Below, one piece after another: positions 1 through 64,000 of a DNA stretch of 64,000 bases (within the stretch, counting starts at the first letter, position 1; every line of letters starts with the position of its first letter). The notes beneath the pieces were generated by a model that saw only the letters and a list, made by a program, of their open reading frames with translations, ran no database searches and had not been told where the DNA came from. The position numbers and the translations under genes were made by a program. This DNA is from Frankineae bacterium MT45. Its GTDB lineage: Bacteria > Actinomycetota > Actinomycetes > Mycobacteriales > Jatrophihabitantaceae. The stretch is from NCBI GenBank assembly GCA_900100325.1, contig LT629697.1:2229423-2293422 (forward strand), given 5' to 3'.

Positions 1-1
1 T

Positions 2-691
2 GGCGAATCGGCCGAGGCCGACGTGCGGGTCACCGGGGTGATCGAGCACTCCGACGCTGTCGAGTTCGACGTGACCGGCGGCGGCATCTCGCTGGCCGGA
101 GTGCGGGTCGGCGCGCTGGTCGGCCACCATATGGCCCTCAACGCCACCGCTGCCCTGGCCCTCGCGTCGGAGTTCGGCTTCGACCTGGAGAAGGTTCGCG
201 GCGCCTGGGCGAACTTCGCCGGGGTGCATCGCCGCTTCGAACTGCACGGCATCGCCAACGGCGTACGCGTCTACGACGACTACGCCCACCACCCGACCGA
301 GATCGCCGCGTCGCTGACGGCCGCGAAGGCGGTGGCCGGACCCGGGCGCGTGATCGCGGTCTTCCAGCCCGGAACCTACAGCCGGACGCAGACGTTTGCC
401 CGCGACTTCGCCGAATCCATGGCCATCGCCGATGTGGCCGTGGTGATGGACATCTTCCCGGCTCGTGAGGAGCCCATCCCGGGCGTGACGGCCGCGCTCA
501 TCTCGGATCAGATTCCGTTGCCGGCTGAGCAGGTGGTCTACGAGACGAACTTCTCCGAGACTCCGGCGCGCATCGCCGCGTTGACGCGCCCAGGTGACAT
601 CGTGATCACCATGGGGATCGGCAACGTCTACCTGCTCTGCCCGGAGATCCTGCGCGCCATCGCCGACCGGGGCGCCCACGGGCGCTCATGA
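2..691 (+). CDS. murC: UDP-N-acetylmuramate--L-alanine ligase, C-terminal part
   Basis: Cytoplasmic ATP-dependent Mur ligase that adds L-Ala to UDP-MurNAc in peptidoglycan precursor synthesis. The frame is open from base 2, so the N-terminal half with the ATP P-loop lies outside the window. The visible part has the MurC pattern GHHMALNATAA in the central domain, then YDDYAHHPTE and VFQPGTYSRT, which belong to the Mur C-terminal domain and are diagnostic for MurC over MurD/E/F. The stop overlaps the ftsQ start as ATGA, so the two are translationally coupled, which is the normal actinobacterial murC-ftsQ order. Nothing unusual is seen in this part. Confidence 0.96.
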   Translation, partial: GESAEADVRVTGVIEHSDAVEFDVTGGGISLAGVRVGALVGHHMALNATAALALASEFGFDLEKVRGAWANFAGVHRRFELHGIANGVRVYDDYAHHPTEIAASLTAAKAVAGPGRVIAVFQPGTYSRTQTFARDFAESMAIADVAVVMDIFPAREEPIPGVTAALISDQIPLPAEQVVYETNFSETPARIAALTRPGDIVITMGIGNVYLLCPEILRAIADRGAHGRS

Positions 692-1386
692 GCGCGGGCG
701 CACCGCTGCTCACCGGCAGGCGGCTGGCCTGGCTCGGTGGCGCGGCGGTGCTCGTCGCGGTACTGGTCTGGGTGCTCGCCTTCAGCTCCCTGCTCGGGGC
801 CAAGCACATTCAGGTCAACGGCACGTCCGTGCTGACCAAGCAGGCGGTCACCACCGCGGCCGGTATCGGAACGGGCGCCCCGCTACTGCGTCTGGACACG
901 GAGGCGGTGGCCCGACGGATCGAGCAACTCCCCGATGTGGCTTCCGCGACGGTGAACACCCGTCTTCCGGGAACCGTCACCATCACGGTTCGCGAACGCG
1001 AGCCGGTGGGGTTCGTCGTGTCCGGTGACGGATTCATGCTGGTCGACAAGACTGGCCGCCAGTTCCGGGCCGTCACCGCCGCACCGGCCGGGCTGCCGAA
1101 GTTCGTGATCCCAAGCGCCCCGTCCAACGCCCAGCCGGGCGCAGACGCCACGGGTCAGGGAGTGGCCAGCGTCGCCGCTGCCCTCTCCACGAAGATTCGC
1201 AGCCAGTTGACGTCGATCAACTCCCAGAACCCGAGTTCGATCACGCTCCAGCTCACCGACGGGCGTTGGGTTCGGTGGGGGAGTGCCGAACTCAATGCGC
1301 AGAAGGCGGCCCTGCTCCCGGCGCTGCTGCAGCAGTCCGGCACCGTCTTCGATGTCAGCGACCCGAGCCTCGTCTACTCGCACTGA
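688..1386 (+). CDS. ftsQ: Cell division protein FtsQ/DivIB
   Basis: Bitopic divisome protein linking early and late division proteins through its extracytoplasmic part. The 232-residue protein has a short cytoplasmic tail, one membrane segment at about residues 13-32, a POTRA domain at about 38-107 (starting HIQVNGTSVLTKQAV and ending near TVTITVRERE), then the FtsQ beta domain. Length is usual for actinobacteria. ATG overlaps the murC stop. In most relatives ftsZ follows directly; here a convergent gene and three more genes come first, so ftsQ ends its transcription unit at a hairpin shared with the converging gene. Confidence 0.93.
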   Translation: MSAGAPLLTGRRLAWLGGAAVLVAVLVWVLAFSSLLGAKHIQVNGTSVLTKQAVTTAAGIGTGAPLLRLDTEAVARRIEQLPDVASATVNTRLPGTVTITVREREPVGFVVSGDGFMLVDKTGRQFRAVTAAPAGLPKFVIPSAPSNAQPGADATGQGVASVAAALSTKIRSQLTSINSQNPSSITLQLTDGRWVRWGSAELNAQKAALLPALLQQSGTVFDVSDPSLVYSH

Positions 1387-1397
1387 GCGAGCGATGC

Positions 1398-1416
1398 TGA
1401 CCGGCCCGTCCGGTCA
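1398..1416. terminator. Bidirectional hairpin between convergent ftsQ and aldolase gene
   Basis: Perfect 7-bp stem TGACCGG/CCGGTCA with a 5-nt loop, 12 nt after the ftsQ stop and reaching into the stop codon of the converging minus-strand gene. There is no T-run, as is common for actinobacterial terminators. The terminator role is inferred from position and symmetry. Confidence 0.5.
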
Positions 1417-2661
1417 GGCGAATGCCTTCCCCTCACCCCGGTAGGTGGGCACCGTCGCGACGACCTCCCCGCCGTCAACCAGGTGCAGTTCATTGACGCG
1501 TTCACAGAGTTCCCCGGCCTTGGCGTGCCGGAACCAGACCCGGTCACCGACCCGCAGGTCAGCCGCTGCTGCTCCGCTCAGCGGCGTCTGTACCTCGCCG
1601 GCCCCCTCGAGCGCGGAGAGCTTCAAGCCCCGCGGCCAGGTCGGCGTCGGCAGCCGGTCCGCTCCGGCCGGGCCGGAGGCGACCCAACCCCCACCGAGCA
1701 CCGTGGCGATCTGCGGGCTCGGCCGGCGCACCACGGGTAGCACGAAGTAGGCCGCCGGAAGTGGATGGAACGTTCGGTAGTTGTCGAAGAGCGCCGGGGC
1801 GAAGAGGCCGGAGCCGGCCGCGATCTCGGTGACCACGCTCTCGGCCGAGGTGCTCTCCAGGCTCCCGGTGCCGCCGCCATTGACGAACTCGAGATCGGCC
1901 AGCGGGCTGATCGCGGCGACCACCTCGGCCCGGCGGCGCCCGAGCTCGGCGGCCGAGATGCGCTGCATTGCCCGGATCTGGGCGCGTTTGAAACCTGACC
2001 CCGGCTGGTTGTCGCCGATTCCGGCGATCTGCCCCTCGTAGGACATCAGCCCGACCAGGGTCACCGCCGGGTGGGCCACGATCGCCCGGGCGAGCTCTGT
2101 GGCCTGGTCGAGGGAGTGCGTCGGAGAGCGTCGGGTGCCGAGGTGGATCCGGCCACCGGCCGCCCGTAGTGATGCGTCCAGGTCGAGGCAGACGCGCAGG
2201 GGTGCCGATCCGGCCGAGGCATTGGCGCCGGCATTGGTGCCGGCGGTGGCGGCGGCGAGGAAATGCAGGTGATCGGCGGAGTCCACCATCAGGGTGATCC
2301 GGGCGCGGAGCCTCTCGTCGTCGACCAGCTGGCGGATCGCGTCGGTGTCGGCTGTCGGGTAGCCGACGACGATGTCGGTGAGGTCCGAATCGCGGCTGGC
2401 GAGCCAGATCGCCTCGGGGAGCGTGAAGGCGAGCACCCCATGGAATCCGTCGACGGCCAGCACGCTGTCGGTGATGGCCCGGCAGCGGATCGACTTGCTG
2501 GCGACCCGGATCGCGGTTCCAGAGGCCCGGCGGGTCATGTCCAGGGCGTTGTGTCGGAGTGCTCCGAGGTCGATGACGGCGTAGGGCGGCTGCAGGTGGG
2601 CGGTGGCTGAACGCAGGCCGTCGACTCCGTTACTGGTTCCTATCGCATCCAGATCGAGCAC
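1414..2661 (-). CDS. PLP-dependent amino acid deaminase/D-threonine aldolase-like protein
   Basis: Cytoplasmic fold-type III PLP enzyme: alanine-racemase N-terminal barrel followed by a D-serine-dehydratase-like C-terminal domain. The probable Schiff-base lysine is Lys56 in IRVASKSIRC. The C-terminal VGDRVWFRHAKAGELCE has His379 and Cys386, where the family places metal ligands. The GTG at 2661 was chosen because AAAGG lies about 8 nt upstream; the open frame reaches 2874, but that extension is low-complexity and overlaps the divergent promoter region. The likely reaction is retro-aldol cleavage or deamination of a D-beta-hydroxy amino acid; the substrate is not readable from sequence. It is divergent from the ceramidase-like gene, with a 99-nt shared spacer. 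Confidence 0.78.
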   Translation of the reverse strand: MLDLDAIGTSNGVDGLRSATAHLQPPYAVIDLGALRHNALDMTRRASGTAIRVASKSIRCRAITDSVLAVDGFHGVLAFTLPEAIWLASRDSDLTDIVVGYPTADTDAIRQLVDDERLRARITLMVDSADHLHFLAAATAGTNAGANASAGSAPLRVCLDLDASLRAAGGRIHLGTRRSPTHSLDQATELARAIVAHPAVTLVGLMSYEGQIAGIGDNQPGSGFKRAQIRAMQRISAAELGRRRAEVVAAISPLADLEFVNGGGTGSLESTSAESVVTEIAAGSGLFAPALFDNYRTFHPLPAAYFVLPVVRRPSPQIATVLGGGWVASGPAGADRLPTPTWPRGLKLSALEGAGEVQTPLSGAAAADLRVGDRVWFRHAKAGELCERVNELHLVDGGEVVATVPTYRGEGKAFA

Positions 2662-2760
2662 GCGACTCGCCTTTCGCCGAGATGTGATCGTGCCGGGCGG
2701 CATGACTCCTGTGATGCTACGTTCGTCCGATCGTCGCCGCGGACGCAGCAGAGGAGAGAC

Positions 2761-4731
2761 TTGCCGAACGTCGGTTTCAGGGTCGGATCCGGTCGAGCCG
2801 ACATCACCGGAGAGCCGGTGGACTGCGGGATGCTCGGCTACGGCAAGCGCACCCAGCGCAGCGCCGGGATCCATCTGCGCCTCAACGCCCGCGCGTTCAT
2901 CTTCGCGCGCCCGGAGGGCGTCACAGAGGGTGTCGAGCGGGTGCTGCTCGTGGTGGCCGAGCTACCCCTCATCTTCGACAGCGTGCACCGGGCGGTGCTG
3001 GCCCGGCTGGCCGACGAATGCGACGGCCGTTACGACGCGAAGAACACCCTCATCACCGCGACCCACACCCACTGCGGACCGGGTGGCTACTCGCATCACC
3101 GGATGTACAACCTGACCACCCACGGATTCCGCCCCGACACTTTCAACGCGATCGTCGACGGCATCGCCTCCGCCGTCCTGCGCGCCGAGCGCGACCTGGC
3201 CACCCATCCGGAGCCAGCCACGGTGAGGGTCACCCAGGGGCAGCTACTGGGAGCGAGTGTGAACCGCTCCCGCCGCTCCTTCGAGCGCAACCCGGCCGTA
3301 GACCGGGCGCACTTTCCGCAGGCGATCGATCCGCTGGCCACGCTGCTGCGGGTCGAGCGGGGCGGTGAGCTGGCGGCCGGCATCCATTTCTTCGCCACCC
3401 ACGGCACGAGTATGACCAATGAGAACAAGCTGATCAGCTCCGACAACAAGGGTTTCGCCGCCTACCGCTGTGAGGAGTCGAGCACGGCTGGCGGCGCGAC
3501 CTTCGCCTTCGCCCAGACGAACTCCGGCGATATGTCGCCCAACCTCGCACTCCGTCCCGGGCATGGTCCGACCGACGACGAGTTCGCCAACGCGGCCCTG
3601 ATCGGGGCACGGCAGGCGGCCAGCGCCGATGCCCTGGCGAGGGTGGCGGCGGAGCCGATGCCGGCCATCCTTGATGCCGTGATGTCCTACGTCCGATTCA
3701 CCGACCTTCCGGTGGGCGCTCAGTTCACCGACGACGGGCGTCCACACCGCACCGGGACGGTCTGTGCCGGAACCTCTTCGCTGGCCGGCGCCGGGGCCGA
3801 CGGCCGCGGGTTCGCCGGCTTCCGCGAGGGGCGCGGGCGGATCCCGGACTGGTTCAACCGGGCCGTCCGCTACCGCCTGCAACGAGAGTTGGGTCAGACC
3901 CAGGCACCGAAGAGCGTCGCTCTGAACGGGGCTGCGTTGAACCGGCGTGTCCCGTTCGTCGCCGATACCGCTCCGATGCAACTGCTGCGTATCGGTGACC
4001 TGTATTTACTGGGCATTCCGGCCGAAGTGACGATCGTGGCCGGCCTGCGACTGCGCCGCACGGTCGCCGCCGTCCTGGGCGTCGACCTGGACCGGGTGCT
4101 CGTCTGCGGCTACAGCAACGGATACCTGCACTACGTGACTACGCCGTCGGAGTACGACGAGCAGCGTTACGAAGGTGGCAGCACGCTCTTCGGCCGCTGG
4201 GAACTGCCGGCGATGTGCCAGGTCGCCCACGAACTCGCCGAGGCGATGCAGCAGGGGCGAACACCGCGCGGGCCGGGTCTCCAGCCCGACGCCCCAACGC
4301 CGCCGAGACCGCCCCGGGTGAGCTACCACCCGCGACCGGATGCCCTCCGCGCCGGGGAGCGGTTCGGCGAACTCCTCGTCCCGCCCCGATCGGCTTATCG
4401 GGCCGGGGACCGGGTGTGCGTGAGCTTCCTCGGCGGGAATCTGAACAACGGGATCGTCCGTCTGGGCAGCTTCCTGCAGGTGCAGCGCCGGCGAAGCAGG
4501 CGCGACGAATGGCAACTGGTGGCCGACGATCGCGACCCCGAGACGGTGCTGCGGGCGCACCGAGCTCGGAGCGTCGGGCGAGCACGCCGGTCAATCATCA
4601 GTATTTCCTGGCAGATTCCACTCGGCTCGACGGCAGGGGAGTACCGCATCATTCACCACGGAACAGCCCGCAGCGGCTCGGACGGCCCCGCTGACTACGC
4701 CGGCCAGACGCCGGTCTTCACGGTCCGATGA
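2761..4731 (+). CDS. Neutral/alkaline ceramidase-like amidohydrolase
   Basis: Zinc amidase family that hydrolyses the amide bond of ceramides. The 656-residue protein keeps the catalytic features: the zinc loop ATHTHCGPG (His102, His104), FFATHGTS with His214, the nucleophile motif NSGDMSPN with Ser259, a downstream Glu in IPAEVTIVAG, and the Tyr-containing NGYLHYVTTPSEY. About residues 510-656 form the expected Ig-like C-terminal domain. The TTG start is supported by GAGGAGAG just upstream. Unlike well-studied secreted bacterial ceramidases, no signal peptide is visible: the protein starts directly in the catalytic domain (VGFRVGSGRADITG), so it may act in the cytoplasm or on another amide. 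It overlaps the next gene as ATGA. Confidence 0.85.
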   Translation: MPNVGFRVGSGRADITGEPVDCGMLGYGKRTQRSAGIHLRLNARAFIFARPEGVTEGVERVLLVVAELPLIFDSVHRAVLARLADECDGRYDAKNTLITATHTHCGPGGYSHHRMYNLTTHGFRPDTFNAIVDGIASAVLRAERDLATHPEPATVRVTQGQLLGASVNRSRRSFERNPAVDRAHFPQAIDPLATLLRVERGGELAAGIHFFATHGTSMTNENKLISSDNKGFAAYRCEESSTAGGATFAFAQTNSGDMSPNLALRPGHGPTDDEFANAALIGARQAASADALARVAAEPMPAILDAVMSYVRFTDLPVGAQFTDDGRPHRTGTVCAGTSSLAGAGADGRGFAGFREGRGRIPDWFNRAVRYRLQRELGQTQAPKSVALNGAALNRRVPFVADTAPMQLLRIGDLYLLGIPAEVTIVAGLRLRRTVAAVLGVDLDRVLVCGYSNGYLHYVTTPSEYDEQRYEGGSTLFGRWELPAMCQVAHELAEAMQQGRTPRGPGLQPDAPTPPRPPRVSYHPRPDALRAGERFGELLVPPRSAYRAGDRVCVSFLGGNLNNGIVRLGSFLQVQRRRSRRDEWQLVADDRDPETVLRAHRARSVGRARRSIISISWQIPLGSTAGEYRIIHHGTARSGSDGPADYAGQTPVFTVR

Positions 4732-5972
4732 GCGGCTCCGAGGAGTTGCTGACCGCGGAGCCGCAGATCCCGGTTTCGCGCGGCTGGACGCTGCGCTTCA
4801 GCCTGCTGTGGTTCGGCTTCTGGATGGCCAACCTGGTCCCCATCCAGTTGCTGCTGCCCAACCAACTCGACGTGATCGACCATGCCCACAAAATCCGGGA
4901 CTTCGGGGCGATCAACGGAGCGGCCGGTGTCGCGGCGCTGATCACGCTGCCACTCTTCGGTGCACTCTGCGACCGGACCCGCTCCAAGCTCGGACGGCGC
5001 CGGGTCTGGGTCATCGCCGGGGTCGCCGTCTTCGCCGTCGGCCTGCTCCTGACCGGTGCGCAGACGAATGCGCTGGCACTGGGGGCGTGCTGGCTCTTCG
5101 CCACCCTCGGCATCAACATGGCCACCTCGGGGCTCACCGCGGCGATCGCCGACGAGGTGCCCGACCGTCAGCGAGGCGCCATCTCGAGTGCCATTTACGG
5201 CCCACAGGCGGTCGGCCTGCTCTTCGGGCTCGTGGTCATCACGGCCACTGGGAACTCCGGGCTCATCGCTTACTCGATCCTCGCGGTCGCCCTGGTCGCC
5301 ACCGCCTGGCCGTTCATCCGCTATTACCGGGAGTCCGTCGGCGTCACGGTGGCAGTGGCGCCGTTGACGCTGCGGTCGATCATCGCCGGGATGTGGATCT
5401 CGCCCAAGGAACACCCTGATTTTGCCTGGGGGTTCGGTGGTCGCCTGCTGGTGAACATCGGCAACGCGCTCGGCACCACCTACCTGCTCTTCTTCCTGCA
5501 GGACGACCTCAAGCTCCACGATCCTGACGGTGGATTGCTGATCCTGACGCTGATCTACCTCGTCTTCACGGTCACCGCGACGTACGGAGGCGGCTACCTC
5601 TCCGATCGCAGCGGCCGTCGGCGGATCTTCGTGCTCTGGGCGTCACTGCTGCAGGCGATGGCCTGCATCCTGCTCACCTTCTTCCCCAGTTTCCCCGCGG
5701 CGATGGTCGCGGCTGCGCTGCTGGGGGCCGGTTACGGGGCCTTCATGTCCGTGGATCAGGCGCTCATCACTCATGTGCTTCCGGATGCGTTGTCGCGGGC
5801 CAAGGATCTCGGCATCATGAACGTGGGGTCGGTCGGTCCGCAGGCACTGGCCCCGCTGGTCGCGAGCCTCATCATCTCCAGCCTGGGCGGGTACCCGGTC
5901 CTCTTCGCCACCGCCGGTGTGACAACCCTGGCCGGCGCCGCCATGATCTACCGGATCAAGTCGGTGCGCTGA
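4728..5972 (+). CDS. MFS transporter
   Basis: Major facilitator protein of 414 residues with about twelve hydrophobic segments. The cytoplasmic loop after TM2 carries DRTRSKLGRRRVW and the equivalent second-half loop carries SDRSGRRRIF, the MFS signature loops. The start overlaps the ceramidase stop (ATGA), so the two proteins are made together and probably share a substrate or product. The family does not reveal the direction of transport or the solute. A GC-rich hairpin begins at the stop codon. Confidence 0.85.
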   Translation: MSGSEELLTAEPQIPVSRGWTLRFSLLWFGFWMANLVPIQLLLPNQLDVIDHAHKIRDFGAINGAAGVAALITLPLFGALCDRTRSKLGRRRVWVIAGVAVFAVGLLLTGAQTNALALGACWLFATLGINMATSGLTAAIADEVPDRQRGAISSAIYGPQAVGLLFGLVVITATGNSGLIAYSILAVALVATAWPFIRYYRESVGVTVAVAPLTLRSIIAGMWISPKEHPDFAWGFGGRLLVNIGNALGTTYLLFFLQDDLKLHDPDGGLLILTLIYLVFTVTATYGGGYLSDRSGRRRIFVLWASLLQAMACILLTFFPSFPAAMVAAALLGAGYGAFMSVDQALITHVLPDALSRAKDLGIMNVGSVGPQALAPLVASLIISSLGGYPVLFATAGVTTLAGAAMIYRIKSVR

Positions 5973-5989
5973 GCCCGCGCCCGCGGGCT
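5972..5989 (+). terminator. Possible terminator after the MFS gene
   Basis: Inverted repeat AGCCCGC/GCGGGCT with a 4-nt loop, beginning in the stop codon and followed by GAGGGTTTC. This would separate the ceramidase-MFS pair from the lactone oxidase. It is a short stem and may only attenuate. Confidence 0.4.
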
Positions 5990-6035
5990 GAGGGTTTCAA
6001 CGGATCGTCTCCACAGCAGGAAAGGAAGTCTCTTC

Positions 6036-7355
6036 GTGAGTTCAGTGCGCAGCTGGCAGAACTGGGCGGGCAATCAGCGGGCCGAGGTCGTGAATCTGGT
6101 GAGCGTGGAGAGCGCGGATCAGCTCAGCGAAGCGGTCGCCCGCGGTGCCGCCGCCGGCACCCGGCTGCGTCCGATCGGGTCAGGCCACTCCTTCACTGGC
6201 ATCGGCCGTCCCGAACAGGTGCAGCTGAAGATGGACGCCTACGCCGGCATCGTCGACCTGCAGCGCGACACTGGGCTGGTCAAGGTCCGGGCTGGGACGT
6301 CGCTGCACCAGCTCAATCGGGACCTGGCCGCGGAGGGGATGGCCCTCACCAATCTGGGGGACATCGATGTACAGACCGTGGCCGGTGCCGTCTCGACCGG
6401 GACGCACGGCACGGGTCTGCGTTTCGGGGGTATCGCGACCCAGATCCGCGGGCTGGACCTCGTGCAGCCGGACGGTTCGACGCTCACCTGCTCTGCGACT
6501 GAGAACGCCGATGTCTTCACGCACGCCCGGGTCGGGTTGGGGGCGCTTGGCGTCATCTCCACCGTCACGCTGCAGGCCGAACCGCTCTTCGCGCTACGGG
6601 CGGTGGAGGGGCCGATGCGGTTGGGCGACGTCTTCGAGCAGTTGGACGAGCTCGTCGAGGGGACCGACCACTTCGAGTTCTACTGGTTCCCGCACACCGA
6701 TCGCACGCTGACCAAACGCAATACCCGGCTGCCGGTGACCGACGGCCTGCATCCGCTGACGGGGCGGCGCCGCTGGTGGGACGACGAGTTCATGGCGAAC
6801 AACGTCTTCGGAGCCATCATCGCCACCGGGCGACGCCTCCCGGCCACTGTTCGTACTTTCAACGGCATCGCCTCCCGAGCCCTCGGCGCCCGGGAGTTCA
6901 CCGATCTCTCTTATCGGGTCTTCGCCTCGGTGCGCCGGGTTCGCTTCGTCGAGATGGAGTACGCCGTCCCCCGCGAGGCGCTGGAGCAGGTACTCACCGA
7001 ACTCGACGTGACGATCGAGCGCAGCGGCTGGCGCATCGCGTTCCCGGTCGAGGTGCGAGTGGCGGCGGCCGACGACATCCCGCTCTCGACGGCCTACCAG
7101 CGCGAGAGCGCCTACATCGCGATTCACCTGCCGGTCGGGGTCGAGTATGACCAGTATTTCCAGGCGATGGAGGCGATCGCGGCCGCCGTCGGTGGGCGTC
7201 CGCATTGGGGCAAGATGCACTACCTGGACGCGGCCGCCCTGCGCACCCGCTACCCACGCTTCGACGAGTTCGTGGCCCTGCGCAACCGTCTCGACCCGAC
7301 GGGAATCTTCAGCAACCGCTACCTGGAGCGCGTGCTCGGACCGCTGCCCGGCTGA
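6036..7355 (+). CDS. D-arabinono-1,4-lactone/L-gulonolactone oxidase-type FAD enzyme
   Basis: Flavoprotein of 439 residues in the vanillyl-alcohol-oxidase superfamily. The N-terminal FAD domain has RLRPIGSGHSFTG (His51 at the usual flavin-linking position) and GTHGTGLRFGG; the C-terminal ALO domain ends with HWGKMHYLD (about residues 390-398) and LDPTGIFSNRYLERVLG. Mycobacterial gulonolactone dehydrogenase has the same layout and size. It oxidises sugar-1,4-lactones, giving ascorbate-like products. The GTG start has AGGAAAGGAAG upstream. It is often seen near the PLP aldolase family in actinobacteria, which fits the cassette here. Confidence 0.88.
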   Translation: MSSVRSWQNWAGNQRAEVVNLVSVESADQLSEAVARGAAAGTRLRPIGSGHSFTGIGRPEQVQLKMDAYAGIVDLQRDTGLVKVRAGTSLHQLNRDLAAEGMALTNLGDIDVQTVAGAVSTGTHGTGLRFGGIATQIRGLDLVQPDGSTLTCSATENADVFTHARVGLGALGVISTVTLQAEPLFALRAVEGPMRLGDVFEQLDELVEGTDHFEFYWFPHTDRTLTKRNTRLPVTDGLHPLTGRRRWWDDEFMANNVFGAIIATGRRLPATVRTFNGIASRALGAREFTDLSYRVFASVRRVRFVEMEYAVPREALEQVLTELDVTIERSGWRIAFPVEVRVAAADDIPLSTAYQRESAYIAIHLPVGVEYDQYFQAMEAIAAAVGGRPHWGKMHYLDAAALRTRYPRFDEFVALRNRLDPTGIFSNRYLERVLGPLPG

Positions 7356-7460
7356 GCGTCCGGTGAGATCGCCGAGGAATCTGCGGGAGGTCGGCGTGTT
7401 GCACGGCGCGCCTGCTTGAAACGGCGTGGGTGTTCGTTAGCGTCCTGATTACATCGCAGG

Positions 7461-7490
7461 TTGACATAACGTTAACGGTCTACTTGAGGG
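7461..7490 (+). promoter_or_regulatory. Candidate ftsZ promoter
   Basis: A consensus -35 TTGACA at 7461-7466 is followed by ATAACGTTAAC and TTGAGGGTGAGGG. The -10 hexamer is not clear. The 216-nt gap 7356-7571 has no credible gene and is the natural place for ftsZ promoters; a TTGACATAAC...TTGAGGGT stretch upstream of ftsZ recalls other actinobacteria. Confidence 0.45.
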
Positions 7491-7571
7491 TGAGGGTCGA
7501 GAGATTCCCCCGACTGGTCGACAGCATCCACGGTTACCAAGCGCAGCGCCGGAAGAACGGAACGAACAAAC

Positions 7572-8747
7572 ATGACACCACCGCACAACTACCTCGCGGT
7601 TATCAAAGTCGTCGGTGTCGGCGGAGGCGGGGTCAACGCCGTCAACCGAATGATCGAGGTCGGTCTCAAGGGCGTCGAGTTCATCGCGGTCAACACGGAT
7701 GCGCAGGCGCTGCTGATGAGCGACGCCGACGTCAAACTCGATGTCGGGCGTGAACTCACCCGCGGCCTCGGCGCCGGGGCGCAACCTGACGTGGGCAAGA
7801 AGGCGGCGGAGGATCACCGCGACGAGATCGAAGAGGTGCTCAAGGGTGCCGACATGGTCTTCGTGACGGCCGGCGAGGGCGGCGGCACCGGCACCGGCGG
7901 AGCGCCGGTCATCGCCAGCATCGCCCGCAAGCTCGGTGCCCTCACCATCGGCGTGGTCACCCGTCCCTTCAGCTTCGAGGGGAAACGGCGCGCCACCCAG
8001 GCCGAAGAGGGGATCGAGCAGCTGCGCGCTGAGTGCGACACGCTGATCGTCATTCCGAATGACCGGCTTCTGCAGATCTCCGACTCCAACGTCAGCGTCA
8101 TGGACGCCTTCCGCAGTGCCGACCAGGTACTCCTCTCCGGTGTCCAGGGCATCACCGACCTGATCACCACCCCTGGCCTGATCAACCTCGACTTCGCCGA
8201 CGTGAAGAGCGTGATGAGCGGTGCCGGCTCCGCCCTGATGGGCATCGGTTCGGCCCGAGGCGAGAATCGTGCGCGAAATGCGGCCGAGATCGCCATCGCC
8301 AGCCCGCTGCTCGAGGCGAGCATGGAGGGTGCGCATGGCGTGCTGCTGTCGATCTACGGCGGCTCGGATCTCGGACTCTTCGAGATCAACGACGCGGCCT
8401 CGCTGGTCGCGGAGTCGGCGCACCCGGACGCCAACATCATCTTCGGCGCCGTCATCGACGACACCCTGGGTGACGAGGTGAAGGTGACCGTCATCGCCGC
8501 CGGCTTCGACAGCGGACAGCTTCCCTATAAGAAGGTGGAGGTTCGTCGCGAGCCTTCGATCACCTCGACCAACGTCTCCGCCCCGACTACGCCCGCCAAC
8601 GGTTCACCCAGCTCGACGGCCGCCCCGTCGAGTGCGGCCGGTGCGGCGACGAGTAACGGAAGCGGCTGGCCGCTGCCGGCCGCGGGTGAGCGCCGGGCGA
8701 TCGCCGTCGACGACGACCTGGACGTGCCGGACTTCCTGCGCGGCTAG
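7572..8747 (+). CDS. ftsZ: Cell division protein FtsZ
   Basis: Tubulin-like GTPase that forms the Z ring. The 391-residue protein has [16 protein letters not shown] at the start, the GTP-binding signature GGGTGTGG at residues 103-110, and the T7 synergy loop [11 protein letters not shown] near residue 205. A Ser/Thr/Ala/Pro-rich linker of about 60 residues leads to the conserved C-terminal tail [12 protein letters not shown], which binds SepF and FtsW in actinobacteria. The ATG follows GGAAGAACGGAACGAA. Transcription is expected from the spacer upstream, since the gene is cut off from ftsQ. A strong hairpin begins 27 nt after the stop. Confidence 0.98.
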
Positions 8748-8758
8748 GGCACTCGCCC

Positions 8759-9511
8759 ATGACCGACGCACAATCTGCTGCACGCTCAGCTGACCCTGAG
8801 CGTGCAGCAGAACTCGTCACCGCGCTTGCGCGAGTTCGGGTGAACATCTCCGACGCGGCCACCGGGGCCGGTCGTGACCCGGCTGCCATCACCCTCATCG
8901 CGGTGACGAAGGGGTTCGGTGTTCAGGATCTTGAGATCCTGCTCGGACTCGGAGTGCTCGACATCGGCGAGAGCCGTGATCAGGAGGCCCGGGCGAAGCT
9001 GCCGGCCGATATAGCAGATCGTGCCGTTCGCGTGCATTTCATTGGACAACTCCAGACGAACAAGTGCCGATCGGTGGTCCGCTATGCCGACGCGGTGCAT
9101 TCGGTCGACCGCGCCGAACTGGTCTCGTCATTGGCCGATGCCGCCGACCGCGCCGAACGGGAGATTGACGTCTTTCTGCAGGTGAATCTCGACGAGTTCG
9201 GTGGGTCGGCCGCCAACCCGACCCGCGGCGGTGTGCGTGAGGATGGATTGCCGGCGCTGGCCGCCGAGGTGGCCGCGCGCCCGTCGCTGCGACTGCGCGG
9301 GGTGATGGCGGTCGCTCCGAATGGCGGCGACGCGTACCGGGCCTTCGCGGAACTGGCGCGAATATCAGCCGATCTGCAGCGTGACCACCCGGCAGCGAAC
9401 GCCATCTCAGCCGGGATGAGCGGCGACTTTACGGCTGCAATCCAGCACGGTTCAACACATGTTCGTGTCGGATCGGCGTTGCTCGGCCATAGAACGACCG
9501 GTTTCGGCTAG
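8759..9511 (+). CDS. YggS/PLPBP family pyridoxal phosphate homeostasis protein
   Basis: Single-domain PLP-binding barrel of 250 residues that helps balance vitamin B6. Features are GAGRDPAAITLIAVTK with PLP Lys51, HFIGQLQTNK, and HGSTHVRVGSALLG for phosphate binding. In actinobacteria it lies between ftsZ (or pgeF) and sepF, as here. The ATG at 8759 is 11 nt after the ftsZ stop with no good Shine-Dalgarno; family similarity becomes clear only from about residue 13. Codons 6-18 contain one arm, the loop and the other arm of a perfect 16-bp inverted repeat, so a later start cannot be excluded. Confidence 0.9.
   Translation: MTDAQSAARSADPERAAELVTALARVRVNISDAATGAGRDPAAITLIAVTKGFGVQDLEILLGLGVLDIGESRDQEARAKLPADIADRAVRVHFIGQLQTNKCRSVVRYADAVHSVDRAELVSSLADAADRAEREIDVFLQVNLDEFGGSAANPTRGGVREDGLPALAAEVAARPSLRLRGVMAVAPNGGDAYRAFAELARISADLQRDHPAANAISAGMSGDFTAAIQHGSTHVRVGSALLGHRTTGFG
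8774..8811 (+). promoter_or_regulatory. Perfect 16-bp hairpin between ftsZ and yggS
   Basis: Arms 8774-8789 and 8796-8811 are exact reverse complements with a 6-nt loop CTGACC. The element starts 27 nt after the ftsZ stop and overlaps the first codons of yggS. It could end or attenuate ftsZ transcription, protect the ftsZ mRNA 3' end, or hinder yggS translation. No T-run follows. Confidence 0.65.
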
Positions 9512-9634
9512 CGTCTGGGTCAGCACGACCGTGCACTGCGCGTCACTCAGCTCTACCCCAGCAATGAGCCATATCGCACCACCGTCACATCGAGTCTGAA
9601 GACAAGCCACGCAGCGGATCTACTGGAGGAACAC

Positions 9635-10171
9635 ATGCCCGGAGCCATGCGCAAGATGGGCGTCTATCTCGGCCTGGTCGAGGACGAGGACGAGTTCGTC
9701 GGCGAAGCGGCCGAGAGCTACCCGCGCACGGCCACTGCCGGTCGAGGCGTGGAGCGTGCGGTTGCGGCGCCGCAGTACGCGCGCGCCGGGGCCGGGTATG
9801 GCCGCGAAGCGGAGTCGCACGGTGGCCCGACCGCCGGGCACGCTTCCTGGGACGAGCTGGACGCAGTCGACTTCGCCGAGTTGGACGCGCCCTCGTACCG
9901 CATCACCACGCTGCACCCGCGCACGTACAACGAGGCGCGCACCATCGGTGAGCACTACCGGGCCGGCACCCCCGTCATCGTCAACCTCTCCGAGATGGAC
10001 GACGCCGACGCGAAGCGACTTGTCGACTTCTCCGCCGGCCTCACCTTCGGTCTGCACGGACGGCTGGAGCGGGTGACGGCCAAGGTGTTCCTGCTCAGCC
10101 CGAACAACGTCACGGTCACCGCGCAGGACAAGCAGCGCATCGTCGAAGGCGGCTTCTTCAACCAGTCCTAG
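9635..10171 (+). CDS. sepF: Cell division protein SepF
   Basis: FtsZ-associated membrane anchor of the divisome, essential in several actinobacteria that lack FtsA. The 178-residue protein has an N-terminal MRKMGVYLGLVEDEDEF amphipathic/acidic stretch, a variable linker to about residue 85, and the SepF (DUF552) core beginning ITTLHPRTYNEA and ending VTAQDKQRIVEGGFFNQS. The GGAGGA Shine-Dalgarno 6 nt upstream fixes the ATG; MRK further in may be the older start. The 123-nt gap to yggS shows no other gene. Confidence 0.95.
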   Translation: MPGAMRKMGVYLGLVEDEDEFVGEAAESYPRTATAGRGVERAVAAPQYARAGAGYGREAESHGGPTAGHASWDELDAVDFAELDAPSYRITTLHPRTYNEARTIGEHYRAGTPVIVNLSEMDDADAKRLVDFSAGLTFGLHGRLERVTAKVFLLSPNNVTVTAQDKQRIVEGGFFNQS

Positions 10172-10254
10172 CGGCGCACAGCCACTGTCGATTCGGCCCC
10201 GTGTGGGATGATGGGGAGAAGTTGCCATGCGTCGATTCGGAAGGGTTCTGCCAA

Positions 10255-10545
10255 GTGAACGTGTTCTGGGCCAGTGCCGCACTGGCTCTGTACATTTACT
10301 TGGTACTCATCCTGGCCCGGATCGTGATCGAGACAACGCGGCAGTTCGCCCGGAGCTGGCGTCCGGCCGGTTTCGCGGCGCTCGGGGTCGAAGCGGTATA
10401 TGTCACCACTGACCCACCGGTGCGGCTGCTCCGCCGGCTGATCCCACCGATCCGGATAGGCGAGATTAGTCTCGATGTCAGCATCATGATTCTATTGATC
10501 GCCATCTTCGCGTTGCGATCCCTCGCACTCCAGCTCGGCGGGTAA
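10255..10545 (+). CDS. YggT family membrane protein
   Basis: Small integral membrane protein of 96 residues, usual for the actinobacterial YggT family that follows sepF. A first hydrophobic segment (VFWASAALALYIYLVLILARIV) leads to the conserved loop TDPPVRLLRRLIPPIRIG and a second segment near the C-terminus. The GTG at 10255 was chosen because GGAAGGG lies 8-9 nt upstream and the family normally starts with VNVLWA-like residues; the frame also has upstream starts with no family similarity. The function is not established; it is linked to envelope and division genes. Confidence 0.88.
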   Translation: MNVFWASAALALYIYLVLILARIVIETTRQFARSWRPAGFAALGVEAVYVTTDPPVRLLRRLIPPIRIGEISLDVSIMILLIAIFALRSLALQLGG

Positions 10546-10712
10546 CGCGGAATGGCAGCGAGCCACGCAGCAGTGCAGATACGAAGCTACTTGCATCACC
10601 CCCTGTCACACCTGCATCATTCGCAACAAGAGCAGTTCGTACGACCGTGCAACAAAAGAGATGGCGTCGGAGCCGACCGGTTCCCGCTTGACGATTATCA
10701 CGAGGTGAACCA

Positions 10713-11657
10713 ATGACGCTTACTCCCGCTGACGTACACGCAGTGGCCTTCAAGAAGCCGCCGATCGGTAAACGGGGCTACGACGAGGAAGAGGTAGACG
10801 AATTCCTCGACAAGGTCGAGGAGGAGCTCGCCCGCCTGATCGAAGAGAACAACCACCTGCGAGCGACCGGTGGAGCCCCCAGCGCACCGGTCGAGGCCCC
10901 GCGTGGTGACGACGGAGCTTCCGCGGCCGAGCTGGCCGCCGCGCACGACGAGAACAACCGCCTCAAGGCGCAGGTGAACGAGCTGCAGAGCGCTCTCTCG
11001 CAGGGCAGCGACCAGACCCAGCACCAGCTGGTCGCGCTGCAGAACCAGCTCGCCCAGACCGAGCAGCAGCTCAACGAGAGTCGCCAGCAGCTCCAGGGCG
11101 CCCAGCAGGCCGCGCACGAGGCTCAGCAGCAGGCGGTCGCCGCCCAGCAGGCCGCGGCCGCTGCCGCGCAGAACGCGCCGGCTCCGGAGCAGGCCGGCGA
11201 GGCACACACCCTGCAGGCCGTCCAGATGCTGGCTCTGGCTCAGCAGACCGCCGACACCCACCTGGCGCAGTCCAAGGCCGAGGCCGAGCGTCTGTTGGCT
11301 GAGGCTCAGGCCAACGCGAGCCAGGCCGTCAACTCGGCTCGGTCCCAGTCCGAGCAGCACGTAGCGGAGGCCCAGGCCGCCGCCAACAAGCTCAACGAGG
11401 ACAGCAGTGCCAAAGCCCGCCAGACCGTCGCCGACGCCGAGCAGCGCGCCGCGACGATCACCGCTCAGTTCGAGCAGCGCAAGGAGGCCCTGGAACGTCG
11501 TGTCGAGCAGCTGCGGACCTTCGAGCGCGAGTACCGCACCCGCCTCAAGAGCTACCTCGAGTCGCAGCTTCGCGATCTCGATGCGAGCGGTCGGGCCGAG
11601 CCTCCGAACCAGAGCCACAACGATGCGAACAACAACCAGCCGGCTCGCCAGGACTGA
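10713..11657 (+). CDS. divIVA: Polar growth/division protein DivIVA (Wag31)
   Basis: Coiled-coil scaffold marking cell poles and directing apical wall growth in actinobacteria. The 314-residue protein begins with the conserved lipid-binding region ([20 protein letters not shown], then [18 protein letters not shown]). Long coiled coils extend over about residues 30-60 and 75-280, very rich in Gln/Ala/Glu, with a second conserved block near [18 protein letters not shown] and [14 protein letters not shown]. The ATG follows ACGAGGTG. The 167-nt upstream spacer (10546-10712) probably carries its own promoter; no clear hexamers stand out. A strong hairpin follows the gene. Confidence 0.96.
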
Positions 11658-11699
11658 GTTCGACGCTGACAGATCGTGAACTGATCACGGACGTCCAAC

Positions 11700-11742
11700 G
11701 AGACAGGCGGAGTGATCCCGAAGGGGATCGCCCGCCTGTCTC
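11700..11742 (+). terminator. Two-part terminator hairpin after divIVA
   Basis: Outer 11-bp perfect stem GAGACAGGCGG/CCGCCTGTCTC and inner 6-bp stem GATCCC/GGGATC with loop GAAG, 42 nt after the divIVA stop. No U-tract follows, which is common in actinobacteria. Confidence 0.75.
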
Positions 11743-11776
11743 TGCGTTCCGCAGCAGGCTGCTGCTGGCTGCCACT

Positions 11777-12082
11777 GTGGCCCTGCTCGCCATGGGCGTC
11801 GGGCTGATCGTGCTGGGTGCGCTGCGCCGGAGCTGGATCCTCTTCGCCCTGTCGGCGCTGCTCGGAGTCGTCGCGGCGGTGCTGAATCTGACCCTCGATG
11901 TCAGCCCGGCGGCCGATGACGCAGTGGCGGATCCGGCTGACGATGCCGACGTATGGGTCACCGACCGGAGGCTCCGCTACCACCGCAGCGGCTGCACCCT
12001 GCTCGGCAACGGTGCGGTATCGATGAGCCGGGCTGAGGCCACGGCCCAGGGAATGTCAGGCTGCGGTCTCTGCCGATCTTGA
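11777..12082 (+). CDS. Small membrane protein with C-terminal His/Cys (zinc-ribbon-like) motif
   Basis: Protein of 101 residues with two hydrophobic stretches (about 1-16 and 20-40), an acidic linker, then a C-terminal segment YHRSGCTLLGN...MSGCGLC. His69, Cys73, Cys96 and Cys99 form an H-x3-C-x22-C-x2-C pattern that could hold a metal. The start is uncertain. GTG 11777 lacks a Shine-Dalgarno and cuts into the first hydrophobic segment. The frame stays open upstream through the divIVA terminator but has no ATG/GTG/TTG there; ATG 11792 is an alternative. It lies between divIVA and ileS, convergent with ileS. The function is unknown. Confidence 0.6.
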   Translation: MALLAMGVGLIVLGALRRSWILFALSALLGVVAAVLNLTLDVSPAADDAVADPADDADVWVTDRRLRYHRSGCTLLGNGAVSMSRAEATAQGMSGCGLCRS

Positions 12083-12142
12083 TCGCCGATTCAGCCGGCC
12101 GATCTTGATCGCCGATTCAGCCAGCGGATCGTGATCGCCGGG
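12072..12142. repeat. 26-bp tandem repeat between convergent genes
   Basis: Two nearly identical 26-bp units (12072-12097 and 12098-12123, differing only at the last base) beginning GCCGATCTTGATCGCCGATT, followed by a degenerate third unit (12124 onward). The first unit contains the last codons and stop of the upstream gene; the array ends just before the ileS stop at 12148. Confidence 0.75.
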
Positions 12143-12147
12143 CGACG

Positions 12148-15100
12148 CTAGCTGCGGCGCAGCCAGAGGTGTAGCCCGAGCGCGTCGTCGGTCGTGCTGA
12201 AGTAGCTCTCGACCTCGCCCGCCGGCGGCCCTTCGATCACCTGGGTGGCCAGCACCTCGTCGGCCAATTGGTCGACGTGCGCGCGCAGCGCCTCGGCCGG
12301 GTCGGGTGAGCCGCCGATGCGCCAGTGCAGGTGGATCCGATCCGTCACCTCCAGGCCGGCGTTCTTGCGGGCCTCCTGGACGAGGCGCACGATGTCACGC
12401 AGCAGTCCGAGTTGACGCAGTTCGTGGGTCAGTTCCAGATCGAGGGCCACCGTGTCGGCACCGGAGCTGGCCACGGCCCAGCCGGAGCGCGGAGTCTCGC
12501 TGACGATCAGGTCGTCCGTCTCCAGGGTCAGCGTCTCGCCGTCCAGCTCGACGGTCGCCGATCCAGCCCGATAAGCCTCAACCAGCGTCACCGGATCGGC
12601 AGCACCGATAACGTTCGCCACTAGCTGCGTCCGTTTGCCGAATCGCTTGCCTAGAGCCCGGAAATTCGCCTTCACCGACAGCTCGACCATCTCGCCGGTG
12701 TCGGCCAGGCTGGCCAGCTCCATCGTGTTCAGCTCCTCGGCGACCTGCGCGCGTAGCTCCTGCGGCAGCTCGCTCCACCCAGGTGCCGAGATGAGCGCGG
12801 TGGCCAGCGGCTGGCGAGTCTTCACGCTGGACTCCGCGCGGGCGGCGCGCCCCAGCTCGACCAGGCGGCGCACTAGGGCGACCTGCTCACTCAGCCGGGT
12901 GTCGACCAGCGCCGGATCGCTCTGGGGCCAGGAGGCCAGGTGAACCGATTCAATGCCTGACGTCTGAGCGAAGAGCGACTGCCAGACCCGTTCGGTGATG
13001 AACGGGATCATCGGTGAGAGGAGCCGCGTCAGGATCTCCAGGCAGTCGTGCAGCGTCTGCAGCGCGGCCGGGTCACCGTCCCAGAACCGGCGTCGGGAAC
13101 GGCGCACGTACCAGTTGGAGAGATCGTCGATGAATCCGGCGAGCACCTTCCCGGCGCGTGCCGTGTCGAAGGACTCCAGTGCCGCGTCCACCTCAGCGGC
13201 GACGCGGTGCGCCTCGCTGCGGGCCCATCGGTCAAGCTCGGTGGGGGTGTCCGGGTTGCTCTCTGACGACGGCTGCGGAGTCCAGTTGTTGGCTCGCGCG
13301 TAGAGCGACTGGAACGAGGCGACCGACCAGTACGTGCGCAGCACCTTGGACGCGATCTCCTCCAGCGTCTTGTGCCCGACGCGGCGGGCCGACCACGGTG
13401 AGCCGCCGGCCAGCATGAACCAGCGCAGCGCGTCGGCGCCGTGCTCGTCCATCAGCGGGATCGGCTCCAGGATGTTGCCGAGGTGCTTGCTCATCTTGCG
13501 CCCGTCCTCGGCCAGGATGTGTCCGAGGCAGAGCACGTTGCGGTATGAGCTCTGGTCGAAGACCAGGGTGCCGACGGCCATCAGGGTGTAGAACCAGCCA
13601 CGGGTCTGGTCGATGGCCTCGCAGATGAAGTCGGCCGGGTAGGCCGCGCGGGCCTCCTCGGCGTTGCGCAGCGGCGCGCCGAACTGGGCGAAGGGCATCG
13701 CGCCGGAGTCGAACCAGCCGTCGATCACCTGCGGGACCCGCCGGTAGGTGCCCGGCTCGCCCGGACGGGTGAAGGTGATGTCGTCGACGTACGGGCGGTG
13801 CGGGTCGAGGTTGCTCAGGTCAGTTCCAGCCAGCTCGCCGAGTTCGGCCAGCGACCCGACGCAGACGAGCTGGGTCGGGTCGGCGTCGTTGCGCCAGACC
13901 GGCAGTGGCGTGCCCCAGTAGCGGTCGCGCGACAGCGCCCAGTCGATGTTGTTGTTGAGCCAATCCCCGAAGCGGCCGTGCTTGATCGTCGGCGGATACC
14001 AGTTGGTCGCCTCGTTCTCGCCCAGCAGTTTTTCCTTGATCGCCGTCGTGCGGATGTACCAGGACGGCAGGGCGAAATACATCAGCGGAGTGTGGCAGCG
14101 CCAGCAGTGCGGGTAGGCGTGCTCGTAGGGCACGTGCTTGAAGAGCAGGCCGCGGCTGCGCAACTGCGCCACCAGCGTCTCGTCGGCATCCTTGAAGAAG
14201 AGCCCACCGACCAGACCCGTGTCGGCCAGGAAGTGGCCGTCCGGACCGATCGGGTTCACCACCGGCAGCCCGTAGGCCCGGCAGGTCGCCAGGTCGTCCG
14301 CGCCGAAGGCCGGGGCCTGATGCACCAGACCGGAGCCGTCTTCGGTGGTGACGTAGTCGGCCAGCACGACGAAGTTCGCCCCGTCCAGGTCGACCAACTC
14401 GAAGGGACGCTGGTAGCTCCACCGCTCCAGTTCCGCACCCTGCAGACGGGCCAGGACTTCGGCGCCCTCGCCGAGCGTCCGCTCCAGCAGTGGCTCGGCG
14501 ACGACGAAAGTCCCGTCTTGGTTACGGGCCACGACGTAGCTGACCTTCGGGTTTACGGCCACCGCGGTGTTGGAGACGAGGGTCCACGGAGTGGTCGTCC
14601 AGACGAGAAGGTCCGCCTGACCGGCCCACGGCCCGGAGGTGAGCGGGAATCGGACGTAGACCGACGGGTCGGTGACATCCTCATACCCTTGGGCCACTTC
14701 GTGATCGCTCAAGGTCGTGCCGCAGCGCGGGCAGTAGGGAGCCACCCGGAAGTCCTCGGTGAGCAGGCCCTTGTCGAAGATCTGTTTCAGCGCCCACCAG
14801 ACCGACTCGACGTAGTCGGGGCTCATCGTCCAGTACGCACGGTCGTAGTCGGCCCAGTAGCCCATCCGCTCGCTCATCTGCGTGAACGCGCTGACGTTGC
14901 GCTGGACGGACTCGCGGCAGTGCGCGTTGAACTCGGCAATGCCGTAGCGCTCGATATCCGGCTTGCCGGTGAAGCCCAGCTCCTTCTCAACTGCGAGTTC
15001 GACCGGCAGGCCATGGCAGTCCCAGCCCGCGATCCGCGGAACGTGGTAGCCCTTCATGGTCTTGAAGCGGGGGAAGACGTCCTTGAAGGCGCGGGCCTCG

Positions 15101-15345
15101 ACGTGGTGGGTTCCGGGAAGGCCGTTGGCGGTCGGCGGCCCCTCGTAGAAGGTCCAAAGCGGCCCGTCGCTGCGCGCGTCGATGCTGCGCTGGAACACGT
15201 TCGAGGCGCGCCAGCGGTCGATCACCTCGTGGTCCATCGCGGCGAGGTCGACGTGCGCGGGTAGGGCCGCATAGCTGCTGCGGTCCTCGGTGCCGCTGGG
15301 GCGGGCGTCGATTGCGTCGCGCTGTGTGGTGGACTGCTCGGTCAC
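12148..15345 (-). CDS. ileS: Isoleucyl-tRNA synthetase
   Basis: Cytoplasmic class I synthetase of 1065 residues charging tRNA-Ile. The HIGH-equivalent is GTHH (about 78-81, in GLPGTHHVEA) and the KMSKS-equivalent is KMSKH (617-621). The CP1 editing domain and the C-terminal anticodon-binding domain (from about residue 730) are present. The long form with WDCHGLPVELAVEKELG resembles the eukaryote-like IleS2 type common in actinobacteria, a class linked to mupirocin resistance; this is inference only. The GTG at 15345 is set by AAGAGGAG 8 nt upstream; the frame extends to 15423, but that part is the T-box leader. Expression should rise when Ile-tRNA is uncharged. Confidence 0.96.
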   Translation of the reverse strand: MTEQSTTQRDAIDARPSGTEDRSSYAALPAHVDLAAMDHEVIDRWRASNVFQRSIDARSDGPLWTFYEGPPTANGLPGTHHVEARAFKDVFPRFKTMKGYHVPRIAGWDCHGLPVELAVEKELGFTGKPDIERYGIAEFNAHCRESVQRNVSAFTQMSERMGYWADYDRAYWTMSPDYVESVWWALKQIFDKGLLTEDFRVAPYCPRCGTTLSDHEVAQGYEDVTDPSVYVRFPLTSGPWAGQADLLVWTTTPWTLVSNTAVAVNPKVSYVVARNQDGTFVVAEPLLERTLGEGAEVLARLQGAELERWSYQRPFELVDLDGANFVVLADYVTTEDGSGLVHQAPAFGADDLATCRAYGLPVVNPIGPDGHFLADTGLVGGLFFKDADETLVAQLRSRGLLFKHVPYEHAYPHCWRCHTPLMYFALPSWYIRTTAIKEKLLGENEATNWYPPTIKHGRFGDWLNNNIDWALSRDRYWGTPLPVWRNDADPTQLVCVGSLAELGELAGTDLSNLDPHRPYVDDITFTRPGEPGTYRRVPQVIDGWFDSGAMPFAQFGAPLRNAEEARAAYPADFICEAIDQTRGWFYTLMAVGTLVFDQSSYRNVLCLGHILAEDGRKMSKHLGNILEPIPLMDEHGADALRWFMLAGGSPWSARRVGHKTLEEIASKVLRTYWSVASFQSLYARANNWTPQPSSESNPDTPTELDRWARSEAHRVAAEVDAALESFDTARAGKVLAGFIDDLSNWYVRRSRRRFWDGDPAALQTLHDCLEILTRLLSPMIPFITERVWQSLFAQTSGIESVHLASWPQSDPALVDTRLSEQVALVRRLVELGRAARAESSVKTRQPLATALISAPGWSELPQELRAQVAEELNTMELASLADTGEMVELSVKANFRALGKRFGKRTQLVANVIGAADPVTLVEAYRAGSATVELDGETLTLETDDLIVSETPRSGWAVASSGADTVALDLELTHELRQLGLLRDIVRLVQEARKNAGLEVTDRIHLHWRIGGSPDPAEALRAHVDQLADEVLATQVIEGPPAGEVESYFSTTDDALGLHLWLRRS

Positions 15346-15351
15346 CGGGGG

Positions 15352-15615
15352 TGCTCCTCTTGCCTCGAGTTCGAACATCGCTCGAGGGACGACAGCGTTT
15401 TGCTGCCGCGGTACCACCCTCATTGACTCCTGGCGCTAGCCATGGTGCCCACTTCGTTGCTACTGCTGGTCCGGGTCTACTGGGACCGTTCGCCAGAGTC
15501 GACGATGCTGACGCTGGATCCGGGCCTGTTCTTCCGGTGCTCAGAGGTGATTTGACGCCTCAGGACCCGTCGCTGGGTCCGTTTTGGTGCTACTTGTCCT
15601 CGTCTTCGCGTGGTT
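15352..15615 (-). promoter_or_regulatory. T-box leader of ileS (probably translational type)
   Basis: On the minus strand the invariant T-box AGGGTGGTACCGCG lies at 15407-15420, followed by sequences able to sequester the AAGAGGAG Shine-Dalgarno at 15354-15361. Upstream is a short Stem I-like region beginning CGAAGACGAGGACAAGTAGC. A tentative specifier ATC (Ile) lies in the loop of GAGG...CCTC, at 15549-15551. No intrinsic terminator with a T-run is seen before ileS, which fits the translation-controlling actinobacterial ileS T-boxes. Exact ends are approximate. This accounts for most of the geneless stretch 15346-15831; the remainder should hold the divergent promoters. Confidence 0.88.
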
Positions 15616-15831
15616 ACTGCACGTTTTACCGCGGTGTCAGCTTAGCGGGTGCCGCCGAATGCTTGCACCTCGTTTTGAGCGTGCCGCCGCTTGATTTCGT
15701 TGCTGACTGTAACAATGCGATAGCGATGCTCGGCGTGGGTACTAGCGCAACGATTCATGCGCCTCGTATCCTTAGCCACTTTGTTGGATTCCGTGTTATG
15801 TCTGTGCTCTGCCAAGGAGATGGTAAGCAAA

Positions 15832-17193
15832 ATGACAGCCGTCGGACGACTAGGACGAGCCCTGCGACGGGTCGGTGCGACCAGCACCGCTAAGCAGACG
15901 ACACGTGACAAGCCTCCCGCCAAGTCGACCGCGGTCAAGAAGGCGGTATCCGCTACCCGGGCTACGGCGGCGACCAAGTCGGTACCGGTCAAGAAATCGG
16001 CGCCCGTGAAGAAAGCGGCGCCGGCCAAGAAAGCCGCCGCGGTCAAGAAGGCCGCGCCGGCCAAGAAGGTTGCGCCCGCGAAGAAGGTTGCGCCGGTCAA
16101 GAAAGCGGCTCCGGCCAAGAAGGTTGCGCCCGCGAAGAAGGCAGCAGCACCTGCGAAGAAAGCGGCGCCAGTCAAGAAAGCCGTCGCGGTGAAGAAGACA
16201 GCTCCGGTCAAGAAGGCTGCGCCGGCGAAGAAGGTTGCGCCCGTCAAGAAGGCGGCCCCGGCGAAGAAGGTTGCGCCCGCCAAGAAGGCAGCAGCACCTG
16301 CGAAGAAGGTTGCGCCGGTCAAGAAGGCCGTCGCGGTGAAGAAGGCAGCTCCGGCAAAGAAGGTTGCGCCCGTCAAGAAGGTGGCGCCGGCGAAGAAGGT
16401 GGCGGCCAAAAAGGCAGCGCCCGTCACGAAGGCAGCACCAGCGAGGAAGGCAGCGCCCGTCAAGAAAGTTGCGCCGGCTCGCAAGGCCGCGGCGACAACC
16501 AGGCCCGCGCCGACGCGGGGCACGCCGCCGGTCAAGAAAGCCGGCACCGCTCCGCCGTCGGGAGTGAAGAAGGTCGCACCGACGAAAAAAGCGTCGCATG
16601 TGGCGAGCGCGAAAGAAACGAATACAGTGTCTGCAGCGGTCCCGAAGCAACCCCCGACAGAGGCGCCAGCAGCTCGTAACTCAGCCGCAGCAACCGGTGT
16701 CGTTACAGATAAGGGACCGGCGCCCACGACGGCATCGGCACAGAAAGCAGCACACGTGAAGACATCCGCCACACAGACCCCCGCCCCTTCGACCAACGCA
16801 GCTGCGGCGGCCCCGACCGCCCCGGCACGGGTTGATTTCTCCGAGGCCGAGCTGGCCGAGATCCGGGCTGCCCTCGTAGCCGACGTGGCCCGCATGCGGG
16901 ACGAGTACGACGAGTCGATGCGCCAGTTGACCGATCAGCAGTCGAGCGCCGATGGCGCCGGTGACGATCAGGCCGACGCCGGCAGCAAGACGTTCGAGCG
17001 CGAGCAGGAACTCTCCATCGCGGCGAACCGTCTCGACCTGCTCACCCAGACCCAGCACGCGATCGAGCGGGTTGACGCGGGAACCTACGGATACTGCGAG
17101 AGCTGTGGCAAGCCGATCCCGAAGGCTCGACTGCAGGCGTTCCCGATGGCGACTCTGGACGTCGCCTGCAAGCAGCGGGAAGAGCGCCGCTAG
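15832..17193 (+). CDS. DksA/TraR-type zinc-finger protein with long histone H1-like Lys/Ala/Pro region
   Basis: Protein of 453 residues. After a short basic start ([15 protein letters not shown]) come about 210 residues of [11 protein letters not shown]-type repeats, like bacterial H1-type DNA-binding tails, then an Ala/Thr/Pro linker. From about residue 320 it carries a coiled coil and a DksA/TraR C-terminal zinc finger. The finger reads CESCGKP (Cys422, Cys425) and [11 protein letters not shown] (Asp443, Cys446), so the third usual cysteine is Asp. The ATG at 15832 follows AAGGAG with a 12-nt gap; ATG 15820 abuts the same motif. Streptomyces has a DksA-like gene at this place beside ileS and lspA. 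It probably binds nucleic acid or RNA polymerase; the exact role is unknown. Confidence 0.88.
15934..16566 (+). repeat. Degenerate coding repeats for the KKAAPAKK tail
   Basis: Tandem, imperfect AAGAAGGTTGCGCCCGCGAA-like units encode alternating Lys-Lys and Ala/Pro/Val. Some blocks of about 40 nt recur almost unchanged (around 16120-16160 and 16260-16310), so copy number could change by slippage or recombination. Confidence 0.8.
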
Positions 17194-17262
17194 CCGGTCG
17201 CCGGATCAGCTCCGCTTCGGTGGTGTCCATCGGTTGCGCTCAGGTGCGCGACAATAGGACGC

Positions 17263-17862
17263 ATGACTGCTGCAGACGCTGAATCGGCAGCGCGTGAAAA
17301 TCCGGCTGACGTGACGTCGTCTCAAGCGGCTTCGCCTCCGGCAGCGCCCACGCGTCCCCGACGCATCGGGATATTCGTCGCGGTGGCAGCGGTGGCTCTG
17401 CTGGCCGACGTGCTGAGCAAGGTGCTCGTCGTCTCCAAGCTGAGCAATCACGCACCGGTGCGCACTCTCGACGGTGCCGTCTACCTGGTCTACACCCGCA
17501 ACTCCGGTGCCGCCTTCTCCGTGGGTGCCGGGGCGACGCTTCTCTTTACGCTGATCGCGGCCGGCATCGTGGTGGTCATCGTCCGATTCGCCCGCCGGCT
17601 GCGCTCGGTGGCCTGGGCGATCTCGCTGGGCCTCATCCTCGGCGGCGCGCTGGGAAATCTGGCTGATCGGATCTTCCGGGCGCCGAGTGTCGGTCGCGGT
17701 CATGTCGTCGATTGGATCAGTGCCTTCTCCGACGACGGGCATGTCTGGCCGATCTTCAACATCGCCGACTCAGCGGTGGTCTGCGGCGCAGTACTTGCCG
17801 CGGTTCTCGCCCTGCGAGGCGTCGAACTCGACGGCACCCGCCCCCGCAAGGCGCAGTCATGA
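17263..17862 (+). CDS. lspA: Lipoprotein signal peptidase (SPase II)
   Basis: Membrane aspartic protease that removes signal peptides from lipidated prolipoproteins. The 199-residue protein has an N-terminal Ala/Pro-rich extension of about 33 residues and four membrane segments. Conserved blocks are [19 protein letters not shown] and HVVDW (Asp150), and FNIADS (Asp169); Asp150 and Asp169 are the expected catalytic pair. The stop overlaps rluD (ATGA). It works on substrates prepared by Lgt, encoded at 46.3 kb. Confidence 0.95.
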
Positions 17863-18785
17863 CCGCGCGGATCATGCCGGTGCCCGACGGGCTGGACGGG
17901 CTGCGCCTGGACGTGGCACTGGCCCGGATGTTCGGCTTTTCGCGCACGGCGGCCGCCGCCCTTATCGACGAAGGTGCCGTCCTCGTCGACGGCGTGCTCC
18001 CCTCGAGATCGGCCAAGGTGAGCGCGGCTGCGATGCTCGACGTGACGATGCCGGAACCGACCGCCGGGCCACCCACCGAGCCGATGATGGCCGAGGGGAT
18101 GACCCTGCTCTACGACGATGAGCATGTCGTCGCGGTGAACAAGCCGGTGGGCGTGGCGGCCCACCCCAGCGTCGGCTGGACCGGCCCGACCGTGGTCCAG
18201 GGCCTGGCCGCGCTCGGCTATCGGGTGTCGACCTCAGGGGCGTCTGAGCGGCAGGGGATCGTGCATCGCCTGGACGTCGGCACCACTGGTGTGATGGTCG
18301 TGGCGAAGAGCGAACACGCCTACACGGTGCTCAAACGAGCATTCAAGGAGCGGACCGTCGACAAGCGGTACTCCGCGCTGGTGCAGGGGCATCCCGATCC
18401 CAGCGGCGGCACCATCGACGCTCCGATCGATCGGCACCCCTCCTCCGACTGGAAGTTCGCGGTGGTGGCCAGCGGGCGGCCGAGCGTCACGCACTACGAC
18501 ACGGTGGAGGCGTTCCGGGCGGCCTCGCTTCTCGATGTCCACCTGGAGACGGGCCGAACCCATCAGATTCGGGTGCACATGGCGGCGGTGCGCCACCCCT
18601 GCGTCGGAGATCTCACCTACGGCGCGGATCCGACGCTGGCCCGTCGACTCGGTCTCACCCGGCAGTGGCTGCACGCCCGGACGCTCGGTTTCGCGCACCC
18701 CTCGTCGGGCGAATGGGTCGAGTTGGAGGCGCCGCTTCCGGACGACCTGCAGCACGCGCTGGACGTGCTACGGGCTGAGTCCTAA
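17859..18785 (+). CDS. rluD: RluA/RluD-family rRNA pseudouridine synthase
   Basis: RNA-modifying enzyme that isomerises uridine to pseudouridine, probably in 23S rRNA. The 308-residue protein has an N-terminal S4 domain ([23 protein letters not shown]), then the catalytic domain with [12 protein letters not shown] (catalytic Asp139) and HQIRVHMA. The ATG overlaps the lspA stop; the lspA-rluD pair is conserved in actinobacteria. The precise target uridines cannot be told from sequence. Confidence 0.9.
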
Positions 18786-18887
18786 GTAACTCGGCACCGG
18801 CCCCTCTGTGGCTTGACGCCGCGGGCCGCGGAACTGGAAGCTGTGCGTACGTCGCTCGATCCTCGACTGACGATTACGGGGGATTGA

Positions 18888-20489
18888 ATGACGCGACGTA
18901 CCACCATGGGTGTCTCCAGCATGTCCCGGCGACGGCGATCGACCATCATCGGCATCGCGCTGCTGGCGCTGAGCGTCGCCGCAGCGGCTGGGGCCGGCGC
19001 CGCCGTCACCACGCTGAGCCTGGGCGGCAATGACTCCGAGCACGTGACCTGCTCCGGTAGCTCGCTGCAGGTCAGTAACCAGAGCGCCACATCGCTCGAC
19101 CTCAACTGCGTCGCGCCAACCCCCAGCCCGGCGCCAACCCCGACACCCAGCCCGACGCCGACACCCTCCGGCGCCACCTCAGCCGGCGGCGTCTCGCAGG
19201 ATCGGGTGAGCGCCGCCTTCGCAGTCTCCAGCGCTTCCGTCTCAGTGGTCAGCGGTAGCGTGGAGCTGGCGGTGGCCTGGGTCTCGGCCGACGACACCGC
19301 CCCGGGACAGTCGGCCGTCGTCACTGGCGGTGGCCTGAATTGGCAGCTGGCCGGGCGGGCGAACGGACAGCGCGGCGACGCCGAGGCCTGGTACGCGATG
19401 ACCACCGGGAGCTCCTTCACGGCCACCGCCACCGCGGCCCAGAAGGGCAAATACCTGCAGCTAACCGTCATCACCTACGCGTCGGCGACCGGCATCGGCA
19501 GCGTCAACGTCGCCTCCGCCGCGACCGGTGCCGCCGCGGCCACGCTGACCCCGACCACGGCCGGTTCGCTGGTCGCCGGGGTCGGGATGGACTACGACAA
19601 GGCCCTGGCCCGCACAGTGCCGGCGACGTCGACGCTGGACCGGCAGGACCTGGCCAGCAGCGGCGACACGATGTGGGTGGAGCACCTCAACAGCCTCACC
19701 AAGGCCGGGGTTCCGGTGACGCTGGGCGTCACCGCGCCCACGACCGATCGCTGGGACATGCTGGCGGTGGAGATCGTCGGCGCCGCCGCCGAACCGGCCG
19801 CTGGGCCTAGCATCGACGCGTCCTCCCCGCCGGTCACCGCGGTGCTGAACAACGTCAGCAGCGTCACCACCGCCACCTTCTCGCCGGGCGCTGGGACGGT
19901 GCTCTACGCCGCATTCTCGATGGACTCACTCCCCGGCTCGGGCGCCACCACGAAGTCGGTGACCAACTCCGGCAGCCCGCTCGCCTGGCACCTCCTGGGA
20001 CGTGAGAACAGCACCGACGGCCAGCGCGTCGGAGGGTACGTCGAGGTCTGGTGGGCGGCCAATCCGAAGGCACAGACGGGAATTTCGGTCACCGCGGTCT
20101 TCAGCCAGCCGACGAAGAATGTCGCTCCGCCGATCGGGCTGCTCAGCATCTTCGTGGTCGACCACGCCGCGGCCGATCAGTCGAAGGCGGCGTGGAGCGC
20201 CTCGGCCAACGTCACCGGCGTCGATACGGTGTTGAGCGGTTCCATCACCACGACGGCCCCTAATTCGCTGGTCCTGGGCGTCTTCGACAACTGGGACTCC
20301 TCTGAGTCGCCGAGCATCAGCGGCGCCCAGCGGCTCGTCTCGATCGTCTTGAACCCGGACGACCGGGACACCTACTGGGTGCAGAGCGCCGCAGCGGCGA
20401 CCCCACTGCCGGCGAAGGTGACCATGCAGGCGACGGTGGCGACCGGCATCCACTGGCATCTGGTCACGTGGGAGATTCTGGCCGGGTAG
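18888..20489 (+). CDS. Unknown secreted/anchored protein with two tandem copies of one beta-rich domain
   Basis: I do not recognise a named family. The 533-residue protein has a basic start and a hydrophobic segment at about 17-42 (signal peptide or anchor), a short region with Cys55 and Cys74, a Pro/Thr/Ser linker (77-95), and two similar domains of about 190-220 residues. Matching landmarks are LNWQLAGR (150) with LAWHLLGR (365), AEAWYA with VEVWWA, SLVAGVGMDYD (227) with SLVLGVFDNWD (460), MWVEHL with YWVQSA, and WDMLAVEIVG (289) with WHLVTWEILAG (523). Ala/Thr/Ser/Val richness suggests an extracellular beta-sandwich. GGGGGA precedes the ATG. Its 3' end overlaps the converging antiporter gene by 26 nt. 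Confidence 0.75.
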   Translation: MTRRTTMGVSSMSRRRRSTIIGIALLALSVAAAAGAGAAVTTLSLGGNDSEHVTCSGSSLQVSNQSATSLDLNCVAPTPSPAPTPTPSPTPTPSGATSAGGVSQDRVSAAFAVSSASVSVVSGSVELAVAWVSADDTAPGQSAVVTGGGLNWQLAGRANGQRGDAEAWYAMTTGSSFTATATAAQKGKYLQLTVITYASATGIGSVNVASAATGAAAATLTPTTAGSLVAGVGMDYDKALARTVPATSTLDRQDLASSGDTMWVEHLNSLTKAGVPVTLGVTAPTTDRWDMLAVEIVGAAAEPAAGPSIDASSPPVTAVLNNVSSVTTATFSPGAGTVLYAAFSMDSLPGSGATTKSVTNSGSPLAWHLLGRENSTDGQRVGGYVEVWWAANPKAQTGISVTAVFSQPTKNVAPPIGLLSIFVVDHAAADQSKAAWSASANVTGVDTVLSGSITTTAPNSLVLGVFDNWDSSESPSISGAQRLVSIVLNPDDRDTYWVQSAAAATPLPAKVTMQATVATGIHWHLVTWEILAG

Positions 20490-21612
20490 CGCTTCGGCGG
20501 GCGGCCAGGCTCCCGCCGGCGATCGCCGCCGCGACCGTGATCACCGCGCCGAGCAGCAGCGCCGCCGATTCGCCGGCATGCAGCAGGTGAAGCTGCGTGC
20601 CGAGGGTCGCCGCCGCGACCGGCACACCCAATTGGGCCGCCCCGAGCGCGCCCAGGGATAGCGGAAGGCCGTTCACTCTCATCAGGGCGTGGCAGCCGAT
20701 CGCCGCCACGCCGAGCGCGACCCCGAGTCCGATGAACTTGGGGTGGCGGACCAGGTCGGCCAGGTCGATCGAGGCACCCAGCCAGACGAAGAAGAGCGGC
20801 GCCAGGAAGCCGTCGGTGATGGCGAAGAGTTGGCGGGCCAGTCGGCGAGGCTCGCCGACACCGGCGACGGCCAGGCCGAAGCAGAATCCGGCCAGCATGA
20901 TCGAGACGTGCACCCGGACGGCGAGCGCCGCCAGTGCGAAGAGGATCGCCAGGTTGATGCGCAATTCCAGCGCGAATCTCCGCTCCTCGGAGAGTCGGTG
21001 CACCCGCTTACGCACTCCGTTCCGATCCAGTCGGCGCAGTGCCACGAAGAGCACGCCGGAACTGGCGACGACGGCGGTCGCCCCGAGCGCGGCCCGGGCC
21101 GCGTGCGCCGGATCGATCACCAGTGGCAGCGCCACGATGCAGGCCGTGTCCGCGATGGCGACCTGGGCCAGTAGGGCGAGTACGTCCGGACCCTCCAAAC
21201 GCAGCGAGTCGACGATCGGAAGTACCAGGGCGGCGGAGGAGGAGGCGATCAGGACGGCGTAGAGACCAGTGTGATCGGTCTGGAAATACCGTGAGATGCC
21301 GAAGGCCACGCCAAGGCTCACAAGGCCGACGCAGATCGCCCGCAGGGCACCGACGCCGAGGGCGCTGCGCAGCCGGGCGTCGCGCACCGGCACCCGGGAC
21401 CCGGCGACGAACATGACGAGGGCGAAGCCGATGTTGGCCAGGAACGTGAACGTCGGATTCTCGCTGTGGAGCACTTCCAGCCCGCTGGCGCCGAAGATCA
21501 GCCCGGCGGCGAGCTCGCCGAGCACCACCGGCAGATGCCAGCCCGTCGGGAGCGCGAGCAGCGGCCCGAGTAGCGCGATCACGCCGATCAGCGCGAGTGT
21601 GGAGAACGTCAC
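20464..21612 (-). CDS. CPA2-type cation:proton antiporter (Kef-like membrane domain)
   Basis: Integral membrane protein of about 382 residues with 11-13 hydrophobic segments. It matches the Na+/H+ exchanger fold (LPVVLGELAAGLIFGASGLEVL; FVAGSRVPVRD; a broken-helix region around AQVAIADTACIVALPLV; FLAPLFFVWLGASIDL). No TrkA-N regulatory domain follows. The start is uncertain: GTG 21612 begins at the first membrane helix, while TTG 21702 would add 30 poorly supported residues; neither has a clear Shine-Dalgarno. It faces dnaE across a 176-nt spacer and overlaps the preceding convergent gene. Confidence 0.85.
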   Translation of the reverse strand: MTFSTLALIGVIALLGPLLALPTGWHLPVVLGELAAGLIFGASGLEVLHSENPTFTFLANIGFALVMFVAGSRVPVRDARLRSALGVGALRAICVGLVSLGVAFGISRYFQTDHTGLYAVLIASSSAALVLPIVDSLRLEGPDVLALLAQVAIADTACIVALPLVIDPAHAARAALGATAVVASSGVLFVALRRLDRNGVRKRVHRLSEERRFALELRINLAILFALAALAVRVHVSIMLAGFCFGLAVAGVGEPRRLARQLFAITDGFLAPLFFVWLGASIDLADLVRHPKFIGLGVALGVAAIGCHALMRVNGLPLSLGALGAAQLGVPVAAATLGTQLHLLHAGESAALLLGAVITVAAAIAGGSLAARRSATRPESPT

Positions 21613-21788
21613 CGGCGGAGCTCGGCGCCGCGGAACCCGGAGCTGATCGACATCATCGGCAGAGCCTATGACGCCCCGAGAAACGCGGCTGAACGGGCTC
21701 AAGGTGAGGTCGAGACTAAGAGACTTGTGGCGTGCCGTGGTCGAGAAGTGTCAGACCCAGAGGGCAGAATCAAGGGCGTGGTGACGGC

Positions 21789-24700
21789 ATGAGCAACGGC
21801 GACTCGGATTCCTTCGTACATCTGCACGTGCACACCGAGTATTCGATGCTCGACGGGGCCGCCCGCCTCACCGAACTCTTCGCCGAGACCGCGCGAATGG
21901 GCATGCCGGCCCTGGCCATGACCGACCACGGCAACGTCTTCGGCGCCTTCGATTTCTACAAGAAGGCCAAGGACGCCGGCGTGAAGCCGATCATCGGCAT
22001 GGAGGCGTACCTCACCCCGGACACCTCCCGCTACGACCGCAAGCGGGTCCGCTGGAACGAGGGCGGCGACGACGACGTGTCGGGTGGTGGGGCCTTCACG
22101 CACATGACGCTGCTGGCCGAGAACACCACCGGAATGCACAACCTGTTCCGGCTCGCCTCCCGCTCCAGCCTCGAAGGGTTCTTCTACAAGCCACGGGCCG
22201 ATCGGGAGCTGCTGAGCGAGTACTCCGAAGGGCTTATCGGCACCACCGGCTGCCCGTCCGGGGAGATTCAGACCTGGCTGCGCATCGGTGACTACGAGAA
22301 GGCCCGGGCCAGTGCCGCCGAGTTCCGCGACATCATGGGGAAGGAGAACTACTTCCTCGAGCTGATGGACCACGGCCTCGACATCGAGCTTCGGGTCCGC
22401 GACGGCCTGCTCCGGCTAGCCAAGGATCTCGACCTGCCGATGGTGGCCACCAACGACCTCCACTACACCCATGCCGAAGACTCGGACACCCACGAGGTGC
22501 TCCTCTGCGTGCAGTCGGGGAAGACGATGGCCGACCCGAACCGCTTCAAGTTCGACGGCAACTCCTACTACCTCAAGTCGCCGGCCGAGATGCGTTCGCT
22601 CTGGGCCGACAAGTACGACCTGCGCGAATCCTGTGACAACACACTGCTGATCGCTGAGCGCTGTGGCATGACGTTCAACGAGGACGCCAACTACATGCCG
22701 CGCTTCCCGGTTCCGGAGGGGGAGAGCGAGCACAGCTGGTTCGTCAAGGAGGTCGAGACCGGCCTGCACTATCGCTACCCGGCCGGCATCCCGGACGAGG
22801 TTCGCAAGCGGGCCGACTTCGAGGTCGACGTCATCGTCCAGATGGGCTTCCCGGGGTACTTCCTGGTGGTCGCCGACTTCATCAACTGGGCCAAGAAGAA
22901 CGGCATCCGGGTCGGGCCCGGGCGAGGCTCCGGAGCCGGGTCGATGGCCGCCTACGCGATGCGCATCACCGACTTGGATCCGCTTCAGCACGGCCTGATC
23001 TTCGAGCGCTTCCTCAACCCCGACCGAGTCTCGATGCCCGACTTCGACATCGACTTCGACGAACGCCGGCGCGGCGAGGTGATCCGCTACGTCAGCGAGA
23101 AGTACGGCGACGAGCGCGTCGCGCAGATCGTCACCTACGGCACCATCAAGGCCAAGCAGGCCGTCAAGGACGCCTCCCGGGTGCTCGGCTACCCGTTCGC
23201 GATGGGCGACCGGATCACCAAGGTGATGCCGGCGGCGGTGATGGGCAAGGACGTTCCCCTCAGCCGCATCTTCGACAAGACGCACGAGCGGTACAACGAG
23301 GGTGGCGAGTTCCGCAGCCTCTACGACGCCGACTCCGAGGTGAAGCGCGTCGTCGATACCGCGACCGGCCTCGAAGGCCTGAAGCGGCAGTGGGGTGTGC
23401 ACGCGGCCGGCGTCATCATGTCCAGTGAGCCGCTGCTCGACCTGATTCCGATCATGCGCCGGGAGCAGGACGGCGCGATCATCACGCAGTTCGACTACCC
23501 GTCCTGCGAGAAGCTCGGCCTCATCAAGATGGACTTCCTGGGGCTGCGTAACCTCACCGTCCTCGACGATGCGCTGGTCAACATCAAGGCCAACCGCAAC
23601 GAGGAGGTGGTCCTCGAGTCACTCACCCTCGATGACCCGACCACCTTCGCCCTGCTGGCCCGTGGCGACACCCTCGGGGTCTTCCAGCTGGATGGTGGCC
23701 CCATGCGTGCGCTGCTGCGCAGCATGCGGCCAGACGCCTTCGAGGACATCTCCGCCGTCGGTGCGCTCTACCGTCCCGGTCCGATGGGAATGAACTCGCA
23801 CAACGAGTACGCCGACCGTAAGAACAACCGCAAACCGGTGGTGGCCATTCACCCGGAGCTCGAGGAGCCGCTGTCCGAGATTCTGGGGGAGACCTACGGC
23901 CTGATCGTCTATCAGGAGCAGGTCATGTCGGTCGCCCAGAAGGTGGCCGGATACTCCCTCGGTGCCGCTGATCTGCTGCGCCGGGCGATGGGTAAGAAGA
24001 AGAAGGCCGAACTGGACGCGCAGTACGAGACGTTCAGTGCCGGCATGAAGGAACGTGGCTTCAGCGCCGGGGCGATCAAGGCGCTCTGGGACGTGCTGCT
24101 CCCCTTCTCCGACTATGCCTTCAACAAGGCCCATTCCGCGGCTTACGGTCTGGTCTCCTACTGGACGGCCTACCTCAAGGCGAACTACCCGGCTGAGTAC
24201 ATGGCGGCGCTGCTCACCTCGACCAAGGACGACAAGGACAAGTCCGCGGTCTACCTGGCCGAATGCCGCCGGATGGGCATCAAGGTGCTCCCGCCGGACG
24301 TGAACTCCTCACAGGCCAACTTCACCCCGACCGGAACGGACATCCGCTTCGGCATGGGGGCCGTGCGCAACGTCGGGGCCAACGTGGTCGCCTCGATCGT
24401 CGCCTCGCGCAAGGCGAAGGGTGACTTCGTCGATTTCCCCGACTTCCTGCGCAAGGTCGACGCGGTGGTCTGCAACAAGCGCACCATCGAGGCGCTCATC
24501 AAGGCCGGCGCCTTCGACTCGCTGGGGCACAAGCGACGCGGCCTCGTCAACGTCTTCGAACCGGCCGTCGACGCAGTGCTCGACACCAAGAAGGCCGAGG
24601 CAGTCGGGCAGTTCGACCTCTTCGGCTTCGGTGACGGTGCGGCCGAGTCGCCGCTGGACGACGTCTTCGCGGTGAAGGTTCCTGACATCGAGTGGGACAA

Positions 24701-25340
24701 GTCAGTCCTGCTGGCCTTTGAGCGGGAGATGCTCGGCCTCTACGTCTCCGACCATCCGCTCTTCGGTCTGGAGCACGTGCTGGCGGCGGCCGCCGACCAC
24801 TCCGTCGCCACCCTGATCGCCGAGGCCACCGACGAGCCCCAGAGCGTCACCGTGGCCGGAATTCTCTCGTCGGTGAATCGCCGGGTCACCAAGGCCGGCG
24901 CCCCCTGGGCCCAGGCCACTCTGGAGGATCTCGAAGGCTCGATCGATGTGATGTTCTTCCCGGCCACCTATGCCCAGGTCGGTATCAATATCGCCGAAGA
25001 TGCCGTGGTAGTGCTCCGTGGACGAACGGACTCCCGCGAAGACACGGTAAAGCTGATCGTCAGCGACCTCACCGTGCCCGACCTCAAGGTCGGCGGCGCC
25101 GAGGTCGCCCGGGGCCCGGTGCTGGTCTCGATCGCTCCTGCTCGCTGCACACCACCCCTGGTCGATCGGCTCCGGGAAGTGCTCTCAGCGCACCCCGGTA
25201 CCACCGAAGTGCATCTGCAGCTGATCAACGGTGAGCGCAACCACGTGCTTCGGGTGGGCGACAACTACCGGGTCACCCCGTCGGCCTCGCTGATGGGTGA
25301 TCTGAAGGCCCTCCTCGGCTCGAACGCCGTCGCCGGCTGA
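21789..25340 (+). CDS. dnaE: DNA polymerase III alpha subunit
   Basis: Replicative polymerase catalytic subunit, 1183 residues. The N-terminal PHP domain begins [17 protein letters not shown]; the palm carries [11 protein letters not shown] (Asp420 and Asp422 match the first two catalytic aspartates) and GRGSGAGS; the HhH and C-terminal OB-fold region ([13 protein letters not shown]...) are present. It is a DnaE1-type subunit by size and by [18 protein letters not shown]. The ATG at 21789 was chosen over the upstream GTG because PHP similarity begins a few residues later. It is followed by a small membrane protein gene. Confidence 0.97.
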
Positions 25341-25385
25341 GCGGGCGGTTGAGAACTATCTAGCCGCGCGACGCGTTGTAACGGT

Positions 25386-25976
25386 ATGAGCTACGAGATT
25401 CTGCCCAGCCAACCGAACCGGCGGCGCTACTCGGCGTCCGGGTCGGACGGAGCGGGTGAGCCGTTCGTCGAGGTCGGGGCCTTCCGGCAGGGGAACGAGC
25501 TCTCCCAGTGGATGCTGGCCCGCTACCTGGTGAGCCGGGTGATCGGCGACTATGTCGCGAAGTTCCTCATGGTTTCCGCGCTGCTCCTGCTCGGGCTGTC
25601 GATACTCGCGTACAACAACAGTGCTCAAGTGCTTGGCGTGCTCATCGCCCTCTTCGCGGTCGGGCTGCTGCTCTTCCGGGGCGCGCTGCAGTTCCTGCTG
25701 CAGCGCCTGGGCGGGGCGGAGGCCCTGGGCGCCACCGAGGCGACGATGCGCAAGCTGGTGCGCGACAGCCGCGGAGACGTGCAGCGTGAACTGCGCCGTA
25801 TTGGTGTACCGAGCCGCAGCCTGACCATGCCCCTGCTGGCCCTACGGTTGATGAGTCGCCGGCGGCGGGCCGCGACCGTACAGCGGCTGCGCCGGTTCGA
25901 GATCGAGCGGGCCGTCTCGCCGGCCCATCTGGACGCCCTGCACCTCGCGCTGACCCAGAATCCGACCGCTGGCTGA
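25386..25976 (+). CDS. Hypothetical membrane protein
   Basis: Protein of 196 residues with no family I recognise. A hydrophilic N-terminal 50 residues is followed by two membrane segments (about 58-76 and 80-100, FLMVSALLLLGLSIL and VLGVLIALFAVGLLLF). An Arg-rich cytoplasmic tail (RRIGVPSRSLTMPLLALRL, RRRRAATVQRLRRFEIER) ends it. No Shine-Dalgarno is evident before ATG 25386. It lies 45 nt after dnaE in the same direction. Confidence 0.6.
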   Translation: MSYEILPSQPNRRRYSASGSDGAGEPFVEVGAFRQGNELSQWMLARYLVSRVIGDYVAKFLMVSALLLLGLSILAYNNSAQVLGVLIALFAVGLLLFRGALQFLLQRLGGAEALGATEATMRKLVRDSRGDVQRELRRIGVPSRSLTMPLLALRLMSRRRRAATVQRLRRFEIERAVSPAHLDALHLALTQNPTAG

Positions 25977-26037
25977 CCGCAGAAATTCGATCCCGGCGAG
26001 GCGTTCGCGGCGGCGTTTCAGGTGGCAAGATGACACG

Positions 26038-27276
26038 ATGGCCGGCCTCGGATCGTCACCTGACCGGCGCCCGCTGCGCGCCTGGGAGCGGGGTCTGAGC
26101 GTAGAACGACGTTTCGGTTCAGCCCTGGCCGCGCGACTTCAGAGATTCCAGGGGCGCGCGCGACGCCCGGCCGGTGTCGGCGAGCCGATCACCGGGGGAG
26201 TGGTGCTCCTCGGACGGGTCTGGGCCGGCGGGGGCAGCGAACCCTTCGACGGGGCGGTGATCGTCGACTCGGCGGGGCGGCTCAGCTACCTCGGTCCGGT
26301 CGGGTCTCAGGTCCTGGACTCCGACCTGCCGGTTCTCGGAGGTGGGTCGAGTTGGATCGGCCCAGCCGTCAGTGATGTGCACGTCCACCTGCCCGATGAC
26401 CCCGCGTTACTGCCGGCACTCAGCCGGGGCGGGGTTCTCGGCCTCCGCGACCTGGGGGCTTCGGCCGCCCGGGCGGCCAGCCTGCGCACCGGCCGGCGAG
26501 GTCCCGGACGGTCGCTCCCGTTCGTCAGCGCCTCCGGGCCGATGCTCACCGCACTCGACGGTTTCCCCGGTGACTGCCGGGGAAGCCACCTGGCCGTACA
26601 GCACGTCCACTCCGCCGGCCATGCCCAGCAACTCGTGCGCCGCTGCGCCGCGGAGGGCGCTGACGTCATCAAGGTGCTCCTCGATCGGGGCGACGATGCG
26701 TCGGGATTCGCGGTACTTTCCCCCACAATTCTCGAGGCGATCGTCCAGGCCGCCCACTCGGCCGGACTTGCCGTGGTGGCCCATGCCCTGCACGCCGACA
26801 TGGTAGCGCGCGCGGTCGATGCCGGGGTCGACGAATTCGCGCACACCCCCACCGAACGGCTGACCGAGCAGCTCGTCGACCGGATCGCGGCGGCCGGGAT
26901 ATCGGTGGTGAGCACCCTGCAGTCCTTCTTCTCCGCCGGTAGGGGGCGCGAGGCCGCGGCCAACGCCGCCGCGCTGCACCGGGCCGGGGTGCGTCTGCGC
27001 TACGGGACCGACTTCGGGCTTCGGGCCACCGGGCCGGTCGGCGTCGACCCCCGGGAGCTGGACCGGCTGGCCGACGCCGGCCTCGGCCGGTTGGGCGCTC
27101 TGCGCAGCGCCACCGAGTTCGCCGCCCAGGCGCCGGGGATGCGGGCCGGATCTGGCCTACTTCGGGTCGGCGAACCGGCCGCCCTGGTCGTGCTCGGTGC
27201 CGACCCCATCGTCGAGCCGGGCGTCTGGCGAGCACCTCTGGCCGTCCTCGCCGGTGCCTGCCTGATCGAGAACTGA
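26038..27276 (+). CDS. Amidohydrolase family metal-dependent hydrolase
   Basis: TIM-barrel amidohydrolase of 412 residues, imidazolonepropionase/prolidase-like type. Metal ligands seen: VSDVHVHL (His115, His117), a Lys in DVIKVLLDRGDD that is probably the carboxylated bridge or near it, VVAHALH, EFAHTP and the catalytic Asp in YGTDFG. The C-terminal RVGEPAALVVLGADPIVEPGVW is the usual beta-sandwich closure. A variable basic N-terminal 50 residues precede the domain. Substrate unknown; not obviously tied to the his genes downstream. Confidence 0.75.
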   Translation: MAGLGSSPDRRPLRAWERGLSVERRFGSALAARLQRFQGRARRPAGVGEPITGGVVLLGRVWAGGGSEPFDGAVIVDSAGRLSYLGPVGSQVLDSDLPVLGGGSSWIGPAVSDVHVHLPDDPALLPALSRGGVLGLRDLGASAARAASLRTGRRGPGRSLPFVSASGPMLTALDGFPGDCRGSHLAVQHVHSAGHAQQLVRRCAAEGADVIKVLLDRGDDASGFAVLSPTILEAIVQAAHSAGLAVVAHALHADMVARAVDAGVDEFAHTPTERLTEQLVDRIAAAGISVVSTLQSFFSAGRGREAAANAAALHRAGVRLRYGTDFGLRATGPVGVDPRELDRLADAGLGRLGALRSATEFAAQAPGMRAGSGLLRVGEPAALVVLGADPIVEPGVWRAPLAVLAGACLIEN

Positions 27277-27288
27277 CACACTGGAGCG

Positions 27289-28044
27289 GTGACGTCCTCC
27301 GCTCCGGCTTACCCGCCGCCGTCCGGTCAGCCTCTCGGCGAAGCAGCTTTCGGCGCCGACGCCGGCACGACCCGCACCGACGATGAGCGACCCCCGCAGC
27401 CGGAGAACCGGCGTCGCGCGATGATCGAGTTCATGTTGCTGCTGGCCGCTTTCGCTGTCGTCGGTGCACTGCTCGGCCTGGTCTGGGCACACTTCGCGCC
27501 GGGCCGCCCGCTTGGCTACGTCGTGTCGAAGGACGCGATCATCCCGGACGAGACCGAGTCCTTCATCGCTACCGACGGCCGCTTCGCGATCTTCACCGCG
27601 GTGGTGGGCGCGATCTTCGGCGCCGCGGCCTGGACGCGTCGTGGCACTCGCGGCCCGATCATGGTGCTGACGCTGGCCCTCGGCGGCTTGATCGGCGCAC
27701 TCCTCACGTCGGTGGTCGGGACGGCGGTTGGCGGCGGTTCGGCGTCGGGCACCCCCAACACTGTGATCACCATGCAACTGGCCGTGCACGCGAAGCCGAT
27801 GCTCGCCTTCGAGGCCTTCACGGCGGTCTTCGTCTACACGCTGGCCGTCCTCTTCACTGACCGCACTGACCTCGGTCGGGGCGACCCGGCCGACCAATGG
27901 CGTACCGACGCATCGGGCGACCAGGTGTCCGTCACCTCACCGGCGCAGCCAGTGCCACAGCCAACCGCCGAGGCGGCGCCTGAATCGCTCACTCACCCGG
28001 TACCCCAGCCACCGGTGACACCCGAATCCTTCCGGCCGGAGTAA
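27289..28044 (+). CDS. Four-TM membrane protein, DUF2567-like
   Basis: Protein of 251 residues. A Pro-rich N-terminal 40 residues is followed by membrane segments near 45-65, 95-115, 122-145 and 165-185, with the extracytoplasmic loop GYVVSKDAIIPDETESFIATDGRF between the first two. That loop and layout recall the actinobacterial DUF2567 family; the match is from memory and unverified. The C-terminal tail is Pro/Thr/Ala-rich. GTG start 12 nt after the amidohydrolase stop. Function unknown. Confidence 0.6.
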   Translation: MTSSAPAYPPPSGQPLGEAAFGADAGTTRTDDERPPQPENRRRAMIEFMLLLAAFAVVGALLGLVWAHFAPGRPLGYVVSKDAIIPDETESFIATDGRFAIFTAVVGAIFGAAAWTRRGTRGPIMVLTLALGGLIGALLTSVVGTAVGGGSASGTPNTVITMQLAVHAKPMLAFEAFTAVFVYTLAVLFTDRTDLGRGDPADQWRTDASGDQVSVTSPAQPVPQPTAEAAPESLTHPVPQPPVTPESFRPE

Positions 28045-28085
28045 CTCCGGGCGCCGCTCGTCGAATTCAGCTCGCCGCTGCCCCG

Positions 28086-28091
28086 TAAACT
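28086..28091 (+). promoter_or_regulatory. -10 element (TAAACT) of a leaderless hisD-hisC transcript
   Basis: TAAACT ends 6 nt before the GTG start, so transcription would begin at or next to the start codon. No Shine-Dalgarno is present. Confidence 0.5.
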
Positions 28092-28097
28092 GGCAGC

Positions 28098-30539
28098 GTG
28101 CTGCGCCGATTGGACCTCACCACCTCCGCTCCCGCCGATCTTCGGCGTGTCCTGCCACGGGCAAAAGTCGACGTGGCGGCTGCGATGGCGGTGGTCGAAC
28201 CCGTCGTGAACGCGGTGAGCGAGCACGGCTATGCAGCTGCGCGCGACGCGACACGGCGCTTCGACGGCGTTGACGTCGCCGAGCCCCGGGTTGCCCGGGA
28301 TGCGCTGCGGGCGGCCGCCGATCAGCTCGACCCGCAGGTCCGCGACGCACTGGTCGAGTCGATCCGGCGGGCCAAGATCGGGCACAACGCGCAGCGCCGG
28401 GAGGACGTCACCACCCAGGTCGTCCCCGGCGGCACGGTCACCGAGCGATGGATCGCCGTCGGACGGGTCGGCCTCTACGTTCCGGGCGGACTCGCGGTCT
28501 ACCCGTCGAGTGTCGTGATGAACGTGGTCCCGGCTCAGGTCGCCGGGGTGAATTCGATCGCCGTCTTCTCACCGGCCCAGAAGGAGTTCGGCGGCCTGCC
28601 GCACCCGACGATCCTGGCCGCCTGCGAACTTCTCGGGGTCGACGAGGTCTATGCGATCGGCGGCGCGCAGGCCATCGCCGTCGCCGCCTACGGTGACGCC
28701 GAACTCGGCATCGAGCCGGTCGACCTGGTCACCGGCCCCGGCAACATTTATGTCGCCGCGGCCAAGCGACTGCTCCGCGGCGTCATCGGCATCGACGCCG
28801 AGGCCGGCCCGACTGAGATCGCGATTCTGGCCGATGCCACGGCCGACCCGGTGCACGTCGCGGCTGATCTCATCAGCCAGGCCGAGCACGACCCGCTGGC
28901 CGCCTCCGTCCTGGTCACCGATTCGGCGCACCTCGCCGACCTCGTCGATGTGGAACTGAGCCGTCAGGTCGGCCTGACCAAGCACACCGACCGGATGACC
29001 GCCGCGCTGCAGGGTGAGCAGTCGGCCACCGTCATCGTCCGTGATCTCGAGCAGGGCCTGGCCGTCGTCGATGCCTACGCCGCCGAGCACCTTGAGGTGA
29101 TCACCCGCGATGCACGCCACTGGGCGGAGCGGGTGCGCAACGCCGGCTGTATCTTCGTCGGCCCGGATGCGCCGGTGTCGCTGGGTGACTACTGCGCCGG
29201 CTCCAATCACGTGCTCCCCACCGGCTGCACCGCGCGACACGCCTCCGGGCTCTCGGTGCAGTCCTTCCTCAAGGGCGTACACCTCGTCGAGTACACCCAC
29301 GACGCACTCGTCGCGGCGGCGCCCTTCGTGCTCGCCCTGTCGAACGCCGAGGATCTCCCGGCCCACGGGGCGGCCGTCTCGGCCCGACTCACCGAGAGCG
29401 ACTCCACCGCTCCGGCGACGCCGGGCGACGCCAGCTACGACGTCCCGCTGCGCCCGGAGTTGCGCGGCGAGACGCCCTACGGCGCCCCACAGCTCGATGT
29501 CGCGGTGCAGCTGAACGTCAACGAGAACCCGTACGCCCCGTCGGCGCGCGTCGCCGAGGAGATGGCCGACGCCGTGCGCCGAGCCGCCGGTGAGCTGAAC
29601 CGCTACCCGGACCGGGACGCGGTCGCACTGCGGGACGACCTGGCCGCCTACCTCGGCCACGGCCTGACCGGCGCTCAGGTCTGGGCGGCGAACGGCTCGA
29701 ACGAGATCATGGTGCAGTTGCTGCAGGCCTTCGGTGGCCCCGGACGTACCGCCCTCTCCTTCGCTCCCACCTACTCCATGTACCCGGAGTACGCCCGGGA
29801 CACCCACACTCGCTGGGTGGTCGGACAGCGGGCCGAGGACTTCACCATCGAGCTGGATGCGGCGCTGGCCCTCATCGGCCGGGAGGCGCCCTCGGTGACG
29901 CTGCTCGCGTCGCCGAACAACCCGACCGGAACCGCCCTGCCGCTCCAGCGCATCGAGGCGATCTGCACCGCCGCGCAGGCCGTCGGTGGTGTCGTCGTCG
30001 TTGACGAGGCCTACGGAGAGTTCCGTCGGGCCGGGACGCCGAGCGCGCTGGAGTTACTGCCGCGCTTCCCTAATCTGGTCGTCACTCGCACCATGAGCAA
30101 GGCATTCGCGCTGGCCGGCGGCCGGCTGGGTTACCTGGCCGCCAGTACTGAGATCGTCGATGCGGTGCGCATCGTGCGGCTGCCGTACCACCTCTCGGCG
30201 GTGAGCCAGGCGGTGGCGCGAGTGGCCCTGGCCAACAGCTCCGAGCTTCTGGCTCGGGTGGACGAGCTTCGCACTACCCGTGACGAGACGGCGGCCTGGC
30301 TGCGCTCAGTCGGATTGACGGCCGCCGATTCGGACGCGAACTTCGTCCTCTTCGGTGGCTTCGCGCCCGATCGTCATCAGGTCTGGCAGGAGCTGCTCGA
30401 TCGTGGCGTACTGATCCGCGAGGTCGGGCCACCGGGGTGGCTGCGGGTCTCGATCGGCACCCCGGCCGAGATGGCGAGGTTCCGGGACGCGCTGACAGCT
30501 GTGCTAAATCTTCCTATGAAACAAGGAGAAACTACGTGA
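28098..30539 (+). CDS. hisD-hisC: Fused histidinol dehydrogenase - histidinol-phosphate aminotransferase
   Basis: One continuous 813-codon frame joins two histidine enzymes. Residues 1-435 are HisD, the NAD-dependent oxidation of histidinol to histidine: SQAEHDPLA (zinc ligands Gln261, His264), AEHLE (catalytic Glu330, His331), [14 protein letters not shown]. After a linker of about 13 residues rich in Ala/Thr/Pro, residues 449-813 are HisC, the PLP aminotransferase: [16 protein letters not shown], and Schiff-base Lys668 in [16 protein letters not shown]. No stop codon or internal ATG/GTG lies at the junction. In most actinobacteria these are two adjacent overlapping genes. The stop overlaps hisB (GTGA). 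Confidence 0.93.
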
Positions 30540-31132
30540 GCGAGCGTATCGGTCGGGTCGACCGCACCACCTCTGAGACGAAGGTGCTGGTCGAGATCAA
30601 CCTCGACGGAACCGGCTCCACCGACGTCTCCACCGGGGTCGGCTTCTACGACCACATGCTCACGTCCTTCGGAAAGCACGGGCTATTCGACCTGCGCGTC
30701 CAGGTGGAGGGCGACACGCACATCGACGCCCACCACACGGTGGAAGATGCCGCGATCGCCCTCGGTCAGGCCTTCGCCCAGGCCGCCGGTGAGAAGCGGG
30801 GTATCCGACGCTTCGGTGACTCAGTTATACCGATGGATGAGGCGCTGGTACAGGCCGCCGTCGACCTCTCCGGCCGTCCTTACCTGGTGCACCGCGAACC
30901 CGACGGCGCTCCGCCGACCATCGGCCCGGACTACGCCACCACGCTCACCCGGCACGTCTTCGAGTCCTTCACCTATCACGCGGCGATTGCCCTGCACGTC
31001 ACCGTTCATGGGGGGCGGGATTGGCACCACATCACCGAGGCGCAGTACAAGGCCGTCGCCCGGGCGCTACGGGCCGCGGCCGAGATCGACCCGCGGGTGC
31101 AGGGGATTCCCTCGACGAAGGGCGTGCTCTGA
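30536..31132 (+). CDS. hisB: Imidazoleglycerol-phosphate dehydratase
   Basis: Monofunctional IGPD of 198 residues, histidine step 6. It has the two duplicated metal motifs ([12 protein letters not shown] and [15 protein letters not shown]). GTG at 30536 overlaps the hisD-hisC stop (GTGA), with AAGGAGAAA a few bases upstream; the frame extends further upstream, but the IGPD fold begins at [15 protein letters not shown]. Its stop overlaps the hisH start. Confidence 0.95.
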
Positions 31133-31731
31133 AGCGCGTCGTCGTCCTCGACTACGGATCCGGCAACCTGCACTCGGCCTACCGGGCGCTGGAGCGGGTC
31201 GGGGCGCAGGTCTCGGTCACCGCTGAACTGGATGCGGCCGTCGAGGCCGACGGGTTGGTTGTCCCGGGCGTTGGTGCGTTCGCGGCCTGCATGGCCGGCC
31301 TGGAGGCGGTGAATGCCCGAGAAATACTGCAGAAACGGATCGCGTCCGGGCGCCCCGTCCTCGGCATCTGCGTCGGTATGCAGGTGCTCTTCAGTGCGGG
31401 CATCGAGCACGGGATCGAGTCTGAGGGTCTCGGCGTGCTCGACGGTCGCGTCGAACTGCTGCAGGCGCCGATCCTTCCGCACATGGGTTGGAACACGATC
31501 ACCCCGCCGGCCGGTTCGGTGCTCTTCGCCGGCCTCGACCCGCAGACCCGCTTCTACTTCGTGCACTCGTACGCCGTTCACGACACCGCTGGGCTTGTCA
31601 CGACGGCCCATCACGGTGAGGATTTCGTGGCTGCGGTTGAGCACGGAGTGGTCAGCGCAACCCAGTTCCACCCGGAGAAGTCGGCCGATGCCGGTGCCGT
31701 CGTGCTGAGTAACTGGCTGGCCACCCTGTGA
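31129..31731 (+). CDS. hisH: Imidazole glycerol phosphate synthase, glutamine amidotransferase subunit
   Basis: Class I glutaminase that feeds ammonia to HisF. The 200-residue protein has [19 protein letters not shown] at the start, nucleophile Cys81 in LGICVGMQ, and the His/Glu pair in TQFHPEKS (about 181 and 183). The only sensible start is CTG at 31129, overlapping the hisB stop as CTGA and preceded by GAAGGG 7 nt upstream. No ATG, GTG or TTG exists in this frame between 31021 and the start of family similarity; an ATG at 31021 would add 36 unrelated residues inside hisB. Confidence 0.9.
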
Positions 31732-31800
31732 ACGCCACGCGACAACAAGGCGACCCAGCGGGCGCCGAGCCGGGCGCGGCACTCCGTCCGACGACCGGTC

Positions 31801-32148
31801 ATGAGTAAGGAGCGGGCCCGTACCCGTGAGCAGCGCGAAGCCGCGCAGCAGGTGCTGCTGGCTCAGCGTGAGGCCGAGCGCGCAGCCAAACGGGAGGCTG
31901 AGGCGAAGCGGCGGCGACGCCGGCAACGTCGGGACCTGCTCTGGCGTCGGATCCGACTCTGGCAGCATGGCCCGCAGCACCGGCGTGATCGGGAGCGCTG
32001 GGCCGCACTCGGCACGCTCATCACCTGCGTGCTGCTGGTTACCTACTTCGTCACCTGGTCGCTTCGCGAGGTACTCGTCGTCGCCCTGATCTGCGTCGTC
32101 GCCTCGCCGGTGCTCATCGCGTTCATCGTCAATCGCAAACAGTCTTGA
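31801..32148 (+). CDS. Small basic membrane protein in the his cluster
   Basis: Protein of 115 residues: a very basic, Arg/Glu/Ala-rich helical N-terminus (about 1-65, probably a charged cytoplasmic helix) followed by two hydrophobic segments (about 68-85 and 88-108) and a short basic end. Not recognised beyond being a typical small actinobacterial his-cluster ORF. It is 69 nt after hisH and 10 nt before priA, in the same direction. Confidence 0.6.
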
Positions 32149-32158
32149 AAGGCAGCAC

Positions 32159-32878
32159 ATGAGTCTCGTCCTACTTCCGGCCGTCGATGTCGCCGACGGA
32201 GCCGCCGTGCGTCTGGTGCAGGGGGAGGCCGGCAGTGAAACCTCCTACGGCGATCCGCTGGAGGCGGCCCTGACCTGGCAGCGCGATGGCGCCGAGTGGA
32301 TCCATCTCGTCGACCTCGACGCCGCCTTCGGCCGTGGCTCCAACCGCGAGATGCTGGCCGCGGTCGTGGCCAAGCTCGACGTCGCGGTCGAGCTCTCCGG
32401 GGGTATCCGGGACGACGCCTCGCTGGAGGCGGCCCTGGCCACCGGCGCCGCACGCGTGAATCTCGGCACCGCCGCCCTGGAGTCCCCGGACTGGGTGCGG
32501 TCGGCCATCGCCCGGCACGGCGACAAGATCGCTGTCGGGCTCGACGTACGCGGGACCACCCTCGCCGCCCGTGGCTGGACCGAGTCTGGCGGTGACCTCT
32601 ACGAGACGCTGGCCCGGCTGGATGCCGACGGCTGCGCGCGCTACGTGGTCACCGACGTGCACCGCGACGGGACGCTCACCGGCCCGAACCTGGAGTTGCT
32701 GCGGAATGTCTGCGCGGCCACCGACAAGCCGGTCGTGGCCAGTGGCGGGGTCTCGTCGCTGGCAGACTTGCAGGCCATCGCGGCGCTGACCGACCTCGGG
32801 GTCGAGGGGGCGATCGTCGGTAAGGCGCTCTACGCCGGCGCCTTCACGCTGCCGGAGGCGCTCGCCTCAGTCCGCTGA
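32159..32878 (+). CDS. priA: Bifunctional isomerase PriA (HisA and TrpF activities)
   Basis: TIM-barrel isomerase of 239 residues that converts ProFAR to PRFAR in histidine synthesis; in actinobacteria it usually also isomerises phosphoribosyl anthranilate for tryptophan. Features are [18 protein letters not shown] (catalytic Asp10, Arg18), [18 protein letters not shown] with the Arg/Trp pair used in PriA substrate switching, and [14 protein letters not shown] with the second catalytic Asp. No separate trpF lies in the trp block at 38-45 kb, which supports the dual role. AAAGGCAG precedes the ATG. The last 12 nt overlap the converging hydrolase gene. Confidence 0.93.
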
Positions 32879-33559
32879 GCGCCGAGTGCGGATCGCCTCG
32901 AAGAAGATCTGCGCGATTGCGGCGTAGCCGCGCTCGTTGGGGTGGAAGTGATCGGCGGCCAGCTTCCCCCGCCACCTCGTTGTCCGGGGTTGTCGCATGT
33001 CGGCCAGCGCCAGCTGCCCGGCCGCCGCGCCCTCGCGGATGAGACGGTCGATCTCATTGGCGGCGCGACGAGGGTTGGGCAGGTTCGACACCACCGAACC
33101 CTTCGGCAGCGCGCGCAAGAGTTCGGCAAAGCCGGCCGGCAGCGCATCACGGTAGCGACGCCGCACGAGGTCGTTGCTGCCGATCAATACGGTGACCAGC
33201 GCCGGGTCTATGCCCTGCTGCTGCAGACCCTGGAGGGCAGGCAGCTGCCGTCGCAGGACATCCTCGACCCGGCCGCCGCTCATCGATAGGTTCACTACGC
33301 GGTACGACTCGCCGGCATCTTCCAGCAGTCGCTGGGCTTGGCCGACCCAGCCCTGCCCGGGACCGGGCGCGCCGATGCCCTGCGTCATCGAGTCGCCGAG
33401 GGCCACCCAGAGCGGTGTCTCGACCCCGTCCGCGAGCACCGCTCGGTTCTGCTGCTCCCAGTACGCGGCGAACGGAGCGACCTGGCCCTGCACCGTGCGC
33501 ACGCCCGGGAGCAGCCGGGACGCGGCCGTCAGGAACGGTCCGGTTGGGCGGCCGCTCAT
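32867..33559 (-). CDS. SGNH/GDSL-type hydrolase
   Basis: Hydrolase of about 230 residues with the SGNH blocks: block [13 protein letters not shown] (nucleophile Ser), block II around [12 protein letters not shown] (Gly), block III IGSNDL (Asn), and block [11 protein letters not shown] (Asp/His). It is probably an esterase or lipase acting in the cytoplasm, as no signal peptide is seen. ATG 33559 is preferred; the frame reaches a TTG at 33655 that would overlap the hisF start. It lies antisense between priA and hisF, so it interrupts the his gene string. Confidence 0.85.
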
Positions 33560-33654
33560 GTTCGAGTAGTCGAAGTGTGGTCCGGTGATCGTCTTCCCCG
33601 TTCTGGCGTACCGCTGCGACCTTATGCGTTCGCACCGGATGGGACACTTCAACA

Positions 33655-34434
33655 ATGTCTGTAGCAGTGCGAGTAATCCCGTGTCTGGACGTCGACGCCG
33701 GCCGGGTGGTGAAGGGTGTCAACTTCGCTGATCTGCGTGACGCCGGCGATCCGGTCGAACTGGCTCGCCGCTACAACGAGGAGGGCGCCGACGAGCTGAC
33801 CTTCCTCGACATCACCGCCTCCTCTTCGCAACGGCAGACCACCTTCGAGATGGTGCGTCGCACCGCGGAGCAGGTTTTCATCCCGTTGACCGTCGGCGGC
33901 GGGGTGCGTTCGGTCGAGGACGTCGACGCGCTGCTGCGAGCCGGGGCCGACAAGGTGGGCGTCAACACCGCCGCGATCGCCCGTCCCGAGTTGCTGCGCG
34001 AGATCGCCCACCGCTTCGGCAACCAGGTGCTCGTCCTCTCCGTGGATGCCCGGCGTGTCGTCCCCGGCTCGGGCTCGGCTCCAACCCCGAGCGGCTTCGA
34101 GGTCACCACTCACGGCGGTCGGCGCGGCACCGGCATCGACGCCATCGATTGGGCGACTCGGGCCGCGGAACTAGGGGCCGGCGAGATCCTGCTCAACTCG
34201 ATGGACGCCGACGGAACCAAGCACGGCTACGACCTGGAACTGATCACGCTGGCCCGTGCTGCGGTCGGCGTCCCGGTGATCGCCAGCGGGGGAGCAGGTG
34301 ACGTCGCGCACTTTCTTCCGGCCGTGGAGGCGGGGGCTGACGCGGTTCTGGCCGCTAGTGTCTTTCACTTCGGGCAGATCCGGATCGGCGAGGTGAAAGC
34401 GGCGCTTCGCAGCGGCGGAGTTCCGACGCGCTGA
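33655..34434 (+). CDS. hisF: Imidazole glycerol phosphate synthase cyclase subunit
   Basis: TIM barrel of 259 residues that forms imidazole glycerol phosphate and AICAR using ammonia from HisH. It has [17 protein letters not shown] (catalytic Asp12), [16 protein letters not shown] (second catalytic Asp), and [21 protein letters not shown] start; the weak upstream region and the divergent hydrolase suggest its own promoter in 33560-33654. Confidence 0.96.
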
Positions 34435-34558
34435 ACTCGATCCGACCGCGTATCTTCGTCGAGGATGATTGCGCCCGCAAGAGGGTGCGTTACGGAAGAA
34501 TCAACGTTACTGTCTGGTAGGTAACAGACTTGAATGTACGTTGGTCGAGGAGGCTGCA

Positions 34559-35131
34559 TTGTTTAGCGAGGATGACCTCAAGGACACTCCTCCTATCGTG
34601 ATCGGGTCGATCGCCTGTGGCGTCGCCCCGATTCCGTTCCTGCTGACCTACTCGGCGATCTTCCTGATGCACGGCACGGTCTTCCCGGTTGATCCGCCGG
34701 ACGTCACCAACTCCCGGTTCGGTGAGGCCATGGCCGGCGTCGTCGCCGTCGTGTACCTCGTCGCGATCATCGTCAGCATCGGCTGGTTCCTGTCGCAGCG
34801 ACGCCGCTGGTTCTTCCTGCTGGGGCAGCTCGTCTCGTTCGTGGTGGCCGTCGATTTCCTGCTCGACAGCTCGACCGGTGATCCGGAAGTCCCGTTGATG
34901 CTGGTCATCACCACCCTCGGCGCGATGGTGCTGGGGCTGCTGCCGACGTCATATCACTGGATTCACGACTGGCGCCGGGAGCAGGATGAGGCGCTCGGCA
35001 AGGTCACTTCCCGGCGGAAATCCCGTCATGGAGCGGTCGAGGAGATCACCCCGGCGGAGGAGCCACTGGCCGACCTCTCGCTGCTCGGATCGATCGGCGG
35101 CTCACCGGTTGATCCCAATCCGAACGCTTAG
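34559..35131 (+). CDS. Hypothetical four-TM membrane protein
   Basis: Protein of about 190 residues starting FSEDDLKDTPPIVIG, with four membrane segments (about 12-37, 58-80, 87-104 and 113-130) and a charged C-terminal tail of about 55 residues. TTG 34559 is favoured because AGGAGG lies 5 nt upstream; the frame extends to 34469 with residues unlike a membrane protein start. Not recognised. The neighbours are hisF and a two-component system; no functional link can be shown. Confidence 0.6.
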   Translation: MFSEDDLKDTPPIVIGSIACGVAPIPFLLTYSAIFLMHGTVFPVDPPDVTNSRFGEAMAGVVAVVYLVAIIVSIGWFLSQRRRWFFLLGQLVSFVVAVDFLLDSSTGDPEVPLMLVITTLGAMVLGLLPTSYHWIHDWRREQDEALGKVTSRRKSRHGAVEEITPAEEPLADLSLLGSIGGSPVDPNPNA

Positions 35132-35240
35132 CTTTCGCAGCGCTTAGGATAATCACAGATAACTACCATCTGAAACTCAGTCGCGACGCTCAGGCTGGAC
35201 ACAGCCAAACGTAAGCGATTGCAAGATTAGGGAGTTCTCA

Positions 35241-35945
35241 GTGACCGCTGCAGCCGAGAAGAAGCGCCGGGTTCTTGTGGTGGATGACGAAGAGAACGTC
35301 ACCCACCTTGTCTCGTCGGCCCTGCGATTCGACGGTTTCGACACCGTCACCGCTGACAGCGGACCCTCCGCACTCGCCGCGGTTGCCGAGAGCGACCCGG
35401 ACCTCGTCGTCCTCGACGTGATGATGCCGGGGATGGACGGTCTTGGAGTTCTCTCGAACCTGCGCAGTGCCGGTTCCCAGGTGCCGGTCATCTTCCTCAC
35501 CGCTCGCGACACGGCACACGACCGTATCGGCGGGCTGCGGGCCGGAGCAGACGACTACGTCGTCAAGCCGTTCAGCGTCGAGGAGTTGCTGGCGCGGGTG
35601 CACGCGGTGCTGCGTCGCTCCTCGCCCGACACGGCCCGTCCCGGCGTGCTGCAGATCGCCGATCTCGAACTGGACGAGAACAGCCACGAAGTGACGCGGG
35701 CCGGCCAGGAGGTTCACCTCACCGCCACCGAGTTCGAGCTACTGCGCTACCTGATGCGCAACAACCGCGTCGTGCTCTCCAAGGCGCAGATCCTCGACCG
35801 GGTCTGGAAGTACGACTTCCAGGGACAGTCCAACATCGTCGAGCTCTACATCGGCTACCTCCGCAAGAAGGTCGACGCTGTTGAGCCGAAGCTCATCCAC
35901 ACGGTGCGGGGAGCCGGGTACGTCATCAAAGCTCCGCGGACGTGA
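35241..35945 (+). CDS. OmpR/PhoB-family response regulator
   Basis: DNA-binding regulator of 234 residues. The receiver domain has VLVVDDEENV, phospho-acceptor Asp59 in DLVVLDVMMPGMDG, and Lys109 in YVVKPF; the winged helix covers about 135-232 (TATEFELLRYLMRNNRVVLSK, YIGYLRKKVD, HTVRGAGYVIK). It resembles the MprA/TrcR type of actinobacterial regulators. GTG start. It overlaps the kinase gene as GTGA, so the pair is translationally coupled. The target genes are unknown. Confidence 0.93.
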   Translation: MTAAAEKKRRVLVVDDEENVTHLVSSALRFDGFDTVTADSGPSALAAVAESDPDLVVLDVMMPGMDGLGVLSNLRSAGSQVPVIFLTARDTAHDRIGGLRAGADDYVVKPFSVEELLARVHAVLRRSSPDTARPGVLQIADLELDENSHEVTRAGQEVHLTATEFELLRYLMRNNRVVLSKAQILDRVWKYDFQGQSNIVELYIGYLRKKVDAVEPKLIHTVRGAGYVIKAPRT

Positions 35946-37672
35946 GGTGGGGCAAAGCCCCGGAAGTAGCAGCAGAAGCAGCGCCCGAATGGGTTGATCC
36001 GAACGAACTCGACATGACGATCGAGCCTGATGCGACGCCCGCGGAGTACCCGCCGGGCGCGGAGTACCCGCTGGCCGCTGGGGATACCCCGCCGGCGGCG
36101 CCCGCCCAACCCGCCGCATCATCTGAGGTCACGTCGTCATCCGACGCCGTACTGGACCCCCCACGCCGCCGGCGACGTCTCTTCACCCGGCTGCTGCCAC
36201 GCACGCTGGCCGCACGACTCACCACCGGTGTCGTCGCGCTCGTCGCCCTCATCGTGATGGCCGTCGGTGCCTCGACCTACGTCGCCCTCAATCTGTTTCT
36301 CACTGAGCGGCTGGACCAGCAACTGCAGGGCGTAGCCCAGCCCGCTTCCCGCTCGCTGGCCAACTGCTTGTCCCTGCAGAGCGCCTTCGTGCCGGCACCG
36401 CGCTGCTCGACCGCACCCGCCGGCGCCGTCGGCGTGCATGGTCCGCAGAAGCAATGGCTCGGCATCTACGAAGCAAACGGCGATCAGGTCTCCTTCACGA
36501 CAGACGCCGACTCCGACATCATCCTGCTGGAGATCAGCGCCGAGGACACTGCGACGCTGCTCGCCCACCCGAATGTCCCGGAGACGGTCCGCATCACCGG
36601 CGGGAGCACCGCCGGCGCCAGCGTGCGGGCGGTGGCGGTCCCCAACCGCAACTACGTGATCATCACCGGGCTCTCCACCGCGGAGGTGGACACCACCCTG
36701 CATCGCCTGATCATTCTCGAGGTGAGCATCGGTGCCGCGGCCGTTCTGATCGCCTTCCTGCTGACCACCTACGGCGTGCGGCTGAGCCTGCGTCAGCTCC
36801 ACAACGTCACCAGCACCGCCCAGACGGTCACGGCTGAGCTCTCACCCGACGGCGCCGGACTGGACCGGCGCGTCGTCGTCACCGAGCCCGACACCGAGGT
36901 CGGGCAGTTGGCCACCTCGGTGAATACCCTGCTCAGCGCGGTCGAGGAGGAGTTCGGCGCCCGCGTCGAGAGCGAGGCACGGATGCGGCAGTTCCTGGCT
37001 GATGCATCCCATGAGCTGCGCACGCCACTCACCTCGATCCGCGGCTACGCGGAGCTGGCCCGCATGCGCCGCCAGAGCGGTGCCGAGGAGAGTGCCACGG
37101 CTAGCGCCGATGCCCTTGATCGCATTGAGTCCGAGGGCACCAGGATGTCTCGCCTGGTCGACGACCTGCTGATCCTGGCCCGCAGCGACCGGGGGACCAT
37201 CCTCCACCAGGAGCTGGTCGATGTCAGCGAACTGGTGGACGACGCCGTCACCGGCGCCCGAGCTGCGTATCCGCTGCGCCGGATCGATGTGGCCACTCAG
37301 CCCGGGATGATGCTGGTCGGCGACCGGGACCAGCTGCTGCGGGTGCTTCGCAATCTCATCACCAACGCCGCGATCCACACCGACCCGGCGGGTCCGATCA
37401 CCGTCCGTGCCTCGCGTGAGGGTGAGAACAACGTGCTGCAGGTGCAGGACAGCGGCCCCGGTCTCCCCCCGGAGGAGGCCTCCCAGGTCTTCGGCCGGTT
37501 CTGGCGCGCCGACAAGGCGCGTACCCGGGCCCGCGGTGGGAGCGGTCTTGGCCTTTCGATCGTCGCCTCGATCGTCGAGGCCCACAACGGGAGCGTCACC
37601 TTCGAGAGTTCAGTGGCCGAGGGGAGCATCGTGACGGTTCTCCTGCCGGATCCGGCAGAGCACGGGGAGTAG
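35942..37672 (+). CDS. Sensor histidine kinase with long acidic/Pro-rich N-terminus
   Basis: Membrane kinase of 576 residues partnering the preceding regulator. Layout: an unusual cytoplasmic N-terminal stretch of about 75 residues rich in Pro/Ala/Glu, a basic patch, TM1 (about 94-115), an extracytoplasmic sensor of about 135 residues containing two Cys, TM2 (about 255-278), HAMP, HisKA with His357 in ADASHELRTPLTSIRGY, and an ATPase domain with N, G1 (VQDSGPGLP), F and G2 (GGSGLGLSIV) boxes. GTG overlaps the regulator stop. The signal sensed is unknown. Confidence 0.92.
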   Translation: MRWGKAPEVAAEAAPEWVDPNELDMTIEPDATPAEYPPGAEYPLAAGDTPPAAPAQPAASSEVTSSSDAVLDPPRRRRRLFTRLLPRTLAARLTTGVVALVALIVMAVGASTYVALNLFLTERLDQQLQGVAQPASRSLANCLSLQSAFVPAPRCSTAPAGAVGVHGPQKQWLGIYEANGDQVSFTTDADSDIILLEISAEDTATLLAHPNVPETVRITGGSTAGASVRAVAVPNRNYVIITGLSTAEVDTTLHRLIILEVSIGAAAVLIAFLLTTYGVRLSLRQLHNVTSTAQTVTAELSPDGAGLDRRVVVTEPDTEVGQLATSVNTLLSAVEEEFGARVESEARMRQFLADASHELRTPLTSIRGYAELARMRRQSGAEESATASADALDRIESEGTRMSRLVDDLLILARSDRGTILHQELVDVSELVDDAVTGARAAYPLRRIDVATQPGMMLVGDRDQLLRVLRNLITNAAIHTDPAGPITVRASREGENNVLQVQDSGPGLPPEEASQVFGRFWRADKARTRARGGSGLGLSIVASIVEAHNGSVTFESSVAEGSIVTVLLPDPAEHGE

Positions 37673-37733
37673 TCGTCGCCGACCGGATACCGCGCGGTAA
37701 ACCGAGTTGGCCGGAGCAGGCAGAATTGACGCC

Positions 37734-38093
37734 ATGAACACGCCCTCAGCCCTTGACCCGGCGATCGCGGCACGGTTGAAACGTGACGCCGCCGGCCTCG
37801 TCGTCGCGGTCGTGCAGCAGTACGACACCGACGAGGTCCTGATGGTCGGTTGGATGGACGACGAGGCTCTGCATCGCACGCTCACCACCGGCCGCGCCAC
37901 CTACTGGTCACGCTCGAGGGGCGAGTACTGGGTGAAGGGCGACACGTCCGGGCACGCCCAGTACGTCAAGTCGGTGGCGCTGGACTGCGACGCCGACTCG
38001 CTGCTGGTCAAGGTCGATCAGATCGGCGCCGCCTGCCACACCGGTGATCGGACCTGCTTCGACGCCGGCGTACTGCAGGTGAGCAGCCAGTGA
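37734..38093 (+). CDS. hisI: Phosphoribosyl-AMP cyclohydrolase
   Basis: Monofunctional HisI of 119 residues, histidine step 3. Conserved blocks are [30 protein letters not shown], and the metal-binding cysteine motifs [11 protein letters not shown] and [10 protein letters not shown]. There is no fused HisE domain, as usual in actinobacteria. ATG 37734 begins the family similarity. Its stop overlaps the trpE start (GTGA), tying a his gene to the trp operon. Confidence 0.94.
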
Positions 38094-39610
38094 GCGAGGA
38101 GTCGGGCACGGTGAAGCGGGACGACCTGCGCCGTCTGGCCCAGACCCACCGGATGGTTCCGATCACCCGCACCCTCTTCGCCGATGCCGAGACGCCGGTC
38201 GGGGTGTACCGCAAGCTCGCCGCCGGGCGTCCGGGGACGTTCCTGCTCGAGTCGGCCGAACCGGGGCGCTCCTTCTCGCGCTGGTCCTTCGTCGGGGTGA
38301 ACTCCGTCGCGACGCTCACCAGCGAGGACGGTCAGGCCAGCTGGACCGGACTCGTGCCCGAGGGCGCGGGCGATGACACCGACCCGCTGCAGGCGCTCGG
38401 AGCGGCCTGGCGCGCGATCAAGGGCCCGCGACTGGCCGGGCTTCCGCCGCTCACCGGCGGCTTCGTCGGCCACCTCTCCTACGACGTGGTCCGGCGTATC
38501 GAGCGACTGCCTGATCTCGCCGTCGATGATCTCGGATTCCCGGAACTGACGATGCTGCTGGTCACTGATCTGGCCGCGGTCGATCACCATGAATGCAACG
38601 TCGTCCTGATCGCCAACGCGTTCGTGAACCCGCAGATGAGCGACGCCGAATTCGACTCCGCCTACGACGACGCGATCGGCCGTCTGGACGCGATGCAGCA
38701 GGCGCTTGCGGCATCGGCGGAGTCCACTATTGCGACCTCTGAGCTCGTGGTGGCGCCGCCGGCCACATCGCGAACACCTGACGGTGAGTATCAGCCGTCG
38801 GTCGAGCGGGCGCTGGAGGCGGTGCGGGCCGGTGAGGTCTTCCAGATCCAGATCGGCCAGCGGTTCGAGGTGGCGACCGACGCCGACTCCTTCGACATCT
38901 ACCGGGTGCTGCGCACGCTGAATCCCTCGCCGTACATGTACTTCCTCAAGCTGGACGACTTCGACATCGTCGGTTGCAGCCCCGAGGCTCTGGTCACGGT
39001 CACCGAGCGTCGCGCGGTCCTGCACCCGATCGCGGGCACGCGTCGCCGGGGCACCACGCCGGAGGCCGATGCGGCGCTAGCCACCGAGTTGATGAACGAC
39101 CCCAAGGAGCAGGCCGAGCACATCATGCTGGTCGATCTGGCCCGCAACGACCTCGGCCGTGTCTCGAAGCAGGGCTCGGTCGAGGTGGTTGAGTTCGGAG
39201 CCATCGAGCGCTACAGCCATGTCTGGCACATCGTCTCCAGCGTGCAGAGCGAGGTCGCGGAGGGGAAGGACGCCTTCGACGTCCTCACGGCCACCTTCCC
39301 GGCCGGGACGCTTACCGGGGCCCCGAAGGTGCGGGCGATGGAGCTGATCGACGAGCTCGAACCCGTCCGCCGCGGCATCTACGGCGGGGCCGTCGGCTAC
39401 CTGGACGCGGCCGGTGACCTTGACCTGGCTATCGCGATTCGCACCGCGGTGATCCGGGATCAGACCGCGTACGTCCAGGCATCGGCCGGCATCGTGGCCG
39501 ACAGCATTCCGGCCAACGAGGACCAGGAGACCCGCAGCAAGGCCAGGGCCGTCCTGCAGGCGATCGCCACCGCGCAGACGCTGCGACCAGTGAGCCCGCC
39601 GAGCCCGTGA
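38090..39610 (+). CDS. trpE: Anthranilate synthase component I
   Basis: Chorismate-utilising enzyme of 506 residues making anthranilate with a TrpG glutaminase that is not in this window. The N-terminal region carries [22 protein letters not shown], which holds the tryptophan feedback site (LLES-type motif). The C-terminal chorismate-binding domain has [29 protein letters not shown] and [22 protein letters not shown] start overlapping hisI, GTGA overlap with the next gene. Confidence 0.96.
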
Positions 39611-40287
39611 CGACACCTGCAAAGCCGGCCGGCACGTACCGCGAGTTCGCGGCCGTGCTGGTACTGCTGGCCGTCGGTGGCGCGCTGGCGCTGCTGTCGG
39701 CGGGACGGATCTGGCGCAGCATCACGGTGAGCCGGCCCCGTCCCCTGCCTGACGATGTCCTCCAGGCCAGCGGCCACTCCTTGCAGCCGGCGACCAGCGG
39801 GCTGGCCGTGGTGGCGCTGGCGGCAATCGTTGCGCTGCTGGCGACCGGGGCGCGAGTCCGCCAACTGATCGGCGGCGTGCTGGTCGTCGTCGGGGCCGGG
39901 CTGGTCTGGCAGGGAATCGTCGGACTGCGCCCGATCAGCACGGCCCACGGGTTGGCCCTCGTCAATTCCGCTCACTCCGGCGTGGGCGTAGCGGTGGACG
40001 CGTCGGTGCAGGTCGTCACTCACGCCGTGTGGCCCATGCTAGTGATGGTGGCCGGCGGGTTGGTCGTGCTGGCGGCGGTCGTCATCGTCGTCCGGGCGCC
40101 TCGCTGGCGGACGATGTCGCGGCGCTACGACGCACCTAAGGCCCCGGCCGAAGTGTCGGCCCAGCCGGAGTCCGAAGACGCTTCCGAGGCCACGACGGCG
40201 GCCGATGAGGGGGCGCCGCTCTCACCGGCAGCCCGTGACCTCGCGCTCTGGAAATCGCTGGATCGCGGTGAGGATCCCACAGCGTGA
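39607..40287 (+). CDS. Trp biosynthesis-associated membrane protein (TIGR02234-like)
   Basis: Membrane protein of 226 residues with four hydrophobic segments (about 14-32, 60-80, 86-104, 136-158) and a charged C-terminal tail ending LALWKSLDRGEDPT. Position directly after trpE with a GTGA overlap and this layout match the Trp-operon membrane protein family of actinobacteria. The biochemical role is not established; a part in tryptophan transport or regulation is only inferred. A small Trp-containing ORF starts at its stop. Confidence 0.82.
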   Translation: MTTPAKPAGTYREFAAVLVLLAVGGALALLSAGRIWRSITVSRPRPLPDDVLQASGHSLQPATSGLAVVALAAIVALLATGARVRQLIGGVLVVVGAGLVWQGIVGLRPISTAHGLALVNSAHSGVGVAVDASVQVVTHAVWPMLVMVAGGLVVLAAVVIVVRAPRWRTMSRRYDAPKAPAEVSAQPESEDASEATTAADEGAPLSPAARDLALWKSLDRGEDPTA

Positions 40288-40373
40288 ATGTGGTCTGGGT
40301 CGCTACCCGATGCACGTCACTCGACGTTGGCTGGCTAGCATCGCCTTACACAGATAATTTTTGGGGGCGGTGA
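40284..40373 (+). CDS. Candidate Trp-rich small ORF upstream of trpC
   Basis: A 29-codon frame starting GTG, overlapping the previous stop as GTGA and ending TGA 5 nt before trpC. It encodes Trp at positions 5, 17 and 27 (VNVVWV, VGWLAS, NFWGR). Three Trp in 29 is high for random GC-rich sequence. It may be a leader peptide that senses Trp-tRNA or a coupling ORF; no ribosome-profiling evidence is available. TAGCAT (40336-40341) and TAATTT (40355-40360) inside it could also be -10 elements for trpC. Confidence 0.4.
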
Positions 40374-40378
40374 CTGGA

Positions 40379-41191
40379 ATGACCGACGTTCTGCAGGAGA
40401 TCGTGGCAGGCGTTCGCGAAGACGTAGCCGCCCGTCAAGCGCTGACGTCACTTGACGAGGTGAAGGCACGGGCCGCTGCGGCCCCGCCGGCCAAGGACGC
40501 TCTGGCGGCTCTGATGAGCCCTGGAGTAGGGGTCATCGCCGAAGTTAAGCGGCGTAGCCCGTCCAAGGGAGCGCTGGCCGCGATCAGTGATCCGGCCTCC
40601 CTGGCCGCGGAGTACGCCGCCGGTGGCGCCCGCGTGATCAGCGTGCTCACCGAGCAGCGGCGCTTCGGCGGTTCGCTGGATGACCTGCGGGCGGTGCGGG
40701 CCCGCGTCGATGTGCCGGTGCTCCGCAAGGACTTCGTCGTCGGCTCGTACCAGGTTCACGAAGCCCGCGCCAACGGCGCCGACCTGGTGCTGCTCATCGT
40801 GGCCGCCCTCGACCAGAACACCTTGGTCGGGCTGCGCGAGCGCATCGAATCGCTCGGCATGACCGCGCTCGTCGAGGTGCACACTGAAGACGAGGCGAGC
40901 CGCGCCCTCGATGCAGGAGCCCGGGTCATCGGCGTGAACGCCCGCAACCTCGCCACCCTGCAGGTCGATCGCTCCACGTTCGAACGGATCGCACCGGGGC
41001 TTCCCAAGGATGTCGTGAAGATCGCCGAGTCAGGGGTGCGGGGTCCGCTCGACCTGATCGAGTACGCCGCCGCCGGAGCCGATGCGGTGCTGGTCGGGGA
41101 AGGTTTGGTCACGAAGGCCGATCCGCGGGCTGCGGTGGCCGAGCTGGTCACCGCCGGAGCGCATCCAGCGACGCCCCGCACGTCGCGCTGA
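40379..41191 (+). CDS. trpC: Indole-3-glycerol phosphate synthase
   Basis: TIM-barrel enzyme of 270 residues, the fourth tryptophan step. It has the catalytic lysines in [11 protein letters not shown] and VLRKDFVVG, the Glu in [23 protein letters not shown], and [12 protein letters not shown] 40379 has GGGGGCGG 8 nt upstream; alternative starts GTG 40370 and TTG 40361 are in the same frame. It is monofunctional, with no fused TrpF, which fits PriA covering that step. The following genes run the other way. Confidence 0.95.
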
Positions 41192-41193
41192 CC

Positions 41194-42156
41194 TCACCCG
41201 ACCGTGTGCCACGGCGGACGCTCACCCAGCGGTACCCGACGCTCCAACCAGTGGTTCTCGCCTGAGCGCTCGTACTGACGCAGCACCGCCTGCTCAGTCT
41301 CGTCCTCGGCCTCCGGTCGGAGACCGGAGCGGCGATCGGCGACCGCGATGATCTCCGTCGCCATCACCCCCAAATCGTGGATGGTCTGATGGCGATGGGC
41401 CCGCTGGCCGAGGTCGACCTGGGCGATCGCCGCCGTGCCGCGCCGGCGCGCGGTGTCGAGCAGGGTGGCTAGTTCGATGCCGTACCCGACGGGAATGGGC
41501 AGTGTTTCTATGAGCGATCTGCGGATCGCCCACTCGCCGGCCAGGGGTTGGACGAGTCCGCTCAGCTCTGGCCAGCGCAGGGTCAGCAGGGGGCGGGCCA
41601 CCAGTTCGGTCACCCGTCCGCCCTGCGGCCGGGCTGTGCGAGCGGCATCGTCGCCACCGTCGGCGCGGTCGTCGAAGAGCCGATCGTAGAACCCCTTGAC
41701 CAGCTCGACCTCAGGGTGGTTCAGCAGCGGACCGAGGAGGCCGGTGACGAAATGGACGCCCCATTCCAGCAGGTCGGCGTCGACGAAGACCAGCAGGTCG
41801 GCCCGGGTGACGAAGAGCGACTTCCACAATGCCTCGCCTTTTCCTGGATGAACTCCAAGATCGTCTCGTACGTCTGCCACGGAGGAGACCGCGGCGCCGG
41901 CCGCCTGCGCGACCCGGGCCGTCGCGTCGGTGGAGAGTGAATCCATCACGATCAACTCGTCGACCAGCGCGGTGGACGTCGGCATCAGCGCGTCGCGGAT
42001 CTGGGCCACCACGCCGCCGACGGTCTCCGCCTCGTTGCGGGCCGGGATGACGACGGCGACGCGAAGGTCGTGTCGGCGCTTCGCCTCGAGCAGGTCGTCC
42101 ACGCTCCACTGCGACCCGCTGAAGGTCCGTACCGCCGGTTGGGGCACAGCGGGCAT
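41194..42156 (-). CDS. gpgS: Glucosyl-3-phosphoglycerate synthase
   Basis: GT81-type retaining glycosyltransferase of 320 residues. It joins glucose from a nucleotide sugar to 3-phosphoglycerate, the first step to glucosylglycerate and methylglucose lipopolysaccharide. Motifs: VAVVIPARNEAETVG, the DxD metal site in LVFVDADLLEWG, GKGEALWKS, and the acceptor loop ELSGLVQPLAGEWAIRR. ATG 42156 was chosen because similarity begins just after (FSGSQWSVDDLL) and it sits 4 nt after the folP2 stop. The folP2-gpgS order is the same as in mycobacteria (Rv1207-Rv1208). It converges with trpC, with only 2 nt between the stops. Confidence 0.92.
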   Translation of the reverse strand: MPAVPQPAVRTFSGSQWSVDDLLEAKRRHDLRVAVVIPARNEAETVGGVVAQIRDALMPTSTALVDELIVMDSLSTDATARVAQAAGAAVSSVADVRDDLGVHPGKGEALWKSLFVTRADLLVFVDADLLEWGVHFVTGLLGPLLNHPEVELVKGFYDRLFDDRADGGDDAARTARPQGGRVTELVARPLLTLRWPELSGLVQPLAGEWAIRRSLIETLPIPVGYGIELATLLDTARRRGTAAIAQVDLGQRAHRHQTIHDLGVMATEIIAVADRRSGLRPEAEDETEQAVLRQYERSGENHWLERRVPLGERPPWHTVG

Positions 42157-42160
42157 GGGC

Positions 42161-43024
42161 TCAGGCCAGCCCGCGCTTGTTGCGGGCCGGCTGGCGGCTG
42201 CCACGGATGCTCGCCACCATGTCGAGCGTCTGCCGGGTCTCGAGCACGTTGTGGGCTCGGAACACCTGGGCCCCGAACCAGGCACAGAGCGAGGTGGTGG
42301 CCAGCGTGCCGACGAGGCGGTCATCCAGGGCAACGTCCAGCGTCTCGCCGACGAAATCCTTGTTGGAGAGGGAGACGAGCACCGGCCACCCAGTCTCGAC
42401 CATCTCGCTCAGGCGGCGCGTCACCTCCAGCGAATGGCGGGTGTTCTTGCCGAAATCGTGCCCCGGGTCGATGAGGATGCGGCGCCGGTCGACCCCGACC
42501 GCCACGGCCTGCTCGGCCAGCCCGACGGTGCGGCTCAGGACGTCGGCCATGACGTCCGGGTAGCTGACCCGGTGCGGCCGGGTGCGTGGCGGCAGGCCGC
42601 CGGCGTGGGTGCAGACGAGAGCCACGTCGAACTCCGCCGCGACCGCTGCCAGTTTCGGATCGTGCCCACCCCAGGCATCGTTGAGGATGTCGGCCCCTGC
42701 CTCGCAGACGCCCCGCCCCACCTCGTGCCGCCAGGTATCGACGCTGATCAGCAGGTCCGGGTGACGGTCGCGGACGGCGGCGACGAAAGAGACGGTCCGG
42801 TCGAGTTCCTCGGCGGTGTCGACGTCAGCTCCGGGGGCCGCCTTCACCCCGCCGATATCGACGATGTCAGCCCCCTGGGCGACGACCTCGTCGACCCGCT
42901 CCAACGCCGCGTCGAAGGCGTAGGTGGCGCCACGGTCGTAGAAGGAATCCGGCGTCCGGTTCACGATGGCCATCACCAGCAGATCGCTCGCCTGGTATTC
43001 ACGTCTGCCCAGCGCCAAGACCAC
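42161..43024 (-). CDS. folP2: Dihydropteroate synthase paralogue FolP2
   Basis: Pterin-binding TIM-barrel protein of 287 residues. It has the DHPS landmarks VMAIVNRTPDSFYDRGATY, ADIVDIGGVKAAPGA, ISVDTWRHEV, ILNDAWGGHD and IDPGHDFGKNT. The form with DFGKNTRHSLEV and its neighbour gpgS identifies the actinobacterial FolP2 group, reported not to replace true DHPS. Its real role is unsettled; the tight link to gpgS suggests a role near glucosylglycerate or MGLP. GTG 43024 start, divergent from trpB. Confidence 0.88.
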   Translation of the reverse strand: MVLALGRREYQASDLLVMAIVNRTPDSFYDRGATYAFDAALERVDEVVAQGADIVDIGGVKAAPGADVDTAEELDRTVSFVAAVRDRHPDLLISVDTWRHEVGRGVCEAGADILNDAWGGHDPKLAAVAAEFDVALVCTHAGGLPPRTRPHRVSYPDVMADVLSRTVGLAEQAVAVGVDRRRILIDPGHDFGKNTRHSLEVTRRLSEMVETGWPVLVSLSNKDFVGETLDVALDDRLVGTLATTSLCAWFGAQVFRAHNVLETRQTLDMVASIRGSRQPARNKRGLA

Positions 43025-43067
43025 AGGGCCACTCTAGTGCGCAGCAATTGTGCTTGGCCGGGCCCGC

Positions 43068-43073
43068 TAAGCT
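43068..43073 (+). promoter_or_regulatory. -10 element (TAAGCT) of the trpB leader transcript
   Basis: TAAGCT lies 7 nt before ATG 43081, the same spacing seen at other apparently leaderless starts in this window. No good -35 is visible. Confidence 0.45.
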
Positions 43074-43080
43074 GTCGGGT

Positions 43081-43122
43081 ATGAATGCGGCTCTGAACCA
43101 CAGCGGGCGATGGCACCGGTGA
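43081..43122 (+). CDS. Candidate leader peptide of trpB-trpA
   Basis: A 13-codon ORF ([13 protein letters not shown]) with one Trp codon near its end, lying directly behind a -10 box and ending where a 7-bp hairpin begins. It starts 91 nt before trpB. Layout resembles an attenuation leader, though one Trp codon is fewer than in classical trpL. Confidence 0.4.
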
Positions 43123-43134
43123 CGTCGCGTCACC
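43118..43134 (+). promoter_or_regulatory. Hairpin overlapping the trpB leader stop
   Basis: Perfect stem GGTGACG/CGTCACC with loop TCG, covering the leader stop codon. A ribosome held at the Trp codon (43111-43113) would cover the left arm. Confidence 0.45.
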
Positions 43135-43171
43135 CCTACCCATCTGCCTTCTGACCCTTCTGGAGCTTGCA

Positions 43172-44368
43172 ATGACCACTGTCGTACCTGACCCCACCGG
43201 CCACTTCGGCGTCTATGGCGGTCGCTTCGTCCCCGAGGCCCTGGTCGCCGCCCTCGACGAACTCACCGTCGCCTTCGACGCGGCGATCATCGACCCCGTC
43301 TTCACCGACGAACTGACCCGGCTGCTGCGCGACTACGCCGGCCGCCCCTCCATCCTGACCGACGCCCCGAAGTTCGGCGCCCAGGCCGGAGGTGCTCGGA
43401 TCCTGCTTAAGCGTGAGGACCTGAACCACACCGGTTCGCACAAGATCAACAACGTCCTCGGGCAGGCCCTGCTCACGCAACGCCTCGGCAAGTCCCGGGT
43501 GATCGCCGAGACCGGCGCCGGCCAGCACGGCGTGGCGACGGCGACGGCGGCGGCCCTGCTCGGCCTCGACTGCACCGTCTACATGGGCGAGGAGGACACT
43601 CGCCGGCAGGCCCTCAACGTCGCCCGGATGCGACTGCTCGGGGCTGAAGTGGTCCCGGTGGCCACCGGGTCGCGAACGCTGAAGGACGCGATCAACGAGG
43701 CATTCCGGGACTGGGTCGCCAACGTCGACAACACCCACTACCTCTTCGGCACCTCAGCCGGCCCGCACCCCATTCCGAGAATGGTCCGGGAATTCCACCG
43801 GGTTATCGGCAACGAGGCCCGCGCCCAGGTTCTGGAACGGGTGGGGCGGCTGCCGGACGTGGTGGCCGCCTGTGTCGGTGGTGGGAGCAACGCCATCGGA
43901 ATCTTCGCCGCCTTTATCGACGATCCGTCGGTCCGCCTGCTCGGCTTCGAGGCCGGGGGAGACGGTGTCGAGACCGGCCGCCATGCGGCCACGATCACCG
44001 GCGGGACGCCCGGTGTCCTGCACGGCGCCCGCTCCTACCTGCTGCAGGACGAGAACGGCCAGACGATCGAGTCGCACTCGATCTCGGCCGGCCTGGACTA
44101 CCCCGGCGTCGGACCTGAGCACTCCTATCTGCACGACATCGGCCGGGCTGAGTACCGCCCCATCACCGACGCCGAAGCGATGGAGGCCTTCTCCCTGCTC
44201 TGTCGTACCGAGGGGATCATCCCGGCCATCGAGTCCTCGCATGCGCTGGCCGGGGCGATCAAGGTCGGTCGTGAACTCGGCCCGGACGCGGTGATCCTGG
44301 TCAACCTCTCCGGCCGAGGTGACAAGGACGTCGAGACCGCATCGCACTACTTCGGGTTGGTCAAGTGA
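43172..44368 (+). CDS. trpB: Tryptophan synthase beta chain
   Basis: PLP enzyme of 398 residues condensing indole and serine. It carries Lys91 in HTGSHKINN, the Glu in AETGAGQHG, the phosphate loop [10 protein letters not shown], and SGRGDKD near the end; this is the TrpB1 class that pairs with TrpA. The ATG has CTGGAG 6 nt upstream. It starts a separate transcription unit because gpgS-folP2 lies between it and trpC; the 147-nt spacer carries a candidate leader. Confidence 0.97.
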
Positions 44369-45177
44369 TGAGCGAAGAACTGGTCGCCACCACCGCTCTG
44401 CAGCGCAGCCTGCAGCAGGCTCGCAGCGCCGGCCGGGCCGCGCTCATCGGCTATCTGCCGGTCGGCTTCCCCGACGTCGACACGTCGATCGAGGCCATGC
44501 TCGCGATGGTGGCCAACGGCGTCGACGTCATCGAGGTCGGCGTGCCGTACAGCGACCCGGGCATGGACGGGCCGACGATCCAGGCCGCGGTCGAACCGGC
44601 GGTGCAGGCCGGCGTCGCGATGCGGGATGTGCTCCGCGCGGTCCGGGCCATCAGCGAAGCCGGTGCCGCCGCCGTGGTGATGTCCTACTGGAACCCGATC
44701 GATCGCTACGGGGTGGAGCGCTTCTGCGCCGACCTGGCCGCGGCCGGCGGATCGGGAACGATCACGCCCGATCTCATCCCGGACGAGGCAGGGGAGTGGC
44801 TCGCGGCCACCGACGCCCATTCGCTGGATCGGATCTTTCTGGTTGCGCCGTCCTCCACCGAGGCGCGCCTGCGGGCGACCACCGCCAGCTGCCGCGGCTT
44901 CGTCTATGCCGCCTCGACGATGGGCGTCACCGGAGCGCGGGCCGACGTCTCCGATGCCGCCCGCGCGCTCGTCGCCCGCACCCGCGCCGTCAGCGAAATC
45001 CCGGTCTGCGTCGGGTTGGGCGTCTCGAACGCGAGCCAGGCTCGTGAGATCGGCGGCTTCGCCGACGGTGTCATCGTCGGTTCGGCGCTGGTGCGCAAGC
45101 TGCTCGACAGTCCGGACGAGGCCGGGGTGGCCGCCGTCGGCGAGCTGACGGCGCAGCTACGCGCGGGCCTCGACTGA
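44368..45177 (+). CDS. trpA: Tryptophan synthase alpha chain
   Basis: TIM-barrel lyase of 269 residues releasing indole from indole-3-glycerol phosphate. Catalytic residues are Glu56 in IEVGVPYSDP and Asp67 in GMDGPTIQ; the phosphate site GVTGARA and GLGVSNASQA are present. ATG 44368 shares one base with the trpB stop (TGATG); GTG 44365 is an equally possible start, adding one residue. It forms the alpha2beta2 complex with TrpB. Confidence 0.95.
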   Translation: MSEELVATTALQRSLQQARSAGRAALIGYLPVGFPDVDTSIEAMLAMVANGVDVIEVGVPYSDPGMDGPTIQAAVEPAVQAGVAMRDVLRAVRAISEAGAAAVVMSYWNPIDRYGVERFCADLAAAGGSGTITPDLIPDEAGEWLAATDAHSLDRIFLVAPSSTEARLRATTASCRGFVYAASTMGVTGARADVSDAARALVARTRAVSEIPVCVGLGVSNASQAREIGGFADGVIVGSALVRKLLDSPDEAGVAAVGELTAQLRAGLD

Positions 45178-45237
45178 CCCTCGCGGACTCCCGGGCTGGC
45201 TCGGCTCCGGCTCGGCTCATCCGGCCGCGGCCGCTGA

Positions 45238-46230
45238 TCAGCGGGTGACGATGAGCTTCCCGGTGCTGTGCCGCCCCTCCAGATCGTTGTAGGCCTGCGC
45301 GACGTCATCGAGCGCGTACCGACCACCGATCTCCAAGGCCAGCCTGTCGCTGGCCAGCGCGTCGAGGATCTCCCCGGAGCGCCAACGGAACTCCTCGGTG
45401 GTGGCGACGTAGTCGGCCAGGGTCGGGCGGGTGACGAAGAGCGAACCACCCCAGTTCAGCCGCTGGACGTCGAATGGTGGCACCTGCCCGCTGGCGGCGC
45501 CGAAGATGGCCAGCGTCCCGCGACGGGCCAGCGATGCAAGCGATGCATCGAAGCTGGCCGCCCCGACCCCGTCATATACCGCCTGGACTCCCTGGCCGTT
45601 GTTCTGGTCACGCACCGCCGCCGCGAAGGCGACCGGGTCGGCGGTGGGCGTGCTGCGCAGCACGACGTCCGCTCCGGCGGCCGAGGCCTTCTCCGCCTTC
45701 GCGTCGGTGGATACGACGCCGATGACCCGAGCCCCGCGTTGGCGGGCGAGCTGCACCAGCAGTTGTCCGACGCCACCGGCCGCCGCGTGCACCACCACCG
45801 TGTCGCCGTCCTGGATCGGGTAGGTGGAGGTGGCGAGGTAGTGCGCCGTCATTCCCTGCAGCATCGCCGCCGCCGCGACGTCCAGCTCCAACCCGTTGGG
45901 GACCTTGGCGGCGTTGTTCGCGAGCACGTTCAGCGACTCGGCGTGCGAGCCGAGTGCGGTCGACCAGGCAACCCGATCCCCGACCTCGAACCCGGCTACC
46001 GCACTACCCACTTCGGTGACCACGCCTGCCCCCTCCATCCCGAGCGGGAACGGAGTCGGGATCGGGTAGATGCCCTCGCGCTGGTACACGTCGACGAAGT
46101 TGATGCCCGACGCGGCGACTTGGACCCGGAGCTGATCGGCGGCCGGCTCCGGCAGCTCCACCGGCTGTAGCGATAGCACATCGGGGCCACCGGAGCGGGT
46201 GACGACGACGGCGGTTGTCTCTTCGGTCAT
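45238..46230 (-). CDS. Zinc-free quinone oxidoreductase (MDR superfamily)
   Basis: NADPH-dependent quinone reductase of 330 residues in the medium-chain dehydrogenase/reductase family. It has the GroES-like domain (SGINFVDVYQREG, PFPLGMEGAGVV), then the Rossmann domain with VVVHAAAGGVGQLLVQLA. The structural zinc cysteines are absent, as in the QOR branch. ATG 46230 begins the domain; TACCGT (46238-46243 on this strand) ends 7 nt upstream and would give a leaderless mRNA. It is divergent from lgt. Confidence 0.88.
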   Translation of the reverse strand: MTEETTAVVVTRSGGPDVLSLQPVELPEPAADQLRVQVAASGINFVDVYQREGIYPIPTPFPLGMEGAGVVTEVGSAVAGFEVGDRVAWSTALGSHAESLNVLANNAAKVPNGLELDVAAAAMLQGMTAHYLATSTYPIQDGDTVVVHAAAGGVGQLLVQLARQRGARVIGVVSTDAKAEKASAAGADVVLRSTPTADPVAFAAAVRDQNNGQGVQAVYDGVGAASFDASLASLARRGTLAIFGAASGQVPPFDVQRLNWGGSLFVTRPTLADYVATTEEFRWRSGEILDALASDRLALEIGGRYALDDVAQAYNDLEGRHSTGKLIVTR

Positions 46231-46259
46231 GGAGTTCACGGTAGTAACTCGTCCTCGTC

Positions 46260-46265
46260 TACGGT
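46260..46265 (+). promoter_or_regulatory. -10 element (TACGGT) of leaderless lgt
   Basis: TACGGT ends 6 nt before the lgt GTG; there is no Shine-Dalgarno. It sits almost back-to-back with the -10 of the divergent oxidoreductase gene. Confidence 0.45.
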
Positions 46266-46271
46266 TAGCTG

Positions 46272-47306
46272 GTGCGAGTTCTAGCTTCGATCCCCAGCCC
46301 GTCACAGAGCGTCTGGCACCTCGGCCCCTTGCCGATCCGGGCCTACGCGCTCTGCATCGTGCTGGGTATCTTCGTGGCCGTCTGGCTGACGATTCGGCGC
46401 TGGCGAGACGTCGGCGGTGTCGACGAGGACATCTGGGACGTCGCCGGCTGGGCCATCGTCTTCGGCATCATCGGCGGCCGCCTGTACCACGTCATCACCG
46501 ACCCTGAGCTGTACTTCAAAGCGGTGCCGCCCGACTCCTCGGCCCACCCGCTGAACGCCTTCAAGATCTGGGATGGCGGGCTCGGCATCTGGGGCGCGGT
46601 GGCTCTTGGCGGGGTGGGTGCCTGGATCGGTTGCCGTCGTAAGGGCATCCGGCTCAGTTCCTTCGCCGATGCCGCGGCGCCCGGGATCGTGCTGGCCCAG
46701 GGCATAGGCCGCTGGGGGAACTGGTTCAACAACGAGCTCTACGGCGGGCCGACGAGCCTTCCCTGGCGGTTGGAGATCCACCGGGTCGACGTCGTCACCG
46801 GCCAGTCACTCCTCGACGACCACGGCCACGCCATCGTGCTGGGGTACTTCCAGCCGACGTTCCTCTACGAATCTATCTGGGATATCGCGCTGGCTTTCGT
46901 TCTCATCTACGCCTCCCGGCGCTGGACGCTCGGGCGCGGAAATGTCTTCGCTCTCTACGTGATGCTCTACACGGTTGGCCGGGCCTGGATCGAGGCGCTG
47001 CGCGAGGATCACGCCAATCACATTCTGGGACTGCGCCTGAATGATTGGACCTCGATCATCGTCTTCATCGGGGCTCTGATCTGGTTCCTGCGCAATCGTT
47101 CCGTCCCGTCCGGACCGATCTATACCGACGACCGCCGGGAGGCGGCGGCCGACTCAGCGGCAGAGCCCGACGCTCTCGCCGACGCGGCGACGGGGGATGA
47201 CTTGCCGGCGGTGACCGCCGATGGGTCGCCGGACGGCACGGCCGAAGCTGCGCCGGACGTCACGGCTGACACCTCGCCGGATACTGCGCAGCAGCGCCTT
47301 GACTGA
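46272..47306 (+). CDS. lgt: Prolipoprotein diacylglyceryl transferase
   Basis: Seven-TM enzyme that moves diacylglycerol from phosphatidylglycerol to the lipobox cysteine of prolipoproteins. The 344-residue protein has the Lgt signature GRWGNWFNNELYG (146-158), GGRLYHVITD, and KIWDGGLGIWG. A disordered acidic Ala/Asp-rich tail of about 60 residues follows the last membrane helix, as in other actinobacterial Lgt proteins. GTG start. Its product feeds LspA (17.3 kb). Confidence 0.95.
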   Translation: MRVLASIPSPSQSVWHLGPLPIRAYALCIVLGIFVAVWLTIRRWRDVGGVDEDIWDVAGWAIVFGIIGGRLYHVITDPELYFKAVPPDSSAHPLNAFKIWDGGLGIWGAVALGGVGAWIGCRRKGIRLSSFADAAAPGIVLAQGIGRWGNWFNNELYGGPTSLPWRLEIHRVDVVTGQSLLDDHGHAIVLGYFQPTFLYESIWDIALAFVLIYASRRWTLGRGNVFALYVMLYTVGRAWIEALREDHANHILGLRLNDWTSIIVFIGALIWFLRNRSVPSGPIYTDDRREAAADSAAEPDALADAATGDDLPAVTADGSPDGTAEAAPDVTADTSPDTAQQRLD

Positions 47307-47307
47307 C

Positions 47308-48009
47308 GTGTCCAGGGCCGAGATCCACCATCAGCATCGCGACGTCAGCGGCGGTTGGCTGCGCCCGACGGTCTTCGGGATGATGGACGGTCTCGTCTCG
47401 AACTTCGCCCTGCTGGCCGGGGTCACGGCCGCCGACACCGCGCGCTCGGGGATTGTGCTGGCCGGGCTGGCCGGCCTGGTCGGCGGAGCCTTCTCGATGG
47501 CCACCGGTGAGTACGTCTCCGTGCAGAGCCAGAACGAATCCGTCCGGGCCGAGATCGACGTGGAGCGCCACGAACTGAAGGTCAACGCCGCAGCCGAGCT
47601 CGAGGAACTCGCTCAGATGTATGTGGCGCGCGGTGTCGAACCGGCGCTGGCCCGGGAGGTGGCCCAGCAGCTGTCCCACGACCCGGAGCAGGCACTGGAG
47701 ATCCACGCTCTCGAGGAGCTCGGTGTGCAACCGGGCGCCCTGCCGAGTCCCTGGACCGCGGCCGGATCCTCGCTGAGCGCGTTCGCGCTGGGGGCGCTGA
47801 TCCCGCTCCTTCCGTTCCTCTTCGGCGCGACGTCGGTCCTGATCTGTGCCCTGCTCTCCTGCGTGGCCCTCTTCGTCGCCGGTGCCATCAGCTCACGCTT
47901 CACCTCACGCACCTGGGTCTTCGCCGGTGGGCGTCAGCTGCTGCTCGGCGGTGTCGCTGCGGCCGTGACGTTCGGCGTCGGCAGCGTCTTCGGGGCCGTT
48001 GTCGGATAG
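47308..48009 (+). CDS. VIT1/CCC1-family metal transporter
   Basis: Membrane protein of about 233 residues of the vacuolar iron transporter family (Fe2+/Mn2+). It has the opening HHQHRDVSGGWLRPTVFGMMDGLVSNFALLAG (motif within about residues 6-37), GGAFSMATGEYVSVQSQNE in TM2, a charged cytoplasmic metal-binding helix rich in Glu/His, and three C-terminal membrane segments. Start uncertain: GTG 47308 follows the lgt stop by one base, while TTG 47299 overlaps it. Probably co-transcribed with lgt. Confidence 0.85.
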   Translation: MSRAEIHHQHRDVSGGWLRPTVFGMMDGLVSNFALLAGVTAADTARSGIVLAGLAGLVGGAFSMATGEYVSVQSQNESVRAEIDVERHELKVNAAAELEELAQMYVARGVEPALAREVAQQLSHDPEQALEIHALEELGVQPGALPSPWTAAGSSLSAFALGALIPLLPFLFGATSVLICALLSCVALFVAGAISSRFTSRTWVFAGGRQLLLGGVAAAVTFGVGSVFGAVVG

Positions 48010-48091
48010 TTTCGTCGGGATTCACCCAACCTGCGGCGGCCTCGGTTACATCAATTGCCGGGGTGCCCTATGCCTGGCCGAGGCCACTCTC

Positions 48092-48097
48092 TAACGT
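48092..48097 (+). promoter_or_regulatory. -10 element (TAACGT) of the phosphotransferase gene
   Basis: TAACGT ends 7 nt before GTG 48105, with no Shine-Dalgarno between them; a leaderless transcript is likely. Confidence 0.4.
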
Positions 48098-48104
48098 GGG
48101 GTCT

Positions 48105-49157
48105 GTGACAGAGCCGTCAAACGTTCCACAACAGAGCCCACGCACCCTCCCGGGCGTCGATCTCGATGTCCTCACCAGCTGGCTCGATTGGGCGAAGCCC
48201 GGCCTGCGGCAGGGGGAGCTCACCGGCGAGGTGATCGTCGGGGGGAAGTCCAACCTGACGTACCGCATCACCGACGGCGTGTCCCGCTGGGCGCTGCGCC
48301 GCCCGCCGCTGGCCCATGTGCTCCCCACCGCTCACGACATGGTCAGGGAATTCCGGGTCATCAGTGCCCTCAACGGGTCGTCGGTGGCGGTGGCCGAGGC
48401 GATTGCCCTCTGCGCCGATCCGGACGTGCTCGGCGCGCCGTTCTATCTGATGGGCTTCGTCGACGGGGTGGTGCTCGACCGGGACGAAGACGTGGCGGCA
48501 GTATCTCCGGCTGAGGCCGCCTCCGCCGGCCGGGCGCTCATCGACACCCTGGTCGCCCTGCATGCGATCGATCCGGAGGCGGTCGGTCTGGCCGACTTCG
48601 GTCGCCCCGTCGGGTACCTGCAGCGTCAGGTGAGCCGGTGGCACAAGCAGTGGGACGCCTCGCAGACCCGTCCGCTCGACATCTTCGCCACCGTCGTCGA
48701 CGAGCTCACCGATGCGATTCCGCAGACCGGCTCGGCCGCCATCGTGCACGGCGACTACCGCATGACCAACGTCATCTTCGCTCCCGATTTCCAGCGAGTG
48801 GCGGCCGTCGTGGACTGGGAGATGGCCACCCTCGGCGACCCGCTGACCGACATCGGCCTGCTCGCCGTCTACCACCGGCTGGCTCTGGAGAGCGGCTCGG
48901 TGATGCCGGTGATGACGCCGTCGGCCGGCTTCCTCAGCCCGGACGAGTTGCTGGCGCGCTACGCCGATGGATCGGGTCGGGATCTCTCCGAGCTGAGCTG
49001 GTACGTCGCCTTCGGGTACTTCAAACTCGCAGTCGTCGGGGAGGGTATCGCTGCCCGCTTTGCCCAGGGAAAGACGGTCGGTCCGGGCTTCGCCGAGGTG
49101 GCCGCATCGGTACCGGCGCTGCTGGAGTCCGCGCACGCGGAATTGACGAAGGGTTAG
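48105..49157 (+). CDS. Aminoglycoside-phosphotransferase-fold kinase family protein
   Basis: Kinase-like protein of 350 residues in the APH family, ACAD10-type branch. It has a nucleotide-binding start (GGKSNLTYRITD), the catalytic loop HGDYRMTNVIF and metal loop DWEMATLGDPLTD. Members with this form often lie beside acyl-CoA dehydrogenases and SDRs in lipid or aromatic catabolism, and do not act on antibiotics. The next genes (LLM oxidoreductase, two SDRs) fit that setting. GTG 48105 was chosen from the -10 spacing. Confidence 0.82.
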   Translation: MTEPSNVPQQSPRTLPGVDLDVLTSWLDWAKPGLRQGELTGEVIVGGKSNLTYRITDGVSRWALRRPPLAHVLPTAHDMVREFRVISALNGSSVAVAEAIALCADPDVLGAPFYLMGFVDGVVLDRDEDVAAVSPAEAASAGRALIDTLVALHAIDPEAVGLADFGRPVGYLQRQVSRWHKQWDASQTRPLDIFATVVDELTDAIPQTGSAAIVHGDYRMTNVIFAPDFQRVAAVVDWEMATLGDPLTDIGLLAVYHRLALESGSVMPVMTPSAGFLSPDELLARYADGSGRDLSELSWYVAFGYFKLAVVGEGIAARFAQGKTVGPGFAEVAASVPALLESAHAELTKG

Positions 49158-49214
49158 TTATCGATGAGCTTCTCCACTACTGGAATCACCCTCACCCGGG
49201 CCGGTGTGCGCTAG

Positions 49215-50225
49215 ATGGGGTGGGGTCTCACCATCCCGCTGACCGGCATCCCGCTGGCCTCCCAGGCCGAGCTCATCAGTGAGCTGCCGGGCTATGGGTT
49301 CACCGACGCCTGGTCGTCGGAGGTGACCGGGACCGACGCCTTCACGCCGCTGGCGCTCGCGTCGGTCTGGGCTCCGCAGCTGCGCCTCGGCACCGCGATT
49401 GTGCCGACTTTTACCCGGGGTCCTGGGCTCATCGCGATGTCGGCCGCCACGCTCGCCGAGGCGGCGCCGGGCCGTTTCAGCCTCGGCCTCGGCGCCTCCA
49501 GCCCGGCGATCGTCCACGACTGGAACGGCCTCGAATTCGACCAGCCGTTCAAGCGCACCCGAGACGTGCTGCGCTTCGTGAAGGGCGCGCTGGCCGGCGA
49601 GCGGGTAGACGGGGCCTTCGACACCTTCACCGTCAAGCGATTCAAGCTCGAGACCCCGCCGGCCGTGCCGCCACCGGTGCTGCTGGCTGCGCTCCGGGCC
49701 CAGATGCTCGCCCTCGCCGGTCGCGAAGCCGACGGAGTGATCCTCAACTGGCTGGCGGCGACGGACGTCGCCCAGTGCCTCGACGCCGTGGACAATCCGG
49801 CCGCCGATGTCGTCGCTCGCATCTTCGTCTGCCCGACCGAGGACGCCGAATTCGCCCGCAACCTGGCTCGGATGATGATCACGGCATACCTCACCGTGCC
49901 GGCCTACGCGGCGTTTCACAGCTGGCTCGGGCGGGGCGAGAAGCTGACCCCGATGAGCGAACTCTGGAAGGCCGGCGACCGCAAGGGGGCGCTGGCCGCC
50001 GTCCCCGAAGAGGTGATCGACGAACTGGTGTTGCACGGATCGGCCGAGACCTGCCGGGAACGAGTGCAGGCCTACGCCGACGCAGGCGTGCGCACACCGG
50101 TCATCGCCCTGCTGCCGACGCCTGAGCTCGCCCAGCCCGGCGTCCTGGTCGACACGCTTCGCCGCCTCGGTCCCGCCCTCGCACCGGCCGGCTCCGCTCC
50201 CGCCCCGACAACCGAGGAGAAGTAG
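49215..50225 (+). CDS. LLM-class (F420-dependent type) oxidoreductase
   Basis: Luciferase-like monooxygenase-fold protein of 336 residues: GWGLTIPLTGIP opening, SSEVTGTDAFTPLA, LRLGTAIVPTFTRGPGLIAM, RFSLGLGASSPAIV, and a C-terminal ETCRERVQAYADAGVRTPVI. The pattern matches actinobacterial F420-dependent members of the family; the cofactor is inferred. It ends directly before the next ATG (TAG then ATG), so the two are co-translated. Confidence 0.83.
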   Translation: MGWGLTIPLTGIPLASQAELISELPGYGFTDAWSSEVTGTDAFTPLALASVWAPQLRLGTAIVPTFTRGPGLIAMSAATLAEAAPGRFSLGLGASSPAIVHDWNGLEFDQPFKRTRDVLRFVKGALAGERVDGAFDTFTVKRFKLETPPAVPPPVLLAALRAQMLALAGREADGVILNWLAATDVAQCLDAVDNPAADVVARIFVCPTEDAEFARNLARMMITAYLTVPAYAAFHSWLGRGEKLTPMSELWKAGDRKGALAAVPEEVIDELVLHGSAETCRERVQAYADAGVRTPVIALLPTPELAQPGVLVDTLRRLGPALAPAGSAPAPTTEEK

Positions 50226-51032
50226 ATGCAGGTCGTCGACAGAGTCGTCGTGGTCACCGGGGCCGGCAGTGGCATCGGTGCCGAATTGGCAAAGCGCTTT
50301 GCCGCCCTGGGGGCCGAGGCGGTCGTGGTCAGTGATCGCGACGGTGACTCCGCCGCCGCGGTGGCGGCGTCGATCAACGACACGCTCCCGAGTGGGATCG
50401 TCGTCGCCGACCGCACCGACGTCGGCGACCCGGCGGAGATCCAGGCCCTCGTCGCCGCCACGCTCGACCGGTTCGGGCGGGTCGATCTCTTCTGCTCCAA
50501 CGCCGGCATCACGACCGGCGGCGGCATCGACGCCGACATCGACGACTGGCGCCGCGCCTTCGACATCAATGTTCTGGCCCACGTCCACGCCGCGCGGGCC
50601 GTCGTGCCGGCCATGCTTGAGAACGGCGGCGGCTACCTGTTGAACACCGCCTCCGCAGCCGGCCTGCTCACCTCGCCCGGGGATGCGCCCTACGCCGTCA
50701 CCAAGCATGCGGCGGTGGCCTTCGCCGAGTGGCTGACCGTCACCTACGGAGGGCGGGGCATCGGCGTCAGCGTGCTCTGCCCGCTCGGGGTGGCCACCCC
50801 GCTGCTGATGGACCCGCTGGCCGACAATCACCCGTCCGCCCAGGCGGTAGCCGCCTCGGGCGAGATCATCAGCACCGAACGGGTGGCCGACGCCGTGGTC
50901 TACGGGCTGGAGACGGAGACCTTCCTGATCCTCCCGCACCCCGAGGTGGCCACCTACTGGATGCAGAAGGCCACCGACCCCGATCGCTGGCTGGCCGGGG
51001 TGCGTCGCCTCGTCGACAACCCGCGCGGCTGA
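50226..51032 (+). CDS. Short-chain dehydrogenase/reductase
   Basis: Classical SDR of 268 residues. It has the cofactor loop VTGAGSGIGAELAKRF, CSNAGITTGG, catalytic Ser in LLNTASAAG and the YxxxK in YAVTKHA. The Asp after beta-2 (VVSDRDGD) suggests NAD over NADP. It abuts the LLM oxidoreductase and precedes a second SDR. Substrate unknown. Confidence 0.87.
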   Translation: MQVVDRVVVVTGAGSGIGAELAKRFAALGAEAVVVSDRDGDSAAAVAASINDTLPSGIVVADRTDVGDPAEIQALVAATLDRFGRVDLFCSNAGITTGGGIDADIDDWRRAFDINVLAHVHAARAVVPAMLENGGGYLLNTASAAGLLTSPGDAPYAVTKHAAVAFAEWLTVTYGGRGIGVSVLCPLGVATPLLMDPLADNHPSAQAVAASGEIISTERVADAVVYGLETETFLILPHPEVATYWMQKATDPDRWLAGVRRLVDNPRG

Positions 51033-51091
51033 GCGCGGGTGTTGAGCACGTCAATGGAAAAACCGAAAAACAACAAGAAGGGCAATAAAAC

Positions 51092-51856
51092 ATGGCAGGT
51101 GTAGCTGATCGGGTAGCGCTGGTGACTGGCGGCGCTCAGGGGATCGGGGCTGAGGTCGCTCGTCGGCTGGCGGCCGGCGGAGCGAAGGTGGCGGTCCTTG
51201 ACCTCGATCTGGGGGCCGCGGAGGCGGTGGCGGCCGAGATCGTCTCCGCGGGCGGGGACGCGCTGGGCGTGGCGGCCGACGTGAGCAAGCGGGATCAGGT
51301 GCAGGCGGCCGTCGACGCCGTCGTCGAGAAGTTCGGTGCGCTGCACATCGTCGTCAACAACGCCGGCGTGCTGCGTGACAACCTGCTCTTCAAGATGACC
51401 GACGACGACTGGACGCTGGTGATGGAGGTGCACCTGCGGGGCGCCTTCCTGGTCAGCCAGATCGCGCAGAAGCACATGGTCGAGGCGAAGTACGGACGGA
51501 TCATCAACCTCTCCTCGACCTCGGCGCTGGGTAACCGCGGCCAGGCCAACTACTCGACGGCCAAGGCCGGGCTGCAGGGATTCACCAAGACCCTGGCCAT
51601 CGAACTCGGCCCCTTCGGCATCACCGCGAACGCGGTCGCTCCCGGGTTCATCGAGACCGCGATGACCGCCGCCACCGCCGAGCGGGTAGGCGGGACCATC
51701 GAGCAGATGCGGGAGGCGGTTGCCGCCACCGTGCCGGTGCGCCGCGGCGGATTGCCGGCCGACGTCGCCAACACGATTGCCTTCTACGCCGGTGAGGAGG
51801 CCGGTTACGTCACCGGCCAGGTCATTTACGTCGACGGCGGAGCGGGCCTGATCTAA
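51092..51856 (+). CDS. FabG-like 3-oxoacyl-(ACP/CoA) reductase (SDR)
   Basis: SDR of 254 residues: VTGGAQGIGAEVARRL, NNAGVLRDNLLFKMTDDDW, catalytic Ser in NLSSTSALGNRGQ, YSTAKAG, and the FabG-type ending GQVIYVDGGAGLI. Likely reduces beta-ketoacyl thioesters. AGAAGGG is 10 nt before the ATG, inside an oddly A-rich 40-nt spacer. Its stop overlaps the converging MFS gene by 4 nt. Given the neighbours, a role in fatty-acyl or steroid-like breakdown is more likely than housekeeping FabG. Confidence 0.87.
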   Translation: MAGVADRVALVTGGAQGIGAEVARRLAAGGAKVAVLDLDLGAAEAVAAEIVSAGGDALGVAADVSKRDQVQAAVDAVVEKFGALHIVVNNAGVLRDNLLFKMTDDDWTLVMEVHLRGAFLVSQIAQKHMVEAKYGRIINLSSTSALGNRGQANYSTAKAGLQGFTKTLAIELGPFGITANAVAPGFIETAMTAATAERVGGTIEQMREAVAATVPVRRGGLPADVANTIAFYAGEEAGYVTGQVIYVDGGAGLI

Positions 51857-53121
51857 CGACCCACCTCGGCCGGAGCCGGCTCGATCAGCGGTGCCTCTAC
51901 CGCCGGTCGGGCCGGCTCTTCGATTCTCAGCAGGTGGCGGGTCGAGGCCGGCGCCAGCCCGAGCAGCATCGAGACACCCCCGGCAAGGCCGCCGACGAGC
52001 ATCACCGGGACGGCGCCGAAGGTGTTGGCCAGGACGCCGGAGAGGAGATACCCCAGCGGTAGCAGGGCGAGTGAGCCCATCCAGTCCCAGGCCGAGACCC
52101 GCGACAGCAGGTGCGGCGGGATTCGCTGGGCCAGGGCGGTCTCCCACCAGACCCCGAAGAGACCGATGCCGAGTCCGGCCAGCGTCATCGCGCTGTAGAC
52201 GATGGGCAGCGGTGCGCCGGCGGCATAGACGGCGATAGCCAGTGGCCACCAGAGCGCAGCCTGCATGCCGGTACGCATCGGGTGCCGCGGCCGCCAGCGG
52301 GAGGCCACAACCGCGCCGGTGACGGTCCCGATTCCCCAGCAGGCATTGGTCAGCCCGAAGACCGCCTCGCCGCCGTACTCCGAGCGGGACACGCTCGCGC
52401 CGAGTACGAAGAACGGGGCCAGGGCCAGCAGCAGGGTGGCCGAGAACGACAGGATCGTCGCCCAGACCCAGGTCCGTGCCCGCAGTGCCTGCCAACCCTC
52501 CCTCAGGTCGCTCAGCACGGGCGCCGGTTCGCCGGAGAAGTCGCCGCGAGCCCGTGGCCGGACCCGCCAGATCAGAAACGCCGAGACGCAGAAGGTGAGG
52601 GCGTCCAGGCCGAAGGCCGCGGCCCCGCCGACGCCCAGCACCAGCGCGGTGGCCAGGGCGGGGGAGGCGAACTCGGCCAGCGAGCTGCTCATCCCACTCA
52701 ACGCCTGCGCGGACTGGATGTCGGATTCGGCGACGGTCTGCGGGATGAGCCCGGTGTAGGCCGGCCGGAAGAAGGCCTCCGCGGTGGCGAAGCAGACCCC
52801 GATGACGACCATGTGCCAGACCCGCACGCTGCCGGTCGCGATCAGCAGCGCTAGCGCCCCATGCAGGCAGGCGCGGATGAGATCAGTGCTGACGATCAGG
52901 CGCTGGCGGGGGAGCCGGTCGGCCACTACGCCCCCAATGAGGACAAAGACGACCAGCGGCAGCGAGTACGCGACCAGCACCGCCGCCACGTCCGAGGCCT
53001 TTCCGGTGAGCCGGGTGACATAGAGGGCGAGGGCGACGACGACGAGGTTATCCCCGATGACGCTGGCCGATTGGCCGATCCAGAGCAGTCGGAAATCACG
53101 CGATCGCAGCGCGGTGAACAT
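51853..53121 (-). CDS. MFS exporter (MFS_3/enterobactin-exporter-like)
   Basis: Major facilitator protein of 422 residues with about twelve membrane segments. The opening FRLLWIGQSASVIGDNLVVVALALYV and the motif GGVVADRLPRQRLIVSTDLIRA are typical of the MFS_3/EntS-like group. The C-terminal 35 residues are a hydrophilic Pro/Ala/Glu tail. ATG 53121. It converges with the fabG-like gene and is divergent from ffh. Substrate unknown. Confidence 0.85.
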   Translation of the reverse strand: MFTALRSRDFRLLWIGQSASVIGDNLVVVALALYVTRLTGKASDVAAVLVAYSLPLVVFVLIGGVVADRLPRQRLIVSTDLIRACLHGALALLIATGSVRVWHMVVIGVCFATAEAFFRPAYTGLIPQTVAESDIQSAQALSGMSSSLAEFASPALATALVLGVGGAAAFGLDALTFCVSAFLIWRVRPRARGDFSGEPAPVLSDLREGWQALRARTWVWATILSFSATLLLALAPFFVLGASVSRSEYGGEAVFGLTNACWGIGTVTGAVVASRWRPRHPMRTGMQAALWWPLAIAVYAAGAPLPIVYSAMTLAGLGIGLFGVWWETALAQRIPPHLLSRVSAWDWMGSLALLPLGYLLSGVLANTFGAVPVMLVGGLAGGVSMLLGLAPASTRHLLRIEEPARPAVEAPLIEPAPAEVGR

Positions 53122-53186
53122 GAATCAACCGTAGATCCGCTGTCATCCGGATTTCGGCCGGCCGGTTGGGAGATACCCTTGCTCTC

Positions 53187-54716
53187 ATGTTCGACACGCT
53201 CTCTGACCGGCTCAACGCCGCCTTCTCCGGACTCCGCGGCAAGGGGCGCCTCTCCGCCGCCGACATCGACGCCACCGCGCGCGAGATCCGCATCGCGCTG
53301 CTGGAGGCCGACGTCGCGCTCCCCGTGGTCCGCCAGTTCATCTCGGCCATCAAGGAGCGGGCCACCGGCGAGGACGTCTCGAAGGCGCTGAACCCCGGCC
53401 AGCAGGTCATCAAGATCGTCAATGAAGAGCTGATCACCATTCTCGGCGGCGAGACCCGGCGGCTGCAGTTCGCCAAGACCCCGCCGACGGTCATCATGCT
53501 GGCCGGTCTGCAGGGTGCTGGTAAGACGACGCTGGCCGGCAAGCTGGCCCGCTGGCTGCGCGAGCAGGGCCACACCCCGCTGTTGGTGGCCTGCGACCTG
53601 CAGCGTCCGAACGCCGTGAACCAGCTCCAGGTGGTGGCTGAACGGGCCGGAGTGGCCGTCTTCGCGCCGGCCCCCGGCAACGGGGTCGGCGACCCGGTCA
53701 GCGTGGCCCGTGAGTCGATCGAGTTCGCCCAGCGGGCCCAGCACGACATGGTGATCGTAGACACCGCCGGGCGTCTGGGCATTGATGTCGAGATGATGAA
53801 CCAGGCCGCCGCCATCCGCGATGCGGTGCAGCCCAACGAGACGCTCTTCGTCGTCGACGCCATGGTCGGCCAGGACGCGGTGAACACCGCCCAGGCCTTC
53901 GCCGAGGGTGTCGGATTCACCGGTGTCGTCCTCACCAAGCTCGACGGCGATGCCCGCGGTGGTGCGGCGCTGTCGGTCCGCTACGTCACCGGACAGCCGA
54001 TCATGTTCGCCAGCAACGGCGAGAAGCTGGAGGACTTCGACGTCTTCCACCCCGACCGGATGGCCTCGCGCATCCTGGGCATGGGTGACGTACTCACGCT
54101 CATCGAGCAGGCCGAGAAGACCTTCGACCAGGACGAAGCCGAGCGGATGGTCGGCAAGTTGCAGGCCGGTGGCGACTTCACCCTCGAAGATTTCCTCGAG
54201 CAGTTGCAGGCGATCCGGCGTATGGGCCCGATCTCGAACCTGCTCGGCATGATGCCGGGCATGGGTCAGATGAAGGAGGCCATGAGCCAGGTCGACGATC
54301 GCGACCTTGACCGCACCGCGGCGATCATCCGGGGCATGACGCCAGCTGAACGAGCCAATCCGAAGATGATCAACGGTTCGCGCCGCCTCCGGATCGCCAA
54401 CGGGTCGGGGGTCAAGGTCAGCGACGTCAATCAGCTGGTCGACCGGTTCTTCGAAGCCAGCAAGATGATGAAGCAGATGGGTGGCGCGATGGGCATGCCC
54501 GGAATGCGCCGCAAGAACGTCAAGAACGCGAAGGGAAAGAAGGGCAAGAAGGGGCGCGGCTCAGGGCGCGGCCCCACGCCGCCGCGGAACTCGGGCTTCG
54601 GCGCCGGCTTCCCGGGCGGGCTGCCGGGTGGCGGATTCGGTGGTTCGGTACCCCCGCAGTTGCCGCCGGGCATGAACATGCCCGACCTCAGCAAGCTGAA
54701 GCTTCCAGGCAAGTAA
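53187..54716 (+). CDS. ffh: Signal recognition particle protein Ffh
   Basis: SRP54 GTPase of 509 residues guiding membrane proteins to the SecYEG translocon with 4.5S RNA and FtsY. The N domain is followed by the G domain with GLQGAGKTT (107-115), VDTAGRLGID and TKLDGDARGGAALS; the Met-rich M domain (LGMMPGMGQMKEAM, MKQMGGAMGMPGMRR) is followed by a basic Gly/Lys then Gly/Pro tail of about 65 residues, as in other actinobacteria. ATG 53187 with TACCCT (53174-53179) 7 nt upstream looks leaderless; a TTG at 53166 is in frame but less likely. Confidence 0.96.
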   Translation: MFDTLSDRLNAAFSGLRGKGRLSAADIDATAREIRIALLEADVALPVVRQFISAIKERATGEDVSKALNPGQQVIKIVNEELITILGGETRRLQFAKTPPTVIMLAGLQGAGKTTLAGKLARWLREQGHTPLLVACDLQRPNAVNQLQVVAERAGVAVFAPAPGNGVGDPVSVARESIEFAQRAQHDMVIVDTAGRLGIDVEMMNQAAAIRDAVQPNETLFVVDAMVGQDAVNTAQAFAEGVGFTGVVLTKLDGDARGGAALSVRYVTGQPIMFASNGEKLEDFDVFHPDRMASRILGMGDVLTLIEQAEKTFDQDEAERMVGKLQAGGDFTLEDFLEQLQAIRRMGPISNLLGMMPGMGQMKEAMSQVDDRDLDRTAAIIRGMTPAERANPKMINGSRRLRIANGSGVKVSDVNQLVDRFFEASKMMKQMGGAMGMPGMRRKNVKNAKGKKGKKGRGSGRGPTPPRNSGFGAGFPGGLPGGGFGGSVPPQLPPGMNMPDLSKLKLPGK

Positions 54717-54746
54717 GTGCCAGCGCCAGATTCGATATCGTAAAGC

Positions 54747-55364
54747 GTGCTCACCGCCCGTTTACGTCAGTTCTTCTCCCGGTTCGTGAACCCGCTGGCC
54801 GCCAGGTTGGCACACCTCGGGGTCACCCCGGACATGGTCACGATCTTCGGGACCGTCGGAGCCACGGCGAGTGCACTCATCTTCTTCACCCGAGGCTGGT
54901 GGTTCCTCGGCACGCTGCTGATCTGGGGCTTCGTCATGCTCGACATGGTCGACGGCGCGGTGGCCCGGGTCGTCGGCACGACCAAGTTCGGCGCGGTTCT
55001 CGATTCGACGACTGACCGGCTGGTTGACGCCACCGTCTTCGCGACGATCGCCTGGTACTTCAGCTTCGGGCCGAAGCCGCAGCGCTGGATGGTGCTGGCC
55101 TGCCTGCTCTGCCTGATCCTGGGCGCGCTCACCTCCTACATCAAGGCGCGGGCCGAAGGCGTCGGGCTCACCTGCAACGTCGGCATCGCCGAGCGGACGG
55201 AGCGCCTGATCATCGTGCTGGTCGGCACCGGGGTCTCCGGCGCGTTCCTGGGCCTGCCCTTCGCCCAGGCGATCGCGCTCTGGCTGCTGGTCGCGGCGTC
55301 GGCCGTCACCGTCGTGCAGCGGCTCGCGACCGTCCATACCCAGTCCCGTGAGCTGGCCGCATGA
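54747..55364 (+). CDS. pgsA1: CDP-alcohol phosphatidyltransferase (phosphatidylinositol-phosphate synthase)
   Basis: Membrane enzyme of 205 residues that makes phosphatidylinositol phosphate from CDP-diacylglycerol and inositol phosphate. The full CDP-alcohol motif is present: Asp66, Asp69-Gly70, Ala73, Gly82, Asp86, Asp90 (DMVDGAVAR then FGAVLDSTTD). Six membrane segments. PI specificity is inferred from the neighbours patA and pimA, the same order as mycobacterial Rv2612c-Rv2610c. GTG start; stop overlaps patA as ATGA. Confidence 0.92.
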   Translation: MLTARLRQFFSRFVNPLAARLAHLGVTPDMVTIFGTVGATASALIFFTRGWWFLGTLLIWGFVMLDMVDGAVARVVGTTKFGAVLDSTTDRLVDATVFATIAWYFSFGPKPQRWMVLACLLCLILGALTSYIKARAEGVGLTCNVGIAERTERLIIVLVGTGVSGAFLGLPFAQAIALWLLVAASAVTVVQRLATVHTQSRELAA

Positions 55365-56317
55365 GCGGGCCCACGCAGGCCACCCGGGCCGGGATCGAAC
55401 GGCTGCTCACCGCGACGGCGGAGCACGGGGCCGATCTCGGGTACGCCGCCGGTTGGGCCGGGGTGAAGGCGCTCCCCGCCCCCGTCGCCCGCCGGCTATT
55501 TGAATTAGCCGCCGACGCTGGCACCCGACGAGGCGGCTCCGGGGTGGCCCAGTTGCGGGCGAACCTGGCCCGCGTCGTCGGCCCCGACACAAGCCGCGAG
55601 GAGCTCGATTCGCTGGTCGCCGCGGCGATGCGCTCGTACGCCCGGTACTGGCTGGAGACGTTCCGGCTGCCGAAGATGTCCCGTCCGGACGTGCTGGCCC
55701 GGGCAACCACTGAAGGGACGGAGCACCTCGACGCGGCGATCGCGGCCGGGAAGGGCGTCGTGCTGGCGCTCCCGCACAGCGGCAACTGGGACGTGGCGGC
55801 CCTCTGGCTCATCGAGCGCGGACACCCGTTCACCACCGTCGCCGAGCGCCTCAAGCCGGAGTCGCTCTACGACCGCTTCGTCGCCTACCGCGAGAGCATC
55901 GGGATGCGGGTGCTCCCGCTCACCGGCGGGGAGCGCAACCCGATCGAGGTCCTCTCCGAACGGTTACGCGAGGGCGGAGTGGTCTGCCTCCTCGGCGATC
56001 GCGACCTCTCCCGCCGGGGCGTCGAGGTGACCTTCTTCGGCGAAGCAACCCGGATGCCGGCCGGGCCTGCGCTGCTGGCGACCAGCACTGGAGCCGCGCT
56101 GCTGCCGGTGACGCTCTGGTACACCGACGACGGCTGGGGTCAGCGCATCTTCGCGCCGCTGGAACTCGTCGAGGGCGACCGTGTCGACCAGATCCGGGCC
56201 GCCACCCAGCAACTCGCCGACCGCTTCGCCGAGAGCATCGCCGCCCACCCGGCCGATTGGCACATGCTGCAGAAGTTGTGGCTCTCGGACCTGACGCCAC
56301 GTTCGGTGCGGACGTGA
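55361..56317 (+). CDS. patA: Phosphatidylinositol mannoside acyltransferase
   Basis: LpxL/HtrB-family acyltransferase of 318 residues that acylates mannose of PIM on the inner membrane face. The catalytic HxxxxD is His139-Asp144 in LPHSGNWDVAA; GDRDLSRRGVEVTFFG carries the Glu expected in the active site. The ATG overlaps the pgsA1 stop and pimA follows after 7 nt, giving the conserved PIM operon. Confidence 0.92.
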   Translation: MSGPTQATRAGIERLLTATAEHGADLGYAAGWAGVKALPAPVARRLFELAADAGTRRGGSGVAQLRANLARVVGPDTSREELDSLVAAAMRSYARYWLETFRLPKMSRPDVLARATTEGTEHLDAAIAAGKGVVLALPHSGNWDVAALWLIERGHPFTTVAERLKPESLYDRFVAYRESIGMRVLPLTGGERNPIEVLSERLREGGVVCLLGDRDLSRRGVEVTFFGEATRMPAGPALLATSTGAALLPVTLWYTDDGWGQRIFAPLELVEGDRVDQIRAATQQLADRFAESIAAHPADWHMLQKLWLSDLTPRSVRT

Positions 56318-56324
56318 CAAGCCG

Positions 56325-57473
56325 ATGAAGGTCGGTCTCGTCTGCCCGTACTCGTGGGACATCCCAGGAGGGGTGCAGTCGCATGTTCGGGATCTGGCCG
56401 AGACTCTGATCGACCTCGGACACAGCGTCAGCGTCCTCGCCCCCGGCGATGAGGACATGCCGGGGCTGCCGCCGTACGTGGTGGCGGCCGGGAAGGCGGT
56501 CCCGATTCCGTACAACGGGTCGGTGGCCCGCCTGCAGTTCGGGCTGGTGTCGGCCGCGCGGGTCAGAAGGTGGCTCAAGGACGGCGGCTTCGACGTCGTT
56601 CACGTTCATGAGCCGGCACCACCGAGCCTGTCGCTGCTGACCTGCATGATCGGCGACGGGCCTCTGGTCGCCACCTTCCACGCCAGCAACCCGAAGTCCC
56701 GGGTGCTGTCGATGTTCGACAGTGTGCTGCAGCCGTTCCTCGAGAAGCTCGCCGGCCGAATCGCGGTCTCCGAGGCGGCGCGCCGGGTCATCGTCGAGCA
56801 CCTCGGTGCCGACGCGGTGGTGATTCCCAACGGCGTCTCGGTGCAGCATTTCGCCACCGCCGAAGCGCTGCCCGAGTACCCCAGAGCCGTCGCCGGACCA
56901 CCGGCCGACGGCGGCGTCATCGGCTTCATCGGCCGGTACGACGAGCCGCGCAAAGGCATGGCGGTGCTGGTCGAGGCGCTCGAAATTCTGGTGAAGACCC
57001 GGCCGGAGCTGAAGCTCGTCGTCGCGGGGCGGGGCGACGCGGATGACTTTCTCAGCCACCTGCCACCGGTGCTGGCCGATCGGGTCGACCTGCTGGGACA
57101 GGTGAGCGAAGCGACCAAGACCCGGTTGCTGCGCAGCATCGACGTCTACTGCGCGCCCAACACCGGCCAGGAGAGTTTCGGGATCATCCTGCTGGAGGCG
57201 ATGGCGGCCCAGGTAGCCGTCGTGGCCAGCGACATCGAGGCATTCCGCCGCGTGCTGGGCGACGGAACCGCCGGCGAGTTCGCGCCACCAGCGGATGCGC
57301 CCGGGCTCGCCGCGGCGCTCGGCCGAGTCCTCGACGATCGGGCGCGGCGGGAGGAGCTCGTCGAGGCCGGGGCGGCAGCCGTCGCCCCCTACGACTGGTC
57401 GGTGATCGTCACGCAGGTGCTGCGCGTCTACGAGATCGCCATCGCGGGAGCCTCGCAACTGCCCCGTCTCTAG
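56325..57473 (+). CDS. pimA: Phosphatidylinositol alpha-mannosyltransferase PimA
   Basis: GT4/GT-B glycosyltransferase of 382 residues that adds the first mannose from GDP-mannose to PI. It has the N-terminal VGLVCPYSWDIPGGVQSHV, VVHVHEPAPPSLSLL, GFIGRYDEPRKGM, and the nucleotide-sugar motif APNTGQESFGIILLEAMA with the conserved Glu residues. It acts at the membrane with PatA; length is typical. Confidence 0.94.
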   Translation: MKVGLVCPYSWDIPGGVQSHVRDLAETLIDLGHSVSVLAPGDEDMPGLPPYVVAAGKAVPIPYNGSVARLQFGLVSAARVRRWLKDGGFDVVHVHEPAPPSLSLLTCMIGDGPLVATFHASNPKSRVLSMFDSVLQPFLEKLAGRIAVSEAARRVIVEHLGADAVVIPNGVSVQHFATAEALPEYPRAVAGPPADGGVIGFIGRYDEPRKGMAVLVEALEILVKTRPELKLVVAGRGDADDFLSHLPPVLADRVDLLGQVSEATKTRLLRSIDVYCAPNTGQESFGIILLEAMAAQVAVVASDIEAFRRVLGDGTAGEFAPPADAPGLAAALGRVLDDRARREELVEAGAAAVAPYDWSVIVTQVLRVYEIAIAGASQLPRL

Positions 57474-57545
57474 GCCCGCCCATTTCTGAGGAACCGCTAG
57501 CTACCTGCGGTGGTGGCCCCCGCCGGGACGCTAGGCTCTGCCATC

Positions 57546-58121
57546 ATGCTCTCCGTAGTCGCCTGGGTCGCGATCCTGCTGGTCGCCGTCGTGGCGACGT
57601 ACTGGATCACCTTCACGCTGACCCGACTCGACCGGCTGCATGCGCGGGTGGACGCGGCCTACGCAGCGCTCGACGCCCAGCTTGTCCGCCGGGCCGCCGC
57701 CCTCCTCGAGGCGGCCGAATCAGTACCCGCCGCTGACGCTGCGCTACGCGACGGACTGGACGCCTCCGTCCTGGCCGGTGTAGCGGTCGAGGCCCTGCAT
57801 GCCCCGCCGGAACGGCGCGAGAGCATCGAGAACCGGGTCGCGCGGGGCATCGCCGAACTCGCCGAGCACTCGGATCTGGTGACCCAGCAGTCCGGGGGAG
57901 AATTGCACGAGGCCTGCGCCCGGTTGGTCATCGCCCGCCGCTTCTACAACGACGCGGTCCGCGACACGCGGGGGCTACGGGCGCGCCGAATGCCACGGAT
58001 TCTGCATCTGGCAGGGCATCGTGAGCTTCCACAGTTCTTTGATATCGACGATGCCGTGAGCTACCCGGGCGTCGTCGTCAAGTACCGCTCCAAAGACGTC
58101 TCAGTAGAGGAATCACAGTGA
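57546..58121 (+). CDS. LemA-like membrane protein
   Basis: Protein of 191 residues with one N-terminal membrane segment (about 2-22) and a helical domain with RLHARVDAAYAALDAQLVRR, IENRVARGIAELA and ARRFYNDAVRDTRGLR, matching the LemA family layout. ATG 57546 has TAGGCT 8 nt upstream; GTG 57510 is in frame but would precede the promoter. Mycobacteria have a membrane protein gene in the same place after pimA. Its stop overlaps the next gene as GTGA. Function unknown. Confidence 0.72.
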   Translation: MLSVVAWVAILLVAVVATYWITFTLTRLDRLHARVDAAYAALDAQLVRRAAALLEAAESVPAADAALRDGLDASVLAGVAVEALHAPPERRESIENRVARGIAELAEHSDLVTQQSGGELHEACARLVIARRFYNDAVRDTRGLRARRMPRILHLAGHRELPQFFDIDDAVSYPGVVVKYRSKDVSVEESQ

Positions 58122-59212
58122 ATATCGCAGGTCGCATTGGTCAGATGAGCAACATGCAGAAGGGCATCGCTGCCGGGCTGGCGGTGGTTCTCGTCGCCGG
58201 TGCCGGAGGTATCACCTACGCACTCACCTCTGGCGGCTCCTCGAAGTCGACGGCCGCTGCGACCGGCCCGTCGGTGACACCGGTACCGTCCGTCTCTCCG
58301 ACGCCGGCGGTCACTGCCGCACCGGCGCCGAAGCCGGTGAACCCGCTCACCGGCACCGGCACCGTTCCCACCGGACCGGTCATCGCGGTGAAGATCGACG
58401 ACACCGCGCCGGGGCGCCCGCAGGTGGCGATGGACAAGGCTGACATCGTGTACATCGAGCAGGCCGAGGGCGGTCTGACCCGTGACGTGGCGATCTTCGC
58501 CAGCCAGAAGCCGCTGGTCGGCTACATCCGAAGCACTCGAGCCAGCGACCCAGAGCTGCTGACGCAGTACGGCCCGATCGTGCTCGTCGCCTCCGGTGGC
58601 GGCGGTGACTCGCTGCAGATCCTTGACGCATCGCAGCTGCACGGCTACATCCAAGACCGTGGAGCACCGGGGTTCTACCGGGTAAACCGGGCCGCCTCGA
58701 GTTACATCAACGTGGTGCTTAATCTGGCCAAGGTGTCGGTGCCGGGCGCCGGTCGGGCCAAGAGCACTGGGTTGGTCTGGAACGCCAGCGGGGCCGGTCT
58801 GGCCGGGACGCCGGTCGCCACGACGATCTCCACCAAGGTGGGTGGCACCCCGGTCGGATTCACCTGGAACGCCCGTCTGAACAAGTACGTCCGTGTGATC
58901 AACGGCACTGTGCAGCACGCGGCCGACGGTGCCGTCATCGCGACGCCGAACGTCATCGTCCAATTCTGCGCGGTCTCGCCGCACCCGGGCGACATCGACG
59001 TGAACGGCAACCCGTCGCAGTACACCCACTCGGTCGGTAGCGGGAAGGTCGCGATCTTCCGCAATGGGCACCGAATCAATGGGACCTGGTCGCGGCCGTC
59101 GCTGAACGCCGGAACCACGTACACCGACGCCTCGGGCAAACCGATTGCGGTCACTCCGGGCGGTGCCTGGATCGTGCTGGCGACGAACGGTGCCCCGCTC
59201 ACCTCGAGCTGA
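58118..59212 (+). CDS. DUF3048 (YerB-like) exported protein
   Basis: Protein of 364 residues with an N-terminal membrane anchor or signal (about 16-36), a Ser/Thr/Pro/Ala linker, then the DUF3048 domain: NPLTGTG, VIAVKIDDTAPGRPQVAMDKADIVY (within one stretch), EGGLTRDVAIFASQ, VGYIRSTRASD. A C-terminal DUF3048-associated domain carries GKVAIFRNGHRINGTWSRPS. Probably extracytoplasmic; its role is unknown. GTG overlaps the LemA-like stop. Confidence 0.82.
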   Translation: MNIAGRIGQMSNMQKGIAAGLAVVLVAGAGGITYALTSGGSSKSTAAATGPSVTPVPSVSPTPAVTAAPAPKPVNPLTGTGTVPTGPVIAVKIDDTAPGRPQVAMDKADIVYIEQAEGGLTRDVAIFASQKPLVGYIRSTRASDPELLTQYGPIVLVASGGGGDSLQILDASQLHGYIQDRGAPGFYRVNRAASSYINVVLNLAKVSVPGAGRAKSTGLVWNASGAGLAGTPVATTISTKVGGTPVGFTWNARLNKYVRVINGTVQHAADGAVIATPNVIVQFCAVSPHPGDIDVNGNPSQYTHSVGSGKVAIFRNGHRINGTWSRPSLNAGTTYTDASGKPIAVTPGGAWIVLATNGAPLTSS

Positions 59213-59317
59213 TCACGCCGCACGGAGCTCGCTCCGGCGTTCCTGCGCCGGCCCCGGATGCGCGGTCGCCGAGTTCGGGTGCCCGGCGGGCTGTCAGTTT
59301 TCACTCGCGCGGGGACG

Positions 59318-59323
59318 TAACAT
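59318..59323 (+). promoter_or_regulatory. -10 element (TAACAT) of leaderless pdxS
   Basis: TAACAT ends 6 nt before ATG 59330; the intervening TGGGGT is too close to act as a Shine-Dalgarno. Confidence 0.45.
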
Positions 59324-59329
59324 TGGGGT

Positions 59330-60280
<951 letters not shown>

Positions 60281-60285
60281 GGCGC

Positions 60286-60981
60286 TTGCAGCAACTGACC
60301 GTCGGTGTCCTCGCACTGCAGGGGGACGTCCGCGAACACCTGCAGGCCCTCCAGGCGGCCGGCGTCAATGCGATTGCGGTGCGCCGGCCCCAGGAGCTGG
60401 ACCTCGTCGATGGTCTGGTGCTGCCGGGCGGCGAATCGACGACGATCGCGAAACTCGCCCGCATCTTCGAACTCCTCGAGCCGCTTCGGGCCCGCATCGC
60501 GTCGGGCCTGCCCACCTATGGCTCGTGCGCCGGCATGATCCTGCTGGCCGACCGGATCACCGGTGGTGTGGCCGGTCAGGAGACCGTCGGTGGCATCGAT
60601 ATGACGGTGCGTCGCAACGCCTTCGGACGCCAAATCGAATCTTTCGAGGCCGAGCTTGAGGTCGCCGGATTGGCCGGAGCGCCGATGCGCGCCGTCTTCA
60701 TCCGGGCCCCGTGGGTCGAGGCCATCGGGCCCAAGGCAACCGCGGTCGCGACGGTGGCCCAGGGACCGGCCGCCGGTAGGATAGTGGCGGTTCGTCAGCA
60801 GCATCTGCTGGCTACGTCCTTTCACCCGGAGCTGACGGGCGATGGTCGTATTCATGCCTACTTCTGTGAGATGGTCGCGGACGCGGTAGCCACCCGCGCC
60901 CCCGCCTCGCTCGGGCAGGCGCACGGACTGGCAGAAGAGCAGGCGCAGAGCGCGGTCAGAAGGGTCGGTAATCCAGCATGA
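60286..60981 (+). CDS. pdxT: Pyridoxal 5'-phosphate synthase glutaminase subunit PdxT
   Basis: Class I glutaminase of 231 residues supplying ammonia to PdxS. It has [19 protein letters not shown], nucleophile Cys81 in YGSCAGMI and His180/Glu182 in [11 protein letters not shown] 35-residue Ala/Gln-rich tail extends past the fold. TTG start with AAGGCG a few bases upstream; it overlaps yebC as ATGA. Confidence 0.95.
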
Positions 60982-61733
60982 GTGGGCATTCCAAATGGGC
61001 GACGACGAAGCACAAGAAGGCGGTCGTCGACGCCAAGCGTGGCAAGCTCTTCGCCAAGCTCATCAAGAACATCGAGGTCGCGGCCCGCACCGGTGGCGGT
61101 GACCCGGACGGCAACCCGACCCTGTACGACGCCATTCAGAAGGCGCGCAAGACGTCTGTTCCGCTGGACAACATCGAACGGGCCATCAAGCGTGGCTCGG
61201 GTGCCGAGGCCGGCGGTTCTGACTGGCAGACGATCATGTACGAGGGGTACGCCCCCAGCGGTGTAGCCGTTCTGATCGAGTGCCTCACCGACAACCGCAA
61301 CCGGGCCGCTGGTGAGGTGCGTTTGGCGATGACCCGCAACGGCGGTTCGATGGCTGATCCGGGCTCAGTCGCATACATGTTCAGCCGCAAGGGTGTCATC
61401 GTGGTGCCGGAGGCCGGGCAGACCGAAGACGACGTGCTGATGGCCGTCCTCGATGCCGGTGCCGAAGAGGTCAACAACCTCGGTGAGTCCTTCGAGGTCA
61501 TCTGCGAGGCCACCGATCTGGTCCAGGTTCGCACCGCACTGCAGAACGCCGGGATCGACTACGACTCGGCCGACTCCTCGTTCGTGCCGAGTGTTCAGGT
61601 CGAACTCGACGCTGACGGCGCCCGCAAGGTGCTGCGCCTGATCGATGCGCTGGAGGACAGCGACGACGTCCAGAACGTCTTCACCAACTTCGACGCCAGC
61701 GACGAGGTGCTGGCCGAACTCTCGGCCGAGTAG
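60978..61733 (+). CDS. yebC: YebC/PmpR/TACO1-family protein
   Basis: Protein of 251 residues matching the YebC family: [79 protein letters not shown]. Members act as transcription factors or help ribosomes translate proline-rich stretches. It lies, as usual in actinobacteria, between pdxT and ruvC. ATG overlaps pdxT. Confidence 0.95.
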
Positions 61734-61753
61734 TCGGCAGTCCGAGTAGCCAG

Positions 61754-62539
61754 CTAGAGCGACTGCCAGAAACGCAGCGCAACACTGCCGTACTGATAGA
61801 GCAACAGATCGGCTCCGGTTGCGCGGTAAATGCTGTCGACGAACTGGAAGAACCAGCCGTTGATCCGTGGCACGGTGAGCAGGGCGAAGATGACCAGCAT
61901 GCCCCAGGGGCGGAAGGGGTCGAGTGCCTGACGCGTCTTCGGCTGCAGGAAGGGCTCCAGCATGCCGTAGCCATCCAGGCCGGGGATCGGGAGCAGATTC
62001 AGCACGGCTGCCGTCAATTGCATATAGCCGAGGAACGCGACGCCCGACCAGAAGAAGCCGTGGGTTCCGTAGAAGCTGTGGCCGGCACAGCTGAAGAGCA
62101 GCAGCGCGCCGATCACCGCATTCGACGCCGGCCCGATCCCGGAGGCGATGACCCGCTCCCGCTTCGTCCGGAAGGTGTGCGGATGCAGATAGACGGCGCC
62201 ACCCGGGAGCCCGAAGCCACCCTGCAGGATGAAGAAGAGCGGCAGGGCGATGGAGAGCACCGGGTGGGCGTACTTGAGCGGATTGAGGGTCAAGTAGCCG
62301 CGCGCCTCGATGCTGGTGTCACCGGCCCGGTGGGCGCAGTAGGCGTGCCCGAACTCGTGCAGGCAGAGCGAGATCATCCAGCCGCCGACCACTAGGAGGA
62401 AGACTCCGACCCGGGCGGCGAGCAGGGTGCTTGCCTGCCAGGCCAGGAATCCGCCGAGAGCGGTGACGGCAACGAAGGCCAGGAAGACCGGACTCGGACG
62501 GACGGCTCGTCGAGCAGGGAGGCTCGGCATCGAATACAT
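61754..62539 (-). CDS. Site-2 protease family (M50) membrane peptidase
   Basis: Membrane metalloprotease of 261 residues with about six segments. Zinc site HEFGH (His61, Glu62, His65) and the third ligand region NLLPIPGLDGYGM (Asp189). No PDZ domain, so it belongs to the small Rip3/sporulation-like M50 branch. ATG 62539 or ATG 62530. It lies antisense between yebC and ruvC, divergent from ruvC across a spacer with a LexA box. Substrate unknown. Confidence 0.87.
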   Translation of the reverse strand: MYSMPSLPARRAVRPSPVFLAFVAVTALGGFLAWQASTLLAARVGVFLLVVGGWMISLCLHEFGHAYCAHRAGDTSIEARGYLTLNPLKYAHPVLSIALPLFFILQGGFGLPGGAVYLHPHTFRTKRERVIASGIGPASNAVIGALLLFSCAGHSFYGTHGFFWSGVAFLGYMQLTAAVLNLLPIPGLDGYGMLEPFLQPKTRQALDPFRPWGMLVIFALLTVPRINGWFFQFVDSIYRATGADLLLYQYGSVALRFWQSL

Positions 62540-62615
62540 GCCGCAACGCTAGCTGGAAAAGCTGAGACGAGCGCGCTGCGTGTCGCCGCTCACGCCAAGT
62601 GAGGTCATCGTAGGA

Positions 62616-62631
62616 TCGAACGACCGTTCGA
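62616..62631. promoter_or_regulatory. LexA-binding SOS box upstream of ruvC
   Basis: Perfect palindrome TCGAACGACCGTTCGA, exactly the Gram-positive/actinobacterial consensus TCGAAC-N4-GTTCGA, 44 nt before ruvC. It predicts damage-induced ruvCAB; the divergent M50 gene could also respond. Confidence 0.85.
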
Positions 62632-62675
62632 CTATGAGTCGTGCGCGGAACTGTGAAGGGTAGAGGTGATCACGG

Positions 62676-63269
62676 ATGCGGGTACTGGGCGTTGACCCCG
62701 GGCTGACGCGCTGCGGCGTCGGCATCGTCGAGGGGACGGCCGGGCGGCGTCTGGAGATGCTGCACGTCGACGTGATCCGCACACCGCACGACGCCGAGCT
62801 GGGCGACCGGCTGGTGATCATCTTCGATGTGGTGACCCACCTGGTTCGCCAGTTCAAGCCCGATGTGGTGGCCGTCGAGCGGGTCTTCAGCCAGCACAAT
62901 GTGCGCACGGTGATGGGAACCGCCCAGGCCGCTGGGCTGGCCGTGCTGGCCGCCACCCGCGAAGGAGTGCCGGTGATGATGCACACCCCGAGCGAGGTGA
63001 AGGCGTCGGTGACCGGATCCGGGGTCGCGGGCAAGGCTCAGGTAGGCACGATGGTCACCCGCCTGCTTAACCTCACCGCTACCCCGAAACCGGCCGATGC
63101 CGCCGACGCGCTGGCTCTCGCGATCTGCCACATCTGGCGTGGGTCCGCCCAGAGTCGCCTGCTGGCGGCCGAGGCTGCGGCGAAATCGGCCGCCAGAGCG
63201 CGGGTCGACGGCGCCGGGCAAGCTGCCCGTCCGGCGGTCCGGGTGCCTCGAGTCGGGACGCCCGCATGA
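62676..63269 (+). CDS. ruvC: Holliday junction resolvase RuvC
   Basis: Endonuclease of 197 residues that cuts Holliday junctions in recombination repair. The RNase-H-like active site is complete: Asp7 in [10 protein letters not shown], Glu68 in AVERVFSQ, and Asp141/Asp144 in [13 protein letters not shown] 30-residue Ala-rich basic tail extends beyond the usual end. AGAGGTGATC precedes the ATG. The stop overlaps ruvA as ATGA. Confidence 0.96.
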
Positions 63270-63892
63270 TCGCCAGCGTCCACGGGCTGGTCGCCGCACT
63301 CGGGCCGGACGGAGCCGTCATCGAGGTCGGTGGGGTCGGCCTAGCCGTCTCCTGTTCACCGGGCACGCTGGCCCGGCTGCGGCTGGGGGAGTCGGCCCGG
63401 CTCTCGACCAGCCTGGTGGTCCGCGAGGACTCGCTTACCCTCTTCGGCTTCGCCGACGACGATGAGCGTTCGCTCTTCGAGTTGCTACAGACGGCCAACG
63501 GCGTCGGTCCGCGGCTGGCCCAGACGATTCTGGCCGTCCATGCCCCCCGCGAAGTTCGGCGGGCCATCGCCACGAATGACTTGCAATCATTGATGAAAGT
63601 CCCCGGGATCGGCCGCAAGAGCGCGGAGCGAGTCGTCCTCGAACTCCGCGATCGGATCGGTGCCGTCGATCAGTCCGACGACTCAGCCGCGGCGATGCCC
63701 GGCCTCGGTGTCACGGCCGTCGCACCGTGGCGTGAGCAGCTCGTTCGGGCGTTGGGTGGGCTCGGTTTCAGCAGCCGGGAGGCCGGCGAGGCGATCGAGG
63801 TGCTGGCGGCCGAGGTCGACAGCGGCGAGAGTGAGGCCGACGTCCCGGCGCTGCTTCGTCGCAGCATCCAACTCCTCGGTCGCACCCGCTAG
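63266..63892 (+). CDS. ruvA: Holliday junction branch migration protein RuvA
   Basis: Protein of 208 residues that binds four-way junctions and loads RuvB. Domain I (OB fold, [21 protein letters not shown]), domain II with helix-hairpin-helix motifs ([30 protein letters not shown]) and the flexible-linked domain III ([22 protein letters not shown]). ATG overlaps ruvC. ruvB starts about 40 nt later. Confidence 0.96.
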
Positions 63893-63935
63893 TGCCCCAG
63901 CCGACGTTCTCCCAGGCAGGTGATGAGATGTGAAT

Positions 63936-64000
63936 ATGAAGGACCCGAACGAGACGGACGAGGCGGACATCGCGTCGCCATTTCCGGTCGCCGACGAACG
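63936..64000 (+). CDS. ruvB: Start of Holliday junction helicase RuvB (cut by window end)
   Basis: Only 21 codons are visible (MKDPNETDEADIASPFPVAD...). The acidic start with a Ser-Pro and Asp-Glu-Arg pattern, and the position after ruvA, fit the variable N-terminus of RuvB; no Walker motif is reached. GTG 63930 in the same frame is an alternative start. Confidence 0.6.
   Translation, partial: MKDPNETDEADIASPFPVADE

Follow-up and report, generated by a model that had tools for sequence, protein, structure and literature searches.

In histidine biosynthesis HisC performs step seven and HisD performs steps nine and ten, with step eight, that of HisN, lying between them, as presented in the accessible part of PMC8305728. 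Within a stretch of 64,000 nucleotides from Frankineae bacterium MT45 (contig LT629697.1, positions 2,229,423 to 2,293,422 of the forward strand; hereafter the window) both enzymes appear to be encoded by one uninterrupted reading frame. This raises the question of whether hisD and hisC are really fused there or were merged by a sequencing slip, and of what the joining of two enzymes of non-consecutive steps would mean.

Structure of the Fused Gene and Its Predicted Product

The frame occupies positions 28098–30539 of the forward strand in a 4.23-Mb single-contig genome, begins with GTG, ends with the stop codon TGA at 30537–30539, and reads through 813 codons comprising a whole HisD, a linker, and a whole HisC, with a calculated product mass of 85.9 kDa. 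The fusion of HisD and HisC in one 813-codon gene, which was proposed in an earlier note on this DNA, is confirmed by the open reading frame, by Pfam and NCBIfam matches, and by a second genome of the genus. The histidinol dehydrogenase (HisD) part covers codons 1–431 (28098–29390, forward strand) and is delimited by the Pfam family Histidinol_dh (PF00815; residues 21–431, profile positions 3–411 of 411, 466.8 bits against a cut-off of 27), by NCBIfam TIGR00069 (435.3 bits, above the cut-off of 243.8), and by alignment to a solved HisD chain over residues 32–431. The histidinol-phosphate aminotransferase (HisC) part covers codons 448–813 (29439–30536, forward strand) and matches NCBIfam NF002877 at residues 447–804 (576.4 bits, above the cut-off of 409) and Pfam Aminotran_1_2 at residues 470–799. 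It aligns to solved HisC chains starting with its first residue, and a conserved N-terminal block of 15 residues aligns with that of separate HisCs. The Pfam search matched no third domain in the fused protein.

The catalytic residues named in the earlier note were found at the expected motifs. Glu330, His331, Gln261, His264, Asp364, and His423 of the HisD part occupy columns common with the solved HisD chain 4g07, the last four being taken here as the zinc ligands, and Lys668, presumably the PLP lysine of HisC, lies within a TMSKAF motif. Both halves score above the cut-offs of the HisD and HisC families and are predicted enzymes, and by these sequence signs the fused enzyme looks to be a working one.

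Between the two parts lies a linker of codons 432–447 (29391–29438, forward strand), so that the spacer estimated before at about 13 residues does exist but is somewhat longer, at 16. S, T, A, P, and D are frequent in it, and each of the two genus genomes has 16 linker codons, 7 of the 16 residues being different; the linker changes freely, yet its length is kept. The linker contains neither a stop nor an in-frame ATG or GTG, and among codons 425–485 the only in-frame ATG, GTG, or TTG codons are TTG 455 and GTG 470 in the window gene and TTG 470 and GTG 474 in the congener; the absence of a stop and of ATG/GTG from the junction, claimed previously, is thereby borne out.

An AlphaFold2 model of the fusion, built from a 35-row alignment in which the leading LP dipeptide of most separate HisCs had been assigned by the aligner to the HisD part, reached a mean pLDDT of 78.2. 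Values below 50 were found at the junction (433–449) and also at residues 9–26, 233–239, 361–365, 367–384, 460–464, and 809–813, and the low stretch 361–384 contains Asp364. The model agrees with two folded parts linked by a flexible spacer, while the arrangement of the parts, the oligomer, and the active sites are not readable from it because of the pTM of 0.48 and these low-pLDDT stretches.

Distribution in the Genus and Family

The sole other genome of the genus examined (G001), also a single contig, carries the same 813-codon fusion, 92% identical to that of the window and aligned with zero gap columns; the search of related genomes suggested in the earlier note has thus returned the fusion in the congener. 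Two clean genes, which that note had envisaged in relatives, are indeed present in the family, with hisC in another frame, but the congener is fused. The family search comprised 24 genomes, two of them the genus genomes with the fusion, and in 17 of the 22 others hisD and hisC are separate and adjacent. At 15 of these 17 loci the hisD stop shares a 4-nt RTGA overlap with a start codon of the hisC frame; at the other two (L007 and L008) hisC lies in a different frame and the RTGA overlap is absent. As for the remaining genomes, the end of hisD lies about 790 nt from hisC in G007, the best hisC match of G022 is on a different contig, and in G009, G013, and G019 hisD, hisC, or both have no close match among the matches listed. 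The junction of L007 (the same locus as L053, JAICKR010000066) shows an ATGA overlap opening an 11-codon open reading frame that closes in a second ATGA, the latter being the likely hisC start.

The 17 adjacent separate loci have the same gene order as the window, and their products are 72–82% (HisD) and 67–77% (HisC) identical to those of the window, with the exception of L013, whose HisC is 57% identical. The difference is that the separate genes give two proteins, hisC being started at the overlap in 15 of the 17, whereas the window gene gives one. The exceptional locus L013 (G005, of the same family by taxonomy; HisD 75% identical) groups in the concatenated tree with L022 from another family, and a transfer or a mis-binned MAG contig is a possible cause.

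In a concatenated HisD and HisC tree of 41 loci the two fused genes (G000, the window's genome, and G001) grouped together with local support of 1.0 among unfused lineages, and the placement of the genus as sister to L011 was weak (local support 0.62). The simplest reading of these sequences would be a single fusion on the stem of the genus.

Selection on the Two Halves

Comparison of the two genomes revealed 17/9/153 changes at codon positions 1/2/3 in HisD (431 codons), 31/19/137 in HisC (357 codons), and 7/5/8 in the linker (16 codons), and the NG86 estimates were dN 0.031 and dS 0.630 for HisD (dN/dS about 0.05) and dN 0.068 and dS 0.730 for HisC (dN/dS about 0.09). Because of this distribution over codon positions and the low dN relative to dS, both halves are regarded as constrained, and the two-genome comparison indicates that purifying selection acts on both. 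The fusion is found in two of two genus genomes with purifying selection indicated on each half, as expected of a functional, lineage-fixed fusion. The mean identity of HisC to five outgroups is 60.9 and 60.3% in the genus and 63.5–65.8% in eight relatives, and in four other family members it is 60.2–60.8%, level with the genus; there may be a mild relaxation of HisC in the genus.

A substitute hisD or hisC elsewhere in the genome was also considered and rejected, since nothing above cut-off was found. There is one PF00815 match per genome and one HisC above the NF002877 cut-off per genome, the runners-up reaching 189 and 197 bits against the cut-off of 409, so that neither genus genome contains a second hisD or hisC above cut-off.

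Occurrence of Fusions in the Phylum

The fused protein was used as a query against sets of 101, 396, 394, 24, and 397 genomes (relatives, phylum, class, family, and order, respectively), which overlap and total 1108 different genomes of one phylum. Most of these genomes have both enzymes, and in the phylum search only 4 of 396 genomes gave no match whatsoever. Any fusion is expected near the top of the ranked matches, and stop-free matches across both domains were found only in G000, G001, and G497 among the matches listed for the 1108 genomes. Matches spanning both domains with at least one stop between them occurred in at least 7 (phylum), at least 10 (class), and at least 9 (order) genomes, G821 being present in both the class and the order sets. 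A contig scan of at least 579 relatives, from which 80 loci were retained, added two further open reads, namely, L049 (Scrofimicrobium canadense) and L033. The rule asserted in the earlier note, that most actinobacteria have separate and overlapping hisD and hisC, is upheld by the overlap at 15 of 17 adjacent family loci and by the rarity of fusions among the genomes searched.

The genes of G497 (L136) and Scrofimicrobium canadense (L049) have the same domain order as the window gene in one stop-free frame. Their HisD and HisC parts are about 61 and 57% (G497) and about 58 and 55% (S. canadense) identical to those of the window and their linkers are dissimilar, and because of this low identity and the dissimilar linkers the two fusions are most likely separate events. 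G497 is a MAG, 72% complete and the only genome of its family examined, and the S. canadense linker, known from one genome, holds a run of six G. Assignment of the G609 family as that of S. canadense itself was rejected, since the listed matches in its 85 genomes are only 48–61% identical, and no stop-free spanning match to the S. canadense protein is listed among these 85 genomes (those of G609, G1127, and G1123 all contain stops). Taken at the level of sequence, the fusion is not unique to the genus and is present in at least one other lineage, probably in two.

The apparent fusion of L033 (MAG chromosome CP059259.1, locus 7254–7282) was rejected owing to an ambiguous N in the junction, which reads as a normal GTGA overlap when this base is left out; it is likely an assembly artefact. 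The collection has 143 distinct loci with adjacent hisD and hisC, a set in which the search method favoured in-frame cases. Of these, 5 are open (L033 included), 79 show the RTGA overlap, in 41 a stop separates two genes that share one frame, and in 18 hisC is in another frame without the RTGA overlap; 17 duplicates, six loci lacking the full pair, and five whose genes are not adjacent were excluded from the count. The 41 same-frame loci with a stop in this enriched sample imply that few steps may separate the split and fused states. Two loci of the collection, L090 and L104, come from MAG contigs titled Bifidobacterium breve, and this label looks wrong: their HisD is about 65% identical to the query, compared with about 52% for L044 and L058, which are Bifidobacterium loci as well.

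The Surrounding his Cluster

Downstream of the fused gene the order is hisB, hisH, hisA/priA, hisF, hisI, and trpE, with other genes interspersed; these named genes are on the forward strand and each has an NCBIfam match above cut-off. The gene hisB (30536–31132; NF002110) is preceded by a Shine-Dalgarno-like AAGGAG (30523–30528, forward strand) within the 3′ end of the fused gene, and its start overlaps the fused-gene stop as GTGA (30536–30539). It is followed by hisH (31129–31731, start uncertain; TIGR01855, with 31132–31728 as the stretch searched), a bifunctional HisA-TrpF type hisA/priA (32159–32878; TIGR01919), hisF (33655–34434; TIGR00735), hisI (37707–38093; NF000768), and trpE (start at 38090; NF010086). 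At the homologous N-terminus of hisH (31129–31135) ATG, GTG, and TTG are absent, and CTG at 31129, which overlaps the hisB stop (CTGA), may be the start. A 4-nt overlap, GTGA, between hisI and trpE (38090–38093) links the his and trp genes. An open reading frame on the opposite strand (32867–33655) lies between hisA and hisF and reaches into both; it gave no NCBIfam match, and its motifs are presumably those of an SGNH-type esterase. No known RNA elements were found at gathering scores in 20000–45000.

Upstream of the fused gene a TAAACT hexamer ends 6 nt before the GTG start, and no Shine-Dalgarno-like sequence was seen in the same interval (28086–28100). The spacing of the hexamer and the lack of a Shine-Dalgarno-like sequence suggest that the transcript of the fused gene could be leaderless.

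Alternative Explanations

A slip of sequencing or assembly that deletes the hisD stop and merges two overlapping genes probably did occur at the same junction in L033, but in the genus it would need to hit both genomes, two single contigs with 92% protein identity and no indel between them, and to yield the identical frame each time. Such a slip is extremely improbable; since the congener carries the same frame, the fusion is an evolutionary change, and sequencing error was rejected as its cause. A different explanation accepts the single frame and supposes that the cell ends up with two enzymes all the same, either through proteolysis within the linker or through additional initiation of HisC at an internal codon. 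The S/T/A/P/D-rich, low-pLDDT linker speaks in favour of this view, as does codon 470, a candidate internal start that is GTG in the window gene and TTG in the congener. Against the internal start, a HisC begun at codon 470 or later loses the 18-residue block carried by the aligned separate HisCs, neither genome of the genus has GGAG in the 16 bases preceding codon 470, and the congener lacks a TTG at codon 455; two enzymes from this one frame are on balance unlikely.

Alternatively, one half might be in decay, with the fusion as a stage before one activity is lost and assumed by a paralogue. HisC does change slightly faster than HisD (dN 0.068 against 0.031), but its dN/dS of about 0.09, the intact Lys668, the family score above cut-off, and the lack of any other HisC above cut-off in either genome speak for a maintained enzyme, and decay can hardly be credited. 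Finally, the fusion could be a scaffold that recruits HisN, with histidinol-phosphate passed from HisC to HisN and on to HisD in a three-enzyme metabolon. HisC and HisD flank the HisN step, and the linker length is constant despite the changed residues, both in favour of such an assembly. Opposed to it are the position of the HisN gene (a match above the curated cut-off in both genomes, separated from the fusion by about 0.8 and 1.0 Mb), the lack of a third matched domain together with the low predicted order of the linker, and the presence of the fusion in only 3 of 1108 genomes among the matches listed, though most have both enzymes. A metabolon of this kind is therefore quite improbable; were it nevertheless real, the repeated natural HisD-HisC fusions would be footprints of a hidden HisC-HisN-HisD complex in other actinobacteria, which is just as doubtful.

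Origin and Significance of the Fusion

The preferred explanation, held with high confidence, is that the neighbouring genes hisD and hisC were truly fused at the level of the genus and would give a bifunctional 86-kDa protein, in which two enzymes are tethered 1:1 without direct channelling. To judge from the frames, an indel on the genus stem would have shifted the RTGA-overlap arrangement by a net +1 or −2 and set both genes in one frame; its site would be the variable sequence that connects the C-terminus of HisD to the conserved beginning of HisC. The two enzyme parts would fold independently, joined by a short flexible spacer. HisC is a homodimer. HisD is a homodimer in Salmonella and M. 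tuberculosis according to the available text of PMC3896937. If the parts pair in this way, the fused subunit would form homodimers or larger tethered assemblies. As long as the protein stays whole, one start would supply HisD and HisC at a fixed 1:1 ratio, and hisC would be freed from translation restart at the overlap, with the GTGA overlap of hisC and hisB retained.

Direct channelling between HisC and HisD is unlikely because HisN acts between both steps. The earlier remark that the steps are not consecutive and that channelling is not the simple explanation is supported by the encoding of HisN far away in both genomes. Most likely the fusion was nearly neutral at its origin and would have been kept because both parts are needed, so that fixation by drift or by a small benefit in supply is more likely than channelling.

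Gene fusions are well represented in the histidine pathway. In the accessible text of Fani et al. 2007 (PMC1963479) five are catalogued, namely, hisA/hisF, hisIE, hisHF (HIS7), hisNB, and hisIED (HIS4), in which his-pathway genes are likewise merged into one multi-domain enzyme; in that text hisC is not a partner in any of them and the hisD-hisC pair is absent. The portion of PMC10138114 at hand names fusions for hisD, N, B, H, F, I, and E, without hisC; fusions of other his genes are discussed in the available part of PMC8305728, and yeast his4 is cited in that of PMC1175970. For Archaea, the consulted sections of PMC11237513 report HisIE and HisA/F fusions and state that none of the HisIE-HisD type was detected. 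No description of a natural HisD-HisC fusion came up in the literature searched, a body of partly accessible texts with subscription journals mostly outside it. A laboratory-selected hisD-hisC fusion of Salmonella, produced by a boundary frameshift and giving a bifunctional product, was reportedly described by Yourno, Kohno, and Roth in 1970. It reportedly joined the same two genes in the same order; the Salmonella fusion was a laboratory mutation, whereas that of the window is natural, common to two species of the genus, and maintained under purifying selection.

In summary, the hisD-hisC gene is an uncommon form of a familiar gene-fusion event and not a new system, and hisD-hisC is a new pairing. 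With it the textbook example of pathways evolving through gene fusion gains a gene (hisC) and a pair (hisD-hisC), and the laboratory fusion reported for Salmonella in 1970 appears to have a counterpart in nature. Because its enzymes are non-consecutive, the fusion helps to tell a fixed ratio or drift from channelling as the reason why genes of this pathway become joined.
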